Below are positions 1 to 64,000 of a stretch of 64,000 nt of DNA, in pieces. Positions within the stretch are counted from its first letter, which is position 1. Each line of letters opens with the position of its first letter. The position numbers were made by a program, and so were the translations under genes. The stretch comes from Muribaculaceae bacterium (GTDB taxonomy: Bacteria > Bacteroidota > Bacteroidia > Bacteroidales > Muribaculaceae). The notes beneath the pieces are model-generated. The model saw only the letters and a list, made by a program, of their open reading frames with translations. It had not been told where the DNA came from and ran no database searches. The stretch spans positions 1 to 64,000 of the forward strand of contig JAFLTT010000003.1 of the NCBI GenBank assembly GCA_022509165.1, in the 5' to 3' direction.

Positions 1-407
<407 letters not shown>

Positions 408-629
408 TTATCTATCTTTTCAGATCTCTTTTTTTCAGTTTGTCTGTCCGGCCGTCTCTCCAGGATATCGACGGGAAACTTGTATTATATACATAACCTT
501 GTTTCCCTATTTCTTGCTGCTCCGGCAATCCCGTTGATTCGGAATCGCCTGTCCTGTGGCATCATTTCATTGTTCTCTTAGTCCGCTAAAAAATCCCGGG
601 ACGTTGCGTTCCGGGCGCTTTTAGCAGTG

Positions 630-660
630 CAAAATTACATCTCTCAACAGCATTTTGCAA
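630..660 (-). promoter_or_regulatory. Bacteroidetes-type promoter for the rRNA operon: TTG-N20-TAATTTTG
   Basis: Minus strand: TTG (660-658), 20-nt spacer, TAATTTTG (637-630), matching the Bacteroidetes -33 TTTG / -7 TAnnTTTG consensus. Confidence 0.7.
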
Positions 661-822
661 CATATGGTTCTTCAATTATCCCCCAGACGTTATCTTTGAC
701 AACTTAAATACCTGATTATCCGTAGAATCAAAAATTGTTAAAAAATGTATTGAAATATTAAACAACTCATTAATGTATCCTCTTCAGGATGATTAAGAGG
801 TGTAAAATTGGGTGTAAAAAAA

Positions 823-846
823 CAAAGGCCTGATAAACAGGCCTTT
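823..846 (-). terminator. Intrinsic terminator downstream of tRNA-Ala
   Basis: Hairpin AAAGGCCTG-TTTAT-CAGGCCTTT followed by a T run on the minus strand. Confidence 0.7.
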
Positions 847-849
847 GGG

Positions 850-923
850 TGGAGCATACGAGACTCGAACTCGTCACCTCTTGACTGCCAGTCAAACGCT
901 CTAGCCAGATGAGCTAATGCCCC
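850..923 (-). tRNA. tRNA-Ala (anticodon GGC)
   Basis: Minus strand GGGGCAT TA GCTC...GAGC G TTTGA CTGGCAG TCAAG AGGTG ACGAG TTCGAGT CTCGT ATGCTCC A; cloverleaf with G3:U70, the alanine identity pair. CCA not encoded. Confidence 0.95.
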
Positions 924-1040
924 ATGAATTTTCCACAAAATTAATCAATTTTGGTGTTTAACCAAATATTTTCCTGATATTTTATTTGAAATAATTATCT
1001 GAAAACTCAGTTTTTACTAAAATCTCAGTAATCATAATCC

Positions 1041-2627
1041 TCAGTAATCATAATCCAAGGAGAATTCATCCACATAGAGTGTGGCTCCATTTCCACCAGT
1101 GAAGAAGTCACCATATTTTGAAGCAGCACATGTTATTTGTATATAGGATGGCTTCGTGAAATAATCCCGGTATTGCAATTCTATTTCAAATGGAGCATAA
1201 TCTTCCATTGTGCCACTGTAGAGCAATTCACCGTATGCAATGATATAATCTGCATCTTTGTCAAATAATTGTCTTGTATTGGGATTAGTACGGATTTGAT
1301 AAGGAGCCGTCCAATCGGTCAAGGCAATATAAATATGACACGTATCAGGTTCTCCAATCAGATATTGTAAATCAGGATTGGATTTGCTCGCATAGTCTAT
1401 TTTGGCTGTCTTATACTGGTAATAGCCTCTTAGTTTGGTTGGTCTCAGATTGAATTGTCTACCAAAATCGAGAATACCGTTGGTACCATCCACTTTAGAA
1501 AAGCTACCTGTATATATTGAGCCGGCACCTAATTTTCCGATACCCAAAATACCAACAAACTTGGTGTTAAGTTCGGCTGCCTTTCCGGATCCGGTCACGG
1601 TATGGTCTGTAGGCACAACGTTGCTCTGTCCGAGAGTGGCTGCACCGGTGTTACCTGTATCCCAATAGGGAGTACCTCCTTCATTCCAGGGACACCAAAC
1701 TTTCCCATCCTTTAGCCACCATTGGTCGAAAGAACCATCAGGAAGATCCATCGTGCCTTGAGTAGTCAGCGTAATAATGTTGCCATACTCACCTTCTGAA
1801 ACCGTACGCACATCATAAGATGTGAGGGGTTCCAGATGAGGAATATAACAAGATAAGGTGCCACCATTCTGAGTGAGCCATGAAGGATCGATATCCTTCC
1901 ATTCTTCCGAATCTGACGCTTTATATTGGAAGGATCCGGATTTTCCTGCTTCACAGCTGCCGTATACCCAAACCACTTCACTCCAAGCCTCCGCATTATC
2001 TGTGCCTACAGTCTGTTCTACAACTTCTGCATAGATAGTCCAATATTCTGTGCGTCCGTGAGCCGTAACTTCCACCCGATAGGGATGATTCAGATCAATT
2101 GTACTGCCCGCTTGTATTACAGGCTGATAAGTGGTGATATCTTCAGGGCCCAGTTTTATAGACTCAATCTTTATATCACTTAGATCAATAGATTCCGGCA
2201 AATACACGATCACTCTGCAAGCAGCCGGATCTATCACCGTCTCCCCTATTTGCCCTTCAACCGTAAAATATCTCTCAATATTCTGCTCTGCCGTGATTTC
2301 CCAGAGGTATGTTTGATATCTTGTAATTTCCACAAACAAAGGCTTTGTCAGATTGTAAGTTCCTTCAGTCAGATCTATATCAGGCACCCCTCCTTCAGAA
2401 ACCTCAAATTTAGAAAATCTTACATTTTCTATATCTGTAGTTTCTTCGAGATAGAGTGTTACCTTAAGTCCGAGTACATCAATGAATGCAGCACGGCTCT
2501 GCCCTACGGCCTCTATTTCGGTTATGGTCTGGGTAATTTTGGGATAAGGCAAATCATTATGGATACAACCAGCCAGACCGGTCGCCACCAAAATCGTGAT
2601 TATAGTGAATCTGATTATATCTTTCAT
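1041..2627 (-). CDS. Lipoprotein with C-terminal PCMD (putative carbohydrate metabolism) domain
   Basis: Signal peptide MKDIIRFTIITILVATGLAGC; C-terminal half FDQWWLKDGKVWCPWNEGGTPYWDTGNTGAATLGQSNVVPTD...GKAAELNTKF...GKLGAGSIYTGSF typical of PCMD. ORF-track start (2696) trimmed to the Met before the signal peptide. Confidence 0.8.
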   Translation of the reverse strand: MKDIIRFTIITILVATGLAGCIHNDLPYPKITQTITEIEAVGQSRAAFIDVLGLKVTLYLEETTDIENVRFSKFEVSEGGVPDIDLTEGTYNLTKPLFVEITRYQTYLWEITAEQNIERYFTVEGQIGETVIDPAACRVIVYLPESIDLSDIKIESIKLGPEDITTYQPVIQAGSTIDLNHPYRVEVTAHGRTEYWTIYAEVVEQTVGTDNAEAWSEVVWVYGSCEAGKSGSFQYKASDSEEWKDIDPSWLTQNGGTLSCYIPHLEPLTSYDVRTVSEGEYGNIITLTTQGTMDLPDGSFDQWWLKDGKVWCPWNEGGTPYWDTGNTGAATLGQSNVVPTDHTVTGSGKAAELNTKFVGILGIGKLGAGSIYTGSFSKVDGTNGILDFGRQFNLRPTKLRGYYQYKTAKIDYASKSNPDLQYLIGEPDTCHIYIALTDWTAPYQIRTNPNTRQLFDKDADYIIAYGELLYSGTMEDYAPFEIELQYRDYFTKPSYIQITCAASKYGDFFTGGNGATLYVDEFSLDYDY

Positions 2628-2722
2628 TACAATTCGATTTTCCAATCGTATGTACTTCCAATTTAGAAGATTTTCCGGTGGATAAGGAATACGCAAATAT
2701 TCCTTATCCTAATTTAATTTAA

Positions 2723-4981
2723 TTAATTACTCCACCTTATTTCTCCGTATTCCAATTCAAAATCATCCACATACATCACAGAACTTGAGGATCCTGTGAA
2801 ATAATCTCCATATTTGGATGCGGAACATACTATAATAATATGTGTAGCCGGAGTAGTCTTAGCTTTTTCATTATAAATAATAGGAATGTTGATATCGGCC
2901 AATTCATTATCTGAACCTATCTTATTATTCCATGTTACTTCACCATATCCCAATATATTATCCCCTTGCGGTTCAAACATCTTTCCTTGGGCGGTATTCA
3001 GATCACACTGACTGCTGGCGATAGCCACAAAAATCTGACCATTGTCGTTATCACCCTTCGAAAAACCACTCACTTTGTCTTTACTTCCCACTTTATCTAC
3101 AGAACCCGGTTGATAATTAACCTTAACCTTGAGCGCTGAAGGATGAGATCCGTCGAATGGACGACCAAAGGTCAATTGAGCACCTGATGTCCCTTCATTC
3201 TTTATATAATTTCCAACAAATAGATTTCCGGCTGCAAGAACTGTCATAATTGTTTGAGATTTCAATTGTGCAACTGTATTGCCGTTTATAAAGGATGAAT
3301 TACTTGTAGTTAGATTCTTACTTGCAAGTTGTGAGCCGTGGTTACCTGAATCCCAGAATGATGAACTGTTGCCAACACCCGGGAAAGCCGCATTATTACT
3401 GAATTTCGACCATGTCTCCATGTTACCGAAAGGAATTTCAAATCGGGTCTCGGTAGTGAAGGAACGTGTTTTTTGCTCTTCATAATCATCACAGAAACCT
3501 TTGTATTCGTAGGTCTTACCGGGTTGAAGATTATCAATGGTAACAGAGAACCTGTCGCCTGCTGCACGTGTCAATGATCCGGGGGCATATACTTTTACAA
3601 ACTCATCATTACTGTTGGCCAATCTATACATGATACCATAATATTGGGCATCATCTGTATTAATTACACCTTCAAGCGTCACTTTATCTGACAAAATAGC
3701 CATAGGGCTTGTTTCAGGACTTGGAGGCTCAACACTTGAAATCAATTTATTGTCGAGTGCCTTATCTGTATTGGCTATCCTTATAATAATACTGTTACTT
3801 ATAGGAAGAGTACGGTTATCGGAAACTTTCACCTCTATCACATATTCAGAATTACTTTGAGGAAGTTGTCTGAAGAAATCCTGATTAAATCTCAACCAAC
3901 CTTCGTGCACCGAAATCGTCCCGTTGTCATCAGAAATCTGGCTGTCTGTGAGATGTTCGTAAGAGATACCTTTTGTCAAGAGTTGAGCACTTACCTCATC
4001 TCCTGTCATTCCGTTATTCCATATATTTTTACCATTTAAGTCGCTCATGTCTTCAAAGGTCTCGTTGAAATTCAATGAAAGACTCTTGAGGCCATAGTAA
4101 GCAACTACTCTTAGATAAAAATCATTGAAATTATTATCGGTACAATCTATTTGATTCTGCTCTACATCGAAGTCAGCACCTGCCAATTGAGATTTAAATG
4201 AAGGACCGGGATAAATGTAGAAAGTCTGATCCTTCACCGGAATATCAAGCACTTCAATTTTTACCAAGGCACCACCCTTATCGTTGTCTTTCTGTTCCGA
4301 CAAAAGCTGGAGTTTGTATTCGTGTGATCTTTTCACATCCTTGATGTCATTCTCTTCAGTTACTACTTTCCCGTCAGCTCCGGTTACCTCCACCTTATAA
4401 TGAAGCACATTGTCACCGTTAGGCATCATGAAGTAACCTTTCTTTCCTTCATCGATTTTATCCTTATCAAAGTCTAAAGATGCTCTTGTATGATTGAATG
4501 TAACGTTTACATCCTGAACACTTGGATCCAGATGAGTGATATCAATAGAAGCTATGACATTAGCTATATTCACTTCAAGAGTGACCTGTGTACTTTCTCC
4601 TGCCTCAACGCTAAATTTCTGATAACCGCGATAGAATTTCTTATCGTAGTCTGCAGAAACCGAGTCGCCTGTCCATCCTTCGATAGCATATTCCCCAACA
4701 TTGAGGATCATTGGAGACTCTACAGTGGAGACTCCGGTGTATTTGCGAATCACACCCTTGGAATTTTCAAGATAAATTGTCATCTCGTCTTCCAGTTTCT
4801 GTCGGATATCATCATCGATTGCAGCACGAGTTGACACTACCAAATCGCTATACATTTTGGTATTTAGGAACACAGTGCCTTCTCCCTGGGTTGAGAATGG
4901 AACCTCATTTGTACATGACTGAGTCCCTATGCCGGCTAAAATAATGACAGCCGAATATATTATACTATTTTTCGTTTTCAT
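2723..4981 (-). CDS. DUF4493-like lipoprotein with C-terminal PCMD-like domain
   Basis: Lipobox GIGTQSC followed by TNEVPFSTQGEGTVFLNTKM; C-terminal FGNMETWSKF...FWDSGNHGSQLASKN...MYVDDFELEY. Confidence 0.75.
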   Translation of the reverse strand: MKTKNSIIYSAVIILAGIGTQSCTNEVPFSTQGEGTVFLNTKMYSDLVVSTRAAIDDDIRQKLEDEMTIYLENSKGVIRKYTGVSTVESPMILNVGEYAIEGWTGDSVSADYDKKFYRGYQKFSVEAGESTQVTLEVNIANVIASIDITHLDPSVQDVNVTFNHTRASLDFDKDKIDEGKKGYFMMPNGDNVLHYKVEVTGADGKVVTEENDIKDVKRSHEYKLQLLSEQKDNDKGGALVKIEVLDIPVKDQTFYIYPGPSFKSQLAGADFDVEQNQIDCTDNNFNDFYLRVVAYYGLKSLSLNFNETFEDMSDLNGKNIWNNGMTGDEVSAQLLTKGISYEHLTDSQISDDNGTISVHEGWLRFNQDFFRQLPQSNSEYVIEVKVSDNRTLPISNSIIIRIANTDKALDNKLISSVEPPSPETSPMAILSDKVTLEGVINTDDAQYYGIMYRLANSNDEFVKVYAPGSLTRAAGDRFSVTIDNLQPGKTYEYKGFCDDYEEQKTRSFTTETRFEIPFGNMETWSKFSNNAAFPGVGNSSSFWDSGNHGSQLASKNLTTSNSSFINGNTVAQLKSQTIMTVLAAGNLFVGNYIKNEGTSGAQLTFGRPFDGSHPSALKVKVNYQPGSVDKVGSKDKVSGFSKGDNDNGQIFVAIASSQCDLNTAQGKMFEPQGDNILGYGEVTWNNKIGSDNELADINIPIIYNEKAKTTPATHIIIVCSASKYGDYFTGSSSSVMYVDDFELEYGEIRWSN

Positions 4982-4986
4982 AACTG

Positions 4987-6309
4987 TCATTCACTCCAAT
5001 CCTGATCAACAATAAATAAAAATTCTATTTCATTTTCGCCTGTGGAATCTCCAAGTTGAATAATAAACTTATGAGTGCCTTCACCTAACATACATAACAT
5101 GCTCATAAATTTGCTTATATCAAAATGTACGTCCTTCTCTCCCGCTAAAGTATCCTTATCATCCGGCAAAAGGCCCAAAAATCCATGTAAGTCATCAAGC
5201 ATTTCGGGATTCGGAGAAACGAGATCAATCTCTTTCATATCTGCCAAAGTTTCATCTGATGACACTATGATTATCTTAAATGTTTCAATACCATTTTCGC
5301 CGTCAGAATGAATATCCAGTATCACCTTAGTATCAGGTGTTACAATATTTTCTCCAAATTCAACGGTTGATTCACCTAAGTCGACAGAGGGACCTTCGGT
5401 TTCCGGATCATCGGGTGTCGGAGGGTTAGGAGTTGGTGTCTGACCGGGATCTGGGCCCTCTTCAGGTTCTTCAGTTGGCCAGGTCACATCATCAAGGGGT
5501 TTGTCTTCGTCTTCAGGGACATTAGTGGAAACTTTGTTGACATCAACCTTAGCATCTACCTTAATATCTCCTTCTATATTCCCCTGGTCTTCACCCTGGT
5601 AAGAATGACGATAGAAAGTGAGTCGATAGTGGTTACCGGCTTCTACATTATCTAATGTCTTTATCTCTGATATTTGGGATCCATCTACATTACCTCTGAA
5701 CTGAGCAGTAAGGGTACAGACACCATCCTGCTTAAAAAATCCCGGAATTGGATTAGAACTGTCATAATGTTCCTTCTTGAAAGTAAGAGGTTGTCCCTGA
5801 TTCACCCATACTTCAATTTCCGGTTCACCTTCAATATGCTTTAGTAGTTCGGAATCAAGCACTACGGAAACCATCACATTTTTTAGGCTACAAGAGATAG
5901 TCTCCAAATCAGATGTAATTTCATTGGCCCTTACATCGAAATTCCGTGACACACCCTTGAAATGCGGATTGTTCCAGGCTGCCTCCTGATCTTCGTTGTA
6001 TGTCACTTCTATACGATAATTACCCGCACTCAATGTTACAATGTCGGGAAGATCGCGAAGCATGAATTGTTTTACCGGTTGATTTGAAGATGTGTTAATG
6101 AATTTCACATCAAAATCATCAACGTTTAGATTGCTTAAACCGGCACGGGTAGACTTTATAGTCTCGTCCACCTCCAGTTCTACACCGAGTGCTGACTTGC
6201 TGAAGTAACCCTCGCCCTGCAGGCTTGGCCCTTGAAATGGTGTCTCAACCGAGCAAGATGCCAAAATCAAGGAAAGACCACAAATTATATTTATATTTTT
6301 TGCCTTCAT
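4987..6309 (-). CDS. DUF4493-like lipoprotein with Pro/acidic linker
   Basis: Lipobox LILASC, SVETPFQGPSLQGEGYFSKSALGVELEVDE; shares N-terminal pattern with neighbours; TGA/ATG overlap with next gene in the track. Confidence 0.65.
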   Translation of the reverse strand: MKAKNINIICGLSLILASCSVETPFQGPSLQGEGYFSKSALGVELEVDETIKSTRAGLSNLNVDDFDVKFINTSSNQPVKQFMLRDLPDIVTLSAGNYRIEVTYNEDQEAAWNNPHFKGVSRNFDVRANEITSDLETISCSLKNVMVSVVLDSELLKHIEGEPEIEVWVNQGQPLTFKKEHYDSSNPIPGFFKQDGVCTLTAQFRGNVDGSQISEIKTLDNVEAGNHYRLTFYRHSYQGEDQGNIEGDIKVDAKVDVNKVSTNVPEDEDKPLDDVTWPTEEPEEGPDPGQTPTPNPPTPDDPETEGPSVDLGESTVEFGENIVTPDTKVILDIHSDGENGIETFKIIIVSSDETLADMKEIDLVSPNPEMLDDLHGFLGLLPDDKDTLAGEKDVHFDISKFMSMLCMLGEGTHKFIIQLGDSTGENEIEFLFIVDQDWSE

Positions 6310-6327
6310 TTTATTTCAGTCATTTTT

Positions 6328-8991
6328 TTAATACATGAATTCTAAATCATCCACTACCAAAGTAGCACCATGTTGATAGGATTCATAACGTGAGATATAG
6401 ATGGTAACTGTTATTGTTTCTCCATTTTCATGATAAGATGAGGAGAAGCTAATTTTTAACAGAGCGGACTTTCCACAATTGAAATTATAATCTAATGGAA
6501 TAGAAAATTCAGTAAATTGGTCACTCGGGGTAAGATAAGAAGTACCTTTAGATATTTCCTCTCCACTCTCAGAAAGAAGACTTATAGAAACCACACCATA
6601 TTCATCTAATTCATTCAAATCCGGTGAGTATTTATACCATCCTTTTAAAAATAATGGCCTAGAATTAAATTGGCATCCTTCTTGGGTTACTACAGGATTT
6701 GAAGAGTCACTAAATGTAGCTAAAAACATTTTACCTACAGTTTTTTTAGAAATATTAGGAACATCATGATTATAGTAATCGTCAAAACCTATCTTTGTTT
6801 TGTACCAATCAGTAAGTTTTTCTCCGGATGGGTCCCACGCCACATTTCTGATAACCATTGACACATCTCCTGAATGAGAACCAAAACCCTGGTACGAGTC
6901 TGGAGTAGAATCTCCAGCGCCTATAGGTAAGCTACTAGCTCCTGTACCTCTGTTATGCGAATTATAGGATAAGTTACTATTGAAAACTGAAGGCTGCCTA
7001 TACCAGGTATTATTTGTACCAGTCATAGTTTCTGTGTTTGTAGACGCCCAGTTTACCGGTTCATGAATTGTATATTTTGCTGTATTTTGATAATAGACTC
7101 CCTTTGATACTCCCCATTCTCCACCTTGATTAATACTAGAAATATTATATGTTTCTCTAAGTGTTTCAAAATCTCCATTAGGCACTTTATTAGCCTCTTC
7201 TGTCTGGAAGGAAGGTATCTCAGTTCCTTGATACGTGTCAGTCATCTGGAGACCCAGATAGGCTTTCCATCCGGAGTAAGTTTTCTGTTGTTCCAGCCCT
7301 GTCACAACTATAATTCCATCTTTAGCCTGACTACGGTCTACATAATTTGATGATAAAGTAGAACGTCCGTCATATATATTGATGTTGTTGGCTATCAATT
7401 CTGCCTTCCCTGGTTCAGCGTTCTCAAACTTTATTTTTACTCTCATGGCAAACGGGTCAGTCAGAACTGTGAATTCCGGTAATTTTACATCTACCACCTG
7501 AAGTAATTCCTTCAAATCAGCATATTGAACCTGGACAGTCCATTGATTATCGTTGATGGTTGAAGTGGAGATCTCCAATTCATATTTGTATTCTCCTTCG
7601 GCATCTCCCGGAGTTGAACTTAAAACCTTACCGACAGTGGCATTTACACCTTCTCCATCAGTGGCATTAAATTTGAAATTTTTCTCAGCCAGTTTTTCAC
7701 AATTCGATTTGATTGTAATTTTTATCTTGTTATCTAAAAATTCCGGTTTTTCATACCCAACAATTGAATAATCTATTGCCTTAACGATTGCTTTTAACAC
7801 CTGAAGGTCTTCCTGCACAGCACTTGTGCGTCCAAGTTTGTCTTTCACAATTAGAGAAGCCGAATAGTCTCCCTGATTCAGGTTATTCAGATATTCCTTG
7901 AAATTTATTACTCCGAATTCACCTTGATTAGTAAAGAAACCGCTACATTCTACTTTAGCAGATGCCAAAAGAGCCTGATCTGAAGCTGAAGCATTTATAA
8001 GTTGCACTGTGTATGAATCAGATCCATTAGTAGGAACCTTTGCTCCATTGGCAGCTGTAAGGGTCAGTTCAGCAGAAGCTAATCCAGCAAGTGCCATAAC
8101 ATGGAATTCCGGAGCCTCATCAATTTCAAGTTCATGGGCCCAGAATTCTATAGGAGTTTCTGAAATAAAACCTTTGGCTACTACTGAAGGGGCTTCAGTT
8201 GTGAAGAGTTCATCGGTCAGATTTATCTCTATCGGATCCTCTTCTATAATATTTTCGGAAACATGGATATCCATAGCTTTGTTACCTTTCTCCCCTGTGG
8301 TAACACCCACGGTCACAACATAATGATGTTTGGCTGAAAGATTAAGGGATGTCGGATTGACTTTCACTGTCTGGCCTGCGCGGTTAGTAAGGTTGATGTA
8401 AAGCTGAGCCATCCCCGGAGCAAAATAAGCGGGCCTTGTCTCTCTGTTTACATATGCTACAGCCGTATGACCTGTGGTTTGCACCTCTGCACTATAACCG
8501 TTGGGATATAAAGAAGCAAAGTCTTCTGAATATCTCACACTTACCATGGCATTAGCCAAAGTAGCTGTAAGAGTTTTAGAAGTAGTATCTCCGAGTCTTA
8601 CACTAACATCAGTTTGTCCCTCATAGTACGGACATTCAAAACCTTCCGTATTAATATTACCATAAAAAGCCGAAAGGGTGTAAACTCCCTGAGGGAATCC
8701 ATCTGTTTTATTAAAAGCTTCCAAACTTTCCCAGGTTCTGTTGTAACTGTTGTCTGAACTAACCAGACTCACTGAGAAATTAGCCGGATCAACCTGCATC
8801 GCATAACTGTCGGCGTCATCATCGGCCCGACTTCCTGATACAACACTTGAATCAGTCACAAGATTCAGGTTGATCTTACCGTCGGCTCGCTCTTGAGAAC
8901 TCCATGGTGCCTCGTTTGCACAAGATGTCGCCATCAATGTTGCAACAAGGGCAAACATGGATAAGGGTCCGTTAAATTTTTTGAAATTCAT
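6328..8991 (-). CDS. DUF4493-like lipoprotein with C-terminal PCMD/CBM-like domain
   Basis: Lipobox LMATSC, ANEAPWSSQERADGKINLNLVTDS; C-term VPNGDFETLRE...LVVDDLEFMY. Confidence 0.7.
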   Translation of the reverse strand: MNFKKFNGPLSMFALVATLMATSCANEAPWSSQERADGKINLNLVTDSSVVSGSRADDDADSYAMQVDPANFSVSLVSSDNSYNRTWESLEAFNKTDGFPQGVYTLSAFYGNINTEGFECPYYEGQTDVSVRLGDTTSKTLTATLANAMVSVRYSEDFASLYPNGYSAEVQTTGHTAVAYVNRETRPAYFAPGMAQLYINLTNRAGQTVKVNPTSLNLSAKHHYVVTVGVTTGEKGNKAMDIHVSENIIEEDPIEINLTDELFTTEAPSVVAKGFISETPIEFWAHELEIDEAPEFHVMALAGLASAELTLTAANGAKVPTNGSDSYTVQLINASASDQALLASAKVECSGFFTNQGEFGVINFKEYLNNLNQGDYSASLIVKDKLGRTSAVQEDLQVLKAIVKAIDYSIVGYEKPEFLDNKIKITIKSNCEKLAEKNFKFNATDGEGVNATVGKVLSSTPGDAEGEYKYELEISTSTINDNQWTVQVQYADLKELLQVVDVKLPEFTVLTDPFAMRVKIKFENAEPGKAELIANNINIYDGRSTLSSNYVDRSQAKDGIIVVTGLEQQKTYSGWKAYLGLQMTDTYQGTEIPSFQTEEANKVPNGDFETLRETYNISSINQGGEWGVSKGVYYQNTAKYTIHEPVNWASTNTETMTGTNNTWYRQPSVFNSNLSYNSHNRGTGASSLPIGAGDSTPDSYQGFGSHSGDVSMVIRNVAWDPSGEKLTDWYKTKIGFDDYYNHDVPNISKKTVGKMFLATFSDSSNPVVTQEGCQFNSRPLFLKGWYKYSPDLNELDEYGVVSISLLSESGEEISKGTSYLTPSDQFTEFSIPLDYNFNCGKSALLKISFSSSYHENGETITVTIYISRYESYQHGATLVVDDLEFMY

Positions 8992-9016
8992 AATATTATA
9001 TGATGTTTGATTTATT

Positions 9017-10240
9017 TCAAATATTAACTGCTATACCAAAATTGATATTGAAAATATTGAATCGGAAATTGGCCCCCGAGGTAGTACGTTGTCCCAAATC
9101 TTCATCATTCACTTTTTGCTTTTCATTCTTTATATTAAGACCGAAAACACCTAAAGAAACATTAAATGAGACTTGATCGAGTACATAAACGCATACTCCC
9201 GGTGAGAAATTCAATGCTGCCTGGAAAGTAGTGGTATGTGTCTTACGCATCTCCCCATTGAAGGGACGATGGAAATCTGATGTACCTCCGGAAAGTGCAA
9301 GTTCCACTTCATTAAACACTCCAAATCTTCCTTTCCTGGCAATACCTAAATATTGTGAAAAGGTAATAGAGGCTGAATAGCTATTGCTTTTATACATGAT
9401 ATCATGAAGACTGAAGCTCATGTCTTCATCGATGTCTAAATTAAAAGAACCGATTGATGCTTTCCCTTCAGTGTAGCCAAGCCTTAGACCCAAGGAAAGA
9501 TTACTTTTTATAAAATAAGAGAAATAAGGACGTATTGACCATAATTTTCCACTAAAATCTATATCCGAAATAAGGTCTAATATTTCAAGATTTGCTGTAG
9601 AAAATTCACCGTAAGATGCTGTGAGACCTACCTGCCAGATACCTTTGGGTATAAACAAGAAATTAAACAATCCTCGGTCATATCTACCCAGATTCCTGTC
9701 CTTAAGAACCATGTTGATGGTATCACCCCTGAAGAGCACTTTCTCATAAGGATTTATTTCCTCTTCATTATTTTTAATTCTCGCTGTCACAGGTATTTCC
9801 CCGTAAGTGAGGAGTTCTTGTACTTTACCATCCATTGAATCCGGTACCCATACGTATTTACCCCCGGACTTTACTAAATCCTCGTTCACAATCCGGCTCT
9901 CGTCCACCGAAGTTGATTCTATTTCTATCATATCTTCTTCAATAGAAGGAGAAAGTGCGATTCCGGGTATTACGATTTCTGAATTGGACTGAGGATTGGC
10001 AGTCCCCGCGTTTTCTATTTCATTGAATGGTTCATCACTGTAATATCTCACTACTCTTTCGGTTCTGTGCACCACGTCATCGCGTGAAATTATTTCCCTT
10101 ATATGAATAGTGTCGGTACGGTAAATGGTATCTACTCTTAATTTTTGTGGCGAGGCATTTACCACCGTTTCAGCCTCCATGGCTCCTATTGAAACCATGA
10201 GGGATATTATTGCAATTATTATCTTCCTCATGACTTTCAT
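9017..10240 (-). CDS. Outer-membrane beta-barrel protein
   Basis: Signal peptide; alternating beta-strand pattern; C-term ANFRFNIFNINFGIAVNI; paralogous to 10237..11112. Confidence 0.65.
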   Translation of the reverse strand: MKVMRKIIIAIISLMVSIGAMEAETVVNASPQKLRVDTIYRTDTIHIREIISRDDVVHRTERVVRYYSDEPFNEIENAGTANPQSNSEIVIPGIALSPSIEEDMIEIESTSVDESRIVNEDLVKSGGKYVWVPDSMDGKVQELLTYGEIPVTARIKNNEEEINPYEKVLFRGDTINMVLKDRNLGRYDRGLFNFLFIPKGIWQVGLTASYGEFSTANLEILDLISDIDFSGKLWSIRPYFSYFIKSNLSLGLRLGYTEGKASIGSFNLDIDEDMSFSLHDIMYKSNSYSASITFSQYLGIARKGRFGVFNEVELALSGGTSDFHRPFNGEMRKTHTTTFQAALNFSPGVCVYVLDQVSFNVSLGVFGLNIKNEKQKVNDEDLGQRTTSGANFRFNIFNINFGIAVNI

Positions 10241-11112
10241 AGATAAAAGGTGGCTCCGAATGTAATCGAGAAAAGATTAATCCGGAAATTAGCTGACTGT
10301 GAATTTCTGGTAGAGACATATACCTGGTCTTTTACAGCCCGGGTTTCAGTATAATTGAAGCCCAGAAGACCCACATTCACCTCCATAGCAGAATAATTGC
10401 TAAGGAAGATACAGATACCGGGCGTGAGACCCACGTTAAGGGAGAAATTCCTTTCATAAGTACCTGTAAGATCATCTCCCACACCGGTAGTGAGTTTCGT
10501 CTGGCCTCCTCCCATCTGGAGAGAAACCTCATTAAAAAATCCGAAACGCTTACTCTTTCCGATAGAGAAATAATTTCTCATCAGTGCAGCACCATAATAA
10601 TTGTGGGATAACCGATAAAGATGATCAAAAGAATAATTTGTTTCTGCATCAAGGACTATATCGGCATTTGCTACCTTAGTCAAGGATCTTGCATAAGAAA
10701 ACCTCCCGCCTAATGCTAAGTCAGCTTTCACAGCAAACATCACCATAGGTGAAATCTTAAAACTGTAGGTGTCGCCCGATATTCCTTCCAGTATAAGGAA
10801 CTGATACTTGTCTTGCGAGGATTGGGTATAGGAAACTGACAGACCGAATATCCATTGACCTTTGGGAATGAAGTTCACCGATTCTATGTCTCTCTTGAAT
10901 TCCTCTAATTTTTCCGGTTCCTGCTCTTTTTCTTTTTTCTCCCGGGTTTCATCTTTAACCGGAGTATTTTCTTCCGATAGCTCTACTTCAGAGATATCAG
11001 AATAAATTTCTTTCCCATTATCAAATACAGGTAATGCAGCCTGTGAATAAATACAGGCAGTGAGCATCAGAATTAAGGAAAAATATCTTAAACCCTTTAA
11101 GGGGGAATACAT
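10237..11112 (-). CDS. Outer-membrane beta-barrel protein (paralogue of neighbour)
   Basis: Signal peptide MYSPLKGLRYFSLILMLTACIYSQA; C-term ANFRINLFSITFGATFYL. ORF-track start at 11271 lies inside a terminator stem and upstream of a TACATTTG -7 box, so 11112 is preferred. Confidence 0.65.
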   Translation of the reverse strand: MYSPLKGLRYFSLILMLTACIYSQAALPVFDNGKEIYSDISEVELSEENTPVKDETREKKEKEQEPEKLEEFKRDIESVNFIPKGQWIFGLSVSYTQSSQDKYQFLILEGISGDTYSFKISPMVMFAVKADLALGGRFSYARSLTKVANADIVLDAETNYSFDHLYRLSHNYYGAALMRNYFSIGKSKRFGFFNEVSLQMGGGQTKLTTGVGDDLTGTYERNFSLNVGLTPGICIFLSNYSAMEVNVGLLGFNYTETRAVKDQVYVSTRNSQSANFRINLFSITFGATFYL

Positions 11113-11220
11113 GATGAAAAGTTGTTTGATATACCAATTGCCCTTCTTCTCGAAGGATTTATCACGGGTAAAATTACAAATTAACCAATAAAAAGGCAAG
11201 AATTTGCACTTTATTGAGCA

Positions 11221-11228
11221 CAAATGTA
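11221..11228 (-). promoter_or_regulatory. Putative -7 element (TACATTTG) for the OMP/DUF4493/PCMD operon
   Basis: Minus-strand TACATTTG matches TAnnTTTG; no good -33 box recognised. Confidence 0.45.
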
Positions 11229-11237
11229 CCAAAAAGA

Positions 11238-11275
11238 ACAAAAAAATAGGCGCAATCTTTATTAATTGCACCTAT
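11238..11275 (-). terminator. Intrinsic terminator downstream of the PepSY-like gene
   Basis: Minus strand ATAGGTGCAAT-TAATAAAG-ATTGCGCCTAT followed by TTTTTTTT. Confidence 0.8.
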
Positions 11276-11293
11276 ATTTTACTTTTTATTTTA

Positions 11294-11791
11294 TCAATCG
11301 GCGTTGGTGATATCTGTTATCTCTCCACTCTCATTGAAATAGAGACCAAGTCCGTTTTCCCCCTGGTCATTAACAAGTTGCACGTAATATCCCTGCCCGG
11401 TAGTATTTATTTCATTCACACCATAACCCGGATATTGTGCATCCAATGTAGCTCTTACAGGTTCCGGTATTGCTCCTGAAGGAAGAGTCATCCCGGTAGG
11501 CGCTTCCATTTCAGTCCAATCTCCTAAGCTATTGAAAATTATATCATAGTCATTGGTAAATTCCACTTCATAAAGTACCACTGAGTCAATGGTCTTCTTC
11601 TGAATACTTTTAATTTCGTAATCATAAAAGAATTCAGAAATAAATTCCTTAGCCTTTTCGGGTAATTGGTCCTGTGTGACTGTGGTATCGGTTTCCTTTA
11701 TTCCATCATCATCATTTGAGCATGACGTAAATGAAAGGAATCCTGTAACGAGAAATAAAGTTGCTATAAACTTAAAGGTAGAAGTCTTCAT
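11294..11791 (-). CDS. PepSY-like (PF11396-type) domain lipoprotein
   Basis: Signal peptide/lipobox GFLSFTSC; DxxVxYEVEF-type repeat (VVLYEVEFTNDYDIIFNSLGDWTEME). Confidence 0.7.
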   Translation of the reverse strand: MKTSTFKFIATLFLVTGFLSFTSCSNDDDGIKETDTTVTQDQLPEKAKEFISEFFYDYEIKSIQKKTIDSVVLYEVEFTNDYDIIFNSLGDWTEMEAPTGMTLPSGAIPEPVRATLDAQYPGYGVNEINTTGQGYYVQLVNDQGENGLGLYFNESGEITDITNAD

Positions 11792-11834
11792 ATCATTCGG
11801 TTTTACCTTTATAACAGCAGGTACCAATTATGGT

Positions 11835-13697
11835 TCAATGGAAGATTTCGCTCAACCTCTTCCCGTCCATAATATAGAAAATCACATTGCCGTTGGGAGT
11901 ATAAGAAGGGTCAGGCAAAGCAAACAGTCGGGTGACTATATGCTCCATTTCTTCAGTATTCAGTTTTCTTCCATAATTAATTGCTCCACCCCTGGCCATA
12001 TTCAATGCCAGTTTTCGCATAAGGTCGCTCTCTTTACCGGCATTGCCATAATTTGCTCCGGAATCATCTACAGTTTCTAACATTTTCAGAACAATATCCC
12101 GTGAGTCCAGATTTTTACTGAAAGTTGGGACTCCCACAATATTCCATCGGTTTTCACTTTCATATTCAATCCGAAATCCGACTTTATTGAGCTCGGGCAT
12201 AATTTCCACCAGATTGTCTTGTTGCACCGACTCAATTTCTATACTGTCAGGAAACATAAGTCCGATGGAAGAATGTTCCCCTTGGCAAAGGTTCTTATAA
12301 AATTCTTCAAATAAAATCTTAATATGCGCCCTTCTTTGGTCAATTATAAGAATTCCATCTCTGGAAGTGGTCACAATATATCTGTCGGCATATTGTACAC
12401 AGATATTTCCCGGAACCTCTGTACCTTGAAATTCCGAAAGTACAGGCATTTGGTCTTTTCCCTTCTCTTGATTCTCTCCGAAACCATGTGCACCCCTCAT
12501 AAATTCGGAATAGAGAGTATCCCAATTCGCGGATATCTTTTTATCAGGTTGATATCTGTAGCTTGATGATTGGGAGTTATTTCCCATTCCTGAACCTTGA
12601 AAAGGATTGTAATCTTTAGGGATTTCTATTGTAGGTTCTATGGGACTGGTTCCTTTCTCTATTGGTACCACAGGTACTACATCCACGCTGAAATCTATTG
12701 AAGGTACTGCCCCAAATTTACCTAATGCTGCTTTTACAGCTGCCTGCAGGATTGGCCAGATATCCTGTTCGTATTCAAATTTTATTTCGTTTTTTGTAGG
12801 ATGTATATTTACATCGATTGTATCCGGGTCAACATCAAATTTTAGAAAATAACATGGCTGAGTATCTTGTGCTATCAAAGATTCGTAGCATCCCACTACG
12901 GCCTTATGGAAATATGGATGCCTCATGTTTCTGCCATTTACTATGAGATATTGAAGCGGATTCCTCCTTCTGGCATACTCAGGCCGGGAAATATAACCTG
13001 ATATCCGTACCAAAGCGGTATCTACCTCTATTGGTAGGAGATGCAGATCGAGATTATTCTTCCATAGATCCTCTATTCGTTGCCTGAATGTACCGGGTTT
13101 GAGGTCAATAGTCCTTGTGCCTGTATCAATGCTCATCCGGATGGAATTATTCACAAGAGCGAGGCGTTCAAACTCCCGCATGATGTTGGAGAGTTCCACA
13201 TTATCACTTTTAAGGAATTTGCGTCTTGCCGGCACATTAAAGAACAAATTTTTCACCATGATATTAGTGCCTTGTGCACAAGCCACTGACTCTTGGGCTT
13301 CAACTTTTGAAGCGTTGATTCTGATATGTGTGCCAATTGGGTCGGAAGAACTTCGTGTCTTCATTTCTATTTGAGAAATGGCACAGACCGATGGCAGAGC
13401 CTCTCCCCTGAACCCCATAGTATGCAATGAAAAGAGATCCGCTGCATCTTTTATTTTTGAAGTGGCATGACGTTCGAAAGCCATTCGGGCATCTGTGGCA
13501 CTCATACCCTTTCCGTTGTCGATTACCTGTATTAAGGTACGGCCTGCATCTTTAATGTATATCTTGATATCCGATGCACCTGCATCTACGGAATTCTCCA
13601 CAAGTTCTTTAATAACAGATGCGGGTCGCTGTATCACTTCCCCGGCCGCTATCTGGTTGGCTACAGAATCGGGCAAGAGTTTAATAATATCACTCAT
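11835..13697 (-). CDS. mutL: DNA mismatch repair protein MutL
   Basis: IIKLLPDSVANQIAAGEVIQRPASVIKELVENSVDAGA, GFRGEALPSV, C-terminal dimerisation domain. Confidence 0.98.
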   Translation of the reverse strand: MSDIIKLLPDSVANQIAAGEVIQRPASVIKELVENSVDAGASDIKIYIKDAGRTLIQVIDNGKGMSATDARMAFERHATSKIKDAADLFSLHTMGFRGEALPSVCAISQIEMKTRSSSDPIGTHIRINASKVEAQESVACAQGTNIMVKNLFFNVPARRKFLKSDNVELSNIMREFERLALVNNSIRMSIDTGTRTIDLKPGTFRQRIEDLWKNNLDLHLLPIEVDTALVRISGYISRPEYARRRNPLQYLIVNGRNMRHPYFHKAVVGCYESLIAQDTQPCYFLKFDVDPDTIDVNIHPTKNEIKFEYEQDIWPILQAAVKAALGKFGAVPSIDFSVDVVPVVPIEKGTSPIEPTIEIPKDYNPFQGSGMGNNSQSSSYRYQPDKKISANWDTLYSEFMRGAHGFGENQEKGKDQMPVLSEFQGTEVPGNICVQYADRYIVTTSRDGILIIDQRRAHIKILFEEFYKNLCQGEHSSIGLMFPDSIEIESVQQDNLVEIMPELNKVGFRIEYESENRWNIVGVPTFSKNLDSRDIVLKMLETVDDSGANYGNAGKESDLMRKLALNMARGGAINYGRKLNTEEMEHIVTRLFALPDPSYTPNGNVIFYIMDGKRLSEIFH

Positions 13698-16476
13698 CTT
13701 CCCCCTCCTCCTCTTTTACGGTTTCAGTTTGTAGTTCCTCTTCATCGGGCGATTCCTCTTTTAAAGACTCTGCTTCATCTGTTAATTCTTCCTGAACTTC
13801 CTCCTTAATAGCCTCACTTTGTTCCATTGTGATCTCTGCATTCTCTTCCTCTTCTTCATTGTCTTGCATTATATCACCAATGGTGAGTCTTTTTTCAGCT
13901 TTCAATAGCCCGGGCGCCTTTTCTCCTATGTTAAGATTTCCGGCATCTCTTAAACGAGGTATACGTCTCGGTATAGAGTCCATCATCTCCGGAGGAAGGT
14001 CAATATCAGGCATCACATCGATAGAATCGAGTTCTTCTACCTCGCTTATTCCTTCCCAGATTGGTAAAGATGAAGGAGGAAGAATTACTCTTGTGCCTGT
14101 AAATGATTTAGGTTCTCCAAAATCTGATGGTGACATGAAGTATTGTTCCAGTTCATCAGGCACTTCTCCCAGGTTATCGGCCCATCTTACTTTATTGCCA
14201 TACCATTCCCTCTCAGGACGCAAAAAGCCCCACCATTTGAATTTCTGAAGATACATCTGGTTCCGTTTTATCATAAACAGAGGAGTGACTGTCCCGCTCA
14301 CTTCGGGCCACATCTTAAGCCAGTCAAGTTTATTGGAGTCAAGATAAACCTCCATATAGGAACTTTCCGCATTTATAAGACGATTGAAGGTGGAGTCGGC
14401 CTCCTGGGGAAGAAAAATAGTTTCTACATTACCTGAAACGCTCATCCTTCTTAGACCCTGGTCTTCAAAATAAGTTGTTATTTCTTTTCCGTATATCTGG
14501 TTATAGAAATCTTCATCCACATGTTCCGACATCAAACCAAATTCAGGCAAATAAGCCCAATCGGTGGTTGAATCATTAAAATGCACATCGATACGGTTTC
14601 CCGTGACTTGCCTCTCCTCACTCCAGATAATAGGCTTACGGAACATATAAAGCATAGAATCTCTCTCCACCATCACCATGGAGTCAGCTACTCCCTGCAT
14701 ATCCTGCTTAAAGAACCTTGCTCGATGATAGGCCAGAATTACATGAGTTTCTTTCGCAATGGAATCAACTATCACTTTTGCTCCGTATTCATCAGTATCG
14801 GGCACTTCTTTCGGGGCGGGAGGTACTTCAATTTTTTGTATAGAAGTTTCCGGACCCCCTCCAAGTAAGGTATCCTGCTCTATCACTCCTTCCTCTCCTT
14901 CATCAATTCCCATATTGCCCCTTGGAGGAATCTTGGGAAGCTGACCTTTTCGGATTTTATCCCCAATTAATTTTTCCCGGTCTATCAATCGCGACTCTCT
15001 ATCGGGCGCATTATTTTCCTCATTTTCTTCAGTATCATCCTCTGCATCCATCCCCTTCTCGTCTAAATGATATTCCTTAGTGATACTGTTTGCTACTGCA
15101 TTGGCAATTGTGTCTAAAGGTACATCTTCATTAGGTCCGATAATTGTATCAAGAATATCCGGGGTGTATGGAGGAGCCTTTTCCAAAAGTAGTTTCAACG
15201 GAGTATCCACATAGGGAATCTTTACGGAAAAGAATGAAGTGTCAATCCATAATCCTGTAGAATCACCTGTGACAATAGGCATACCCTTGAATTCTGGATA
15301 ACCGGATTTAGTGATTGTCCTCTTCCGGTTCGCAATCATGTCGGTGATTATGAAGGTCTTTATGGTATCTGCCCTCAGAAAGAGGGTATCACCCTGAGAG
15401 TATTCCATCAAAAGTGGATATATTGTAGCAAGGGCCTCTTTTGTTGAATCGTTATAAATTCCGAATCCTCCTATGAGCGTGGTCTTCTGGGCCGTATCTG
15501 TTATAACCATCGGATTGCTTTGTTTGAAGGGATCACGGAACATATAAGCCCGGCTTATTCTTGTAGTATTGTCGTAAATAATACTGTCACCTTCAAGTGT
15601 AGTGACATTTCCTGTAGAGTCCCGGTGTATTATAAGTGACCTGGAAAGCAGATCTGCATCTCCCGTATCGGTATAATAAGTTGCCAGATTGGTTATAATA
15701 GTATCGTTCTCACTCTGTATTTCCGTACGACTTTCAATATTGGCAATATGGGTTTCAGTGCTGTAATACAAAGTATCGGTGAGCATCGTAAATCCATCCT
15801 GATGATTTACAAGCACCACATCAGTGAAAAATTCCGCTCTTTTAGTCTTAGGTGAATACTCTCCATAAAGTGAGGTAAGGGTGTTCACTTGGTCTTCAAT
15901 GGTACCCCATCTGGTATACCAACCTAAGTCAATTGCCATATCGTAATCAAGACTATCGGTGGTAAGTGTCACATCATTGTTTATGAGTACCACTTTCTCC
16001 CTTGTAGGACCATTTTTTAATTTCGCAAGGTGCTCATCCCCGTTATAAAACAATTTGTCGGCATAGACGAAGAGGGTGTCTCCCTGCTCCATTCTTACAT
16101 TACTGAAGGCATCGAGAGAATTCTGTTCCGGATAATAATAGGCTGAGTCACAGAACATCCATAATCCTGCCTGTCGGAATTTAACATTACCTTTAAGAAT
16201 CTGTTTTACTATTGTGTCGCGTGAGTCTCGTTTATAGAGGCTGTCGGCATATTCAAGGAAAACTTTATCTTCCTGATACCTGTTGACAGATGGTACCTGA
16301 GGAGAAATTGGCTTTGAAGGTTCAGGCCTATGAAAGTTTTCATCCTCTACTATCTCTTGTTTTCGCTGGCTTTGAGCATACGACCTCATTCCCGTATCTA
16401 TCACAAACACGAGAACAATAATAGAGATAGCCGTGGCTACAAAATTTCCCCGGTATCGGAAAAAATGGCGACTCAT
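13690..16476 (-). CDS. OstA-like (LptA/LptD N-terminal family) protein with acidic C-terminal tail
   Basis: Repeated OstA-like segments (LKGNVKFRQAGLWMFCDSAYYYPEQNSLDAFSNVRMEQGDTLFVYADKLFYNG); E/D-rich C-terminus; 8-nt overlap with mutL. Confidence 0.8.
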   Translation of the reverse strand: MSRHFFRYRGNFVATAISIIVLVFVIDTGMRSYAQSQRKQEIVEDENFHRPEPSKPISPQVPSVNRYQEDKVFLEYADSLYKRDSRDTIVKQILKGNVKFRQAGLWMFCDSAYYYPEQNSLDAFSNVRMEQGDTLFVYADKLFYNGDEHLAKLKNGPTREKVVLINNDVTLTTDSLDYDMAIDLGWYTRWGTIEDQVNTLTSLYGEYSPKTKRAEFFTDVVLVNHQDGFTMLTDTLYYSTETHIANIESRTEIQSENDTIITNLATYYTDTGDADLLSRSLIIHRDSTGNVTTLEGDSIIYDNTTRISRAYMFRDPFKQSNPMVITDTAQKTTLIGGFGIYNDSTKEALATIYPLLMEYSQGDTLFLRADTIKTFIITDMIANRKRTITKSGYPEFKGMPIVTGDSTGLWIDTSFFSVKIPYVDTPLKLLLEKAPPYTPDILDTIIGPNEDVPLDTIANAVANSITKEYHLDEKGMDAEDDTEENEENNAPDRESRLIDREKLIGDKIRKGQLPKIPPRGNMGIDEGEEGVIEQDTLLGGGPETSIQKIEVPPAPKEVPDTDEYGAKVIVDSIAKETHVILAYHRARFFKQDMQGVADSMVMVERDSMLYMFRKPIIWSEERQVTGNRIDVHFNDSTTDWAYLPEFGLMSEHVDEDFYNQIYGKEITTYFEDQGLRRMSVSGNVETIFLPQEADSTFNRLINAESSYMEVYLDSNKLDWLKMWPEVSGTVTPLFMIKRNQMYLQKFKWWGFLRPEREWYGNKVRWADNLGEVPDELEQYFMSPSDFGEPKSFTGTRVILPPSSLPIWEGISEVEELDSIDVMPDIDLPPEMMDSIPRRIPRLRDAGNLNIGEKAPGLLKAEKRLTIGDIMQDNEEEEENAEITMEQSEAIKEEVQEELTDEAESLKEESPDEEELQTETVKEEEGEDE

Positions 16477-16486
16477 TCCTTAGGAC

Positions 16487-17884
16487 CTATTGTTTTATCC
16501 AGCCCTGGTATTTGAATTCACAATTCTGCCACGAGGGCTCTATCTTTACGTAGGTTTCTTTTATTTTCTTTTCCAGCCATTCTTTTAATATGGTCTCTTT
16601 CTTATGATTCTCATACATTTTTTTCAAGAGATTATAATCATCAGAAAGGTTAGCCCTGTGACCCGGAATTCTTTCCTTTAATTTTACAATGGCAGCTACA
16701 TCTTTATGGCTACTGTTCTTCATTATAAAAGCTTCGCTTATGTCACCCGGATTCATTTTCTCGATCTGACGTGCCACTTCTGCCGGAAGATCTTGCATTT
16801 CAAACTTACTGCTTCTGAAGAGGTCGCTATATTCACTGTTGTTGGTCATTACACCTTTGTTATTTCTGGTATCTTTATCCTGAGAAATATAAGACGCCGC
16901 TTCTTCAAAAGTAAAGGCACCGCTCACTATTTCTTTTCTCACTGAATCAAGACGGTTGGTCGCATCTGTAAGGTCTTTCTGACTCACCTTCGGAGTCAGG
17001 AGGATATGGCGCACATTCACCTGGTCTCCTCGTTTGTCGATCAATTGAATGATATGATACCCATATTCCGTTTCCACTATTCTACTCACTTTTTTGGGGT
17101 CGGTGAGGTTAAATGCTACATTAGCAAATTCAGGCACCCAGGCTGCACGACCATTGTATCCCAGTTCTCCACCCTGCATAGAACTTCCGTCCTCACTATA
17201 CATGATGGCCAGTGTGGAAAAATCTGCCTCACCCTTGTTGACACGGTCAGCATATTCTCTTAGCCTTGCCTTTACATCTTCTATTTCCTGACGTGGAATA
17301 TTGGGATTCAGGGTCACAATCTGCACTTCTACCTGCATCGGCACGTAAGGAATACTGTCGGAAGGCAATGAATTGAAATATTTCTTTACTTCATTTGGTG
17401 TGGCTGTCACATCCTCTGTCAGACTTCTTTGGACCTGGCCTACTATAGAACTGTTTTTCATCATTTCTATCAGGCTCTCTCGTAAAACCGGCATCGGCTT
17501 ATGGAAATATTCCTCCACCTTTTCCTTTGAACCTAATTGGTTGATAAAGAAATTCAGCCTTTGATCCACCATGTTTCGTACGCTCGATTCAGGCACCTCG
17601 ATTGTGTCAATTTTTGCCTGATGGAGATAAAGTTTCTCTACTGCCATCTGTTCGGGTATGAAACAATAGGGATCGCCACTGATAGCTGTGCCCTCCGTAC
17701 GCAATTGCTGGTATTGTTCCTCTACATCCGATCTGAAAATGGCTTCATCTCCTACAATCCATGCTACCTCATCCACAACATTCTTATCGTTCTGGCTCAT
17801 TATAGGTATCGCCATGAGCAATAAGGATCCCGGAATCAAAAACCTTGCTATTTTTCTTATCCTATTTCTATGTTTTCTATTCAT
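16487..17884 (-). CDS. SurA-like periplasmic chaperone / parvulin peptidylprolyl isomerase
   Basis: VDEVAWIVGDEAIFRSDVE; parvulin segments LAIMYSEDGSSMQGGELGYNGRAAWVPEFANVAF and VRHILLTPKVS. Confidence 0.9.
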   Translation of the reverse strand: MNRKHRNRIRKIARFLIPGSLLLMAIPIMSQNDKNVVDEVAWIVGDEAIFRSDVEEQYQQLRTEGTAISGDPYCFIPEQMAVEKLYLHQAKIDTIEVPESSVRNMVDQRLNFFINQLGSKEKVEEYFHKPMPVLRESLIEMMKNSSIVGQVQRSLTEDVTATPNEVKKYFNSLPSDSIPYVPMQVEVQIVTLNPNIPRQEIEDVKARLREYADRVNKGEADFSTLAIMYSEDGSSMQGGELGYNGRAAWVPEFANVAFNLTDPKKVSRIVETEYGYHIIQLIDKRGDQVNVRHILLTPKVSQKDLTDATNRLDSVRKEIVSGAFTFEEAASYISQDKDTRNNKGVMTNNSEYSDLFRSSKFEMQDLPAEVARQIEKMNPGDISEAFIMKNSSHKDVAAIVKLKERIPGHRANLSDDYNLLKKMYENHKKETILKEWLEKKIKETYVKIEPSWQNCEFKYQGWIKQ

Positions 17885-17911
17885 ATAGTGCAGTTTATAA
17901 ATAGGTTGTGC

Positions 17912-18796
17912 TTACTCATTAACGTTTATTTCTTTCATTTCGTGCCTTACCGGATCATAACCAACGGCATCGAGTTTCTTCTCTTTAATCGATTTATTAA
18001 CTAAAGATTCCACTAATACCCTTTCATATTCTGCCAGTTCTCCCTGAGTAAGAATACCTGTTATCCAACTCTTTGCAAATTCATAGGGTTGTTCTTCTCC
18101 GGTGGGCAGATATTCAGTGATCACAAGATAATAGGTGCAATCACCATATTCAGTTTCAAAATATTTGTTTTCACTGAGAAATTTATCGGGATCTCCAAAT
18201 CGGTAAGGTATCATGTTAGTCAGAGTTTCCCAATCTATCCATTTATCTCTGAAATAGTTGTATTCCAAAGATTTATCCAGCCAGTCTCTTTCAAGTTTAT
18301 CTATCTTTTCGGTATCGTCTGAAGCTATCAGTCTTTTTATCTCTTCTTTATTACGTGCATTGGAATTTACTTTCATGAAAATTCCTTTCACAAGTGGCAC
18401 CTCCAGCTTTAGTTCTCTCCTATGTTGATCATAATATTCCTTCACCCTGTGCTCCTCAACTTTTGGAGTCTGAGTATCACGCATTTTGCTTAAGTATTCC
18501 TGAACTATAAGTTGATTGCGGTATTCTTTCACCTTCTTATCTATATTTTCAATATCATATAGACGTTCTTCAGCAAACTCCGCTAGCACATTATCCTTAA
18601 TCCAGTTGTCCACCAAAGTTCTGAACATGGCCGCACTATCGGTGCCACTTAAATAAACCGGTATCTGACTTATCACCTCATCATAAGTAAGTGTATTGTC
18701 GCCATATTGCAGCAATACATTGTCAGGCCTCTCCACTTTCTTATCACAAGATATATGGAATACCAGGAATGGTAGTAATATAAAAAGCCTCCACAT
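17912..18796 (-). CDS. SurA_N-like lipoprotein without a recognisable PPIase domain
   Basis: Lipobox VFHISC; helical chaperone-like sequence; located between two parvulin genes. Confidence 0.6.
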   Translation of the reverse strand: MWRLFILLPFLVFHISCDKKVERPDNVLLQYGDNTLTYDEVISQIPVYLSGTDSAAMFRTLVDNWIKDNVLAEFAEERLYDIENIDKKVKEYRNQLIVQEYLSKMRDTQTPKVEEHRVKEYYDQHRRELKLEVPLVKGIFMKVNSNARNKEEIKRLIASDDTEKIDKLERDWLDKSLEYNYFRDKWIDWETLTNMIPYRFGDPDKFLSENKYFETEYGDCTYYLVITEYLPTGEEQPYEFAKSWITGILTQGELAEYERVLVESLVNKSIKEKKLDAVGYDPVRHEMKEINVNE

Positions 18797-18801
18797 TCTT
18801 T

Positions 18802-20250
18802 TTATTTGATTTTCTTCCGGATCTTATCCAGTTCTTTCTTATTCACCTCCAATTTGTGTCGGCTCCTTAAGTCTTTTACCCAGTCTTTTTCCAATTTATC
18901 TTGATAATCATTTATTACACTGCTTTTTACATCTTCAAGATTTTCAGGCTGGTCGATTATTCTTCCCTCTAATATAAAATAAGTTGAAAAATTACGCAGG
19001 TTAGGCTTTTCTTTTTCCTCATTAAACATAGCGATGTCGATCAGAGAATTACCCCCCTTTGGAGTATTAAACCGTTCTACACTTGCCACTCTTTTAAACT
19101 TACTTCTTATTAGGTCAATCGCCTCGTTACCATTAAGACCGGTTATCTGTTTCTTAATTTCTGCTGCTACTGAATCGTTCTGTGCAAGCACAAGGATTCC
19201 CTTTGCATGAGGTTTATCCCAATTATAATTATCAATATGTTTATTATAGAAATTTCTGAGTCCTACACTATCATTTGAAGCCTTGTTCCAGATATTTTCC
19301 ACACTCACTTCATATAGAAGGCTACCATTAGTATATTCATCTACCAAATTGCGATATTCCGGATTAGACTGATATTGTATCTCTTCTTCAGCTGCCATCA
19401 ATACGTTATAGGTTTCCTCAGGACTTTTACCTTCCAAGTCGATATTTTTATGACGGTCGCTTAATTTCTTTATCAAATTTTGCCTGATCTGATTGTAACG
19501 GGCATCAAACGGAGAAGTTACCTTCTGAGAAACCTCGGCTTTTACTTCATCGTATGATTTTACTTTTCTGTTAAAATCAAGAGAGGGTTTTCTGGCCCCC
19601 GGTTTTACTATATGCCATCCCACATGGGATTCCACAATTTCAGAGATTTCCCCTTCCGGCGTTTCGTACACAGCAGTTTCGAATCCATAAGGGTAAGTTC
19701 CTGCAGGCGCGAATCCAAGATAACCACCCTTCGCTGCAGAAAACTTATCTTGGGAATATTCCTTTGCCATTTCAATAAAATCGGCCCCATTGAGCAATTC
19801 TGTTCTTATACTGTCAAGAAGTGCGCGATTTCGGGCATCTCTTGCTTCATTGTGAGTTCGGATTATCATTATATGACTGGACTCTACTTGAGTATTTTCC
19901 CTCTCAAAAGCTTTATCCACCAATTGATTGAAAAATACAGTATCTGTCACATAGGGTTCCAGGAGTTCTCTACGGTAAATATCTATTTCATTTTTAAAAG
20001 ATGCCGTGGTGTCGATGCCCAGTGATTTAGCCTCCGCTACCTTTAGCCTATAAACTTCAAAAAGTTGTAAATATTCCTCTAAGGTAAGGGGTTGGTTCTG
20101 TTGTTGATTGTTTTTATTGTAGAGGTAGAGGAATTCTTCAGTTGGAACTTCTTCGCCATCAATTGTTAAAATCACTCCTTTTTTTTCTTTACCCTGACTT
20201 ACAAATGTTGTTAAGAAGCCCAGTATAAATATGAATATCGATTTTTTCAC
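18802..20250 (-). CDS. Parvulin-type peptidylprolyl isomerase
   Basis: SSHIMIIRTHNEARDARNRALLDSIRTELLNGADFIEMAKEYSQDKFSAAKGGYLGF...VGWHIVK. Confidence 0.9.
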   Translation of the reverse strand: MKKSIFIFILGFLTTFVSQGKEKKGVILTIDGEEVPTEEFLYLYNKNNQQQNQPLTLEEYLQLFEVYRLKVAEAKSLGIDTTASFKNEIDIYRRELLEPYVTDTVFFNQLVDKAFERENTQVESSHIMIIRTHNEARDARNRALLDSIRTELLNGADFIEMAKEYSQDKFSAAKGGYLGFAPAGTYPYGFETAVYETPEGEISEIVESHVGWHIVKPGARKPSLDFNRKVKSYDEVKAEVSQKVTSPFDARYNQIRQNLIKKLSDRHKNIDLEGKSPEETYNVLMAAEEEIQYQSNPEYRNLVDEYTNGSLLYEVSVENIWNKASNDSVGLRNFYNKHIDNYNWDKPHAKGILVLAQNDSVAAEIKKQITGLNGNEAIDLIRSKFKRVASVERFNTPKGGNSLIDIAMFNEEKEKPNLRNFSTYFILEGRIIDQPENLEDVKSSVINDYQDKLEKDWVKDLRSRHKLEVNKKELDKIRKKIK

Positions 20251-20278
20251 TTTCTTTATCTTTATGTTTTTCTGAATC

Positions 20279-22456
20279 TTAAATTCCCATTTCCGATAGA
20301 AACTTAATTCTTACGAGTCTCACTTCCTCTTCAGTAAAATCGGCTCCCAATTCTTCAAGCACTTCGTCGATATCATCCTCTTCACTTTCCCTAAGCACTT
20401 CCATGATTTCTTCCTGATGGTCATAATCCATCATTTCCTCAATAAAATAATCTATATTGATTTTGGTGCCGGCTTCCACGATGCTTTCCAGTTCATAGAG
20501 GAGTTCTTCAAATTCCAGTCCCTTGCTCTGGGCCACCTCTTCAAGGTCTATTTTTTTATCCACACATTGTATCAATGCCACTTTAAGCTTACTTTTATTA
20601 GCCACAGAACGCACCCTCATATCTTCCGGTCGCTCTATTTCATTCTCTTCGACATGACGACATATCAACTGTAGAAATTCCTTTCCGTACCTTTTAGCCT
20701 TACCCTCACCCACACCCGGTATCGCGGCAAGTTCCTGCATGGTGACGGGATAAGTAGTGGCCATACATTCCAGTGAATTTTCCTGGAATAATACATAGGG
20801 AGGAAGCTTTAGCTTCTTCGCCATATCTTTACGAAGATCCTTGAGGAGGGAGAACAGTTCCTGATCGGCAGCTCCGCCTCCTACTTTTGGCATCACCTCT
20901 GAATCGATCTCCACAAATTCTTTGTCCTCCACAATTTTGAAAGAATCTTTTCCTTTAAGAAAATCCTTTCCCTTTTCAGAGACTTCTATGTAACCGTAAT
21001 TTTCAAGATCTTTTTCAAAATAACCTTCTACTGTAGCCTGACGTAGAAGACTCAATATAAATTTTTCTTCCTTGTAATCAAGTTCCCCGAAATTATCCAA
21101 TTTATCATGACCATAAGACTTTACCTCATCTGTAGGCCGGCCGATCAAAACATTTACCAGATATTCAGGAGTCACTTTACGTTTTATTGACAACCTGGTT
21201 TCTAAGGCAGAACGCAGTTCATCCGAAGCCTCTACCTTTTCTTGCGGATTAAGACAATTGTCGCAATTATTGCATTTAGTTTCGTCACGGTTCTCTCCAA
21301 AATAATGAAGCAGTATTCTTCTTCGGCAAAGACTGGATTCGGCATAGGCAGCTGTTTCAGCCAGAAGATGACGTCCTATCTCCTGTTCGGCTGCTGTTTT
21401 AGTCTGCATCAGTTTCTCAAGTTTCTGCAGATCCTTATAAGTATAGAAAGCAATACATCTTCCTTCACCACCGTCACGTCCAGCTCTTCCCGTCTCCTGA
21501 TAATACCCCTCCAGGCTTTTAGGCACATCATAATGTATCACAAATCTAACGTCGGGTTTGTCGATACCCATACCAAATGCTATGGTAGCTACAATCACTT
21601 GCACCTCTTCCTGAAGAAATGCATCCTGATTATGCGACCTGGTGGCTGAATCCATTCCGGCATGATAGGGAAGCACGGAAATATCATTGATTCGTAAAGT
21701 TTCGGTCAGTTCCTCAACTTTTTTTCTGCTAAGACAATAAATAATGCCTGATTTTCCCGGGTTATTACGAATAAATTTGATTATATCTCTATCTATCTCC
21801 TTGGTCTTTGGCCTTACTTCATAATAAAGATTAGGACGGTTGAAGCTTGATTTGTATACCACAGCTCTGAGCATCCCCAGGTTTTTCTGGATATCGTGTT
21901 GCACCTTTGGAGTGGCGGTGGCTGTAAGAGCAATTAAGGGACGCGAACCTATGTCGTTGATGATAGAACGGATTCTTCGGTATTCCGGTCGGAAATCATG
22001 ACCCCATTCAGAAATACAATGGGCTTCATCTACTGCGAAGAATGAAATTTTCATCTGCTTGATGAATTGCATGTTTTCCTCTTTGGTAAATGATTCCGGT
22101 GCTACATAGAGAAGTTTGGTTTTCCCATCCATCACATCTTTCTTCACCTTATCGCTCATGGCTTTAGTTAAAGAAGAGTTGAGAAAATGGGCTATGCCAT
22201 CATCTTCACCGTAATTTCTCATGGAATCCACCTGATTTTTCATCAGGGCAATTAGAGGTGATATTACAATGGCTGTACCCTCTGAAAGCAAAGCCGGCAA
22301 TTGATAGCAGAGAGATTTACCACCTCCAGTGGGCAAAAGCACAAACACATCCTGACCATCCAGCAAACTTTCTATAATTTCAAGCTGGTTGCCTTTAAAA
22401 GTATCGAATCCGAAATTAGTTTTTAATGCTTCGTGGATTGCTTTGCGGTCTGCCAT
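20279..22456 (-). CDS. recQ: ATP-dependent DNA helicase RecQ
   Basis: LPTGGGKSLCYQLPAL, DEAHCISEWGHDFRPEY, C-terminal zinc-binding and HRDC-like regions. Confidence 0.97.
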   Translation of the reverse strand: MADRKAIHEALKTNFGFDTFKGNQLEIIESLLDGQDVFVLLPTGGGKSLCYQLPALLSEGTAIVISPLIALMKNQVDSMRNYGEDDGIAHFLNSSLTKAMSDKVKKDVMDGKTKLLYVAPESFTKEENMQFIKQMKISFFAVDEAHCISEWGHDFRPEYRRIRSIINDIGSRPLIALTATATPKVQHDIQKNLGMLRAVVYKSSFNRPNLYYEVRPKTKEIDRDIIKFIRNNPGKSGIIYCLSRKKVEELTETLRINDISVLPYHAGMDSATRSHNQDAFLQEEVQVIVATIAFGMGIDKPDVRFVIHYDVPKSLEGYYQETGRAGRDGGEGRCIAFYTYKDLQKLEKLMQTKTAAEQEIGRHLLAETAAYAESSLCRRRILLHYFGENRDETKCNNCDNCLNPQEKVEASDELRSALETRLSIKRKVTPEYLVNVLIGRPTDEVKSYGHDKLDNFGELDYKEEKFILSLLRQATVEGYFEKDLENYGYIEVSEKGKDFLKGKDSFKIVEDKEFVEIDSEVMPKVGGGAADQELFSLLKDLRKDMAKKLKLPPYVLFQENSLECMATTYPVTMQELAAIPGVGEGKAKRYGKEFLQLICRHVEENEIERPEDMRVRSVANKSKLKVALIQCVDKKIDLEEVAQSKGLEFEELLYELESIVEAGTKINIDYFIEEMMDYDHQEEIMEVLRESEEDDIDEVLEELGADFTEEEVRLVRIKFLSEMGI

Positions 22457-22529
22457 GGAGAGCTTAAAGAGATATTATACAAAGTTAATCCATAATTCCT
22501 AATATTACAATATCTCTTTTCTTAAATTA

Positions 22530-22851
22530 AGGGCTCGTTCCCCAATTTTTGTTAATGCTGAGGCGGGTGAGCGTCATGCAGATTTGTTCGCGAAGTGAGG
22601 GCGCAATGGGGCTCCATTGTAACCGATACAAGCGGACAAAGATGCTTGGCGATCGGCCTGGATAAAGTAACTTAAATGACCGGAAAATATTTTCTGGCAT
22701 CATGTTTAAAGTTACTTCATCCTCGCATCTCTTTGGTGCTTTCTGTGCTGGCTTTCAGTCACAATGGAGCCCCATTGCTCCTTCAATCCAACCCAGAAAT
22801 CCCTCAAAGATATGCGACCTCAGCGTTAACAAAAATTGGGGAACGAGCCCT
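22530..22851. repeat. MITE-like long imperfect inverted-repeat element (about 322 bp; 33-34 bp terminal inverted repeats)
   Basis: Left TIR 22530-22563 aGGGCTCGTTCCCCAATTTTTGTTAATGCTGAGG pairs with right TIR 22818-22851 with one mismatch; internal inverted GCAATGGGGCTCCATTGT (22602-22620 / about 22761-22778) and AAGTAACTTAAATG...CATGTTTAAAGTTACTT around the centre. Confidence 0.8.
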
Positions 22852-22874
22852 AATGGTTTTAAAAATAGGGAAAT

Positions 22875-22906
22875 AAAAAAGCCCGAAAGTTTTTAAACTT
22901 CCGGAC
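22875..22906 (-). terminator. Intrinsic terminator downstream of clpX
   Basis: Minus strand GTCCGGAAGTTT-AA-AACTTTCGGGC hairpin followed by TTTTTT. Confidence 0.7.
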
Positions 22907-22974
22907 TCCTGTAAAATTTATCTTAAAAAACTTTGGTTTTATCTCCAGTCTTAGTTTTATCTTCAGTCTTAGTC

Positions 22975-24216
22975 TTAATCATCAATGGCAGTCTTTACGA
23001 AATGTGCCCGTTCAAGTTGTTCGTTCACATATTTCGCATCTACTTTGAATTCCTTTTCTTTCTTTGAAGGAATTTCAAACATTGAATCCACCATTATTGT
23101 TTCTACAATCGACCGTAGCCCCCTGGCTCCGAGTTTATACTCTATTGCCTTATCCACTATGAGATCCAGAGCATCTTCCGTAAATTCAAGCTTCACGCCG
23201 TCTAATTCAAACAATTTCTTGTATTGACCGATTATTGAATTTTTGGGTTCAGTCAGAATTCTTCGCAAGGCATCTCTGTCAAGAGGGTCAAGACTGGTGA
23301 GAATGGGAAGCCTGCCTATGATTTCCGGGATCAGACCGAAGGACTTTAAATCCATCGGGAGAACATATTTCATCAAATTTTCTCTCTTCTTCTTTCTGGT
23401 AGATTCATCGTGACCATATCCCACTACATGAGTATTCAGTCTGGAAGCTATTTTTCTTTCTATACCGTCGAAGGCTCCTCCGCAGATAAAGAGTATGTTC
23501 TTGGTGTTTACCGCAATCATTTTCTGCTCAGGATGCTTGCGTCCGCCATTCGGTGGAACAAGAACAACACTTCCCTCAAGAAGCTTCAGCAATCCCTGCT
23601 GCACACCTTCTCCGCTTACATCTCGTGTGATCGAAGGGTTATCGGATTTCCGGGCTATCTTGTCTATTTCATCTATAAACACGATACCTCTCTCCGCTTT
23701 TTCCACATCGTAATCACATGTCTGAAGTAATCGGGTGAGCAAAGATTCTATATCTTCACCTACATAACCGGCCTCAGTCAGTACAGTGGCGTCTACAATG
23801 GTAAACGGAACATCCAGAAGTCTTGCTATTGTCTTAGCAAGCAGGGTCTTTCCGGTTCCAGTTGGACCTACCAAAATGATGTTGGATTTCTCTATGTCTA
23901 CATCATCATCTTCTGCCTGGTTGATTCGCTTATAATGATTGTAAACAGCTACCGAAAGATATTTCTTTGCTTCCTCTTGCCCTATTACATATTTGTCGAG
24001 AAAATCTTTTATCTCTTTTGGTTTTGGAATCTCATGTGCCGATTCCTTAGCCTTTGACTTTGCCGGTTTCTTTAATTGAGAATCCCTTGCATTATCAATA
24101 TAGGTGATACAATCAGTGCAAAGATTTAATCCTTCCAGTACTTTTATTACCGGATTTGCGGCACTGTCATGGGTGCCGCACATCATACATCTCAACCCGG
24201 AACGGTTGTTGGCCAT
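22975..24216 (-). CDS. clpX: ATP-dependent Clp protease ATP-binding subunit ClpX
   Basis: N-terminal zinc finger CMMCGTHD...[39 protein letters not shown]. Confidence 0.98.
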
Positions 24217-24219
24217 ACT

Positions 24220-24939
24220 TTAATCTTTCTTATGACGGGGGTTTACCAAAATTTTATCAATCATGCCATAGTCTTTGGCTTCTGCAGCGGTCATCCAATA
24301 ATCCCTGTCAGAATCCTTTTCTACCTTATCAAATGGCTGTCCTGAATGTTCAGATATAATACGGTAGAGTTCTTCCTTGAGTTTAAGAATTTCTCTGGCA
24401 GTAATTTCAATGTCAGAAGCCTGTCCCTGGATTCCTCCCATCGGCTGGTGTATCATCACACGCGAGTGTGGCAGTGCATACCTTTTACCCTTTTCTCCTG
24501 CCACGAGAAGTACGGCTGCCATGGATGCTGCCATTCCTGTACAGATAGTAGATACATCGCTTGATACATACTGCATTGTATCATATATACCAAGACCTGC
24601 ATATACTGAACCGCCGGGAGAATTGATGTAGATGGAAATATCCTTCTCCGGATCTATTGAATCCAGATACAGCAACTGTGCCTGAATTATATTGGCAGAG
24701 GTGTCTGTAACCTGGGTGCCGAGAAAGATTATCCTGTCCATCATCAGACGGGAAAATACATCCATTTGGGTTACATTCAATTGTCTCTCCTCAAGTATAT
24801 AAGGATTCATATAATCAGCCCTTGGATAACTTGCGGCTACATTGGGGTTAGTAAGATTTACGTGTTTTACATAACTGTCTAATACGCTTGAACTCAGACC
24901 TAAATGGTTGACTGCGTAATTTCTGAAATCTTTCTGCAT
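24220..24939 (-). CDS. clpP: ATP-dependent Clp protease proteolytic subunit ClpP
   Basis: [43 protein letters not shown]. Confidence 0.98.
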
Positions 24940-24984
24940 ATTATAATATCTTTCTTAAAATTTTCTCTTTTATAAGCAGGACTC

Positions 24985-25168
24985 TATAAGAATTAATGAT
25001 TATCTCAAATAATATCCCAATCGGCTTTTGTAGGGACGCAAGGTCTTTGCGTCCTTTGATAATCAATGAATTATCCTTCTTTTAATTCGGACGCACGAGC
25101 CGTGCGTCCCTACTTTTGAGGGTAATTTATTAATTGGGGTATTTCTGAGGATAATCATTAAGAGTTAT
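24985..25168. repeat. MITE-like inverted-repeat element (about 180 bp) containing paired TAGGGACGCA...GCGTCC hairpins
   Basis: Left ATAAGAATTAATGATTATCTCAAATAATATCCCAAT and reverse complement of right ATAACTCTTAATGATTATCCTCAGAAATACCCCAAT align; GTAGGGACGCAAGGTCTTTGCGTCC versus reverse-complemented GTAGGGACGCACGGCTCGTGCGTCC. Confidence 0.75.
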
Positions 25169-25225
25169 ATTTTTATAGAATCTTGACTGAACTTTTATTT
25201 TTCAGTAGCAAATTATATGCCAAAG

Positions 25226-25261
25226 AAAAAAAGTCAATCATTATATTAAACAATGATTGAC
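25226..25261 (-). terminator. Intrinsic terminator downstream of tig
   Basis: Minus strand GTCAATCATT...AATGATTGAC followed by TTTTTTT. Confidence 0.75.
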
Positions 25262-25295
25262 CCTTCTTTATTGCATTCCCCTCTATGATGCAGCG

Positions 25296-26648
25296 TCAGG
25301 CTGTCTCATAGAGTTTCTTAAATTCCTCGATAGACAGTTCCTTATTATCTAATGTTACATTTTCTTTTATTGTATCATAGATTTTTTTATTCAGAGCATT
25401 TCGCTCGAAGGTATCGCGGTTCTTCTGGTCCTTCATCACTTCCTTGGCATAATGTTCGATGATACCCTCTGCCAATGAAGCCGGTCCATATTGGCTCAAC
25501 TGATGATAAACTGCTACACGCGCCTGATTCATTATGTCTTCTTCAGAAACCTCAATTTTAAATTTGGAAATTATTTCATCCTTAGTGAGATCCCATACAA
25601 GTTGTGAACGAATCTTGGTGAATTCTTCATCAATATTTTCATCATTCAGTTGCTGATTCTGAGAAATAAGGAATTTCTTGAGCACCTCTTCCGGAAGCTG
25701 TACATTTCCTACTGCTTTCTCAATTACATTGCGTGAATCGATGGTAAATCTGAAATCTGATTCACCTTTAAGCTGGTCCTTGATCAGCTCTTTCACTGCT
25801 GCCTTCAGTTCTTCTTCATTATGGGCCTTGTCTTTACCCACTGCATTATCGAAGAATTCCTGATCTAATTCAGCCGGCTTAAGAACTATAATCTCCTTAA
25901 TTTCGAAATTAAAGTCTCCCTTATGATTTTCTACGTCGCTTTTGTCGATATTCAGCATTGAAGACATTTCTGTCACATTGCTGTTGCAAGAGGCAGCCGG
26001 ATTAAACACCACGATATCGCCGGGATGTTTTCCTTCGAAAAGTTTCTTCTGCTCTTCATTGGTGAAATGAATTGGAGCCAAAATACCATTGTCAACTACG
26101 ATTCCATCCTCTTTCACACTTCCGTCGGAATTCAACTCACTTATCACACCCTTTATCACTGCATCAGGCTCAGTTTCTTCTCCGGGACCCTGAACTCCGA
26201 ATCTCTTTCTGAGAGCTGTGATTTCCTGGTCTACCATATCGTCGGTTACGGTAATAGTGTAATAAGGTACTTTCATATCCTTACCGATATGGGCATCAAT
26301 TTCAGGAGCTAAACCTACTTTAAATTTGAAAGTAAATTCTGTAGCACCATCTTTAAGTTCATTATCTTTGTCAGGAACAGGCTGACCCAGAACTCGCAAC
26401 TTATTGTCTCTTATATAGTCGTATACAGCATCTACGATGTCCCTGTTTACAACATCATACTTTACTGCTGTACCATATTTCTTTTCCAATATACCCATAG
26501 GTACATGTCCGGCACGGAAACCGGGTTCAGGACGATTCTTGCCGATTTCCTTTAATTGTTTCTTCACCTTATCGGCATAGTCCTTTTCTTCCAATGTCAC
26601 GGTCAGTTCACCGTTTACATTGTCAAGTTTTTTAAATTCTACGTTCAT
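25296..26648 (-). CDS. tig: Trigger factor
   Basis: GFRAGHVPMGILEKKYG motif; overall trigger factor architecture; adjacent to clpP-clpX. Confidence 0.93.
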   Translation of the reverse strand: MNVEFKKLDNVNGELTVTLEEKDYADKVKKQLKEIGKNRPEPGFRAGHVPMGILEKKYGTAVKYDVVNRDIVDAVYDYIRDNKLRVLGQPVPDKDNELKDGATEFTFKFKVGLAPEIDAHIGKDMKVPYYTITVTDDMVDQEITALRKRFGVQGPGEETEPDAVIKGVISELNSDGSVKEDGIVVDNGILAPIHFTNEEQKKLFEGKHPGDIVVFNPAASCNSNVTEMSSMLNIDKSDVENHKGDFNFEIKEIIVLKPAELDQEFFDNAVGKDKAHNEEELKAAVKELIKDQLKGESDFRFTIDSRNVIEKAVGNVQLPEEVLKKFLISQNQQLNDENIDEEFTKIRSQLVWDLTKDEIISKFKIEVSEEDIMNQARVAVYHQLSQYGPASLAEGIIEHYAKEVMKDQKNRDTFERNALNKKIYDTIKENVTLDNKELSIEEFKKLYETA

Positions 26649-26761
26649 ATATTTCTTGATTTATTTCTATATAATTATAAACGTTCTTTTAAAGATATAG
26701 TTCCTTAAAAGCGGTGCAAAGTTATTTAAATTTAAGCGTTTCCACAAGATTATAACTCACT

Positions 26762-28066
26762 CTACTTCCAGAAGCATTTAAACACTTTCACCATATCCAG
26801 ATGATCATTTACTCCTGCGGTTTCCACAGCCGAATGCATTGCCCAAATAGCCGAACCCACATCTACTCCATTCAAATCAAGTTGTGAAGTAAGGATATTT
26901 CCCAAAGTAGAACCACCGGCCATGTCGGAATGATTTACAAACATTTGCCATTTCACTCCCGCTTCTTGACATAGTTCTTTGAATATGGCTGCTCCATATG
27001 AATCAGTCATATATTTACAATTGGAATTGATTTTTATCACCGGTCCTTTCCCTATCACCGGATGATTAGTGGGATCGTATTTTTCATTATAATTTGGATT
27101 CCAGGCATGTGCATCATCTGCTGAAATCACAAATGAATTGGCAGCTCCTATATGAAAGTCTTCTTTGGTACCACCCAGTTGAGCACACACCCTTTCCATC
27201 AAGTCGCGTAGCACAGGAGAAGCTGCCCCTTGCCTGGTACCTGAGCCGGTTTCTTCGTTATCGAAGATTGCCAGGATTCTCATGTTGTCGCTATCGGTAT
27301 AGCATGTCGACAGCAACGCCTCTAATCCGGCAAAAGCCATAGAAAGATCGTCAATACGGCCCGATGATATATACTCATTATTGATACCGCATCTCTGCGC
27401 ACTTATCACCGGATATAGACTGATTTCATAATCCAGAATATCTTCCGATTCCACTCCACATTCTTTTGCAATCATCTCCATCATCACGCCTTTGTGTGAT
27501 CGGGCTTTTTCTAATGTAGAAGCATCGAAATAACCCACTACGGGTCTCATATCTTTTTGCACTGATAAGTGATTTCCCTCATTCACACCTCTATTGAAAT
27601 GAATTGCCAGATGTGGGATAATTGCTACAGGGCGTTTAAGATCAAATACTATTTCTCTTGGTTGGAATTTTTTATCTGACTTAACTGTAATTCTTCCTGA
27701 CATCGACAGAGGACGGTCAAACCATGTATAGAGTATTCCACCTCCATATTTTTCAACATTGAGGCTTACCACTCCTCCGTCACCATAAATTTCCGGATTT
27801 GGCTTAAGTCTGAGGCATGGACTGTCGCTATGTGCTGCTATAATCCGGCATCCGTTTCGATATGAGGAAAGACCTTTCCCCGTGGTGAAAGCAAATACCG
27901 CACTTCCATTTTTCAGAAGGTAATATCTTCCTCCGGGTTTTATATCCCATTCCTCATTTTGACGCAAGGCTTTAAAGCCTTTTGCATTCAGTTCGTCGGT
28001 TATGGTCTTGGCAGCCAAAAAATTACTTGTCGACTGGTTGAGCCATCTTATTAATCTTTCTATCAT
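26762..28066 (-). CDS. M18 family aminopeptidase
   Basis: RIIAAHSDSPCLRLKP, DDLSMAFAGLEALL, IFDNEETGSGTRQGA, MFVNHSDMAGGSTLGNI. Confidence 0.95.
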   Translation of the reverse strand: MIERLIRWLNQSTSNFLAAKTITDELNAKGFKALRQNEEWDIKPGGRYYLLKNGSAVFAFTTGKGLSSYRNGCRIIAAHSDSPCLRLKPNPEIYGDGGVVSLNVEKYGGGILYTWFDRPLSMSGRITVKSDKKFQPREIVFDLKRPVAIIPHLAIHFNRGVNEGNHLSVQKDMRPVVGYFDASTLEKARSHKGVMMEMIAKECGVESEDILDYEISLYPVISAQRCGINNEYISSGRIDDLSMAFAGLEALLSTCYTDSDNMRILAIFDNEETGSGTRQGAASPVLRDLMERVCAQLGGTKEDFHIGAANSFVISADDAHAWNPNYNEKYDPTNHPVIGKGPVIKINSNCKYMTDSYGAAIFKELCQEAGVKWQMFVNHSDMAGGSTLGNILTSQLDLNGVDVGSAIWAMHSAVETAGVNDHLDMVKVFKCFWK

Positions 28067-28584
28067 AATTCCTCTTCCTCCCGTGAGTTATATTTTAAAT
28101 TATTTAGAGCCCTGAGCACATTGCAAAGTGTCTGGCTCCAATAGGTCTCAAAATCCTCTTTACAAGAGATATAAGCTTCTTCCAATTGCAATCCCTCAGA
28201 ATCATGCACAATCTGAACGAAATTAAACAGAGGCTGGAAAATATCTGCCATGGATTCTGAAATTGAAGCAGTGATTGGAGTGTCGCTATATTTCATATCT
28301 TCCTCAAAAGTTTCAAGAAATGTATCTGCTCCTCCCATTAGAGCCGCTATACCATGTTGAATTTCACCATATAAAGATTCATCCACATATTCTGAGAAAT
28401 ATTCGCTTTCTCCTAAGGATATCCCTGCCGACAAATCAAAGAAATGCCAGTAGAGTCGAGGAAGGAGATTTAAAGCTTGGTCGATAAAACTCTCTTTGGT
28501 GTGTTCAAGAGAGCTTTCACATAAGTCACAATATTCTTTAGCCAGTCCTACAATCTCCAACAGGCGTGATGTGTTATCATTCAT
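28063..28584 (-). CDS. DUF5063-type conserved protein
   Basis: Small conserved Bacteroidetes protein (LLPRLYWHFFDL...SLYGEIQHGIAALMGGADTFLETFEEDMKYSDTPITASISESMADIFQ); 4-bp overlap with M18 gene. Confidence 0.6.
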   Translation of the reverse strand: MNDNTSRLLEIVGLAKEYCDLCESSLEHTKESFIDQALNLLPRLYWHFFDLSAGISLGESEYFSEYVDESLYGEIQHGIAALMGGADTFLETFEEDMKYSDTPITASISESMADIFQPLFNFVQIVHDSEGLQLEEAYISCKEDFETYWSQTLCNVLRALNNLKYNSREEEEL

Positions 28585-29153
28585 AGGTATAATCTGTGTT
28601 TTTTTATATAGGAAGAAACAGCGAGAGGAACAAAAAAGTTAATGTCCCAACCTGATGCTATATATTCTCTTATCAGAGAACTTGAAATGGAAAATTCAGG
28701 AGCGCCATTGAGAAAAGTCATTCCCTCTGGTTCTGTTTCGGGAAGTAAGAATCCCGGACGTGGATATACTATCACCCCGAAATTCTCAAGAATCAGATCA
28801 TATTTCTTCCATTTATCAAAATTAGCCAGGCTGTCGCTGCCTATTATTAACTTGAAATCCTTTTCAGGGTTTAGCTTTTTTAATTCACAAAGGGTATCAT
28901 AGGTAAATGATGGCAACGGTCTCCTAATTTCTATATCGCTAACCTTCACATTTTTACAGTTTTGGGCCACCAGTTCTGCCATTTCAAGACGAGCGAGGTC
29001 GCCGGCAATGGTGGCATGAGGTTTCAAAGGATTCTGACGGCTCACCATGATCCATACTTCATCCACAACATTACATTGCGACACAAAATTTGCTACCATG
29101 GCATGCCCTGTATGTATCGGGTCAAAACTTCCTCCGTAAATACCTATAGTCAT
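28581..29153 (-). CDS. nadD: Nicotinate-nucleotide adenylyltransferase
   Basis: GIYGGSFDPIHTGHAMVA, IIGSDSLANFDKWKKY, ISSSLIREYI. Confidence 0.96.
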   Translation of the reverse strand: MTIGIYGGSFDPIHTGHAMVANFVSQCNVVDEVWIMVSRQNPLKPHATIAGDLARLEMAELVAQNCKNVKVSDIEIRRPLPSFTYDTLCELKKLNPEKDFKLIIGSDSLANFDKWKKYDLILENFGVIVYPRPGFLLPETEPEGMTFLNGAPEFSISSSLIREYIASGWDINFFVPLAVSSYIKKHRLYL

Positions 29154-29740
29154 TCCTTTTCTCTGATAAACTCCCTTATTCGTTCCTCAGTTTCCTCCAC
29201 TGCTTCCTCAAGGTTATCATTTACAATGATTGTATCGAATTTTTCTGCAAAACTCATTTCAAATTCCGACTTTTTCAATCGTTTTTCAATGGTCTCTGCG
29301 CTATCTGTTCCTCTGTTTCGAAGCCGTTGTTCCAAAATTTCTTTACTCGGAGGCATGATAAATATAGTGAGAACTTCTTCTCCAAACCTTTTCTTAATAT
29401 TCAGGCCTCCTTTCACATCTACATCCATAATAAGATTGTGACCCTTACCTGTGATTCTGTCAACTTCACTCACCAAGGTACCATAGCATATCCCGGAATA
29501 AACCTCTTCCCATTCCACGAAATTTCCTTCATCCACATTCTTCTTGAATTCTTCTTCGCTCATGAAAAAATATTCTTTCCCATGTTGCTCCTCTCCTCTG
29601 GGCGCTCGGCTTGTGGCTGATATTGAAAAATCCAGTTTTAATTCCGGTTTTTTCATCAATTCTCCTATAATTGTAGACTTCCCGGTTCCTGAAGGTGCCG
29701 ATAGCACTATTATCTTCCCTTTCCTCTCGGAATTTTTCAT
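29150..29740 (-). CDS. gmk: Guanylate kinase
   Basis: VLSAPSGTGKSTI, FSISATSRAPRGEEQHGKEYFFMSEEEF. Confidence 0.97.
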   Translation of the reverse strand: MKNSERKGKIIVLSAPSGTGKSTIIGELMKKPELKLDFSISATSRAPRGEEQHGKEYFFMSEEEFKKNVDEGNFVEWEEVYSGICYGTLVSEVDRITGKGHNLIMDVDVKGGLNIKKRFGEEVLTIFIMPPSKEILEQRLRNRGTDSAETIEKRLKKSEFEMSFAEKFDTIIVNDNLEEAVEETEERIREFIREKE

Positions 29741-30624
29741 AACACGTTAAGTACTTGCTCTTTTATCTGTTCAAGTTCATCTTTCATCATCACCACCAGT
29801 TTCTGCATATCGGCATCATTTGCCTTTGATCCAAGCGTATTTATCTCGCGTCCGATTTCCTGACTGATGAATCCAAGTTTTTTGCCCTTCCCTGAGATGT
29901 TTGTTTCGTCAGGTTCCCCTAATGTTTCCTCGAAATAATTAAGATGGCTTCTCAGCCTTGTCTTCTCTTCGGTCACATCCAGTTTCTCTATATAGAAGAT
30001 AAGTTCCTGTTCGAGCCTGCCGCGATCTATTTCCACACCCTGTAGTCTTGCGAGCTGCTGCTCTAATTTTTCTCTTATTTTACTTACCCTGTCCACTTCA
30101 TATTTTTCAGTAAGAATAAGATATTCCCTTATCCTTTCAATTTTCTGGAAGAAAAACTCATAAAGGCTCTTTCCTTCCTGTAGTCTGTATTGCATAAAAT
30201 TGTCTGAAGCTGCCAGTATAGTCCTGATTAGAGCTTCATTTTCATTTTCATCTGCTTCAGGTGTAGAGGTAGTTAAAGAATCCGGCATTCTGAAAAGCAC
30301 CTGGACCCAGTCTTTGGGGGCTTCAATCTGTAACTCCTCACTTATATCGTCTATTAATCTTTTATATTCTTTTATGATGGCCTTATTAATTTTCACCGGG
30401 CTTACGCCTCTAAGGTTTTCATAATTTACGGTAAGTTCTATTTTACCTCTTTCCAAAATCGGGGAAATACGATTGCGTATCGTAGTTTCCTGCTCTCTGA
30501 ACACAGCCGGCATTCTCATAAGCAAATCCAGTTGCTTGCTATTGACCGATTTGATTTCTACGGTTATCTTAAAATTCGGGTCGGAATAAATAGATTTCCC
30601 GTACCCTGTCATAGATGCTATCAT
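29737..30624 (-). CDS. YicC family protein (endoribonuclease-like)
   Basis: MIASMTGYGK...; C-term KANDADMQKLVVMMKDELEQIKEQVLNVL typical of YicC. Confidence 0.93.
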   Translation of the reverse strand: MIASMTGYGKSIYSDPNFKITVEIKSVNSKQLDLLMRMPAVFREQETTIRNRISPILERGKIELTVNYENLRGVSPVKINKAIIKEYKRLIDDISEELQIEAPKDWVQVLFRMPDSLTTSTPEADENENEALIRTILAASDNFMQYRLQEGKSLYEFFFQKIERIREYLILTEKYEVDRVSKIREKLEQQLARLQGVEIDRGRLEQELIFYIEKLDVTEEKTRLRSHLNYFEETLGEPDETNISGKGKKLGFISQEIGREINTLGSKANDADMQKLVVMMKDELEQIKEQVLNVL

Positions 30625-30836
30625 TATTTCGGGAATTTCTTCTGCAAAACTAAAAAATTTTCTCCTCTTTTACGATTCCTTTTTCAATCTCTTACTCTTA
30701 TTTAGTTCTATTATCTGAAAAGCATTCAGATTTATTGGTGACAATTTTCTATGATTTTAACACATTTTAATAAAACTAACTTCCTTAAAGTATGTTATAT
30801 GATAAAGACAATATCTATTGCATTAAAAAAAGATAA

Positions 30837-30943
30837 TAGGATTAGGCATTATTTTAGGCGTAAAAGCCAAAACATGATTATTGAAAAACAATTCGACGCC
30901 TAATCCTAATTATTCGAGGGGGCCGATTTTTCGGCCCTTTTTT
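30837..30943 (+). ncRNA. Candidate orphan small RNA (11-bp closing stem plus intrinsic terminator)
   Basis: TAGGATTAGGC (30837-30847) pairs perfectly with GCCTAATCCTA (30898-30908), followed by GGGCCGA-TTTT-TCGGCCC-TTTTTT (30920-30943). No ORF upstream on +, and the gdhA promoter lies downstream of the terminator. 5' end unknown. Confidence 0.45.
30920..30943 (+). terminator. Strong intrinsic terminator in the yicC-gdhA intergenic region
   Basis: 7-bp stem GGGCCGA/TCGGCCC, loop TTTT, T6 tract. Confidence 0.85.
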
Positions 30944-30955
30944 CTATGTTTTTTC

Positions 30956-30986
30956 TTGCTTATATAAACTTATAATTGTATTTTTG
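30956..30986 (+). promoter_or_regulatory. Bacteroidetes-type promoter for gdhA: TTG-N20-TATTTTTG
   Basis: TTG 30956-30958, 20-nt spacer, TATTTTTG 30979-30986. Confidence 0.7.
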
Positions 30987-31087
30987 CAATTAGTAGGAAT
31001 CTACTTATAACCGTGAAAACAATGCGGCATAGCAAAATGCCAGCAAATAAACCTTAAACCTTCTAACCGTAAATCTAATCGAAAAAC

Positions 31088-32425
31088 ATGAACATTAATT
31101 CTATTATGCAGGGGCTGGAAGCAAAGCACCCTGGCGAAAAGGAATATTTACAGGCAGTTAAGGAAGTACTCCTTTCTGTTGAAGAAGTTTACAATCGTCA
31201 CCCGGAATTCGAAAAAGCTAAAATCATTGAAAGAATGGTTGAGCCCGACAGAATCTTTACTTTCCGCGTTACATGGGTTGACGATAAAGGAGAAGTTCAG
31301 AACAATATCGGTTATCGTGTACAGTTCAACAACGCTATCGGTCCCTACAAGGGAGGTATCCGGTTCCACGCTTCTGTTAACCTCTCTATCCTGAAGTTCC
31401 TCGGTTTCGAACAGACTTTCAAAAATGCACTCACCACTCTTCCTATGGGAGGTGCTAAAGGAGGCAGCGATTTCAGCCCCAGAGGTAAAAGCGACGCTGA
31501 AATAATGCGTTTCTGTCAGGCTTTTATCCTCGAACTTTGGAGAAATCTGGGCCCCGATCGCGACGTTCCCGCCGGTGATATAGGTGTTGGAGGACGCGAA
31601 GTAGGTTACATGTACGGAATGTATAAAAAACTTGCACGTGAGAATACCGGTACCTTCACAGGTAAGGGCCTTAGTTTCGGAGGCTCAAGGATTCGCCCGG
31701 AAGCCACAGGTTATGGTGCGCTATATTTCGTACAGGATGTGCTCAAAGAAATGGGCCAGGAAATCAAAGGCAAGACTATAGCTATTTCAGGTTTTGGTAA
31801 CGTAGCATGGGGCGCTGCTCAAAAAGCAACCGAACTGGGTGCAAAAGTTATTACAATTTCCGGTCCCGACGGATATATCCTTGACCCCGACGGTCTGGAT
31901 AAGGAAAAAATCGAATATATGCTCGAGCTTCGTGCCACCGGTGACGACATCGTAGCTCCATATGCCGAGAAATTCCCCGGTTCTACTTTCTTCCCGGGAA
32001 GGAAACCATGGGAACAGAAAGTGGACATTGCATTGCCTTGCGCTACACAAAATGAACTGAATGGTGAAGATGCAAAAATGCTGATTGCCAATAATGTACT
32101 CCTTTGTGCCGAAGTAAGTAACATGGGTTGTACTCCCGAAGCTATTGATGAATTCATAGCAGCTAAAATTACTTATTGCCCGGGTAAAGCCGTGAATGCC
32201 GGTGGTGTGGCTACTTCAGGTCTGGAAATGACTCAGGATGCTGAACATTTGCAATGGAGTGCAGAAGAAGTAGACAGCAAACTGCATCAGATTATGAGTT
32301 CCATACATGAAGCCTGTGTAGAATATGGCAAACAACCCGATGGATATATCAATTATATGAAGGGTGCTAATATTGCCGGATTCATGAAAGTGGCTGATGC
32401 CATGATGGGTCAAGGTATTATCTGA
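31088..32425 (+). CDS. gdhA: NADP-type glutamate dehydrogenase
   Basis: GPYKGGIRFHASVNLSILKFLGFEQTFKNALTTLPMGGAKGGSDFSPRGKSDAEIMRFCQAF. Confidence 0.98.
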   Translation: MNINSIMQGLEAKHPGEKEYLQAVKEVLLSVEEVYNRHPEFEKAKIIERMVEPDRIFTFRVTWVDDKGEVQNNIGYRVQFNNAIGPYKGGIRFHASVNLSILKFLGFEQTFKNALTTLPMGGAKGGSDFSPRGKSDAEIMRFCQAFILELWRNLGPDRDVPAGDIGVGGREVGYMYGMYKKLARENTGTFTGKGLSFGGSRIRPEATGYGALYFVQDVLKEMGQEIKGKTIAISGFGNVAWGAAQKATELGAKVITISGPDGYILDPDGLDKEKIEYMLELRATGDDIVAPYAEKFPGSTFFPGRKPWEQKVDIALPCATQNELNGEDAKMLIANNVLLCAEVSNMGCTPEAIDEFIAAKITYCPGKAVNAGGVATSGLEMTQDAEHLQWSAEEVDSKLHQIMSSIHEACVEYGKQPDGYINYMKGANIAGFMKVADAMMGQGII

Positions 32426-32448
32426 TAGAATAATTTCCTATAAAAATT

Positions 32449-32479
32449 CCGGCCTTGATTTCTCAAGGTCGGATTTTTT
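32449..32479 (+). terminator. Intrinsic terminator downstream of gdhA
   Basis: CCGGCCTTGA-TTTC-TCAAGGTCGG then ATTTTTTT. Confidence 0.85.
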
Positions 32480-32514
32480 TATTTAAATTTGCACAGCAGA
32501 ATTCGTCTGTATCA

Positions 32515-32587
32515 GCCGCAATAGCTCAGTTGGTAGAGCATTTCATTCGTAACGAAAAGGTCCCGGGTTCGAGCCCCGGTCGCGGCT
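32515..32587 (+). tRNA. tRNA-Thr (anticodon CGT)
   Basis: GCCGCAA TA GCTC AGTTGGTA GAGC A TTTCA TTCGTAA CGAAA AGGTC CCGGG TTCGAGC CCCGG TCGCGGC T; A6-C67 and A31-C39 mismatches noted. Confidence 0.9.
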
Positions 32588-32593
32588 CATCTG

Positions 32594-32617
32594 ATCCCCT
32601 TACTTCGGGGATTTTTT
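32594..32617 (+). terminator. Intrinsic terminator downstream of tRNA-Thr
   Basis: ATCCCC-TTACT-TCGGGGAT followed by a T run. Confidence 0.75.
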
Positions 32618-32674
32618 AGTGCTCAGAGAACCGTAATTTAATCCTAAACATCTTATCGGGAAGAAAATTATCTG

Positions 32675-32682
32675 TATCTTTG
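32675..32682 (+). promoter_or_regulatory. Putative -7 element (TATCTTTG) for the purF-like gene
   Basis: Matches TAnnTTTG; 28 bp upstream of the preferred start codon. Confidence 0.6.
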
Positions 32683-32709
32683 CACTACTTTTTCGTAATT
32701 CCATATTCT

Positions 32710-34152
32710 ATGGGTGGCTTTTTTGGTGCAGCCTTAAAACATGACTGCCGTAATGATCTTTTTTATGGAGTTGACTATAACTCCCATTTAGGCACAAGAC
32801 GTGCCGGCATGGTGACCTATGATGCCAAAGACAAAAAGTTTTGCAGGAGTATTCACTCTATCGAAAACACTTATTTCAGGACCAAATTCGAGGATGAACT
32901 TGATAAGTTTAAGGGTGATTTAGGTATCGGGGTGATTAGTGATACGGATCCCCAGCCTATAATCATTAATTCTCATCTGGGTAAATTTGCCATTGTCACT
33001 GTAGCCAGAATCACAAATATCGACTCTTTAGAAAAAGAATTATTAGAAAGCGGTGCGCATTTTGCAGAATTAAGCTCCGGAAAAACAAATCCCACCGAAT
33101 TAATAGCATTACTGATCAATCAGGGGAAATCTTTTGAGGAAGGAATTGCCAATCTCTTTGAAAAAATAGAGGGCTCATGCTCTTTACTTATCTTAACTGA
33201 AAATGCTATTTATGCCATCCGCGACCAATTGGGGCGTACTCCGGTTATTATAGGAGAAAAAGAAGATGGATCAGGATTTGGTGTATCTTCAGAATCCACA
33301 GCTTTCCCTAATCTCGGATATCGGCATTATAGAGATCTCGGACCGGGTGAAATGGTGAAAATCACACCTGATGAAGTCCTGACAATTCTTCCTCCGGGTG
33401 AGGAAATGCAGATCTGTTCTTTCCTTTGGGTTTATTATGGATTCCCCACTTCCTCTTACGAAGGCACCAATGTGGAGGAAATGAGATTTAAATCAGGATT
33501 TGAAATGGGGAAAAGAGATGACTCGGATGTGGAATGTGCTTCCGGAATTCCGGATTCCGGTGTGGGCATGGCTTTGGGATATGCCTCAGGAAAAGGAGTA
33601 CCCTATCTGCGTTGTATTTCCAAATACACCCCTACATGGCCAAGAAGCTTCACTCCTTCCGAACAGGAAAGACGCAATCTTGTGGCCAAGATGAAACTCG
33701 TTCCAAACGAGAAAATGCTCAAAGATAGAAAAGTGCTTTTATGTGACGATTCTATAGTAAGAGGTACTCAATTAAAAGATAATGTGCAGGATCTTTATGA
33801 TCTGGGAGCCAAAGAGATACATATCAGAATAGCATGTCCGCCTTTGATTTATGGTTGCCCTTTCATCGGATTTACCTCTTCAAAAAGTGATATGGAGTTG
33901 ATTACTCGTAGAATAATCAATGAATTGGAGGGAGATCCCAATAAGAATCTTGATGAATATGCCACTACAGGTTCTGAAAAATATAACCTTCTGGTGGATA
34001 AAATCCGGGATATTTTTGGACTCACATCTCTAAAATTTAATCCTATCGAGACTCTTGTGGACTCAATAGGACTCCCGAAAGAAAAAATATGCACACACTG
34101 TTTCGACGGCTCAAGTAGATTTCATCCCTGTAAAACATGTAGGAAAATTTGA
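32710..34152 (+). CDS. Amidophosphoribosyltransferase (PurF-like) family protein
   Basis: MGGFFGAALKHDCRNDLFYGVDYNSHLGTRRAGM; phosphoribosyltransferase motif VLLCDDSIVRGTQ; C-terminal CTHCFDGSSRFHPCKTC. Track start 32680 is a TTG inside the -7 box. Confidence 0.9.
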   Translation: MGGFFGAALKHDCRNDLFYGVDYNSHLGTRRAGMVTYDAKDKKFCRSIHSIENTYFRTKFEDELDKFKGDLGIGVISDTDPQPIIINSHLGKFAIVTVARITNIDSLEKELLESGAHFAELSSGKTNPTELIALLINQGKSFEEGIANLFEKIEGSCSLLILTENAIYAIRDQLGRTPVIIGEKEDGSGFGVSSESTAFPNLGYRHYRDLGPGEMVKITPDEVLTILPPGEEMQICSFLWVYYGFPTSSYEGTNVEEMRFKSGFEMGKRDDSDVECASGIPDSGVGMALGYASGKGVPYLRCISKYTPTWPRSFTPSEQERRNLVAKMKLVPNEKMLKDRKVLLCDDSIVRGTQLKDNVQDLYDLGAKEIHIRIACPPLIYGCPFIGFTSSKSDMELITRRIINELEGDPNKNLDEYATTGSEKYNLLVDKIRDIFGLTSLKFNPIETLVDSIGLPKEKICTHCFDGSSRFHPCKTCRKI

Positions 34153-34988
34153 ATCTCAAAAAAAAATACAGGCTTACTATAGAAGATGAATCCTCTCTTG
34201 AGAAGAGGCTTAATTTCTCTGCCCGATTTCCTTTGCTGATTCTTTTAATAATTGCATTCACAATAATAGCCGGAGCATTCGGAGTTTTCATCCTGGCCTC
34301 CACCCCTCTTAAGAATTATCTCCCCGGTTATTTGAAAGATTCCGAACGCACAGCCACGGAAGAGCAACATCTAAGGCTTGATTCCCTGGTGCATGTGTAT
34401 GAAGTGAATGAAGCATATCTCTCAGGTATTCTAAAAGCACTGAATCCTTCAGAAGAAAATCAACGTGTGCGCACTGAAAGAAAACCTGTGCCTCTTAACG
34501 CTGATTCACTTTTACCCGCTTCTGAAGAGGAAAGACGTTTCATGGAGAATATACGCGAACGTGATAAATATAATATCTCCTACTCATCGTCAGCTGCTGC
34601 CCAGACCATGATGTTCGGGTCTGTAAATAAATCGGCAATAATAACCGAAGATTCTAAAAACAGTTATCTGGCCGATATAATCTTACCGTTAGGGGCTCCT
34701 GTATCTGCAATTACCGAAGGAATGGTAATTTCAGTCGCTTCGTCACCCAGAAGCTCGGGAGGATATGAAGTGATTATCCAACATCCAAAAGGCTTTATGA
34801 GTAAGACCGGACGACTTTCAAATGTAATGGTAAGACCGGGCGACCGTGTCACTAACGGACAGATAATTGCTTCCGGTACTACTAAAGCCGGAATGAAATC
34901 AAATCACGTTACATTAGAATTATGGCATGATGGCAACCCTCTGATTCCGGCACAATATCTAAACGGAGGTATGGAAAATCCTAAATAA
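34149..34988 (+). CDS. Membrane-anchored M23/LytM-domain protein with degenerate active site
   Basis: N-terminal TM segment; LytM-like PLGAPVSAITEGMVISV...GGYEVIIQHPKGF...VRPGDRVTNGQIIASGTTKAGMKSNHVTLELWHDGNPLIP. TTG start overlapping the upstream stop. Confidence 0.8.
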   Translation: MNLKKKYRLTIEDESSLEKRLNFSARFPLLILLIIAFTIIAGAFGVFILASTPLKNYLPGYLKDSERTATEEQHLRLDSLVHVYEVNEAYLSGILKALNPSEENQRVRTERKPVPLNADSLLPASEEERRFMENIRERDKYNISYSSSAAAQTMMFGSVNKSAIITEDSKNSYLADIILPLGAPVSAITEGMVISVASSPRSSGGYEVIIQHPKGFMSKTGRLSNVMVRPGDRVTNGQIIASGTTKAGMKSNHVTLELWHDGNPLIPAQYLNGGMENPK

Positions 34989-35023
34989 TCTTTCAGAGCC
35001 TTTATTTCAATTTTTATTTTTCC

Positions 35024-36196
35024 ATGGAGACACCACAAAGAAAAAATATTGCAATACTGGGTAGCACCGGGAGTATCGGGACTCAGGCTTTAGATATCAT
35101 AGAAAACTATCCTCACCTCTTTCATGCTGCGGTACTCACTGCCAACCACAATTGGGAACTTTTGGCAAAACAGGCTTTAAAATTTAGACCACACTCAGTA
35201 GTAATAGCCAATGATTCCAAATATTCTCTCTTGAAAGAGGCATTGCAGGGTTCTGGGATTAATGTGTTGGGAGGCACGGATGCTATAGCCGAAATAGTGA
35301 AATTACCCGTCATTGATATGGTCTTGACTGCAATGGTAGGATATAGCGGACTGATTCCGACAGTGAACGCTATTGAAGCCCGTAAAGATATAGCATTGGC
35401 AAATAAAGAAACACTTGTGGCTGCCGGAGAAATAATTATTTCTTTGGTGAAAAAACACAATGTGAAAATTCTTCCCGTAGACAGTGAACATTCAGCTATT
35501 TTTCAATGTCTTGTGGGAGAAAACCGTAAATCAATGAGGAAAATATTGCTTACCGCCAGTGGGGGACCTTTTCGGGCACTAACTAAAGGTGAACTGGAAA
35601 ATGTAACTGTAAAAGATGCACTGAACCATCCGAACTGGGATATGGGTAATAAAGTCACTATTGACTCTGCTTCAATGATGAACAAAGGCTTTGAAATGAT
35701 TGAGGCCAAATGGCTTTTCGATTGTCAGCCCGACGATATCGAAATACTGGTTCACCCACAGAGCATTGTTCATTCCATGGTGGCATTTCAAGATGGGTCG
35801 ATAAAGGCTCAGCTGGGTATCCCCGATATGCATATTCCTATTCAATATGCGCTCTCTTATCCTCAGAGACTACCGTCAGAAAAATATTTCCTGGATTGGG
35901 ATAAAGTCATAAACCTCTCTTTCGAACTTCCCGATTATGATAAATTTCCTCTTCTCCGGTATGCCTTCGATGCTATTAAAAAAGGCGGAAATATGCCTTG
36001 TATTCTAAATGCTGCGAATGAAGTGGCGGTTAAAGCATTCCTTGAGGAAAAAATCAGATTTACCCGCATGCCGGAACTGGTGAAATACACTATGGGAAAT
36101 ACTCCGTTTGTTGTGGAACCGAATCTTTCTCAAATAATTGAAACCAATTCTGAGGCTGTTAAAATTGCTAAAGAATGGGTGTATACACATTGTTAA
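35024..36196 (+). CDS. dxr: 1-deoxy-D-xylulose-5-phosphate reductoisomerase
   Basis: KNIAILGSTGSIGTQALDIIENYP, LPVDSEHSAIFQCL, LTASGGPFR, NMGNKVTIDSASMMNKGFEMIEA-type motifs. Confidence 0.98.
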   Translation: METPQRKNIAILGSTGSIGTQALDIIENYPHLFHAAVLTANHNWELLAKQALKFRPHSVVIANDSKYSLLKEALQGSGINVLGGTDAIAEIVKLPVIDMVLTAMVGYSGLIPTVNAIEARKDIALANKETLVAAGEIIISLVKKHNVKILPVDSEHSAIFQCLVGENRKSMRKILLTASGGPFRALTKGELENVTVKDALNHPNWDMGNKVTIDSASMMNKGFEMIEAKWLFDCQPDDIEILVHPQSIVHSMVAFQDGSIKAQLGIPDMHIPIQYALSYPQRLPSEKYFLDWDKVINLSFELPDYDKFPLLRYAFDAIKKGGNMPCILNAANEVAVKAFLEEKIRFTRMPELVKYTMGNTPFVVEPNLSQIIETNSEAVKIAKEWVYTHC

Positions 36197-36281
36197 TAAT
36201 TATTTTCTCGTTATATAGGATAACCAATTTCTTCTATCTATAAGAAGACTAACTTAAACCAAACAACGAAAACGTAACCAC

Positions 36282-37766
36282 GTGGATACTTTCCTGATTA
36301 AAGCAACCCAACTCATCCTCGCTTTCGCGATTCTCGTTATAATTCATGAATTCGGACACTTCCTTTTTGCTCGCATTTTCGGGGTAAAGGTTGAAAAATT
36401 CTATATTTTCTTCAATCCGGGTACAGAACTCTTCAAATGGAAACCAAAAAAATATATTGGAGGGTTAGGCAAGAAAAAACATATCTCCGGGAATGTGGAA
36501 GATGAAGAAAATTCGGTTGAGTGTACTCCCACAACAGAGCAGCAGACTGTTGTCCCGGAATCAAAAAAGAAAAAATCATTTTGGGGTGACACCGAATATG
36601 GTATAGGATGGTTGCCTTTAGGAGGATATTGCAAGATATCGGGAATGATAGATGAGTCGATGGATACAGAGCAGATGAAGAAGGATCCTCAACCATGGGA
36701 ATTTCGTTCAAAACCTGCCTGGCAAAGACTTCTGATTATGATAGCCGGAGTGCTTTTTAATTTCCTTCTTGCTATCCTGATTTATGCCGGTATCGTTTAT
36801 GCAACTGGTGAAAAATACGTACCCTTTGAAGATGCAAAATTAGGAATGGCTTATTCACCGGCAGCCCATAAGGTAGGTTTCCAAGATGGTGATGTGCCCC
36901 TCTATGCCGATGGAGAAAGGCTCGATAATCCTAATGAAGCCAGAATGAAGATTATTCAGTCATCCACTGTCACAGTTTTAAGAAACGGTAAGGACACTGT
37001 AAATATAAATATCCCGGAAAATTTCATCTTTGCTTTAGACCGTGAAGCAAAAAGCGGCGACACTCCTATCGCTCTGATGACTTATAGAATTCCTACCCGC
37101 ATCACTCAGGTAATGCCGGGAGAAGGAGCTGCCAAAGCCGGTCTTGAAGTTGGCGATGAAATTATTGCGATTGATTCGGTGCCGGTACCTTCTCTCGATT
37201 CTTTCCTTGCCACTCTTCCGGGACACGAAAACGGCACAATCGACCTCACAGTTCTTAGAAAGAATAATGAGGCTACCGACACTCTGATCATACCTGTCAC
37301 TCTTTCCGAATCATCTAAAATGGGAGTGGCTCTGGAAATTGACCCGGCAGCTTTTTATAATTCAAAGGATATAAAATATTCTCTTATTCAGTCTGTACCT
37401 AAAGGTATAAGCATGGGTACCGAGCGGCTCTCCTCTTATGCCCAGAGCATGAAACTGGTGTTTACAAAAGAGGGTGCAAAGAGTGTAGGTGGATTCGGTT
37501 CGATAGGAGCTATTTTCCCCGAGAAGTGGGACTGGATTGCTTTCTGGAATATAGCGGCTTTTCTTTCTGTGGCCCTGGCCTTTATGAATATTCTTCCGAT
37601 CCCTGCACTTGACGGGGGCCACGTGCTTTTCCTTTTGTACGAGGTTGTGACTCGCAGAAAACCATCAGAAAAATTCCTTGAATATGCTCAGATGGTGGGA
37701 ATGAGCCTCCTTATTATCCTGCTTATTTATGCCAACGGTATGGATATCGTAAGGCTCTTCAAATAG
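36282..37766 (+). CDS. rseP: RIP metalloprotease RseP (site-2 protease), GTG start
   Basis: IIHEFGHFLFARIFGVKVEKF, PDZ regions, MNILPIPALDGGHVLFLLYE. Confidence 0.96.
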   Translation: MDTFLIKATQLILAFAILVIIHEFGHFLFARIFGVKVEKFYIFFNPGTELFKWKPKKYIGGLGKKKHISGNVEDEENSVECTPTTEQQTVVPESKKKKSFWGDTEYGIGWLPLGGYCKISGMIDESMDTEQMKKDPQPWEFRSKPAWQRLLIMIAGVLFNFLLAILIYAGIVYATGEKYVPFEDAKLGMAYSPAAHKVGFQDGDVPLYADGERLDNPNEARMKIIQSSTVTVLRNGKDTVNINIPENFIFALDREAKSGDTPIALMTYRIPTRITQVMPGEGAAKAGLEVGDEIIAIDSVPVPSLDSFLATLPGHENGTIDLTVLRKNNEATDTLIIPVTLSESSKMGVALEIDPAAFYNSKDIKYSLIQSVPKGISMGTERLSSYAQSMKLVFTKEGAKSVGGFGSIGAIFPEKWDWIAFWNIAAFLSVALAFMNILPIPALDGGHVLFLLYEVVTRRKPSEKFLEYAQMVGMSLLIILLIYANGMDIVRLFK

Positions 37767-37791
37767 TTACGCCCATAAATTCGCTTTTATT

Positions 37792-38970
37792 ATGAAACAG
37801 ATCATACTTAAGCCCGGTAAAGAAGAGTCTATCTTACGCCATCATCCATGGGTATTTTCCGGTGCTATTTCCTCTCTTCCCGAAGATTTGCAGGAAGGGG
37901 AAATGGTAGAAGTGATCTCTTCGAGGAGAAAAAAATTGGCCACCGGTCATTATCAGATCGGAAGTATAGCTGTACGTATTCTTGAATTTGGAGAAACTTC
38001 TATTCCTGAAAATTTCTATTCTGAAAGACTTTTTTCGGCTTATCAACTTAGGAAAACACTCAATCTTATCAGGAAAGACAATAATTGCTACCGACTCATT
38101 CATGGAGAAGGGGATTTCCTTCCCGGGCTTGTAGTTGATATTTATGGTGACACAGCTGTATTGCAGGCTCATTCTCCAGGGATGCATTTCGACCGTTTTA
38201 AAATAGCCGATGCATTGGTCAATTTGCCTCAGGCCCATATCAGAAATGTCTATTATAAAAGCGACACCACTCTCCCGTTCAAAGCCAATTTAGGTGCAAT
38301 CAACGATTATATAATCGGGAAATATGATGGTTGTCTGGCCATTGAAAACGGTTTGAGTTTCAATATCGACTGGCTTAAGGGTCAGAAGACCGGTTTCTTT
38401 ATTGATCAAAGGGAAAACCGGATGCTTCTTGAGAAATTTTCTTACGGACGTAATGTGCTCAACATGTTCTGCTACACGGGAGGTTTCTCAGTATATGCAA
38501 TGAGAGGGGGAGCCGCTAAAGTGATTTCTGTAGACTCATCTTCAAAAGCCATTGAACTTACCGAAGCTAATGTTAATTTAAATTTCCCTTCCGACAACCG
38601 ACACACTGCAGTGGCTGAAGATGCTTTCAAATTTTTAGACGGTATAAAAAAAGATGAATATGATCTAATTATCCTGGATCCACCGGCATTTGCCAAACAT
38701 CGAAGTGCCTTAAAAAATGGATTGATCGGGTACCGTAAACTTAATCTTAAGGCCTTTGAAAAGATACGCAAAGGTGGTGTAATTTTTACTTTCTCCTGTT
38801 CTCAGGTTGTCACCAAAGAAATGTTTCGTCTTGCAGTATTCACGGCCGCTTCTCAATCCGGAAGGAAAGTAAGAATACTTCATCAACTCACCCAACCGGC
38901 CGACCATCCTGTAGATATCTCTCATCCCGAAGGAGAATATCTCAAAGGATTAGTGCTTTATGTAGAATGA
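37792..38970 (+). CDS. Class I SAM-dependent rRNA methyltransferase (RlmI/PUA-containing family)
   Basis: N-terminal PUA-like region; TGFFIDQRENR, VLNMFCYTGGFSVYAMRGGA, DLIILDPPAFAK, FTFSCSQ. Confidence 0.93.
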   Translation: MKQIILKPGKEESILRHHPWVFSGAISSLPEDLQEGEMVEVISSRRKKLATGHYQIGSIAVRILEFGETSIPENFYSERLFSAYQLRKTLNLIRKDNNCYRLIHGEGDFLPGLVVDIYGDTAVLQAHSPGMHFDRFKIADALVNLPQAHIRNVYYKSDTTLPFKANLGAINDYIIGKYDGCLAIENGLSFNIDWLKGQKTGFFIDQRENRMLLEKFSYGRNVLNMFCYTGGFSVYAMRGGAAKVISVDSSSKAIELTEANVNLNFPSDNRHTAVAEDAFKFLDGIKKDEYDLIILDPPAFAKHRSALKNGLIGYRKLNLKAFEKIRKGGVIFTFSCSQVVTKEMFRLAVFTAASQSGRKVRILHQLTQPADHPVDISHPEGEYLKGLVLYVE

Positions 38971-39061
38971 TTCCCTCTGAGGATTTTACTTTGTTTAAAA
39001 ATAATCTTTATTTTAAATTTCATAAAGCTCCTTTCATCATATTATTGTTTAATTTAACCTT

Positions 39062-41086
39062 ATGAAATATTTTGCTTCCATCATGTTACTTACAGCAGCC
39101 TCTCTCCAAGCTTCTGCCGTTGTAGATAAAAACTTTGATTACCATGTCGACCGTTTTGCAGATATCGAAGTACTAAGGTATGAGGTGCCTGAATTCGACC
39201 GTCTCACACCCCAGCAGCGAATTATGGTTTATTATCTTTCACAAGCTGCTCAGGCCGGACGTGACATAATTTGGGATCAGAATGGCAAATACAATCTACA
39301 GATACGCAAACTTCTCGAAAACATCTACACAAATTATTCTGGCGACAAAAATTCAAAAGACTATAAGGCTTTTGAAAAATATTTGAAGCAAGTGTGGTTT
39401 GGCAATGGAATCCATCATCACTATTCCACCGACAAATTTGTACCGGAATTTTCTATAGAATTCTTCAACACCCAAGTTGCTGCATTACCGGATACAATGT
39501 TACCTTTAAATGAGGGTGAAACAAGAGAAGAACTTGTAGCGACCCTTACACCGGTAATTTTCGACCCCACTGTGATGCCTAAGAGAGTTTTCCAGGATGG
39601 CTCGGCGGATGTTGTTTTAAATTCTGCTTCCAACCTTTATGGGGATGGAGTCACTCAGGAAGAAGTTGAAGCCTATTATAATGCAATCAAAGTTCCGAAT
39701 GATCCCGAACCGATTTCTTACGGACTCAACTCGAGAATCGTTAAGGAAGATGGTAAAATCAAAGAAGAGGTTTATCATCTCAATGGTCTTTACGGTCCTG
39801 CTATCTCCAAGATTATCTATTGGCTCGACATGGCTAAAAGTTTAGCTGAGAATGATGCTCAGAAAGCTTATATAACCAAGCTTATAGATTTCTATATTAC
39901 CGGAGATCTAAAACTGTTTGATGAATATTCCATCCTCTGGGCGGAAGAAACAGAAGGTGATGTGGATTTTGTTAATGGTTTTATTGAAAGTTATGGCGAC
40001 CCGCTCGGAATGACCGGATCATGGGAATCCTATGTTAACTTCAAGAATCAGGCCAGCACAAAAAGAACTGAGACCATTGCAAGCAATGCTCAATGGTTTG
40101 AAGATAATTCCCCGGTTGATTCAAGATTTAAAAAAGATAAAGTAAAGGGTGTGTCGGCCAAAGTGATCAATGCTGCGATGCTTGCCGGTGATGCTTTCCC
40201 CTCAACCGCTATCGGAATCAACCTTCCTAACGCCAACTGGATCAGAGCTGCCCATGGCTCTAAGTCGGTAACACTGGAAAATATCACGGAAGCTTATGAC
40301 ATGGCTTCTCATGGCAACGGTTTTAATGAAGAGTTCGTGATTGATAATGCGACTTCCAAATTGATGGACGATTACCTTTACATCACCGATATGCTTCACA
40401 CAGACCTCCATGAATGTCTGGGTCATGCCTCCGGTCAACTTCTTCCCGGAGTAGATCCTGATGCACTGAAGGAAAACGGATCTGCTTTGGAAGAGGCTCG
40501 TGCCGACCTTTTTGCTCTGTATTATCTGCCGGATCAAAAACTTATAGAACTTGGCATTCTTGATAATCCCGAAGCCTATAAGGCCGAATATTATAAATAT
40601 ATGCTCAATGGCCTTATGACTCAGCTTAATCGTATCGAACCCGGTAAAGATATAGAAGAGGCTCACATGAGAAACCGTCAACTTATCGCAGCCTGGATTC
40701 TTGATAAGGGAAAGAAAGATAAAGTGGTGGAACTTGTGAAGAAAAACGGTAAAACTTACGTTAAGATCAACGACTACAAGAAAATGCGTGACCTCATCGG
40801 CCAACTGCTTGCCGAGATTCAAAGAATAAAAAGTGAGGGAGATTATCAGGCAGGGGTGGATCTTATCAATAAGTATGCTGTAAAGGTTGACCCAAAACTG
40901 CACAAAGAGGTCCTCGACCGTTTTGCCACTCTTGACATCCCTCCATATCGAGGCTTTATTAATCCGATTCTTCAACCTGTATATGGCGATACCGGAGAGA
41001 TCATAGATGTCACTCTGGTTTATGACGAAGATTATCCGCAACAGATGTTACGTCTCAGCAACGATTTTAAAACCCTGGGATATTGA
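39062..41086 (+). CDS. Dipeptidyl peptidase III-like (M49 family) metallopeptidase
   Basis: Zinc motif HECLGH (TDLHECLGHASGQLL) and downstream EEARAD. Confidence 0.88.
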   Translation: MKYFASIMLLTAASLQASAVVDKNFDYHVDRFADIEVLRYEVPEFDRLTPQQRIMVYYLSQAAQAGRDIIWDQNGKYNLQIRKLLENIYTNYSGDKNSKDYKAFEKYLKQVWFGNGIHHHYSTDKFVPEFSIEFFNTQVAALPDTMLPLNEGETREELVATLTPVIFDPTVMPKRVFQDGSADVVLNSASNLYGDGVTQEEVEAYYNAIKVPNDPEPISYGLNSRIVKEDGKIKEEVYHLNGLYGPAISKIIYWLDMAKSLAENDAQKAYITKLIDFYITGDLKLFDEYSILWAEETEGDVDFVNGFIESYGDPLGMTGSWESYVNFKNQASTKRTETIASNAQWFEDNSPVDSRFKKDKVKGVSAKVINAAMLAGDAFPSTAIGINLPNANWIRAAHGSKSVTLENITEAYDMASHGNGFNEEFVIDNATSKLMDDYLYITDMLHTDLHECLGHASGQLLPGVDPDALKENGSALEEARADLFALYYLPDQKLIELGILDNPEAYKAEYYKYMLNGLMTQLNRIEPGKDIEEAHMRNRQLIAAWILDKGKKDKVVELVKKNGKTYVKINDYKKMRDLIGQLLAEIQRIKSEGDYQAGVDLINKYAVKVDPKLHKEVLDRFATLDIPPYRGFINPILQPVYGDTGEIIDVTLVYDEDYPQQMLRLSNDFKTLGY

Positions 41087-41742
41087 GAGAGATAACTCTA
41101 TTACATCTCCTCCCCAATGTTTTTAAAGGTATGGAGGATACATCCCAAATCCGGGAATCCCGGATTTGGGATGCTCCTCCTTTCACATTTAAAAAGGGGT
41201 GCAGGATTTGTATTCATGCAGAATCGGGGGGAGGAAAATCATCTCTTTTAAGTTTCATCTACGGCCAGCGTCACGATTATTCAGGTGAAATACTATTTGA
41301 TAATCAAAATATCCGATCACTCTCCATTAAAAATTGGTGTGAGATTCGTCGTCACAACATTGCCCTTTTGCCACAGGAAATGAGACTTTTCCCGGAATTA
41401 ACTGTATGGGAAAATATATCACTGAAAAATAATCTGACTCATTATAGATCAGAAAAAGAATTACTGGAGTTTCTTTCTGTTCTTGGCATTCAAGAGAAAA
41501 AAAATACTCCTGTAAATAAATTGAGTATCGGGCAGCAGCAACGGGTAGCTATAATAAGGACCCTTTGTCAGCCTTTTGATTTTATTTTCCTGGATGAACC
41601 GGTAAGTCATCTTGATGAACCAAACAATAAGATAGTAGCAGAATTGGTTGAGGAGGAAGCAGGTAAATTGCAGGCAGGTATTATAACCACATCGGTCGGC
41701 AACCATCTCCTTCTTTCTCATCCTGAATTCGTGCAATTATGA
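41083..41742 (+). CDS. ABC transporter ATP-binding protein
   Basis: Walker A-like ESGGGKSS, signature LSIGQQQRVAII, Walker B FIFLDEPVSHLDE. TTG start overlapping the upstream stop codon. Confidence 0.88.
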   Translation: MREITLLHLLPNVFKGMEDTSQIRESRIWDAPPFTFKKGCRICIHAESGGGKSSLLSFIYGQRHDYSGEILFDNQNIRSLSIKNWCEIRRHNIALLPQEMRLFPELTVWENISLKNNLTHYRSEKELLEFLSVLGIQEKKNTPVNKLSIGQQQRVAIIRTLCQPFDFIFLDEPVSHLDEPNNKIVAELVEEEAGKLQAGIITTSVGNHLLLSHPEFVQL

Positions 41743-42935
41743 AGAGAGAAAAGAGAATCGGAATATCCACCCTCCTTAAAAAGAATATATCTAAAGGCCA
41801 ATTGATTGGGTTTTCAGTAGCCAACCTCATTGGTCTTACTGTAATTCTTTGCGGTATTCTTTTTTATTCCGATAGTCATCACAGGAAGGCTACTGATGAT
41901 AAATTCTTTTCCGACGACTACATTGTGGTTTCTAAAGAGGTGAAAGGGATTAATCTTGACCCTGTTGCCTTTAATGAAAGTGAAATAGCCGACCTTGCCT
42001 CTCAACCTTGGGTAAAGAAATTAGGAAAATTTACCTCGGCTGATTTCCGTGTCAATGCATCAATTGAAATGGGGGGAAGAGGAATGTCTACATATCTCTT
42101 CTTTGAATCTGTGCCCGATGAATTCTTCGATTCCGCTCCGGCTGAGTGGAAGTTTGACCCGGATAAAAGGTTTGTGCCGGTCGTTCTTAATAAAGATTAC
42201 CTTGCCCTTTACAACTTCGGATTTGCCATACCACGGGGAATGCCTCAATTAAGTGAGGAGATGATAGGTTCAGTTCCATTGAAAATATTGATAACCGGAG
42301 ACAATGGACGTTCGGAAGTGTTTAATGCGGCTGTGGTAGGTTTCTCGTCTCGCCTTAATACAATTGCCGTGCCTCAGGATTTTATGGATTGGGCAAATCA
42401 AAGATTTTCCAGGCAACAAGACAAGGATGTTTCAAGATTGATTCTAAAGATTGACCGTTTAAATTCCACTGATTGGGAGAAATATCTTAGAGACCATGGC
42501 ATGGAACTTGCCGGTGATAAGGAGGGTGACTCGAAAGTATCTCAATTTATGGGATTGGTATCCGGAGTGGTGGCGGCTACAGGTTTTGTAATTTCAGTAC
42601 TTGCATTATTTATCCTGATTCTTAGCATCTTCCTTTTGATTCAAAAAAGCCGCCCTATGCTCAGAAATCTTATTTTGTTAGGGTATTCTCCCTCTGAGGT
42701 CATCAAATTCTATGCAGTTACCATTTTAATTATTAATATAGTTGTCACTCTTTTAGCAGTAGGATTTACATTTATCTGTCGTTTGATTTGGCACGATTCT
42801 TTGATTTCTTTAGGATTAGGAAATGGGAATGTGCTCTTTACCTTAGGAGCAGCCCTTCTTTATCTTTTACTTCTTTCCTTAATAAACATAACTGTAATAC
42901 GCCGACACGTCTATCGTATTTGGCAGTCTGATTAA
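41739..42935 (+). CDS. ABC transporter permease (FtsX/MacB-like)
   Basis: N-terminal TM, periplasmic domain, three C-terminal TM segments; 4-bp overlap with ATPase gene. Confidence 0.75.
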   Translation: MKREKRIGISTLLKKNISKGQLIGFSVANLIGLTVILCGILFYSDSHHRKATDDKFFSDDYIVVSKEVKGINLDPVAFNESEIADLASQPWVKKLGKFTSADFRVNASIEMGGRGMSTYLFFESVPDEFFDSAPAEWKFDPDKRFVPVVLNKDYLALYNFGFAIPRGMPQLSEEMIGSVPLKILITGDNGRSEVFNAAVVGFSSRLNTIAVPQDFMDWANQRFSRQQDKDVSRLILKIDRLNSTDWEKYLRDHGMELAGDKEGDSKVSQFMGLVSGVVAATGFVISVLALFILILSIFLLIQKSRPMLRNLILLGYSPSEVIKFYAVTILIINIVVTLLAVGFTFICRLIWHDSLISLGLGNGNVLFTLGAALLYLLLLSLINITVIRRHVYRIWQSD

Positions 42936-42942
42936 AAATAAG

Positions 42943-42972
42943 GTGAGTCAAAATTTACATTTTGACTCACCC
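42943..42972. terminator. Bidirectional intrinsic terminator between convergent genes
   Basis: GGTGAGTCAAAA-TTTACA-TTTTGACTCACC, 12-bp perfect stem. Confidence 0.75.
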
Positions 42973-42981
42973 CATTCCAGA

Positions 42982-44013
42982 TTATTTTTTCAACTTCTCT
43001 GAAGCCTCTTTAAAGGCATTCATGATCTTGGTAGGCATAAAGCTTTCATAGGCTCCTAAGGAATATCCCCCTCCCTCTGGAGTATGGATAGAGGTGGGTT
43101 CCCAATAAAACACCCCCGGGCAATTCCCATCTGTATCGTTCATAGCAGCATTTATAAGTCTCGAAAGGAAATCATATCCCTCCTCAGGTAACCATACAGC
43201 CACTCCTGTCTCTACAATATACACCTTGCAGTCAAACTCTTTTGAGAGATAATTGATATTGTCTATTATATCTGTCACAGCTTCCTTGGTAGTCTGGTCT
43301 CTTTTGCTCCAGTATGGATAAACACTCATACCAATGGCATCAAATTTTCCTCCCATTCTCCTCATGGCATTAAACACATATTCATAAAGAAAACGGTTGT
43401 ATCCGTCATCAAGATGGGTTATCACCACAGCATCGGGGAATACGCTCTTAACTGCATCATAGCCGGCATTTGAAAGTTCCACATAAGCTTCCATATGATC
43501 CGGAATTCTGGCCATAGGCCAGACCATTCCATTGGTGGTTTCATTTCCCACCTGCACCCATTTCACATTGATTCCATTATCTTTCAGAAGTTGCAATGTG
43601 CCCGCAGTATGTTCTGCAAGTTTACCTTTCACCACTTCCAGCGGTAAGTCAAGCCATTCCTTCGGGCTATTGTTATGGCCGGGATCAGCCCAGGTATCGC
43701 TATAATGGAAGTCAATCATGATCTCCATCCCTTGGTTTTGTGCCCTTCTTGCCATTTCAAGTACATGGCGGGGAGTGTTGAATCCATTTTCACTGTTCAC
43801 CCATACCTTAAGTCTGATAGCATTCAATCCGAATTCTTTCATAAGGGCTGTATTCTCCATGGGTTGCTTGTCGGTGGTATAATTCACCACTCCGATTGCC
43901 TCCTGTTCCGGAGTGCCGCTTATATCGGCACCGAGCCAGAAAACTTCTGCTTCTTGTGCATGTATAGGCAACAAACCTAAAACTGCTAAACATGCAAGTA
44001 ATTGTTTTTTCAT
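42982..44013 (-). CDS. Glycoside hydrolase family 53 arabinogalactan endo-beta-1,4-galactanase-like
   Basis: GADISGTPEQE...RLKVWVN...MIDFHYSDTWADPGHNNSPKEW; VQVGNETTNGMVWP; YIVETGVAVW. Confidence 0.93.
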   Translation of the reverse strand: MKKQLLACLAVLGLLPIHAQEAEVFWLGADISGTPEQEAIGVVNYTTDKQPMENTALMKEFGLNAIRLKVWVNSENGFNTPRHVLEMARRAQNQGMEIMIDFHYSDTWADPGHNNSPKEWLDLPLEVVKGKLAEHTAGTLQLLKDNGINVKWVQVGNETTNGMVWPMARIPDHMEAYVELSNAGYDAVKSVFPDAVVITHLDDGYNRFLYEYVFNAMRRMGGKFDAIGMSVYPYWSKRDQTTKEAVTDIIDNINYLSKEFDCKVYIVETGVAVWLPEEGYDFLSRLINAAMNDTDGNCPGVFYWEPTSIHTPEGGGYSLGAYESFMPTKIMNAFKEASEKLKK

Positions 44014-44141
44014 AATGCTGTTTATTGATAAGTATAAATGAATTTTTTCTATCCTAATTCATTCTCAAAGATATAAAAATTTCTTATTTCCCTATATCCT
44101 ATTATTTTATTAATTTTGCATGTTACCTTAAAATACACATC

Positions 44142-47100
44142 ATGAAACTTTTAATCAAAACTATTTTTGCGTTCCTACTGTCTCTCCCGGTAGCCACAGC
44201 AATGGGCCATGTGGGATGGCCCGCTAACTACGATGGAGTAATGCTCCAGGGTTTCTATTGGGATTCTTACAAAGGTTCCAATACTACCAAATGGACAGAT
44301 TTGACAAAACAGGCCGATGAACTTTCGGAGTTTTTCGACCTGATTTGGGTCCCCAACAGTGGGAAAGCCACTGGAGAAAATGGAGGAGGAAATGGTTATA
44401 TGCCAATCTATTGGTTCTCTAACCATAATTGTGCTTTTGGCACTGAGGCTGAATTAAAGACAATGATCAGCACTTTTAAGGCAAAAGGTGTAGGATTCAT
44501 TGAAGATGTTGTAGTGAATCACCGTGCTGGAGCTACCAATTGGTATAATTTCCCCAAAGAAACTTGGAACGGAAAGACATATGAACTTACAAATGGAGCT
44601 ATTTGTTCCACGGATGAAATGTGGAAGGAAGGTGGTCAAGGTTGTCCATATACCAGAGGTAATGCAGATACCGGAGAAGACTTCAATGGTGCTCGTGATT
44701 TAGACCATACTAACGCTACTGTGCAAAGTCATATCAAAGACTATTGTAAATTCCTTCTTGATGATTTGGGTTATGTGGGTTTCCGTCTTGACATGGTGAA
44801 AGGTTACGGAGGTCAATACACCAAAATCTACAATGAATACAGCAAACCAAAATTCAGTGTAGGTGAATACTGGGATGGCAACTATGATGCTGTAGCTGCT
44901 TGGATTGAAGCAACCGGGAAGTCTTCTGCTGCTTTCGATTTCCCAGGAAAATATCAGCTTAATAAAGCAATGAATGATAACCATGAGAATCTGACTGAAC
45001 TGGTGTGGAAAGCCAACGGAACTACTGATCAACCTGCCGGTATGATCCACTTTGGTTATCCTCAATTCGCGGTAACTTTCGTTGATAATCATGATACTTA
45101 CCGTGATGGTAGCAAATTCACAGGAAATGTTTTAGCTGCTAATGCCTTTATCCTCTGTTCACCGGGAACGCCATGTGTTTTCTGGCCTCACTGGTCTCAA
45201 TATAAGGAACAAATCCAGGCCATGATTAAGGCCCGTAAAGAGGCCGGCATACACAATATGTCAGCTGTGAAAGTTCTTAAGAGTGCCGGTAACATTTACA
45301 TGGCAGAAGTGACAGGTACTAAAGGTAAACTCGTAGTGAAACTTGGTTCAGAAGACGGTTCGGCTCCTGGTGGTTCTTATCGTCTTGCGACATCAGGTAA
45401 TGGTTATGCTATATGGATTACGAATTCAGGTGGAACAGGCGAAGTTTCTAAGGAAGCTTTCACAATCTATTTCGACAACACTAACAGCAAATGGGCTACT
45501 CCTTATGTTCACTACTGGGGCGCTTCTGAAAGCACCTATCCCGGTGTGGCAATGTCTAAGGTTAACGGAAATGTTTGGAGCTATACAGTTCCTGCAGGTA
45601 CCATAGGTATTCTTTTCAACGCAGGCGATGGTGACGCCACTAAGACCGTGGATATGAATCCTCAACCAAACCATCTTTATACAACTTCAGGCGACCAAGG
45701 AGTTTACAGTGGTTCCGGTGGCAACCAAGGTGGTGGTAACAACCAAGGCGGAAATACAGGAAGCAATTTTGTTATCTACTATAACAATAGCACCAGCAAA
45801 TGGGCTACTCCTTATGTTCACTACTGGGGTGGCACGGCAAGTACTTATCCCGGTGTGGCTATGAACAGTGTTGGTAACGATGTTTGGAGCTACACAGTTC
45901 CGGCTGGTACTACAGGTATTCTTTTCAATGCAGGTGATGGTGACGCCACCAAGACTTCGGATTTTGTGGCCCAACCGAATCATATTTACACTCAATCAGG
46001 CGACCAAGGTGTATACGGTGGTGCCGGTGGTAATCAAGGCGGCGGTAACCAGGGTGGTGGAAACGCTCCTGCTACTTTGTATCTGATTGGTAATATGCCT
46101 GCTCCTGCCGGATGGGGCGAGACTCCTGGAACAGGCCTCCTCATGACTAAGAACGGTGACGTATTCACTGCAACAAATGTCAACCTTGCCGGTATGACAG
46201 ATATTGACCCTGCTTACTTCCGTTTCTCTGCCACTATTTCTGACAATTGGGACGACCTTTCAGAACAATACGGTCCTATAGATGGCAATGTGGATATCGT
46301 GCTGGGACAACCGGTAGATTTTGCTGGACAGCCTGGAGACAATAGCTATGTGGTCCCAACCGGATTCTATGACATAACTGTGGACTTCTCCTCTAAGAAG
46401 GTAACTGTGACCAGTAACGGTCAAGGTGGCGGTAATCAAGGCGGTGGTGACGACAACCAAGGCGGTGGAAACGCTCCTGCTACTTTGTATCTGATTGGTA
46501 ATATGCCTGCTCCTGCCGGATGGGGCGAGACTCCTGGAACAGGCCTCCTCATGACTAAGAACGGTGACGTATTCACTGCAACAAATGTCAACCTTGCCGG
46601 TATGACAGATATTGACCCTGCTTACTTCCGTTTCTCTGCCACTATTTCTGACAATTGGGACGACCTTTCAGAACAATACGGTCCTATAGATGGCAATGTG
46701 GATATCGTGCTGGGACAACCGGTAGATTTTGCTGGACAGCCTGGAGACAATAGCTATGTGGTCCCAACCGGATTCTATGACATAACTGTGGACTTCTCCT
46801 CTAAGAAGGTAACTGTGACCAGTAACGGTCAAGGTGGCGGTAATCAAGGCGGTGGTGACGACAACCAAGGCGGTGGAAACGCTCCTGCTACTTTGTATCT
46901 GATTGGTAATATGCCTGCTCCTGCCGGATGGGGCGAGACTCCTGGAACAGGCCTCCTCATGACTAAGAACGGTGACGTATTCACTGCAACAAATGTCAAC
47001 CTTGCCGGTATGACAGATATTGACCCTGCTTACTTCCGTTTCTCTGCCACTATTTCTGACAATTGGGACGACCTTTCAGAACAATACGGTCCTATAGATG

Positions 47101-47807
47101 GCAATGTGGATATCGTGCTGGGACAACCGGTAGATTTTGCTGGACAGCCTGGAGACAACAGTTATGTGGTCCCAACCGGATTCTATGACATAACTGTGGA
47201 CTTCTCCTCTAAGAAGGTAACTGTGACCAGTAACGGTCAAGGTGGTGGTAACCAAGGCGGTGGTGATGACAACCAGGGCGGTAACGAAGATGATGAGTTC
47301 GAAGGTGTTGAACTTTACCTAATCGGTAATGTCAACGGTTTTGATTGGAAAACTGATCAGGGAATACTTATGACTAAGGCTGGAAATGTATACAGCACTA
47401 CTGCTACAATCGATGATGCAGGTGAAGGATGCGGATACTTCGCATTCGCTACAGTACTCGGTGAAGATTGGGATGCTCTAAACTCAGGTGACCGTTACGG
47501 TGCTCCTGCCAAGGACACTCCGGCTTCTGTAGGTGAGATCCATACTGTAACTCATTACCCGGCTATGGTAAATGCTTCAGCAAGCGAGTCTTGGATGATC
47601 GAACCGGGGGCATATACTTTCAAAGTAGACCTTAAGCATAAGGAACTCTCAATTGCAAAATCAGGTACTGTCGGTGTTGATTCTTTGGAATCTGAAAATG
47701 CTGAAGTAATTTACTTCAACCTCCAGGGTGTGAAAGTAAACAATCCTTCAAAGGGCATATACATTAAAGTGACAGGTAATAAGAGAGAAAAAGTGATGGT
47801 AAGATAA
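44142..47807 (+). CDS. GH13 alpha-amylase with two CBM26-like starch-binding domains and repeated SusE/F-like domains
   Basis: GH13 triad motifs GFRLDMVKG, VGEYWDGN, FVDNHDTYRDG; two YVHYWG...TYPGVAM...AGDGDATKT domains; four TLYLIGN(M/V)-type domains; C-terminal YFNLQGVKVNNPSKGIYIKVTGNKREKVMVR. Confidence 0.93.
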   Translation: MKLLIKTIFAFLLSLPVATAMGHVGWPANYDGVMLQGFYWDSYKGSNTTKWTDLTKQADELSEFFDLIWVPNSGKATGENGGGNGYMPIYWFSNHNCAFGTEAELKTMISTFKAKGVGFIEDVVVNHRAGATNWYNFPKETWNGKTYELTNGAICSTDEMWKEGGQGCPYTRGNADTGEDFNGARDLDHTNATVQSHIKDYCKFLLDDLGYVGFRLDMVKGYGGQYTKIYNEYSKPKFSVGEYWDGNYDAVAAWIEATGKSSAAFDFPGKYQLNKAMNDNHENLTELVWKANGTTDQPAGMIHFGYPQFAVTFVDNHDTYRDGSKFTGNVLAANAFILCSPGTPCVFWPHWSQYKEQIQAMIKARKEAGIHNMSAVKVLKSAGNIYMAEVTGTKGKLVVKLGSEDGSAPGGSYRLATSGNGYAIWITNSGGTGEVSKEAFTIYFDNTNSKWATPYVHYWGASESTYPGVAMSKVNGNVWSYTVPAGTIGILFNAGDGDATKTVDMNPQPNHLYTTSGDQGVYSGSGGNQGGGNNQGGNTGSNFVIYYNNSTSKWATPYVHYWGGTASTYPGVAMNSVGNDVWSYTVPAGTTGILFNAGDGDATKTSDFVAQPNHIYTQSGDQGVYGGAGGNQGGGNQGGGNAPATLYLIGNMPAPAGWGETPGTGLLMTKNGDVFTATNVNLAGMTDIDPAYFRFSATISDNWDDLSEQYGPIDGNVDIVLGQPVDFAGQPGDNSYVVPTGFYDITVDFSSKKVTVTSNGQGGGNQGGGDDNQGGGNAPATLYLIGNMPAPAGWGETPGTGLLMTKNGDVFTATNVNLAGMTDIDPAYFRFSATISDNWDDLSEQYGPIDGNVDIVLGQPVDFAGQPGDNSYVVPTGFYDITVDFSSKKVTVTSNGQGGGNQGGGDDNQGGGNAPATLYLIGNMPAPAGWGETPGTGLLMTKNGDVFTATNVNLAGMTDIDPAYFRFSATISDNWDDLSEQYGPIDGNVDIVLGQPVDFAGQPGDNSYVVPTGFYDITVDFSSKKVTVTSNGQGGGNQGGGDDNQGGNEDDEFEGVELYLIGNVNGFDWKTDQGILMTKAGNVYSTTATIDDAGEGCGYFAFATVLGEDWDALNSGDRYGAPAKDTPASVGEIHTVTHYPAMVNASASESWMIEPGAYTFKVDLKHKELSIAKSGTVGVDSLESENAEVIYFNLQGVKVNNPSKGIYIKVTGNKREKVMVR
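46061..47284 (+). repeat. Three tandem in-frame 408-bp repeats (136 aa each) within the amylase gene
   Basis: AAACGCTCCTGCTACTTTGTATCTGATTGG recurs at 46061, 46469 and 46877 (408-bp spacing); copies 1 and 2 read as identical, copy 3 shows a few synonymous changes near its 3' end. Confidence 0.97.
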
Positions 47808-47831
47808 TTTCAACATCACAGGGAAATTCGT

Positions 47832-47839
47832 TACCTTTG
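47832..47839 (+). promoter_or_regulatory. Putative -7 element (TACCTTTG) just after the amylase stop codon
   Basis: TAnnTTTG match, TTTC about 21 nt upstream as a weak -33. Confidence 0.45.
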
Positions 47840-47852
47840 CGTAACAACTGAA

Positions 47853-47893
47853 TAGCCCGGCGCAACAAGGACAAATTCCGTTGTGCCGGGCTA
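47853..47893 (+). terminator. 14-bp GC-rich hairpin (amylase terminator or 5' leader stem-loop of the next gene)
   Basis: TAGCCCGGCGCAAC-AAGGACAAATTCC-GTTGTGCCGGGCTA with one G-U pair; poor T tract. Confidence 0.5.
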
Positions 47894-47945
47894 CTCTTTA
47901 TATTCTCATTCAAAAACTCCTTTTCCCCAGTAATTTTATTATATC

Positions 47946-50900
47946 ATGAATCTAAAATCATTTCTTGGCTTTTCTTTCGCTTTAGCCACAATTACCGGCT
48001 ATGCTGAAACTCCCAGATGGATTCAATATCCGGCCATTTCACCTGACGGCAACACGATAGCCTTCTCTTATAAAGGAGAAATTTTTACGGTACCTTCTAA
48101 GGGAGGTGAAGCCTTTCAGATTACTTCAAATCCCTCTTACGATTCCCGTCCTGTTTGGACTCCGGGTGGTAAACAAATTGTGTTTCAAAGCAACCGGGAA
48201 GGCTCGGATGATATTTTTATTACTTCTGCAAAAGGAGGCACACCAAGAAGGCTTACCACTCATAGTGGCAATGAAACTCCCCTCACCTTCCTTAATGATT
48301 CAGTACTTTTATTTAATGCAACAGGATTACCTGGAGCAAAAACTGCGAGGGCTCCATTCTTCACGCAGATTTACTCTATAAATGTAGAAGCTGATAAACC
48401 TCGTCCCTCTCTTTATCTTTCCTTACCTGTATATGCAGCAGATGTTAATAATCAGGGTGAACTTATTTTCCAAGATAGAAAAAGTTTTGAGGATCCATTG
48501 CGTAAACATGAACGTTCGGCAGGAACTTCAGATATCTGGGTGTATGACAATGGAAATTTTACGCAACTCACCCATTTCAATGGCTCTGACCAATCTCCGG
48601 TCTGGGGGAAGGCAAATAATTTCTTCTATCTTTCTGAAAAAGATGGTACTCTAAATGTTTTTGAAGGAAACATAGGATCCGGTACTGAAAAACAACTCAC
48701 AAACTTTGAAAAACACCCTGTGAGATCCCTTTCCGCTTCACAGGATGGTGAATTAGCCTTTTCTTGGGATGGTGACCTCTATACTCTCAAGTCAGGTTCC
48801 AATCCTCAGAAAGTTGAGATAGCTATCAATGCCGACCTTTACGACGGCGATCTGGTAAAGAAATATGTCAACAACGGTGTATCCAATATTGCGGTATCAC
48901 CGGAAGGAAATGAAATAGCGCTAATCATTAGAGGAGATCTTTATGTCACCAATTCAAAATATAAGACCACAAAAAGAATAACCGACACACCGGCTCAAGA
49001 ACGTTCGGTATCTTTCTCTCCCGACGGAAGATCAATAGTATACGACAGTGACGTGGAAGGTATCTGGCAACTCTTCACTGCCAAGATAAAAAATGAGGAT
49101 GAAAAGGAATTTGCTTACGCAACAGAAATCGAGATTCAACCCCTTTATAAGCCCGAGACATCTGCAATGCAGCCATTATATTCACCCGATGGTAAAAAAA
49201 TAGCCTTCTTAGAAGACCGCTCGGCTATTAGAGTGATTGATGTAGATACTAAAGAAGTAAAGACGGTGCTCGATGGCAAATACAATTATTCTTATGCTGA
49301 TGGTGATATAAGTTTCTCATGGAGCCCCGATAGCGAATGGCTTGTTACAACCTACATGGGGCCATTGGGATGGAATAATATGGATATCGCTATTGTGAAA
49401 TCTGACGGATCAGAAGTAGTGGACCTTACTGAAAGCGGATTTAATGATTATCAGGCCAAATGGGCACTCGACGGCAAGGCAATAATATATGCCACAGGAA
49501 AATATGGAATGAAAGCTTCCGGTTCATGGGGTAACCAGGATGATATCATGTTAATGGTGCTTGATGGTGACGCCTGGGATCAATTTAATTTCACCGCTGA
49601 GGAAGCCGACCTCTTTGAAAAAGAAGAGAAAGAAAAAGACGGCGAAAAGGATAAAGAAGATAAAGGCAAAAAGAATTCAAAAGCCAAAAAAGAGGAAAAG
49701 AAAAAATCAGAATCTCTCGATCTTAATAATCGTCGTTACCGCACGAAAAGACTCACCGGAACTTCTGCCAATATGGGCGATTTTTACCTCAGTCCTAAAG
49801 GAGACAAACTTTATTATTTCGCAGAAAGCCCCAATGGCGACTTCAATCTGATGATGGTGGATCTCAAAAAAGGCAGTAACAAAGTACTTGCCGAAGACCT
49901 TTCCGGCTCTTTCGTTCCTGATAAAGATGGCGAAAATATTTTCCTCTTCTCTTATGATGGAGTAAAAAAAATTTCACTGCCCGACGGTGATATCAAGATG
50001 GTGGAATTTGAAGCTCCTTACGACCGGCATCCATCTCTTGAACGACAATATATTTTCGATCACATGGCAAAACAGGTTGAAGATAAATTCTACGACAAGA
50101 ATCTCCATGGGGTTGACTGGAAATATTATACCTCACACTATCGTGAATTCCTTCCATACATTTCTAACAACCGCGATTTTGCCACTCTTCTTAGTGAAAC
50201 CTTAGGTGAACTCAATGCTTCTCATACAGGAGGGAGCGCCCGCGGTAAGGGAGCCGATCTACCAACAGCTTCTTTAGGTGCCTTCTTCGATGAAACTTAC
50301 GACGGGCCGGGCCTCAAGATAGAAGAAATCTTCCCTCGTGGTCCTTTAGCCAATAAAAGCGCCGGTGTATCTCCCGGAGACATTATCACCTCTATTGACG
50401 GTGTAGAAATCCTTCCGAATCAAGATTATTACCCTCTTCTCGAAGGGAAAGCCGGCAAGAAAGTAAGGCTATCCGTTAAAAAGCCTGACGGCAGTAACAC
50501 TTTCATTAATGTAAGACCCATTTCCGGTGGGCGACAGTCTGAGATGGCTTACCAAAGATGGGTAGAACGCAACGAACAGATTGCTGATAGTGTTTCCGGT
50601 GGTAAGGTGGGTTATGTCCATGTGAAAGGAATGGACACTGAAAGTTATCAGAATGTATACGACCGACTTCTCGGTAAATACCGTAATTATGATGCTGTTG
50701 TGGTCGATACACGCTTCAACGGTGGAGGTTGGTTACATAATGACCTTGCTATTCTTCTAAGTGGTAAGAAATATGTCACTTTTAGTCCTCGCGGACAAGA
50801 AATCGGCATAGAACCCTTCTCACAATGGACAAAGCCCAGTGTGATGCTGGTGAACGAGTCTAACTATAGTGACGCTCATGGTTCACCTTTCACTTACCAG

Positions 50901-51167
50901 ACTTTGGAAATCGGTGACGTAGTGGGAGCACCCGTTCCGGGCACTATGACTGCCGTGTGGTGGGAACCACAGATTGATCCTTCTATCGTTTTCGGTATCC
51001 CGCAGGTGACCAACAAATCTAACGATGGTACCATACTGGAAAATACTCAACTTAATCCCGATATCGTTATATATAATGAACCGGCCGATGTTGAGGCAGG
51101 TAAAGATGCCCAGCTCGAAGGAGCAGTAAAGCATCTTCTTGATGTAATCAAAGACAACCAGAATTAA
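47946..51167 (+). CDS. Tricorn-like S41 family protease (PD40 propeller + PDZ + S41)
   Basis: WIQYPAISPDGNTIAFSYKGEIFTVPSKGGEAFQIT; PDZ region GVSPGDIITSIDGVEI; S41 segment LVNESNYSDAHGSPF. Confidence 0.92.
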   Translation: MNLKSFLGFSFALATITGYAETPRWIQYPAISPDGNTIAFSYKGEIFTVPSKGGEAFQITSNPSYDSRPVWTPGGKQIVFQSNREGSDDIFITSAKGGTPRRLTTHSGNETPLTFLNDSVLLFNATGLPGAKTARAPFFTQIYSINVEADKPRPSLYLSLPVYAADVNNQGELIFQDRKSFEDPLRKHERSAGTSDIWVYDNGNFTQLTHFNGSDQSPVWGKANNFFYLSEKDGTLNVFEGNIGSGTEKQLTNFEKHPVRSLSASQDGELAFSWDGDLYTLKSGSNPQKVEIAINADLYDGDLVKKYVNNGVSNIAVSPEGNEIALIIRGDLYVTNSKYKTTKRITDTPAQERSVSFSPDGRSIVYDSDVEGIWQLFTAKIKNEDEKEFAYATEIEIQPLYKPETSAMQPLYSPDGKKIAFLEDRSAIRVIDVDTKEVKTVLDGKYNYSYADGDISFSWSPDSEWLVTTYMGPLGWNNMDIAIVKSDGSEVVDLTESGFNDYQAKWALDGKAIIYATGKYGMKASGSWGNQDDIMLMVLDGDAWDQFNFTAEEADLFEKEEKEKDGEKDKEDKGKKNSKAKKEEKKKSESLDLNNRRYRTKRLTGTSANMGDFYLSPKGDKLYYFAESPNGDFNLMMVDLKKGSNKVLAEDLSGSFVPDKDGENIFLFSYDGVKKISLPDGDIKMVEFEAPYDRHPSLERQYIFDHMAKQVEDKFYDKNLHGVDWKYYTSHYREFLPYISNNRDFATLLSETLGELNASHTGGSARGKGADLPTASLGAFFDETYDGPGLKIEEIFPRGPLANKSAGVSPGDIITSIDGVEILPNQDYYPLLEGKAGKKVRLSVKKPDGSNTFINVRPISGGRQSEMAYQRWVERNEQIADSVSGGKVGYVHVKGMDTESYQNVYDRLLGKYRNYDAVVVDTRFNGGGWLHNDLAILLSGKKYVTFSPRGQEIGIEPFSQWTKPSVMLVNESNYSDAHGSPFTYQTLEIGDVVGAPVPGTMTAVWWEPQIDPSIVFGIPQVTNKSNDGTILENTQLNPDIVIYNEPADVEAGKDAQLEGAVKHLLDVIKDNQN

Positions 51168-51218
51168 AAAATCCCAGTTTATCGGGTCCTAAACAATTTT
51201 TTCATTAATATTTAAAAT

Positions 51219-54200
51219 ATGTCGTTCGTACATCTTCACGTACACTCACAATATAGTCTGCTCGATGGCAAAGCCTCTATCCCCGAATTGGTGGATAAGG
51301 CTATTGCCAACGGCATGAAAGGTCTTGCCCTGACCGACCATGGAAACATGTTCGGCATAAAAGAATTTTACAATTATGTGAAAAAGAAAAATTCAGGCAA
51401 AGATCCCCAAGATAAATTCAAGCCTATTTTAGGTTGTGAGATGTATGTGGCCAGAAATGAAATGACCGACAGGAAGGATAAGACAGCTCACCATCTTATA
51501 GTTCTGGCTAAGAATCAGACCGGATACCATAATCTTATCAAACTGGTGAGTAAAGCATGGACCGATGGATTCTATTATCACCCTCGCACTGATAAAAACG
51601 AGCTTCTTAAACATAAGGAGGGACTTATAGTTTGCTCAGCTTGTCTTGGTGGAGAGATTCCTCAATTAATAATGCAAGGTGACCTCAAGGGAGCCGAAGA
51701 AAGTGTAATGTGGTTTAAAAACACTTTCGGTGAGGATTATTATCTGGAACTGCAGCGGCATGAGACTTTTAAAGAAAATTCCAACCGTGAAGTGTATCCT
51801 GAGCAGCAGAAGGTGAACGCCGTATTGCTTGAACTGGCAAAAAAACATGATATCAAGGTTGTGGCTACAAACGACGTGCATTTTGCATATGAAGATGATG
51901 CCGAAGCCCACGACCGCCTTATATGCGTCTCCACTCAAAAGAAATTTGATGAGCCCAGGATGCATTACACCAAGCAGGAATGGCTTAAATCTCCGGAAGA
52001 AATGTCGCAGATTTTTTCCGATATTCCTGAAGCCTTGACCAACACCTCAGATCTTTTGGATAAGGTGGAATTCTATTCCATCGACCACGCTCCTATTATG
52101 CCCGAATTTGAAATACCTGCAGAATTCGGCACTGAAGAAGAATATCGAAACAAGTTTACAGAAGAAGACCTTTTCAATGAGTTCACTCGCGACGAAAATG
52201 GCAACGAGATTCTTTCCCCGGAAGAGGCGAAAAAGAAAATAAATACTCTTGGTGGCTATGATAAGCTTTATCGAATCAAACTTGAAGCTGATTATCTGGG
52301 TAAACTCACATGGGAAGGTGCCAAACGTCTTTACGGAGAACCACTCAGCGATGAAGTGAGAGAACGTATAAAATTCGAGCTGCATATTATGAAGACAATG
52401 GGATTCCCGGGTTACTTTCTCATTGTGCAGGATTTTATCAATGTAGCCAGAAAGCAACTTGGCGTGAGTGTTGGTCCCGGCCGTGGCTCGGCTGCCGGTA
52501 GTGCTGCTGCTTATTGCCTGGGAATTACTCAGATTGACCCAATCAAATATGACCTTCTGTTTGAACGTTTTCTGAATCCTGACCGTATTTCAATGCCTGA
52601 TATAGATGTAGACTTCGATGACGACGGAAGATATGAGGTTTTGAAATATGTCACAAATAAATATGGTGCAGAAAAAGTGGCCCATATCATCACTTATCAG
52701 ACTATGGCCACTAAGATGGCTATTAAGGATGTGGCAAAAGTGTTGGACCTCCCTCTTGATGAATCTAACAGACTGACACGCCTGGTACCCGACCGCCTTC
52801 CGGATGTGAATGGGAAATCTACCAAAATCAACTTTAAAAACTGTCTTGCTTATTGTAAGGAATTTGAAAAGGAAACCAGAAATGAGAATCCCATAGTAAG
52901 GGAAGTCATGAAATATGCTGCCCAACTTGAAGGGAATGTGAGAGGAACGGGTATTCACGCCTGTGGTGTGATTATCGGACGTGACGACATTACTGATTGG
53001 GTACCTATATCTATGGTGACCGACGCAGATGGAACAAAGGTGATTTCCACACAATATGAAGGTAGTGTAATTGAAGAGACGGGTCTTATAAAAATGGACT
53101 TCCTTGGCCTCAAAACTCTTTCTATCATCAAGGAAGCCCTGGCTAATATTAAAAAAACCAGAGGTATTGATCTCGACATTGACAACATACCATTAGACGA
53201 TCCTGAAACTTTCAAGCTTTATTGTGAAGGCCGTACCACTTCAACTTTCCAGTTTGAATCTGTGGGAATGCAAACCTCCTTACGCGACCTCAAACCTTCA
53301 AAGTTTGAAGACCTGATTGCAATGAATGCATTGTACCGTCCCGGTCCGATGGATTATATCCCATCCTTCGTAAAACGTAAACATGGAGAGGAACCTATTA
53401 CCTATGATATCCCGGTGATGGAAAAATATCTTCATGAAACCTATGGCATCACAGTGTATCAGGAACAGGTGATGCTCTTATCACGTCTTCTTGCCAATTT
53501 CACCCGAGGTGAAAGCGATATGCTGCGTAAGGCTATGGGAAAGAAGCAAATCGATAAGATGCTCCTTCTCAAAGAAAAATTCATGAGAGAGGGGCAAAAC
53601 AATGGTTATAAAGCAGAGGTGTTGGAGAAAATCTGGGGAGACTGGGAGAAATTTGCATCTTATGCTTTCAATAAAAGTCATGCCACCTGCTATACTTGGG
53701 TAGCTTATCAGACAGCTTACCTTAAAGCCCACTACCCTGCTGAATATATGGCCGGAGTGCTTAGCCGCAATATCGGTGCAGCCGACAAACTAAAGAAAAT
53801 CATGGACGAATGTATCAGGATGGGAATTAATGTAAAAGGTCCTGATATTAATGAGTCTGAAGAAAAATTCGCAGTAAATAAGAAAGGAGAAATCCGTTTT
53901 GGCCTGGGTGCAGTGAAAGGTGTAGGCATGAACGCCGTGAATGCCATTATCAAAGAACGTGAAAACGGTCAATTTAAGGATATATATGATTTTGTAGAAC
54001 GTGTTAACCTGAGTAGTTGCAACCGAAGTGCCATAGAAAATCTTGCAATGGCCGGGGCTTTCGATTCAATGGGATACCTTAGGGAGGCATTTGTGGAACC
54101 GGTGGCTGACACATCTTTCACGGATGTACTCGTAAAATTCGGGCAGATTATACAAAATGATAAAAATTCACTACAGGCAAGCCTTTTCGGAGACCTCGAG

Positions 54201-54890
54201 CCCATTGAGACACCAAAACCGCCATTCCCTACTGTGGCACCCTGGAACAGACTTAAACTTCTGGAAGAAGAAAAGAAACTGGTGACCGTATATCTATCAG
54301 CTCACCCTCTGGACCCCTATTATATGGAAGTGACTTATGGTTGCAGCTGCAGTTGTGCAGACTTCGATGAAAAGAAGGAAGCCGGGAATGTATATACTTT
54401 GGGTGGAATTGTCACTTCTACCGAGATGGGTAACACACAAAAAGGCACCCCTTTCTTCTCCTTCAAGATAGAAGATTTTTCAGGGAGTCAGAATTTTAGA
54501 ATATTTGGACGGGATGTGCCAAATTTTAAGACACGTATTCAAGTCAATGATTTTGTAAGAATACGCGTTAGAGTTAGTGCAAGCAGTTACCGTCCCGGTG
54601 CTCTTGATGTAAAGATTGAAGATGTGCAATATCTTCCGGATATTTCTTCTTCCACTGCCAACGCTGTTAGAATATACCTGAACAGAAATTTCAATAATCC
54701 TCAATTCTATAATGAATTGATGAATTTTTCAGTTAAAGAACGCCCCGGCGATCTTTACTTGAAAATCTTCGATCTGGAGAAAAACCAATTGATTAATATT
54801 CACTCAAGAAAAAAATTCCCCATAACTAAAGAACTGATTAATTTCTTAGAAGATTGGAACATTAGGTTTGAAGTTTTAAACATTGGTTGA
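51219..54890 (+). CDS. dnaE: DNA polymerase III subunit alpha
   Basis: PHP domain FVHLHVHSQYSLLDG; GPGRGSAAGSAAAYCLGITQIDPI; MPDIDVDFDDDGR; OB domain. Confidence 0.98.
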   Translation: MSFVHLHVHSQYSLLDGKASIPELVDKAIANGMKGLALTDHGNMFGIKEFYNYVKKKNSGKDPQDKFKPILGCEMYVARNEMTDRKDKTAHHLIVLAKNQTGYHNLIKLVSKAWTDGFYYHPRTDKNELLKHKEGLIVCSACLGGEIPQLIMQGDLKGAEESVMWFKNTFGEDYYLELQRHETFKENSNREVYPEQQKVNAVLLELAKKHDIKVVATNDVHFAYEDDAEAHDRLICVSTQKKFDEPRMHYTKQEWLKSPEEMSQIFSDIPEALTNTSDLLDKVEFYSIDHAPIMPEFEIPAEFGTEEEYRNKFTEEDLFNEFTRDENGNEILSPEEAKKKINTLGGYDKLYRIKLEADYLGKLTWEGAKRLYGEPLSDEVRERIKFELHIMKTMGFPGYFLIVQDFINVARKQLGVSVGPGRGSAAGSAAAYCLGITQIDPIKYDLLFERFLNPDRISMPDIDVDFDDDGRYEVLKYVTNKYGAEKVAHIITYQTMATKMAIKDVAKVLDLPLDESNRLTRLVPDRLPDVNGKSTKINFKNCLAYCKEFEKETRNENPIVREVMKYAAQLEGNVRGTGIHACGVIIGRDDITDWVPISMVTDADGTKVISTQYEGSVIEETGLIKMDFLGLKTLSIIKEALANIKKTRGIDLDIDNIPLDDPETFKLYCEGRTTSTFQFESVGMQTSLRDLKPSKFEDLIAMNALYRPGPMDYIPSFVKRKHGEEPITYDIPVMEKYLHETYGITVYQEQVMLLSRLLANFTRGESDMLRKAMGKKQIDKMLLLKEKFMREGQNNGYKAEVLEKIWGDWEKFASYAFNKSHATCYTWVAYQTAYLKAHYPAEYMAGVLSRNIGAADKLKKIMDECIRMGINVKGPDINESEEKFAVNKKGEIRFGLGAVKGVGMNAVNAIIKERENGQFKDIYDFVERVNLSSCNRSAIENLAMAGAFDSMGYLREAFVEPVADTSFTDVLVKFGQIIQNDKNSLQASLFGDLEPIETPKPPFPTVAPWNRLKLLEEEKKLVTVYLSAHPLDPYYMEVTYGCSCSCADFDEKKEAGNVYTLGGIVTSTEMGNTQKGTPFFSFKIEDFSGSQNFRIFGRDVPNFKTRIQVNDFVRIRVRVSASSYRPGALDVKIEDVQYLPDISSSTANAVRIYLNRNFNNPQFYNELMNFSVKERPGDLYLKIFDLEKNQLINIHSRKKFPITKELINFLEDWNIRFEVLNIG

Positions 54891-54995
54891 ACTTTCCATG
54901 CCTCTATAATGTTTTTCTAAAAGACAGGGAGACCAACTTTTGGCTAAGATATAAAAAGTTTAAACTTAAATATATAATTATAAAAACAACGTATT

Positions 54996-55313
54996 ATGGC
55001 ACTCCAATTCACAGATCAAACTGCTCGCGAGGCTATCGAATCCGGCAAAATCGTAGTGATTGATTTTTGGGCTACTTGGTGCGGCCCTTGTATTAAACTC
55101 GGCCCTATCGTGGAAGAATTGGCTGAAAAGTATCCTGATGTTACTATCGGTAAATTGAACATCGATGAAAATGACGAAATAGCCAGCGAACAAAGAGTAC
55201 GCAACATTCCGACTGTACTTTTCTTCAAAAACGGTGAGTTGAAAGAACGCAGCGTGGGACTGGTTAGTCTTCAAGCCCTCGAGGATAAACTCAATAAAGT
55301 GATCGCCGAATAA
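54996..55313 (+). CDS. trxA: Thioredoxin
   Basis: VVIDFWATWCGPCIKLGPIVEELA. Confidence 0.97.
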   Translation: MALQFTDQTAREAIESGKIVVIDFWATWCGPCIKLGPIVEELAEKYPDVTIGKLNIDENDEIASEQRVRNIPTVLFFKNGELKERSVGLVSLQALEDKLNKVIAE

Positions 55314-55343
55314 TAATTTCGGTTTTACAATATTAAACTGAAA

Positions 55344-55369
55344 TAAAGGGATGTTTAAACATCCCTTTA
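55344..55369. terminator. Perfect 26-bp palindrome, bidirectional terminator between trxA and the NlpC/P60 gene
   Basis: TAAAGGGATGTTTAAACATCCCTTTA, followed by T-rich sequence on +. Confidence 0.75.
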
Positions 55370-55370
55370 T

Positions 55371-55940
55371 TTATTTTTTTACTCTGCCGTATTTTCTGAA
55401 AGTTCGCCGATAATAGGGTGTAGTCATTTCTGATAATATCACCCCTTTACTGGCAGAAGCATGTACAAATTTTTCTGAGTCGATCATCACACCTACATGG
55501 CTCACTTTCTTTGTATCTTTCCCGGTAGCGAAAAAAACAAGGTCTCCCGGTTTTATCTCTTTTTCGTCAAGACTCTCACAAAAATCTGCTTGTTGTGCAG
55601 AATTCCTTGGCAGTTTGATTTCTGCCACTTTCTCATAAACCACTGTCACCAGACCGGAACAATCTGTGGCTATTCCTTTTTCACTTCGGCCGTAACCATA
55701 AGGAGTGCCTATCCAGGTAAGGGATTCCTCTGCAATCCTTTCTCCTGTGGTCTTACTCTTTTTTTGCTTCTTCTTTTTCTTTAATTCAATCGTCTCTCCC
55801 ACATATACACTATCCTCCTTTTTTGCCTTTTTATGGCTTCGGCATGAAGTCATACCTCCGCAGATACTGCATATTAGAATAATTGAAAGGATATGGAGAA
55901 GACGAGGTCTCATTCTATTAGATTTTTCAGCTGAATTCAT
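55371..55940 (-). CDS. NlpC/P60 (C40) family lipoprotein hydrolase
   Basis: WIGTPYGYGRSEKGIATDCSGLVTVVYEKV, HVGVMIDSEKFVHAS; lipobox near GGMTSC. Confidence 0.93.
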   Translation of the reverse strand: MNSAEKSNRMRPRLLHILSIILICSICGGMTSCRSHKKAKKEDSVYVGETIELKKKKKQKKSKTTGERIAEESLTWIGTPYGYGRSEKGIATDCSGLVTVVYEKVAEIKLPRNSAQQADFCESLDEKEIKPGDLVFFATGKDTKKVSHVGVMIDSEKFVHASASKGVILSEMTTPYYRRTFRKYGRVKK

Positions 55941-56191
55941 TTAAGGGTTACAAAGATAATCAATATATCATTTTTAAGGCCATATATTCACGAATAAAAT
56001 GGAGAGGAAGGAATTTGCCTCCCCTTCTCTGAATGGGTATTATTTTATAAATTTTCTTTACCGATTAAAATTTTTATTAAATTAACTTAAAATGGGCAAG
56101 GTTTTTGCATATCTGTGTAATAACTTATTCAATTTTGCATTGTCTATATAAATGAAAAGGCACAATGTCGTGCCATCCTAACAACATGGTT

Positions 56192-57733
56192 ATGATAAAA
56201 AAGAATTTAATGACTTATTCATTGGCGCTTTTTATAGCCACCATGTCTTTCACATCTTGTGTGAAATCTCACGGCTCTGAAAATGATGCCTCGGCTCAAC
56301 CTTTGGTTGTGCAACACAATAACGCTAATTCCGACGACAGTAACTTTATCCGTACATCTGTACGTCCAGGATCTTTTGAAACTGATTTTACTGTAGCGGC
56401 AGAAAAAACAGTTAATGAAGTAGTATGTATCAAAAGTTTTGCTACCCCAAGGCAAAATCCATATAACGGTGGTGGTTATGACCCCTTCGGTATGTTCGAT
56501 TTCTTCTTCGGTCCGCAGGAACGTCAGCCACAAAGACGTCAGCAACAGCGTAATTCCGAACCCGTGCAGACAGGATTGGGATCAGGAGTTATTCTTTCGT
56601 CGGATGGCTATATCGTAACTAACAATCACGTAATTGATGGCGCAGAGAAACTGGAAGTGCTTCTCAATGATAATTCAACTTACGAGGCCACTGTGGTTGG
56701 TACAGATGAAGCAACCGACCTCGCTTTGATAAAAATAGACGCCGAAGGACTTTCAGCTATAGAATTTGGTGACAGTGAAGCTGTAAAGATTGGTGAATGG
56801 GTACTCGCTGTAGGTAATCCATTTGGATTTAATTCTACAGTCACAGCCGGTATTGTGAGTGCAAAAGCACGAAGCCTCGGTCAGTCATCAAGAAATGGCA
56901 GGATGGGTATTGAATCTTTCATTCAGACAGATGCTGCTCTTAATCCCGGTAACTCGGGCGGTGCATTAGTAAACCTAAAAGGTGAACTAATAGGTATCAA
57001 TTCTGCTATTTATTCCAATACTGGCAGTTATTCAGGATTCTCATTTGCCATTCCTACTTCTATCGTGAAGAAAGTGATGGTAGACTTGAAGCAATATGGC
57101 ACTGTTCAGAGAGCTGTACTTGGTTGCAGTGTGACCGAACTCGATGCTAAGATCGCTAAAGAAAAAGATATTACAGCAGTGAAATCCGGTCTTCTCGTAC
57201 GCGAAGTCACTGACAGGAGCACCGCAATGGAACTCGGACTCAAGGAAAATGATGTGATCACAGCTATAAATGGCGTTGACGTCAACAACTTTGCACAACT
57301 TGTGGAGCAACTTAACAAGTATCGTCCGGGAGATCAGATTACCGTGACTTATTACCGCAATAATAAGAAAGAACAGAAAACCGGTACTTTAAGAAATACT
57401 CAGGGAAGTACTCAGATCACCAAGAAGGGTGAATTCTCCGACATGGGTTGTGCATTCATGAAAGTAAGTGATGAAACCAAAAAGAAACTCGGAATTTCAG
57501 CAGGCGTGAGTGTTGCCGGTGTTAAGAATGGTCCTTTCAAGGATGCAGGAGTGAAAGATGGTTTCGTAATTACTGAGATCAATGGTAAGTCTGTCAATTC
57601 CGTAGACGACGTGGAGAAAATATTCAATCAGATCATGAAAAATGATGATGAAGACAAGGTAATGTTCCTGGTAGGATTATATCCCAACGGAAGAAAATAC
57701 TATTATGCTGTGAATCTACAGCCTGAGTCATGA
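56192..57733 (+). CDS. Do/HtrA family serine endoprotease
   Basis: YIVTNNHVIDGA, TDLALIKID, ALNPGNSGGALVNLKGELIGINSAI, two PDZ domains. Confidence 0.97.
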   Translation: MIKKNLMTYSLALFIATMSFTSCVKSHGSENDASAQPLVVQHNNANSDDSNFIRTSVRPGSFETDFTVAAEKTVNEVVCIKSFATPRQNPYNGGGYDPFGMFDFFFGPQERQPQRRQQQRNSEPVQTGLGSGVILSSDGYIVTNNHVIDGAEKLEVLLNDNSTYEATVVGTDEATDLALIKIDAEGLSAIEFGDSEAVKIGEWVLAVGNPFGFNSTVTAGIVSAKARSLGQSSRNGRMGIESFIQTDAALNPGNSGGALVNLKGELIGINSAIYSNTGSYSGFSFAIPTSIVKKVMVDLKQYGTVQRAVLGCSVTELDAKIAKEKDITAVKSGLLVREVTDRSTAMELGLKENDVITAINGVDVNNFAQLVEQLNKYRPGDQITVTYYRNNKKEQKTGTLRNTQGSTQITKKGEFSDMGCAFMKVSDETKKKLGISAGVSVAGVKNGPFKDAGVKDGFVITEINGKSVNSVDDVEKIFNQIMKNDDEDKVMFLVGLYPNGRKYYYAVNLQPES

Positions 57734-57776
57734 TGATTTTGGTGAAATATTCTGATGCTATATAGTTAATTGGAAG

Positions 57777-57806
57777 ACATCCCGAATTTTTCGGGATGTT
57801 TTTTTA
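57777..57806 (+). terminator. Intrinsic terminator downstream of htrA
   Basis: ACATCCCGAA-TTTT-TCGGGATGT followed by T run. Confidence 0.85.
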
Positions 57807-57827
57807 TTATTTTATAAAATAATACAC

Positions 57828-57898
57828 TAACTTTGTCGTTTAGGTTAAAGCGGTATAACGCATAATTAAGTCTACAGGATTAGGATTAACTACTTTTG
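57828..57898 (+). promoter_or_regulatory. Two putative -7 elements (TAACTTTG 57828-57835; TACTTTTG 57891-57898) upstream of the sigma factor genes
   Basis: Both match TAnnTTTG; -33 boxes weak. Confidence 0.5.
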
Positions 57899-57917
57899 CG
57901 CAATTTCTAAGTAATCT

Positions 57918-58781
57918 ATGAGACAACTTAAAATTACTCCGGGTAATATTACAGCCCGTGGTACAAGATCTATAGAAAAATACCTTCAGGAAATAGGACA
58001 CTGCGATCTTATCAGTGCCAATGAAGAGGTAGAACTTACACAAAAAATTAAAAAAGGAGACGTAGAAGCTCGCAACAAATTGGTAATGGCCAATTTGCGT
58101 TTCGTCGTTTCTGTAGCTAAACAATATCAGAACCAGGGCCTTAGTCTGGAAGATCTGATCGATGAAGGTAACATCGGGCTTATCAGAGCTGCAGAAAAAT
58201 TTGACGAAACAAGAGGTTTCAAATTTATCTCATATGCCGTTTGGTGGATTCGCCAAAGCATCCTCTCTGCCCTTGAAGAGCAGACACGTATTGTAAGGTT
58301 ACCTCAAAACCAGGTGGGTATCCAGAAAAAGATTTCTCAGGCTAACATGGAATTCGAACAGAAACATGGACGCCTCCCTTCTTCTGAAGAACTTTCTGAG
58401 ATACTTGACCTTCCTGCCAACAAAATTGAAGAACTCATAAAAGTTTCCGGAAAACACATCTCAATGGATGCTCCTTTTGCTGACGGGGAAGACGGTTCTT
58501 TGCTCGATGTACTGCCTAATAACGACAGTCCCAGAGCTGACTCCGTGCTTAATAAAGAGAGCCTCAGTAAAGAAATAGACCGGGCCCTTATGCAGCTTTA
58601 CGACCGTGAACGCGAAATCCTTAAGATGTTTTTTGGAATCGGTTGTCAGGAAATGTCTCTCGAAGAGATCGGGGATAAGTTCGACCTTACAAGGGAGCGT
58701 GTGCGCCAGATTAAAGAGAAGGCTATCAAAAGACTCAAAGGTCAGAAAAGCCGCCTTCTCAGAAGTTACCTTGGCGAATAA
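57918..58781 (+). CDS. RpoD-like sigma-70 factor (divergent paralogue)
   Basis: [58 protein letters not shown]; region 4 [29 protein letters not shown]. Confidence 0.95.
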
Positions 58782-58795
58782 ATTCTGTTTCCGGA

Positions 58796-59656
58796 ATGCG
58801 GCAATTAAAAATCACCAAATCAATTACTAATCGCGAAAGCGCTTCTCTTGATACCTATCTTTCGGAAATAGGACGTGAAGAACTTATTTCTCCGGCTGAA
58901 GAAGTAGAACTGGCTCAAAGAATCAAAAAAGGGGATCATGCGGCTCTTGAAAAACTCACAAGAGCCAACCTTCGTTTTGTCGTTTCTGTAGCCAAGCAAT
59001 ATCAAAACCAAGGCCTTAGTCTTCCCGACCTTATTAATGAGGGGAATCTGGGACTTATTCGTGCTGCAAAAAAATTTGATGAGACGCGTGGGTTCAAATT
59101 CATCTCTTATGCAGTATGGTGGATCCGCCAAAGCATATTGCAGGCCCTTGCAGAACAAAGTCGTATCGTAAGGTTGCCATTAAATCAGGTAGGCTCTCTA
59201 AACAAAATTACTAAGGAGCTTTCTAAATTTGAACAAGAAAATCAGCGCCGTCCCTCTCCGGAAGAATTGGCTGATAGGCTCGGAATGCCGGTAGACAAGG
59301 TTGCTGACGCTTTAAAAGTTTCCGGCCGCCATATTTCGGTCGACGCCCCGTTTACCGATGGTGAAGACAATTCCCTCCTTGATGTGTTGCCGAATGAAAA
59401 CAGCCCTATGGCCGACAGAACGCTCAATCAAGAAAGCCTTTCTCGTGAAATTGACAGAGCTCTCAAGCAACTATACGACCGAGAGAGGGATATTATCAAA
59501 ATGTTTTTTGGTATTGGATATCCCGAAATGTCGCTTGAAGAAATAGGTGATAAATTCGGCCTTACCCGTGAAAGAGTGCGCCAGATTAAAGAGAAGGCTA
59601 TAAAAAGGCTAAAAGGACAGAAAAGCAAACTCCTTAAATCTTATCTCGGAGAATAA
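58796..59656 (+). CDS. rpoD: RpoD-like sigma-70 factor (closest to the canonical Bacteroidetes housekeeping sigma)
   Basis: [31 protein letters not shown]...[35 protein letters not shown]...[33 protein letters not shown]. Confidence 0.95.
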
Positions 59657-59702
59657 TCTATCTATAATCTCACTATAAACAATATTAACTAAAGATAAAA
59701 TT

Positions 59703-62327
59703 ATGGATCCCCAATATAATCCCGAACATGTAGAGAATAAATGGTATGCATATTGGATGGAAAATGGTTTGTTTCATTCCACTCCTGACGACCGGGAGCC
59801 TTTCTGCATAGTGATTCCACCTCCAAATGTTACGGGTGTTCTCCACATGGGCCACATGTTGAATAATACCATTCAGGACATTCTTACACGTAGAGCAAGA
59901 ATGTTAGGTAAAAATGCATTATGGGTTCCGGGTACAGATCATGCCGCTATTTCAACAGAAGCAAAAGTAGTGGCAAAACTTGCCGAACAAGGTATAAAAA
60001 AGAATTCTCTTACTCGTGAAGAATTTTTGACACATGCCTGGGATTGGACTGATAAATATGGTGGCATCATCCTGAAGCAATTACGGAAATTAGGGGCTTC
60101 TTGTGATTGGGAACGTACTGCATTCACCATGGATGAAATTCGTTCCAAAAGTGTGATTCATGTTTTCTGTGACTTGTTTGACCGTGGACTCATTTACCGG
60201 GGAGTAAGAATGGTCAACTGGGATCCTAAAGCCCTCACAGCTCTTTCTGACGAAGAAGTAATTTATAAGGAAGAAAACAGTAAACTCTTCTATCTAAAAT
60301 ACATGGTAGAAGATGAGCCTGACAAATATATTGTCGTGGCAACTACCCGCCCTGAAACCATACTCGGCGATACCGCCGTTTGCGTCAACCCCAATGATGA
60401 AAGATATCAGTGGCTGAAAGGAAAGAGAGTGATCGTGCCTCTTGTAGGTCGTGCTGTACCCGTAATTATGGATGATTACGTGGAAATGGATTTCGGCACC
60501 GGATGTCTAAAAGTAACTCCGGCTCACGACGTCAACGACTATATGCTCGGGGATAAATATAATCTTGATAGCATCGATATCTTCAACGACAACGGCACTA
60601 TTTCTGAAAAAGGTGGAATGTATGTCGGGATGGACCGTTTCGATGTAAGGAAACAGATTTCCAAAGACCTTGATGAGAAAGGTCTCCTGGAAAAAACTGA
60701 AGATTACGTCAATAAAGTGGGCCATTCAGAAAGAACTGATGCCGTGATTGAACCCAAACTTTCCATGCAATGGTTTGTAAAAATGGAAGGTCTGGCAAAG
60801 CCGGCATTGGAAGCCGTAGAGAATGGCGACATTAAATTTGTACCGGATAAGTTCCGTAATACCTACCGTTATTGGATGTCGAATATAAAAGACTGGTGTA
60901 TATCGCGCCAGTTATGGTGGGGTCATCAGATACCTGCCTGGTATCTTCCTAACGGAGGCTTCGTGGTAGCGGAAAATGAGGAAGAAGCTTTGTTAAAGGC
61001 CATTGAAAAGACAGGAAATCCTGAACTTACTTTAAGTGACCTTCATCGCGACCCGGATTGTCTTGACACATGGTTCTCTTCATGGTTGTGGCCTATTTCT
61101 CTTTTCAATGGTATCCTTGATCCCGAGAATAAAGATTTCAAGTATTATTATCCCACTACCGATCTTGTCACCGCACCCGATATCATATTTTTCTGGGTTG
61201 CCAGAATGATTATTGCCGGATATGCCTTCTGCAATGAAAAACCATTCTCCAACGTATATTTTACAGGCATTGTCAGGGACAAAATCGGACGGAAAATGTC
61301 TAAGTCTTTGGGTAATTCACCTGACCCGTTAGACTTGATTGATAAATTCGGAGCCGATGGTGTCAGAATGGGACTCATGCTGGGAGCACCTGCCGGTCAC
61401 GACATAATGTATGATGATTCTTTATGCGAACAGGGTCGTAATTTCTGTAATAAGATCTGGAATGCCTTCCGCCTTGTGAAGGGATGGGAAGTAGATGGAG
61501 AAAAACCTCAACCGGAGGCTTCTAAAGTAGCAGTAGAGTGGTTTGACAGTGTGCTGGCTAAAGCCATTGATGAAACTGACGACCTTATGGGTAAGTTCCG
61601 TATTTCGGAAGCCCTGATGGTCACTTATAAACTTTTCTGGGATGAATTCTCTGCCTGGTATCTGGAAATTATAAAGCCTGCTTATGGTTCTCCTATTGAC
61701 AAAGCGACTTATGACGCCACATTGAAATTTTTCGATGTACTCCTTAAGCTCCTGCACCCATTCATGCCTTTTATTACGGAGGAACTATGGCAGAATCTCG
61801 AACCTCGAAAGGAGGGCGAAAGCATAATGGTGGCTTTGCTTCCGAAAGCCAAAACCTTCGAGACAAAAATTATTTCTGAATTCGATATTTTAAAAGAAAC
61901 TGTTGCCGGTATTCGTACTATCCGCAAACAGAAGAACATTCCTCAGAAAGAAGCACTCGAGCTTCTTGTAAAGGGAGAATATAACGGAAATATGAATTCA
62001 GTGCTGGAAAAAATTGCTAATATATCATCCATCACAGAAAGCGATGATAAACCTGCAGGCGCAATTTCATTCATTGTAGGAGCAACTGAATACAGTATTC
62101 CGGTGCAACAATCAATCAATATTGACGAAGAACTTAAAAAACTTGAAACAGACCTGGAATATTATAATAAATTCTTGCAATCAGTGAGAAAAAAACTGAG
62201 CAATGAAAAATTTGTGGCTAACGCCCCTGAACAAGTAGTGGCATTGGAACGCAAAAAAGAATCGGATGCTTTGGAGAAAATCAATACAATTAATGCATCT
62301 ATTCTTTCATTAAAAGGCATGGCCTGA
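59703..62327 (+). CDS. valS: Valine--tRNA ligase
   Basis: [21 protein letters not shown] (HIGH-like), [16 protein letters not shown] (KMSKS), C-terminal coiled coil. Confidence 0.98.
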
Positions 62328-62442
62328 AAGATAAAATAGATATTTGAAAACCAAAGACCTGATGATTTCAGGTCTGCACTAAAGAAATCCCGGATCCTCA
62401 CGGACCCGGGTTTCCTATTCATGATGTTGGTTAATTAATTCT

Positions 62443-63549
62443 TTATAGGTTGAGAGGTGTATATTGTAGATCCCAGGCTTCTGCCACCGCTTTATAAGTG
62501 ACTTTACCATCTACTATATTTACACCTTCAGCCAGACCCGCATCACGCTTGCATGCTTCGATCCATCCCAAATCTGCCAGTTTCAATGCATATGGCAAAG
62601 TGGCGTTGGTAAGTGCCAGTGTTGAAGTGAAAGGCACTGCACCCGGGATATTGGCTACGGCATAATGTATCACGCCATCTACTTCGTATGTAGGCTCGCT
62701 ATGGGTAGTGGCTTTTGAGGTATCCAGGCTTCCGCCTTGGTCGATTGCTACGTCTACTATCACGCTTCCCTTCTTCATCTGAGGCAGCATATCTCTTGTG
62801 ATGAGATGAGGAGCTTTGGCTCCCGGTATAAGCACAGAACTTATCACAAGATCAGTCGTAGGCAATTCTGATTCTATATTATGTCTGTTGCTATATAAAG
62901 TCTTCACGTTCTTAGGCATCACTTCTGCAAGATGGCGTAATGTGGGAAGGGAGATATCACAGATTGTAACGTCTGCTCCTAATCCGGCTGCCATAAGAGC
63001 TGCATTGCGACCTACTACACCTGCTCCGAGCACAAGAACTTTAGCCGGTTTCACTCCCGGTACACCTCCCAGAAGTATACCTCTTCCTCCTTGGGGTTTC
63101 TCAAGAAAACGAGCTCCTTCCTGAACTGACATTCTTCCGGCCACTTCACTCATCGGGATGAGCAATGGCAAACTACCATCTTTACCTTTAACAGTTTCGT
63201 AGGCTATACATACAGCACCACTTTTAATCATAGCTTCTGTCAAGGCCAGCTCACTTGCAAAATGAAAATATGTGAAAAGAACCTGACCTTTTTTCACTAA
63301 TTTATATTCCGGTTCAATAGGTTCTTTTACCTTGATTATCATTTCCCCTATGGAGTATACGTCTTCAATGGTAGGAAGTATTTTGGCTCCTGCTTTTTCA
63401 TATTCATCATCAGCGAATCCACTGCCTTCTCCGGCACTTTTCTGAACAAATACTTCATGTCCATGCCTCACCAGTTCACTCACTCCTGCCGGGGTGGCAC
63501 CTACTCGGTTTTCATTATTCTTAATTTCTTTGGGAATTCCGATTTTCAT
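62443..63549 (-). CDS. ald: Alanine dehydrogenase
   Basis: MKIGIPKEIKNNENRVGATPAGVSELVRHGHEVFVQKSAGEGSGF; VLVLGAGVVGRNAALMAAGLGADVTICD. Confidence 0.95.
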   Translation of the reverse strand: MKIGIPKEIKNNENRVGATPAGVSELVRHGHEVFVQKSAGEGSGFADDEYEKAGAKILPTIEDVYSIGEMIIKVKEPIEPEYKLVKKGQVLFTYFHFASELALTEAMIKSGAVCIAYETVKGKDGSLPLLIPMSEVAGRMSVQEGARFLEKPQGGRGILLGGVPGVKPAKVLVLGAGVVGRNAALMAAGLGADVTICDISLPTLRHLAEVMPKNVKTLYSNRHNIESELPTTDLVISSVLIPGAKAPHLITRDMLPQMKKGSVIVDVAIDQGGSLDTSKATTHSEPTYEVDGVIHYAVANIPGAVPFTSTLALTNATLPYALKLADLGWIEACKRDAGLAEGVNIVDGKVTYKAVAEAWDLQYTPLNL

Positions 63550-63685
63550 GGTAGATTTTCTTAAGGTTAAATTCTTTTGGTATTAGATATCGCTAAATTA
63601 ATCAATAATCTTATAATGTAAAATTTTTAAAATAAAAAATTAAATCAGTCTTCCAATTGAAATTTTTTTATATCTATCGGTGCTC

Positions 63686-64000
63686 CTAATGGAAGAAAAA
63701 ATAACTTACAACTACGGCTGCTACGGCTCCTACAATATCGGCAAAGATAGCATAACCGGCTGCATATCGGGTTTTATATACACCTACGCTACCAAAATAT
63801 ACAGCAAGTATATAGAAAGTAGTGTCAGTGGAACCCCTTACGGCAGCCGCAACCCTACTTACAAAGGCATCGGCTCCGTTTGTATTCATCACATCAAGCA
63901 TCATTGCACATGAACCGCTTCCGCTCAAAGGTTTCATTAGCATTGTAGGCAGGGCTCCAACCCAATCGGCATCTATTCCCATATAGGTAACCCCTTTTTC
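63686..64000 (-). CDS. Nucleoside-recognition / spore maturation-like (SpmA/SpmB family) membrane protein, C-terminal part (runs off the window)
   Basis: GALPTMLMKPLSGSGSCAMMLDVMNTNGADAFVSRVAAAVRGSTDTTFYILAVYFGSVGVYKTRYA; frame stays open through position 64000. Confidence 0.8.
   Translation of the reverse strand, partial: EKGVTYMGIDADWVGALPTMLMKPLSGSGSCAMMLDVMNTNGADAFVSRVAAAVRGSTDTTFYILAVYFGSVGVYKTRYAAGYAIFADIVGAVAAVVVSYFFFH

Follow-up and report, generated by a model that had tools for sequence, protein, structure and literature searches.

The six-gene unit lies at positions 1041-11112 of the window, by which we mean the whole 64,000-nucleotide stretch of Muribaculaceae DNA that was analysed. 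The original prediction described it as a minus-strand set of two barrels and four lipoproteins, and all six open reading frames were found, with the transcription order OMP-A, OMP-B, D8, D4, DP, and P (Table 1; OMP-A and OMP-B are abbreviated A and B in gene orders). The contig itself starts within a 16S rRNA gene (1-408, minus strand), and a tRNA-Ala gene (924-846) is located between this gene and the six-gene unit. The source genome is 2.59 Mb in size and contains three DUF4493 genes, all inside the unit, and one more PCMD gene outside it.

Table 1. Features of the six-gene unit and its borders, in window coordinates.
Feature	Position	Strand	Description
OMP-A (A)	10237-11112	-	291 aa; signal peptide, acidic linker, predicted 8-stranded outer-membrane beta-barrel
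OMP-B (B)	9017-10240	-	407 aa; barrel paralogous to A, long N-terminal extension
D8	6328-8991	-	887 aa lipoprotein; DUF4493 38-259, middle region, C-terminal divergent PCMD-like jelly roll
D4	4987-6309	-	440 aa lipoprotein; DUF4493 33-265, proline-rich linker, strand-rich second domain
DP	2723-4990	-	755 aa lipoprotein; DUF4493 36-257, weak Fn3-like region, full PCMD 525-746
P	1041-2627	-	528 aa lipoprotein; C-terminal PCMD domain
Intrinsic terminator of upstream PepSY-like gene	11246-11275	-	12 pairs plus T-run; upstream edge of unit
Perfect 12-bp hairpin in DP-P gap	2680-2709	-	no T-run on minus strand

The genes are as tightly packed as predicted: A/B and D4/DP each overlap by 4 bp in an ATGA motif, the former at 10237-10240 and the latter, previously placed near 4981-4990, at 4987-4990. 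The remaining intergenic gaps measure 25, 18, and 95 bp. Only the last of these, between DP and P, is long, and the hairpin it contains is possibly a processing or attenuation site. The intrinsic terminator claimed upstream at 11238-11275 is also real, its hairpin running from 11275 to 11246. Because of the two ATGA overlaps, the short gaps, and this terminator, we treat the six genes as one unit; intra-cluster gaps in relatives have a median of 6 bp (n = 302). A proposed promoter -7 box, TACATTTG, was dropped since it occurs no more often than chance would give (2 seen against 2.7 expected), and no TTTG was seen at the usual distance upstream of it.

D8, D4, and DP are members of the DUF4493 family (PF14900), scoring 137, 118, and 104 bits respectively against a curated cut-off of 27. 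P and DP are members of the PCMD family (PF13201; cut-off 28), with 149.7 and 121.4 bits (E 6.6e-35 for DP), while the match of D8 to PCMD falls below threshold (22.3 bits, E 1.2e-4). The earlier description of four DUF4493/PCMD-type lipoproteins therefore stands for the three with DUF4493, but the fourth is not the sole PCMD protein, as DP carries the full domain and D8 a sub-threshold one. OMP-A and OMP-B are paralogues of one another (approximately 28% identity; profile match 100%). A Pfam scan assigned neither of them to a barrel family, a few OMP-A relatives matching OMP_b-brl weakly, and an NCBIfam scan matched none of the six proteins. We found no published function for the six-gene cluster, and searches of one literature library for DUF4493 and the PCMD domain were likewise without result.

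OMP-A is present in 114 of the 149 sampled genomes of the family Muribaculaceae, spanning 27 of 30 genera, and in 32 of the 295 sampled genomes of the order Bacteroidales, in 27 of these at E values below 1e-10. Phylum-wide, beyond the order, the search returned mostly weak, partial barrel matches. DUF4493 was found in 127 family and 34 order genomes of the same samples. The original prediction would have fallen had the OMP and DUF4493/PCMD genes failed to co-occur elsewhere; DUF4493 is present in all 114 A-positive family genomes (114/114), with 13 genomes having DUF4493 only, 22 neither, and 0 OMP-A without DUF4493. For the order, where co-occurrence was counted with the 27 OMP-A genomes, 25/27 also have DUF4493, leaving 2 with OMP-A only, 9 with DUF4493 only, and 259 with neither. 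Fisher p values are 1e-17 (family) and 1e-26 (order), calculated on related, non-independent genomes and uncorrected for phylogeny. Given that OMP-A occurs in approximately three-quarters of the sampled members of this common gut family and that the cluster recurs across the order, the genes appear to encode a widespread surface system.

Among 80 Muribaculaceae loci, 75 contain A and B, 65 contain A, B, and P, 46 contain D8, D4, and DP, and 39 contain all six genes. The commonest order is D8-D4-DP-A-B-P, found exactly in 30 of the 80; the order in the window, A-B-D8-D4-DP-P, is shared with four near relatives, one relative has A-B-P-D8-D4-DP, and in several the D block is transcribed divergently. 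The six-gene order also occurs at six loci in other Bacteroidales families, and a one-barrel version at seven. In some genomes the OMP and DUF4493 genes are on separate contigs (three examples were noted), and three loci hold A-B-P with no D gene within 10 kb on either side. The cluster is therefore composed of two modules, A-B-P and D8-D4-DP, that are separable in some genomes. The modules also differ in pace: median pairwise identity within the family is 61% for A, 52% for B, and 56% for P (slow), and 32% for D8, 36% for D4, and 41% for DP (fast).

The good conservation of A, B, and P, and the presence of A in most of the family, would suit a role for A-B-P in the assembly of outer-membrane proteins or surface lipoproteins, with the D proteins as clients or shields. 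The Bacteroidota BAM is a precedent for an assembly machine made of a barrel and surface lipoproteins (PMC12578637). Indeed, BAM with BamG-K, RagAB, and SusCD all resemble the unit in combining an integral barrel with several partner lipoproteins and in having a conserved lipoprotein N-terminus, but their barrels are larger than the small 8-stranded ones here and no sequence relation was seen. As the genes are also missing from many complete genomes of the family and from most of the order, we consider such a function in envelope assembly or homeostasis very unlikely.

The AlphaFold model of OMP-A (pLDDT 81) has eight long strands, and its best solved matches are OmpA, OmpW, OprG, and NspA, with moderately low E values (best 5.6e-4). 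Eight-stranded barrels lack a usable pore and could not let proteins through for export, so OMP-A likely serves in anchoring or docking. Conservation of its predicted extracellular tips is only slightly below that of the barrel (0.65-0.73 compared with 0.76), a weak hint that they form a docking surface and not a variable antigen. In an NCBIfam scan of OMP-A relatives no model fitted well; one of 22 weakly matched the mucin transporter Mul1B (E 0.0075).

A barrel of this predicted size beside large lipoproteins recalls BT1926-BT1927 of Bacteroides thetaiotaomicron, in which the S-layer lipoprotein BT1927 has BT1926, predicted to be 8-stranded, as its putative anchor or secretion partner (PMC12578637). 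The unit could by analogy encode an S-layer or coat, the barrel anchoring a large shielding surface lipoprotein. The parts do match, compared by published description (PMC12578637): OMP-A is 8-stranded in its predicted model and is accompanied by a putative surface lipoprotein of approximately 100 kDa, and D8 evolves fast. Unlike the two or three genes of that system, however, six genes are conserved here, with paired barrels, four lipoproteins, and retained PCMD pockets, and the OMP-A relatives fit no NCBIfam model well. An S-layer-style invertible promoter was also looked for, and the published 19-bp repeat had 0 matches in the window with up to 3 mismatches allowed. An S-layer is thus distinctly unlikely.

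A lipobox is present in 60/64 D8, 80/82 D4, 64/65 DP, and 80/85 P homologues. The pattern noticed earlier after the lipobox of the DUF4493-like proteins is real, and C-x-x-[E/D]-x-P-[F/W] is general across dozens of relatives. The N-terminus of P, C-I-x-N-D-[L/I]-P-Y-P, is almost invariant among its relatives, and this tail together with the slow evolution of the protein suggests that P may dock on the barrels as the core lipoprotein. A surface-export signal of lipoproteins has been described (PMC5080379), and a rule applied elsewhere asks for at least two acidic residues among the six following the cysteine (PMC12578637). Each of the four lipoproteins in the window has one, below the rule, which is obeyed by approximately 60% of D8, D4, and DP relatives and only 19% of P relatives. 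With a single acidic residue near the cysteine the export signal is weak, especially in P, and on these sequence features the lipoproteins are likely, but not certain, to be exposed at the surface.

Predicted fold and controlled profile comparison place DUF4493, as a distant member, in the fimbrillin (type V pilus) superfamily. Adhesins of Bacteroidales and type V pilus proteins make up most of the top 20 Foldseek matches for the D4 AlphaFold model (pLDDT 83); they include BACEGG_00536, BACOVA_04077, BT2657, BDI_3522, FimA1 prepilin, and Mfa2, the exceptions being two streptococcal proteases. E values range from 6e-7 to 6e-5 at probability 1.0, with target-normalised TM scores of 0.30-0.46, all below 0.5 and obtained from a single predicted model. 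In hhalign comparisons, DUF4493 scored 70% with Mfa2 and 59% with Mfa_like_1, compared with 0.1-0.2% for the controls, PCMD and OMP; the two pilus families scored 36% against each other. A search of the D4 profile against PDB sequences found nothing. The original expectation that the lipoproteins have carbohydrate-binding-like folds survives for PCMD and not for DUF4493.

A basic residue (R/K) flanked by Thr/Ala occupies one alignment column of DUF4493 in 54/60 D8, 59/80 D4, and 61/64 DP homologues, and at T/S-R-A sites the Arg lies 25-44 residues past the lipid cysteine. In Porphyromonas gingivalis, arginine gingipains cleave Mfa1 after Arg49 has been reached in the prepilin, and only the cut protein polymerises (PMC5954841), which makes the T-R/K-A site of DUF4493 a candidate processing site; by this analogy cleavage might occur there. 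The most interesting rival to the model proposed below is a type V-like polymer, in which an arginine/lysine-specific protease would cut DUF4493 at T-R/K-A, releasing the first strand for donor-strand polymerisation, with the barrels as a new anchor and PCMD as a tip lectin. The distant fimbrillin-superfamily fold and the lipidated N-terminus with a basic site downstream of the first strand are shared with the FimA/FimB and Mfa1-Mfa5 pili. The R/K column persists despite a mere 32-41% identity, the spacing falls within the range expected from Mfa1 Arg49 (PMC5954841), and the D4 model has a low-confidence loop at the basic site. Nevertheless, T-R-A may be mere superfamily inheritance, and none of the six proteins contains a domain of the Mfa2/FimB-type anchor or small major pilin. 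The unit further departs from type V pili in adding two outer-membrane barrels and PCMD, and, in contrast to shaft pilins, its DUF4493 domains are N-terminal in large multidomain proteins (440-887 aa). The same genome has classical type V genes at other sites, a further point against this variant, which we regard as unlikely. We give about the same low credence to a novel class of Bacteroidales surface appendage built of barrel-anchored fimbrillin-fold lipoproteins, which a basic-site protease would mature, strand exchange would assemble, and PCMD would equip with non-catalytic lectins.

Solved PCMD relatives are 4jrl, 3s30, 4het, and 3hbz (BT2081). In BT2081 an Ig-like domain accompanies a jelly roll, which has a calcium site and a deep, conserved, sugar-like pocket; Asp259 and Asp338 were proposed to be catalytic, and Arg290, the neighbour of Asp259, is a catalytic candidate with it (PMC2954218). 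Across 85 P and 65 DP homologues, Trp145, Asn149, Gly151, Ala198, Ser334, Gly337, Asp338, and Asp351 are at least 90% kept, and positions 202, 206, 261, and 340 (BT2081 numbering) are aromatic in most. Asp259 and Arg290 are replaced in nearly all members, the former mostly by His, Gln, Ile, or Asn, and the latter mostly by Glu or Gln. The related C-terminal strands reported earlier in three of the four lipoproteins are genuine, corresponding to the last PCMD strand, which bears the calcium ligand Asp351. With the pocket core and Asp351 kept and Asp259/Arg290 replaced, binding by the PCMD domains of P and DP seems more likely than the proposed hydrolysis; a glycoside hydrolase role was downgraded, though Asp338 is kept. 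In D8 the PCMD pocket is lost. The jelly roll, calcium ligand, and aromatic pocket are shared with the BT2081/PCMD family and with surface glycan-binding lipoproteins of polysaccharide utilisation loci (PULs), whereas the replaced Asp259/Arg290, the fusion to or partnership with DUF4493, and the location outside a PUL set the present proteins apart.

The unit was correctly said not to be a classical PUL. The window contains no SusD, and along the contig the closest one is at 223.6 kb, approximately 212 kb away. For want of a nearby SusD, the unit was not accepted as a PUL, and none of its six proteins has a SusC, SusD, or hydrolase domain. A role in glycan capture and uptake would instead require orphan surface glycan-binding proteins acting without SusCD, with the barrels passing small sugars. 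This fits the occurrence of PCMD relatives in PULs and the sugar-like pocket of BT2081 (PMC2954218), as well as BT1761, a BT2081 paralogue (PMC2954218) that is a levan surface glycan-binding lipoprotein (PMC12578637). Uptake is nonetheless highly doubtful in a unit that lacks SusC, SusD, and hydrolase domains, that has lost the proposed catalytic residues, and whose 8-stranded barrels should have no usable pore.

As the most economical reading we tentatively favour, with somewhat less than even confidence, a SusCD-independent, outer-membrane-anchored glycan-binding adhesin complex with fimbrillin-fold stalks. Its starting points are computed: the gene set, its conservation and modules, the lipoboxes, the DUF4493 superfamily, the PCMD pocket residues, and the barrel fold. 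OMP-A and OMP-B would be narrow 8-stranded docking anchors rather than protein or sugar pores, joined by P in a physical complex. The fimbrillin-fold DUF4493 domains of D8, D4, and DP would form diversifying stalks or short strand-exchanged assemblies, and the PCMD pockets of DP and P, presumably exposed at the cell surface, would bind, and probably not cleave, host or bacterial glycans in adhesion. Against the model stand the fimbrillin TM scores below 0.5, the null search of D4 against the PDB, the one acidic residue, the sub-threshold PCMD of D8 with its lost pocket, and the 9 order genomes with DUF4493 but no OMP-A and 2 with the reverse. The analysis assigns DUF4493 to a superfamily, offers a working hypothesis for it, and predicts the PCMD domains as testable candidate lectins and a new barrel-lipoprotein complex. 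Sampled neighbours of the cluster in relatives are mostly housekeeping genes or genes without assigned function (cmk, ispH, a deaminase, DAGK, PAP2, DUF4435 ATPases, and a DUF4923 lipocalin-like gene); a GlgB-like gene and a surface-repeat protein were each seen once.

Downstream of the last gene of the six-gene unit, that for the PCMD lipoprotein P, the sole terminator lies beyond the tRNA-Ala gene; a search from the end of P at 1041 to tRNA-Ala found none. Judging from this arrangement, transcription of the unit may therefore continue into tRNA-Ala by read-through. The hairpin between P and the preceding DUF4493 gene, DP, is not followed by a T-run on the coding strand.

Features of the unit's 3' end and of the sigma-70 pair
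Feature	Position	Strand	Remark
P end-to-tRNA-Ala region	823-1041	-	terminator search
tRNA-Ala	924-846	-	downstream of P
perfect 12-bp hairpin	2680-2709		DP-P gap
primary-type sigma-70 gene 1	57918-58781	+	tandem pair
primary-type sigma-70 gene 2	58796-59656	+	tandem pair

In the one-barrel loci of other Bacteroidales families (L092, L095, and L098), P is followed by two additional DUF4493 genes, which suggests that the DUF4493 module has expanded repeatedly. In one relative (L178, 576-4080), three short consecutive DUF4493 genes precede OMP-A, replacing D8-D4-DP.

Several separate Mfa2-type genes occur elsewhere in the genome (contigs C1, C4, C34, and C35), and probably mark conventional type V pilus loci that are unconnected with the six-gene cluster.

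A GH53 endo-galactanase gene adjoins a gene encoding a 1221-aa alpha-amylase with CBM26 modules (42982-47807); no SusD gene is present in the 64,000-nt window. The tandem sigma-70 genes, both containing regions 1.2, 2, 3, and 4 and sharing 73% identity, are a duplicated RpoD-like pair.
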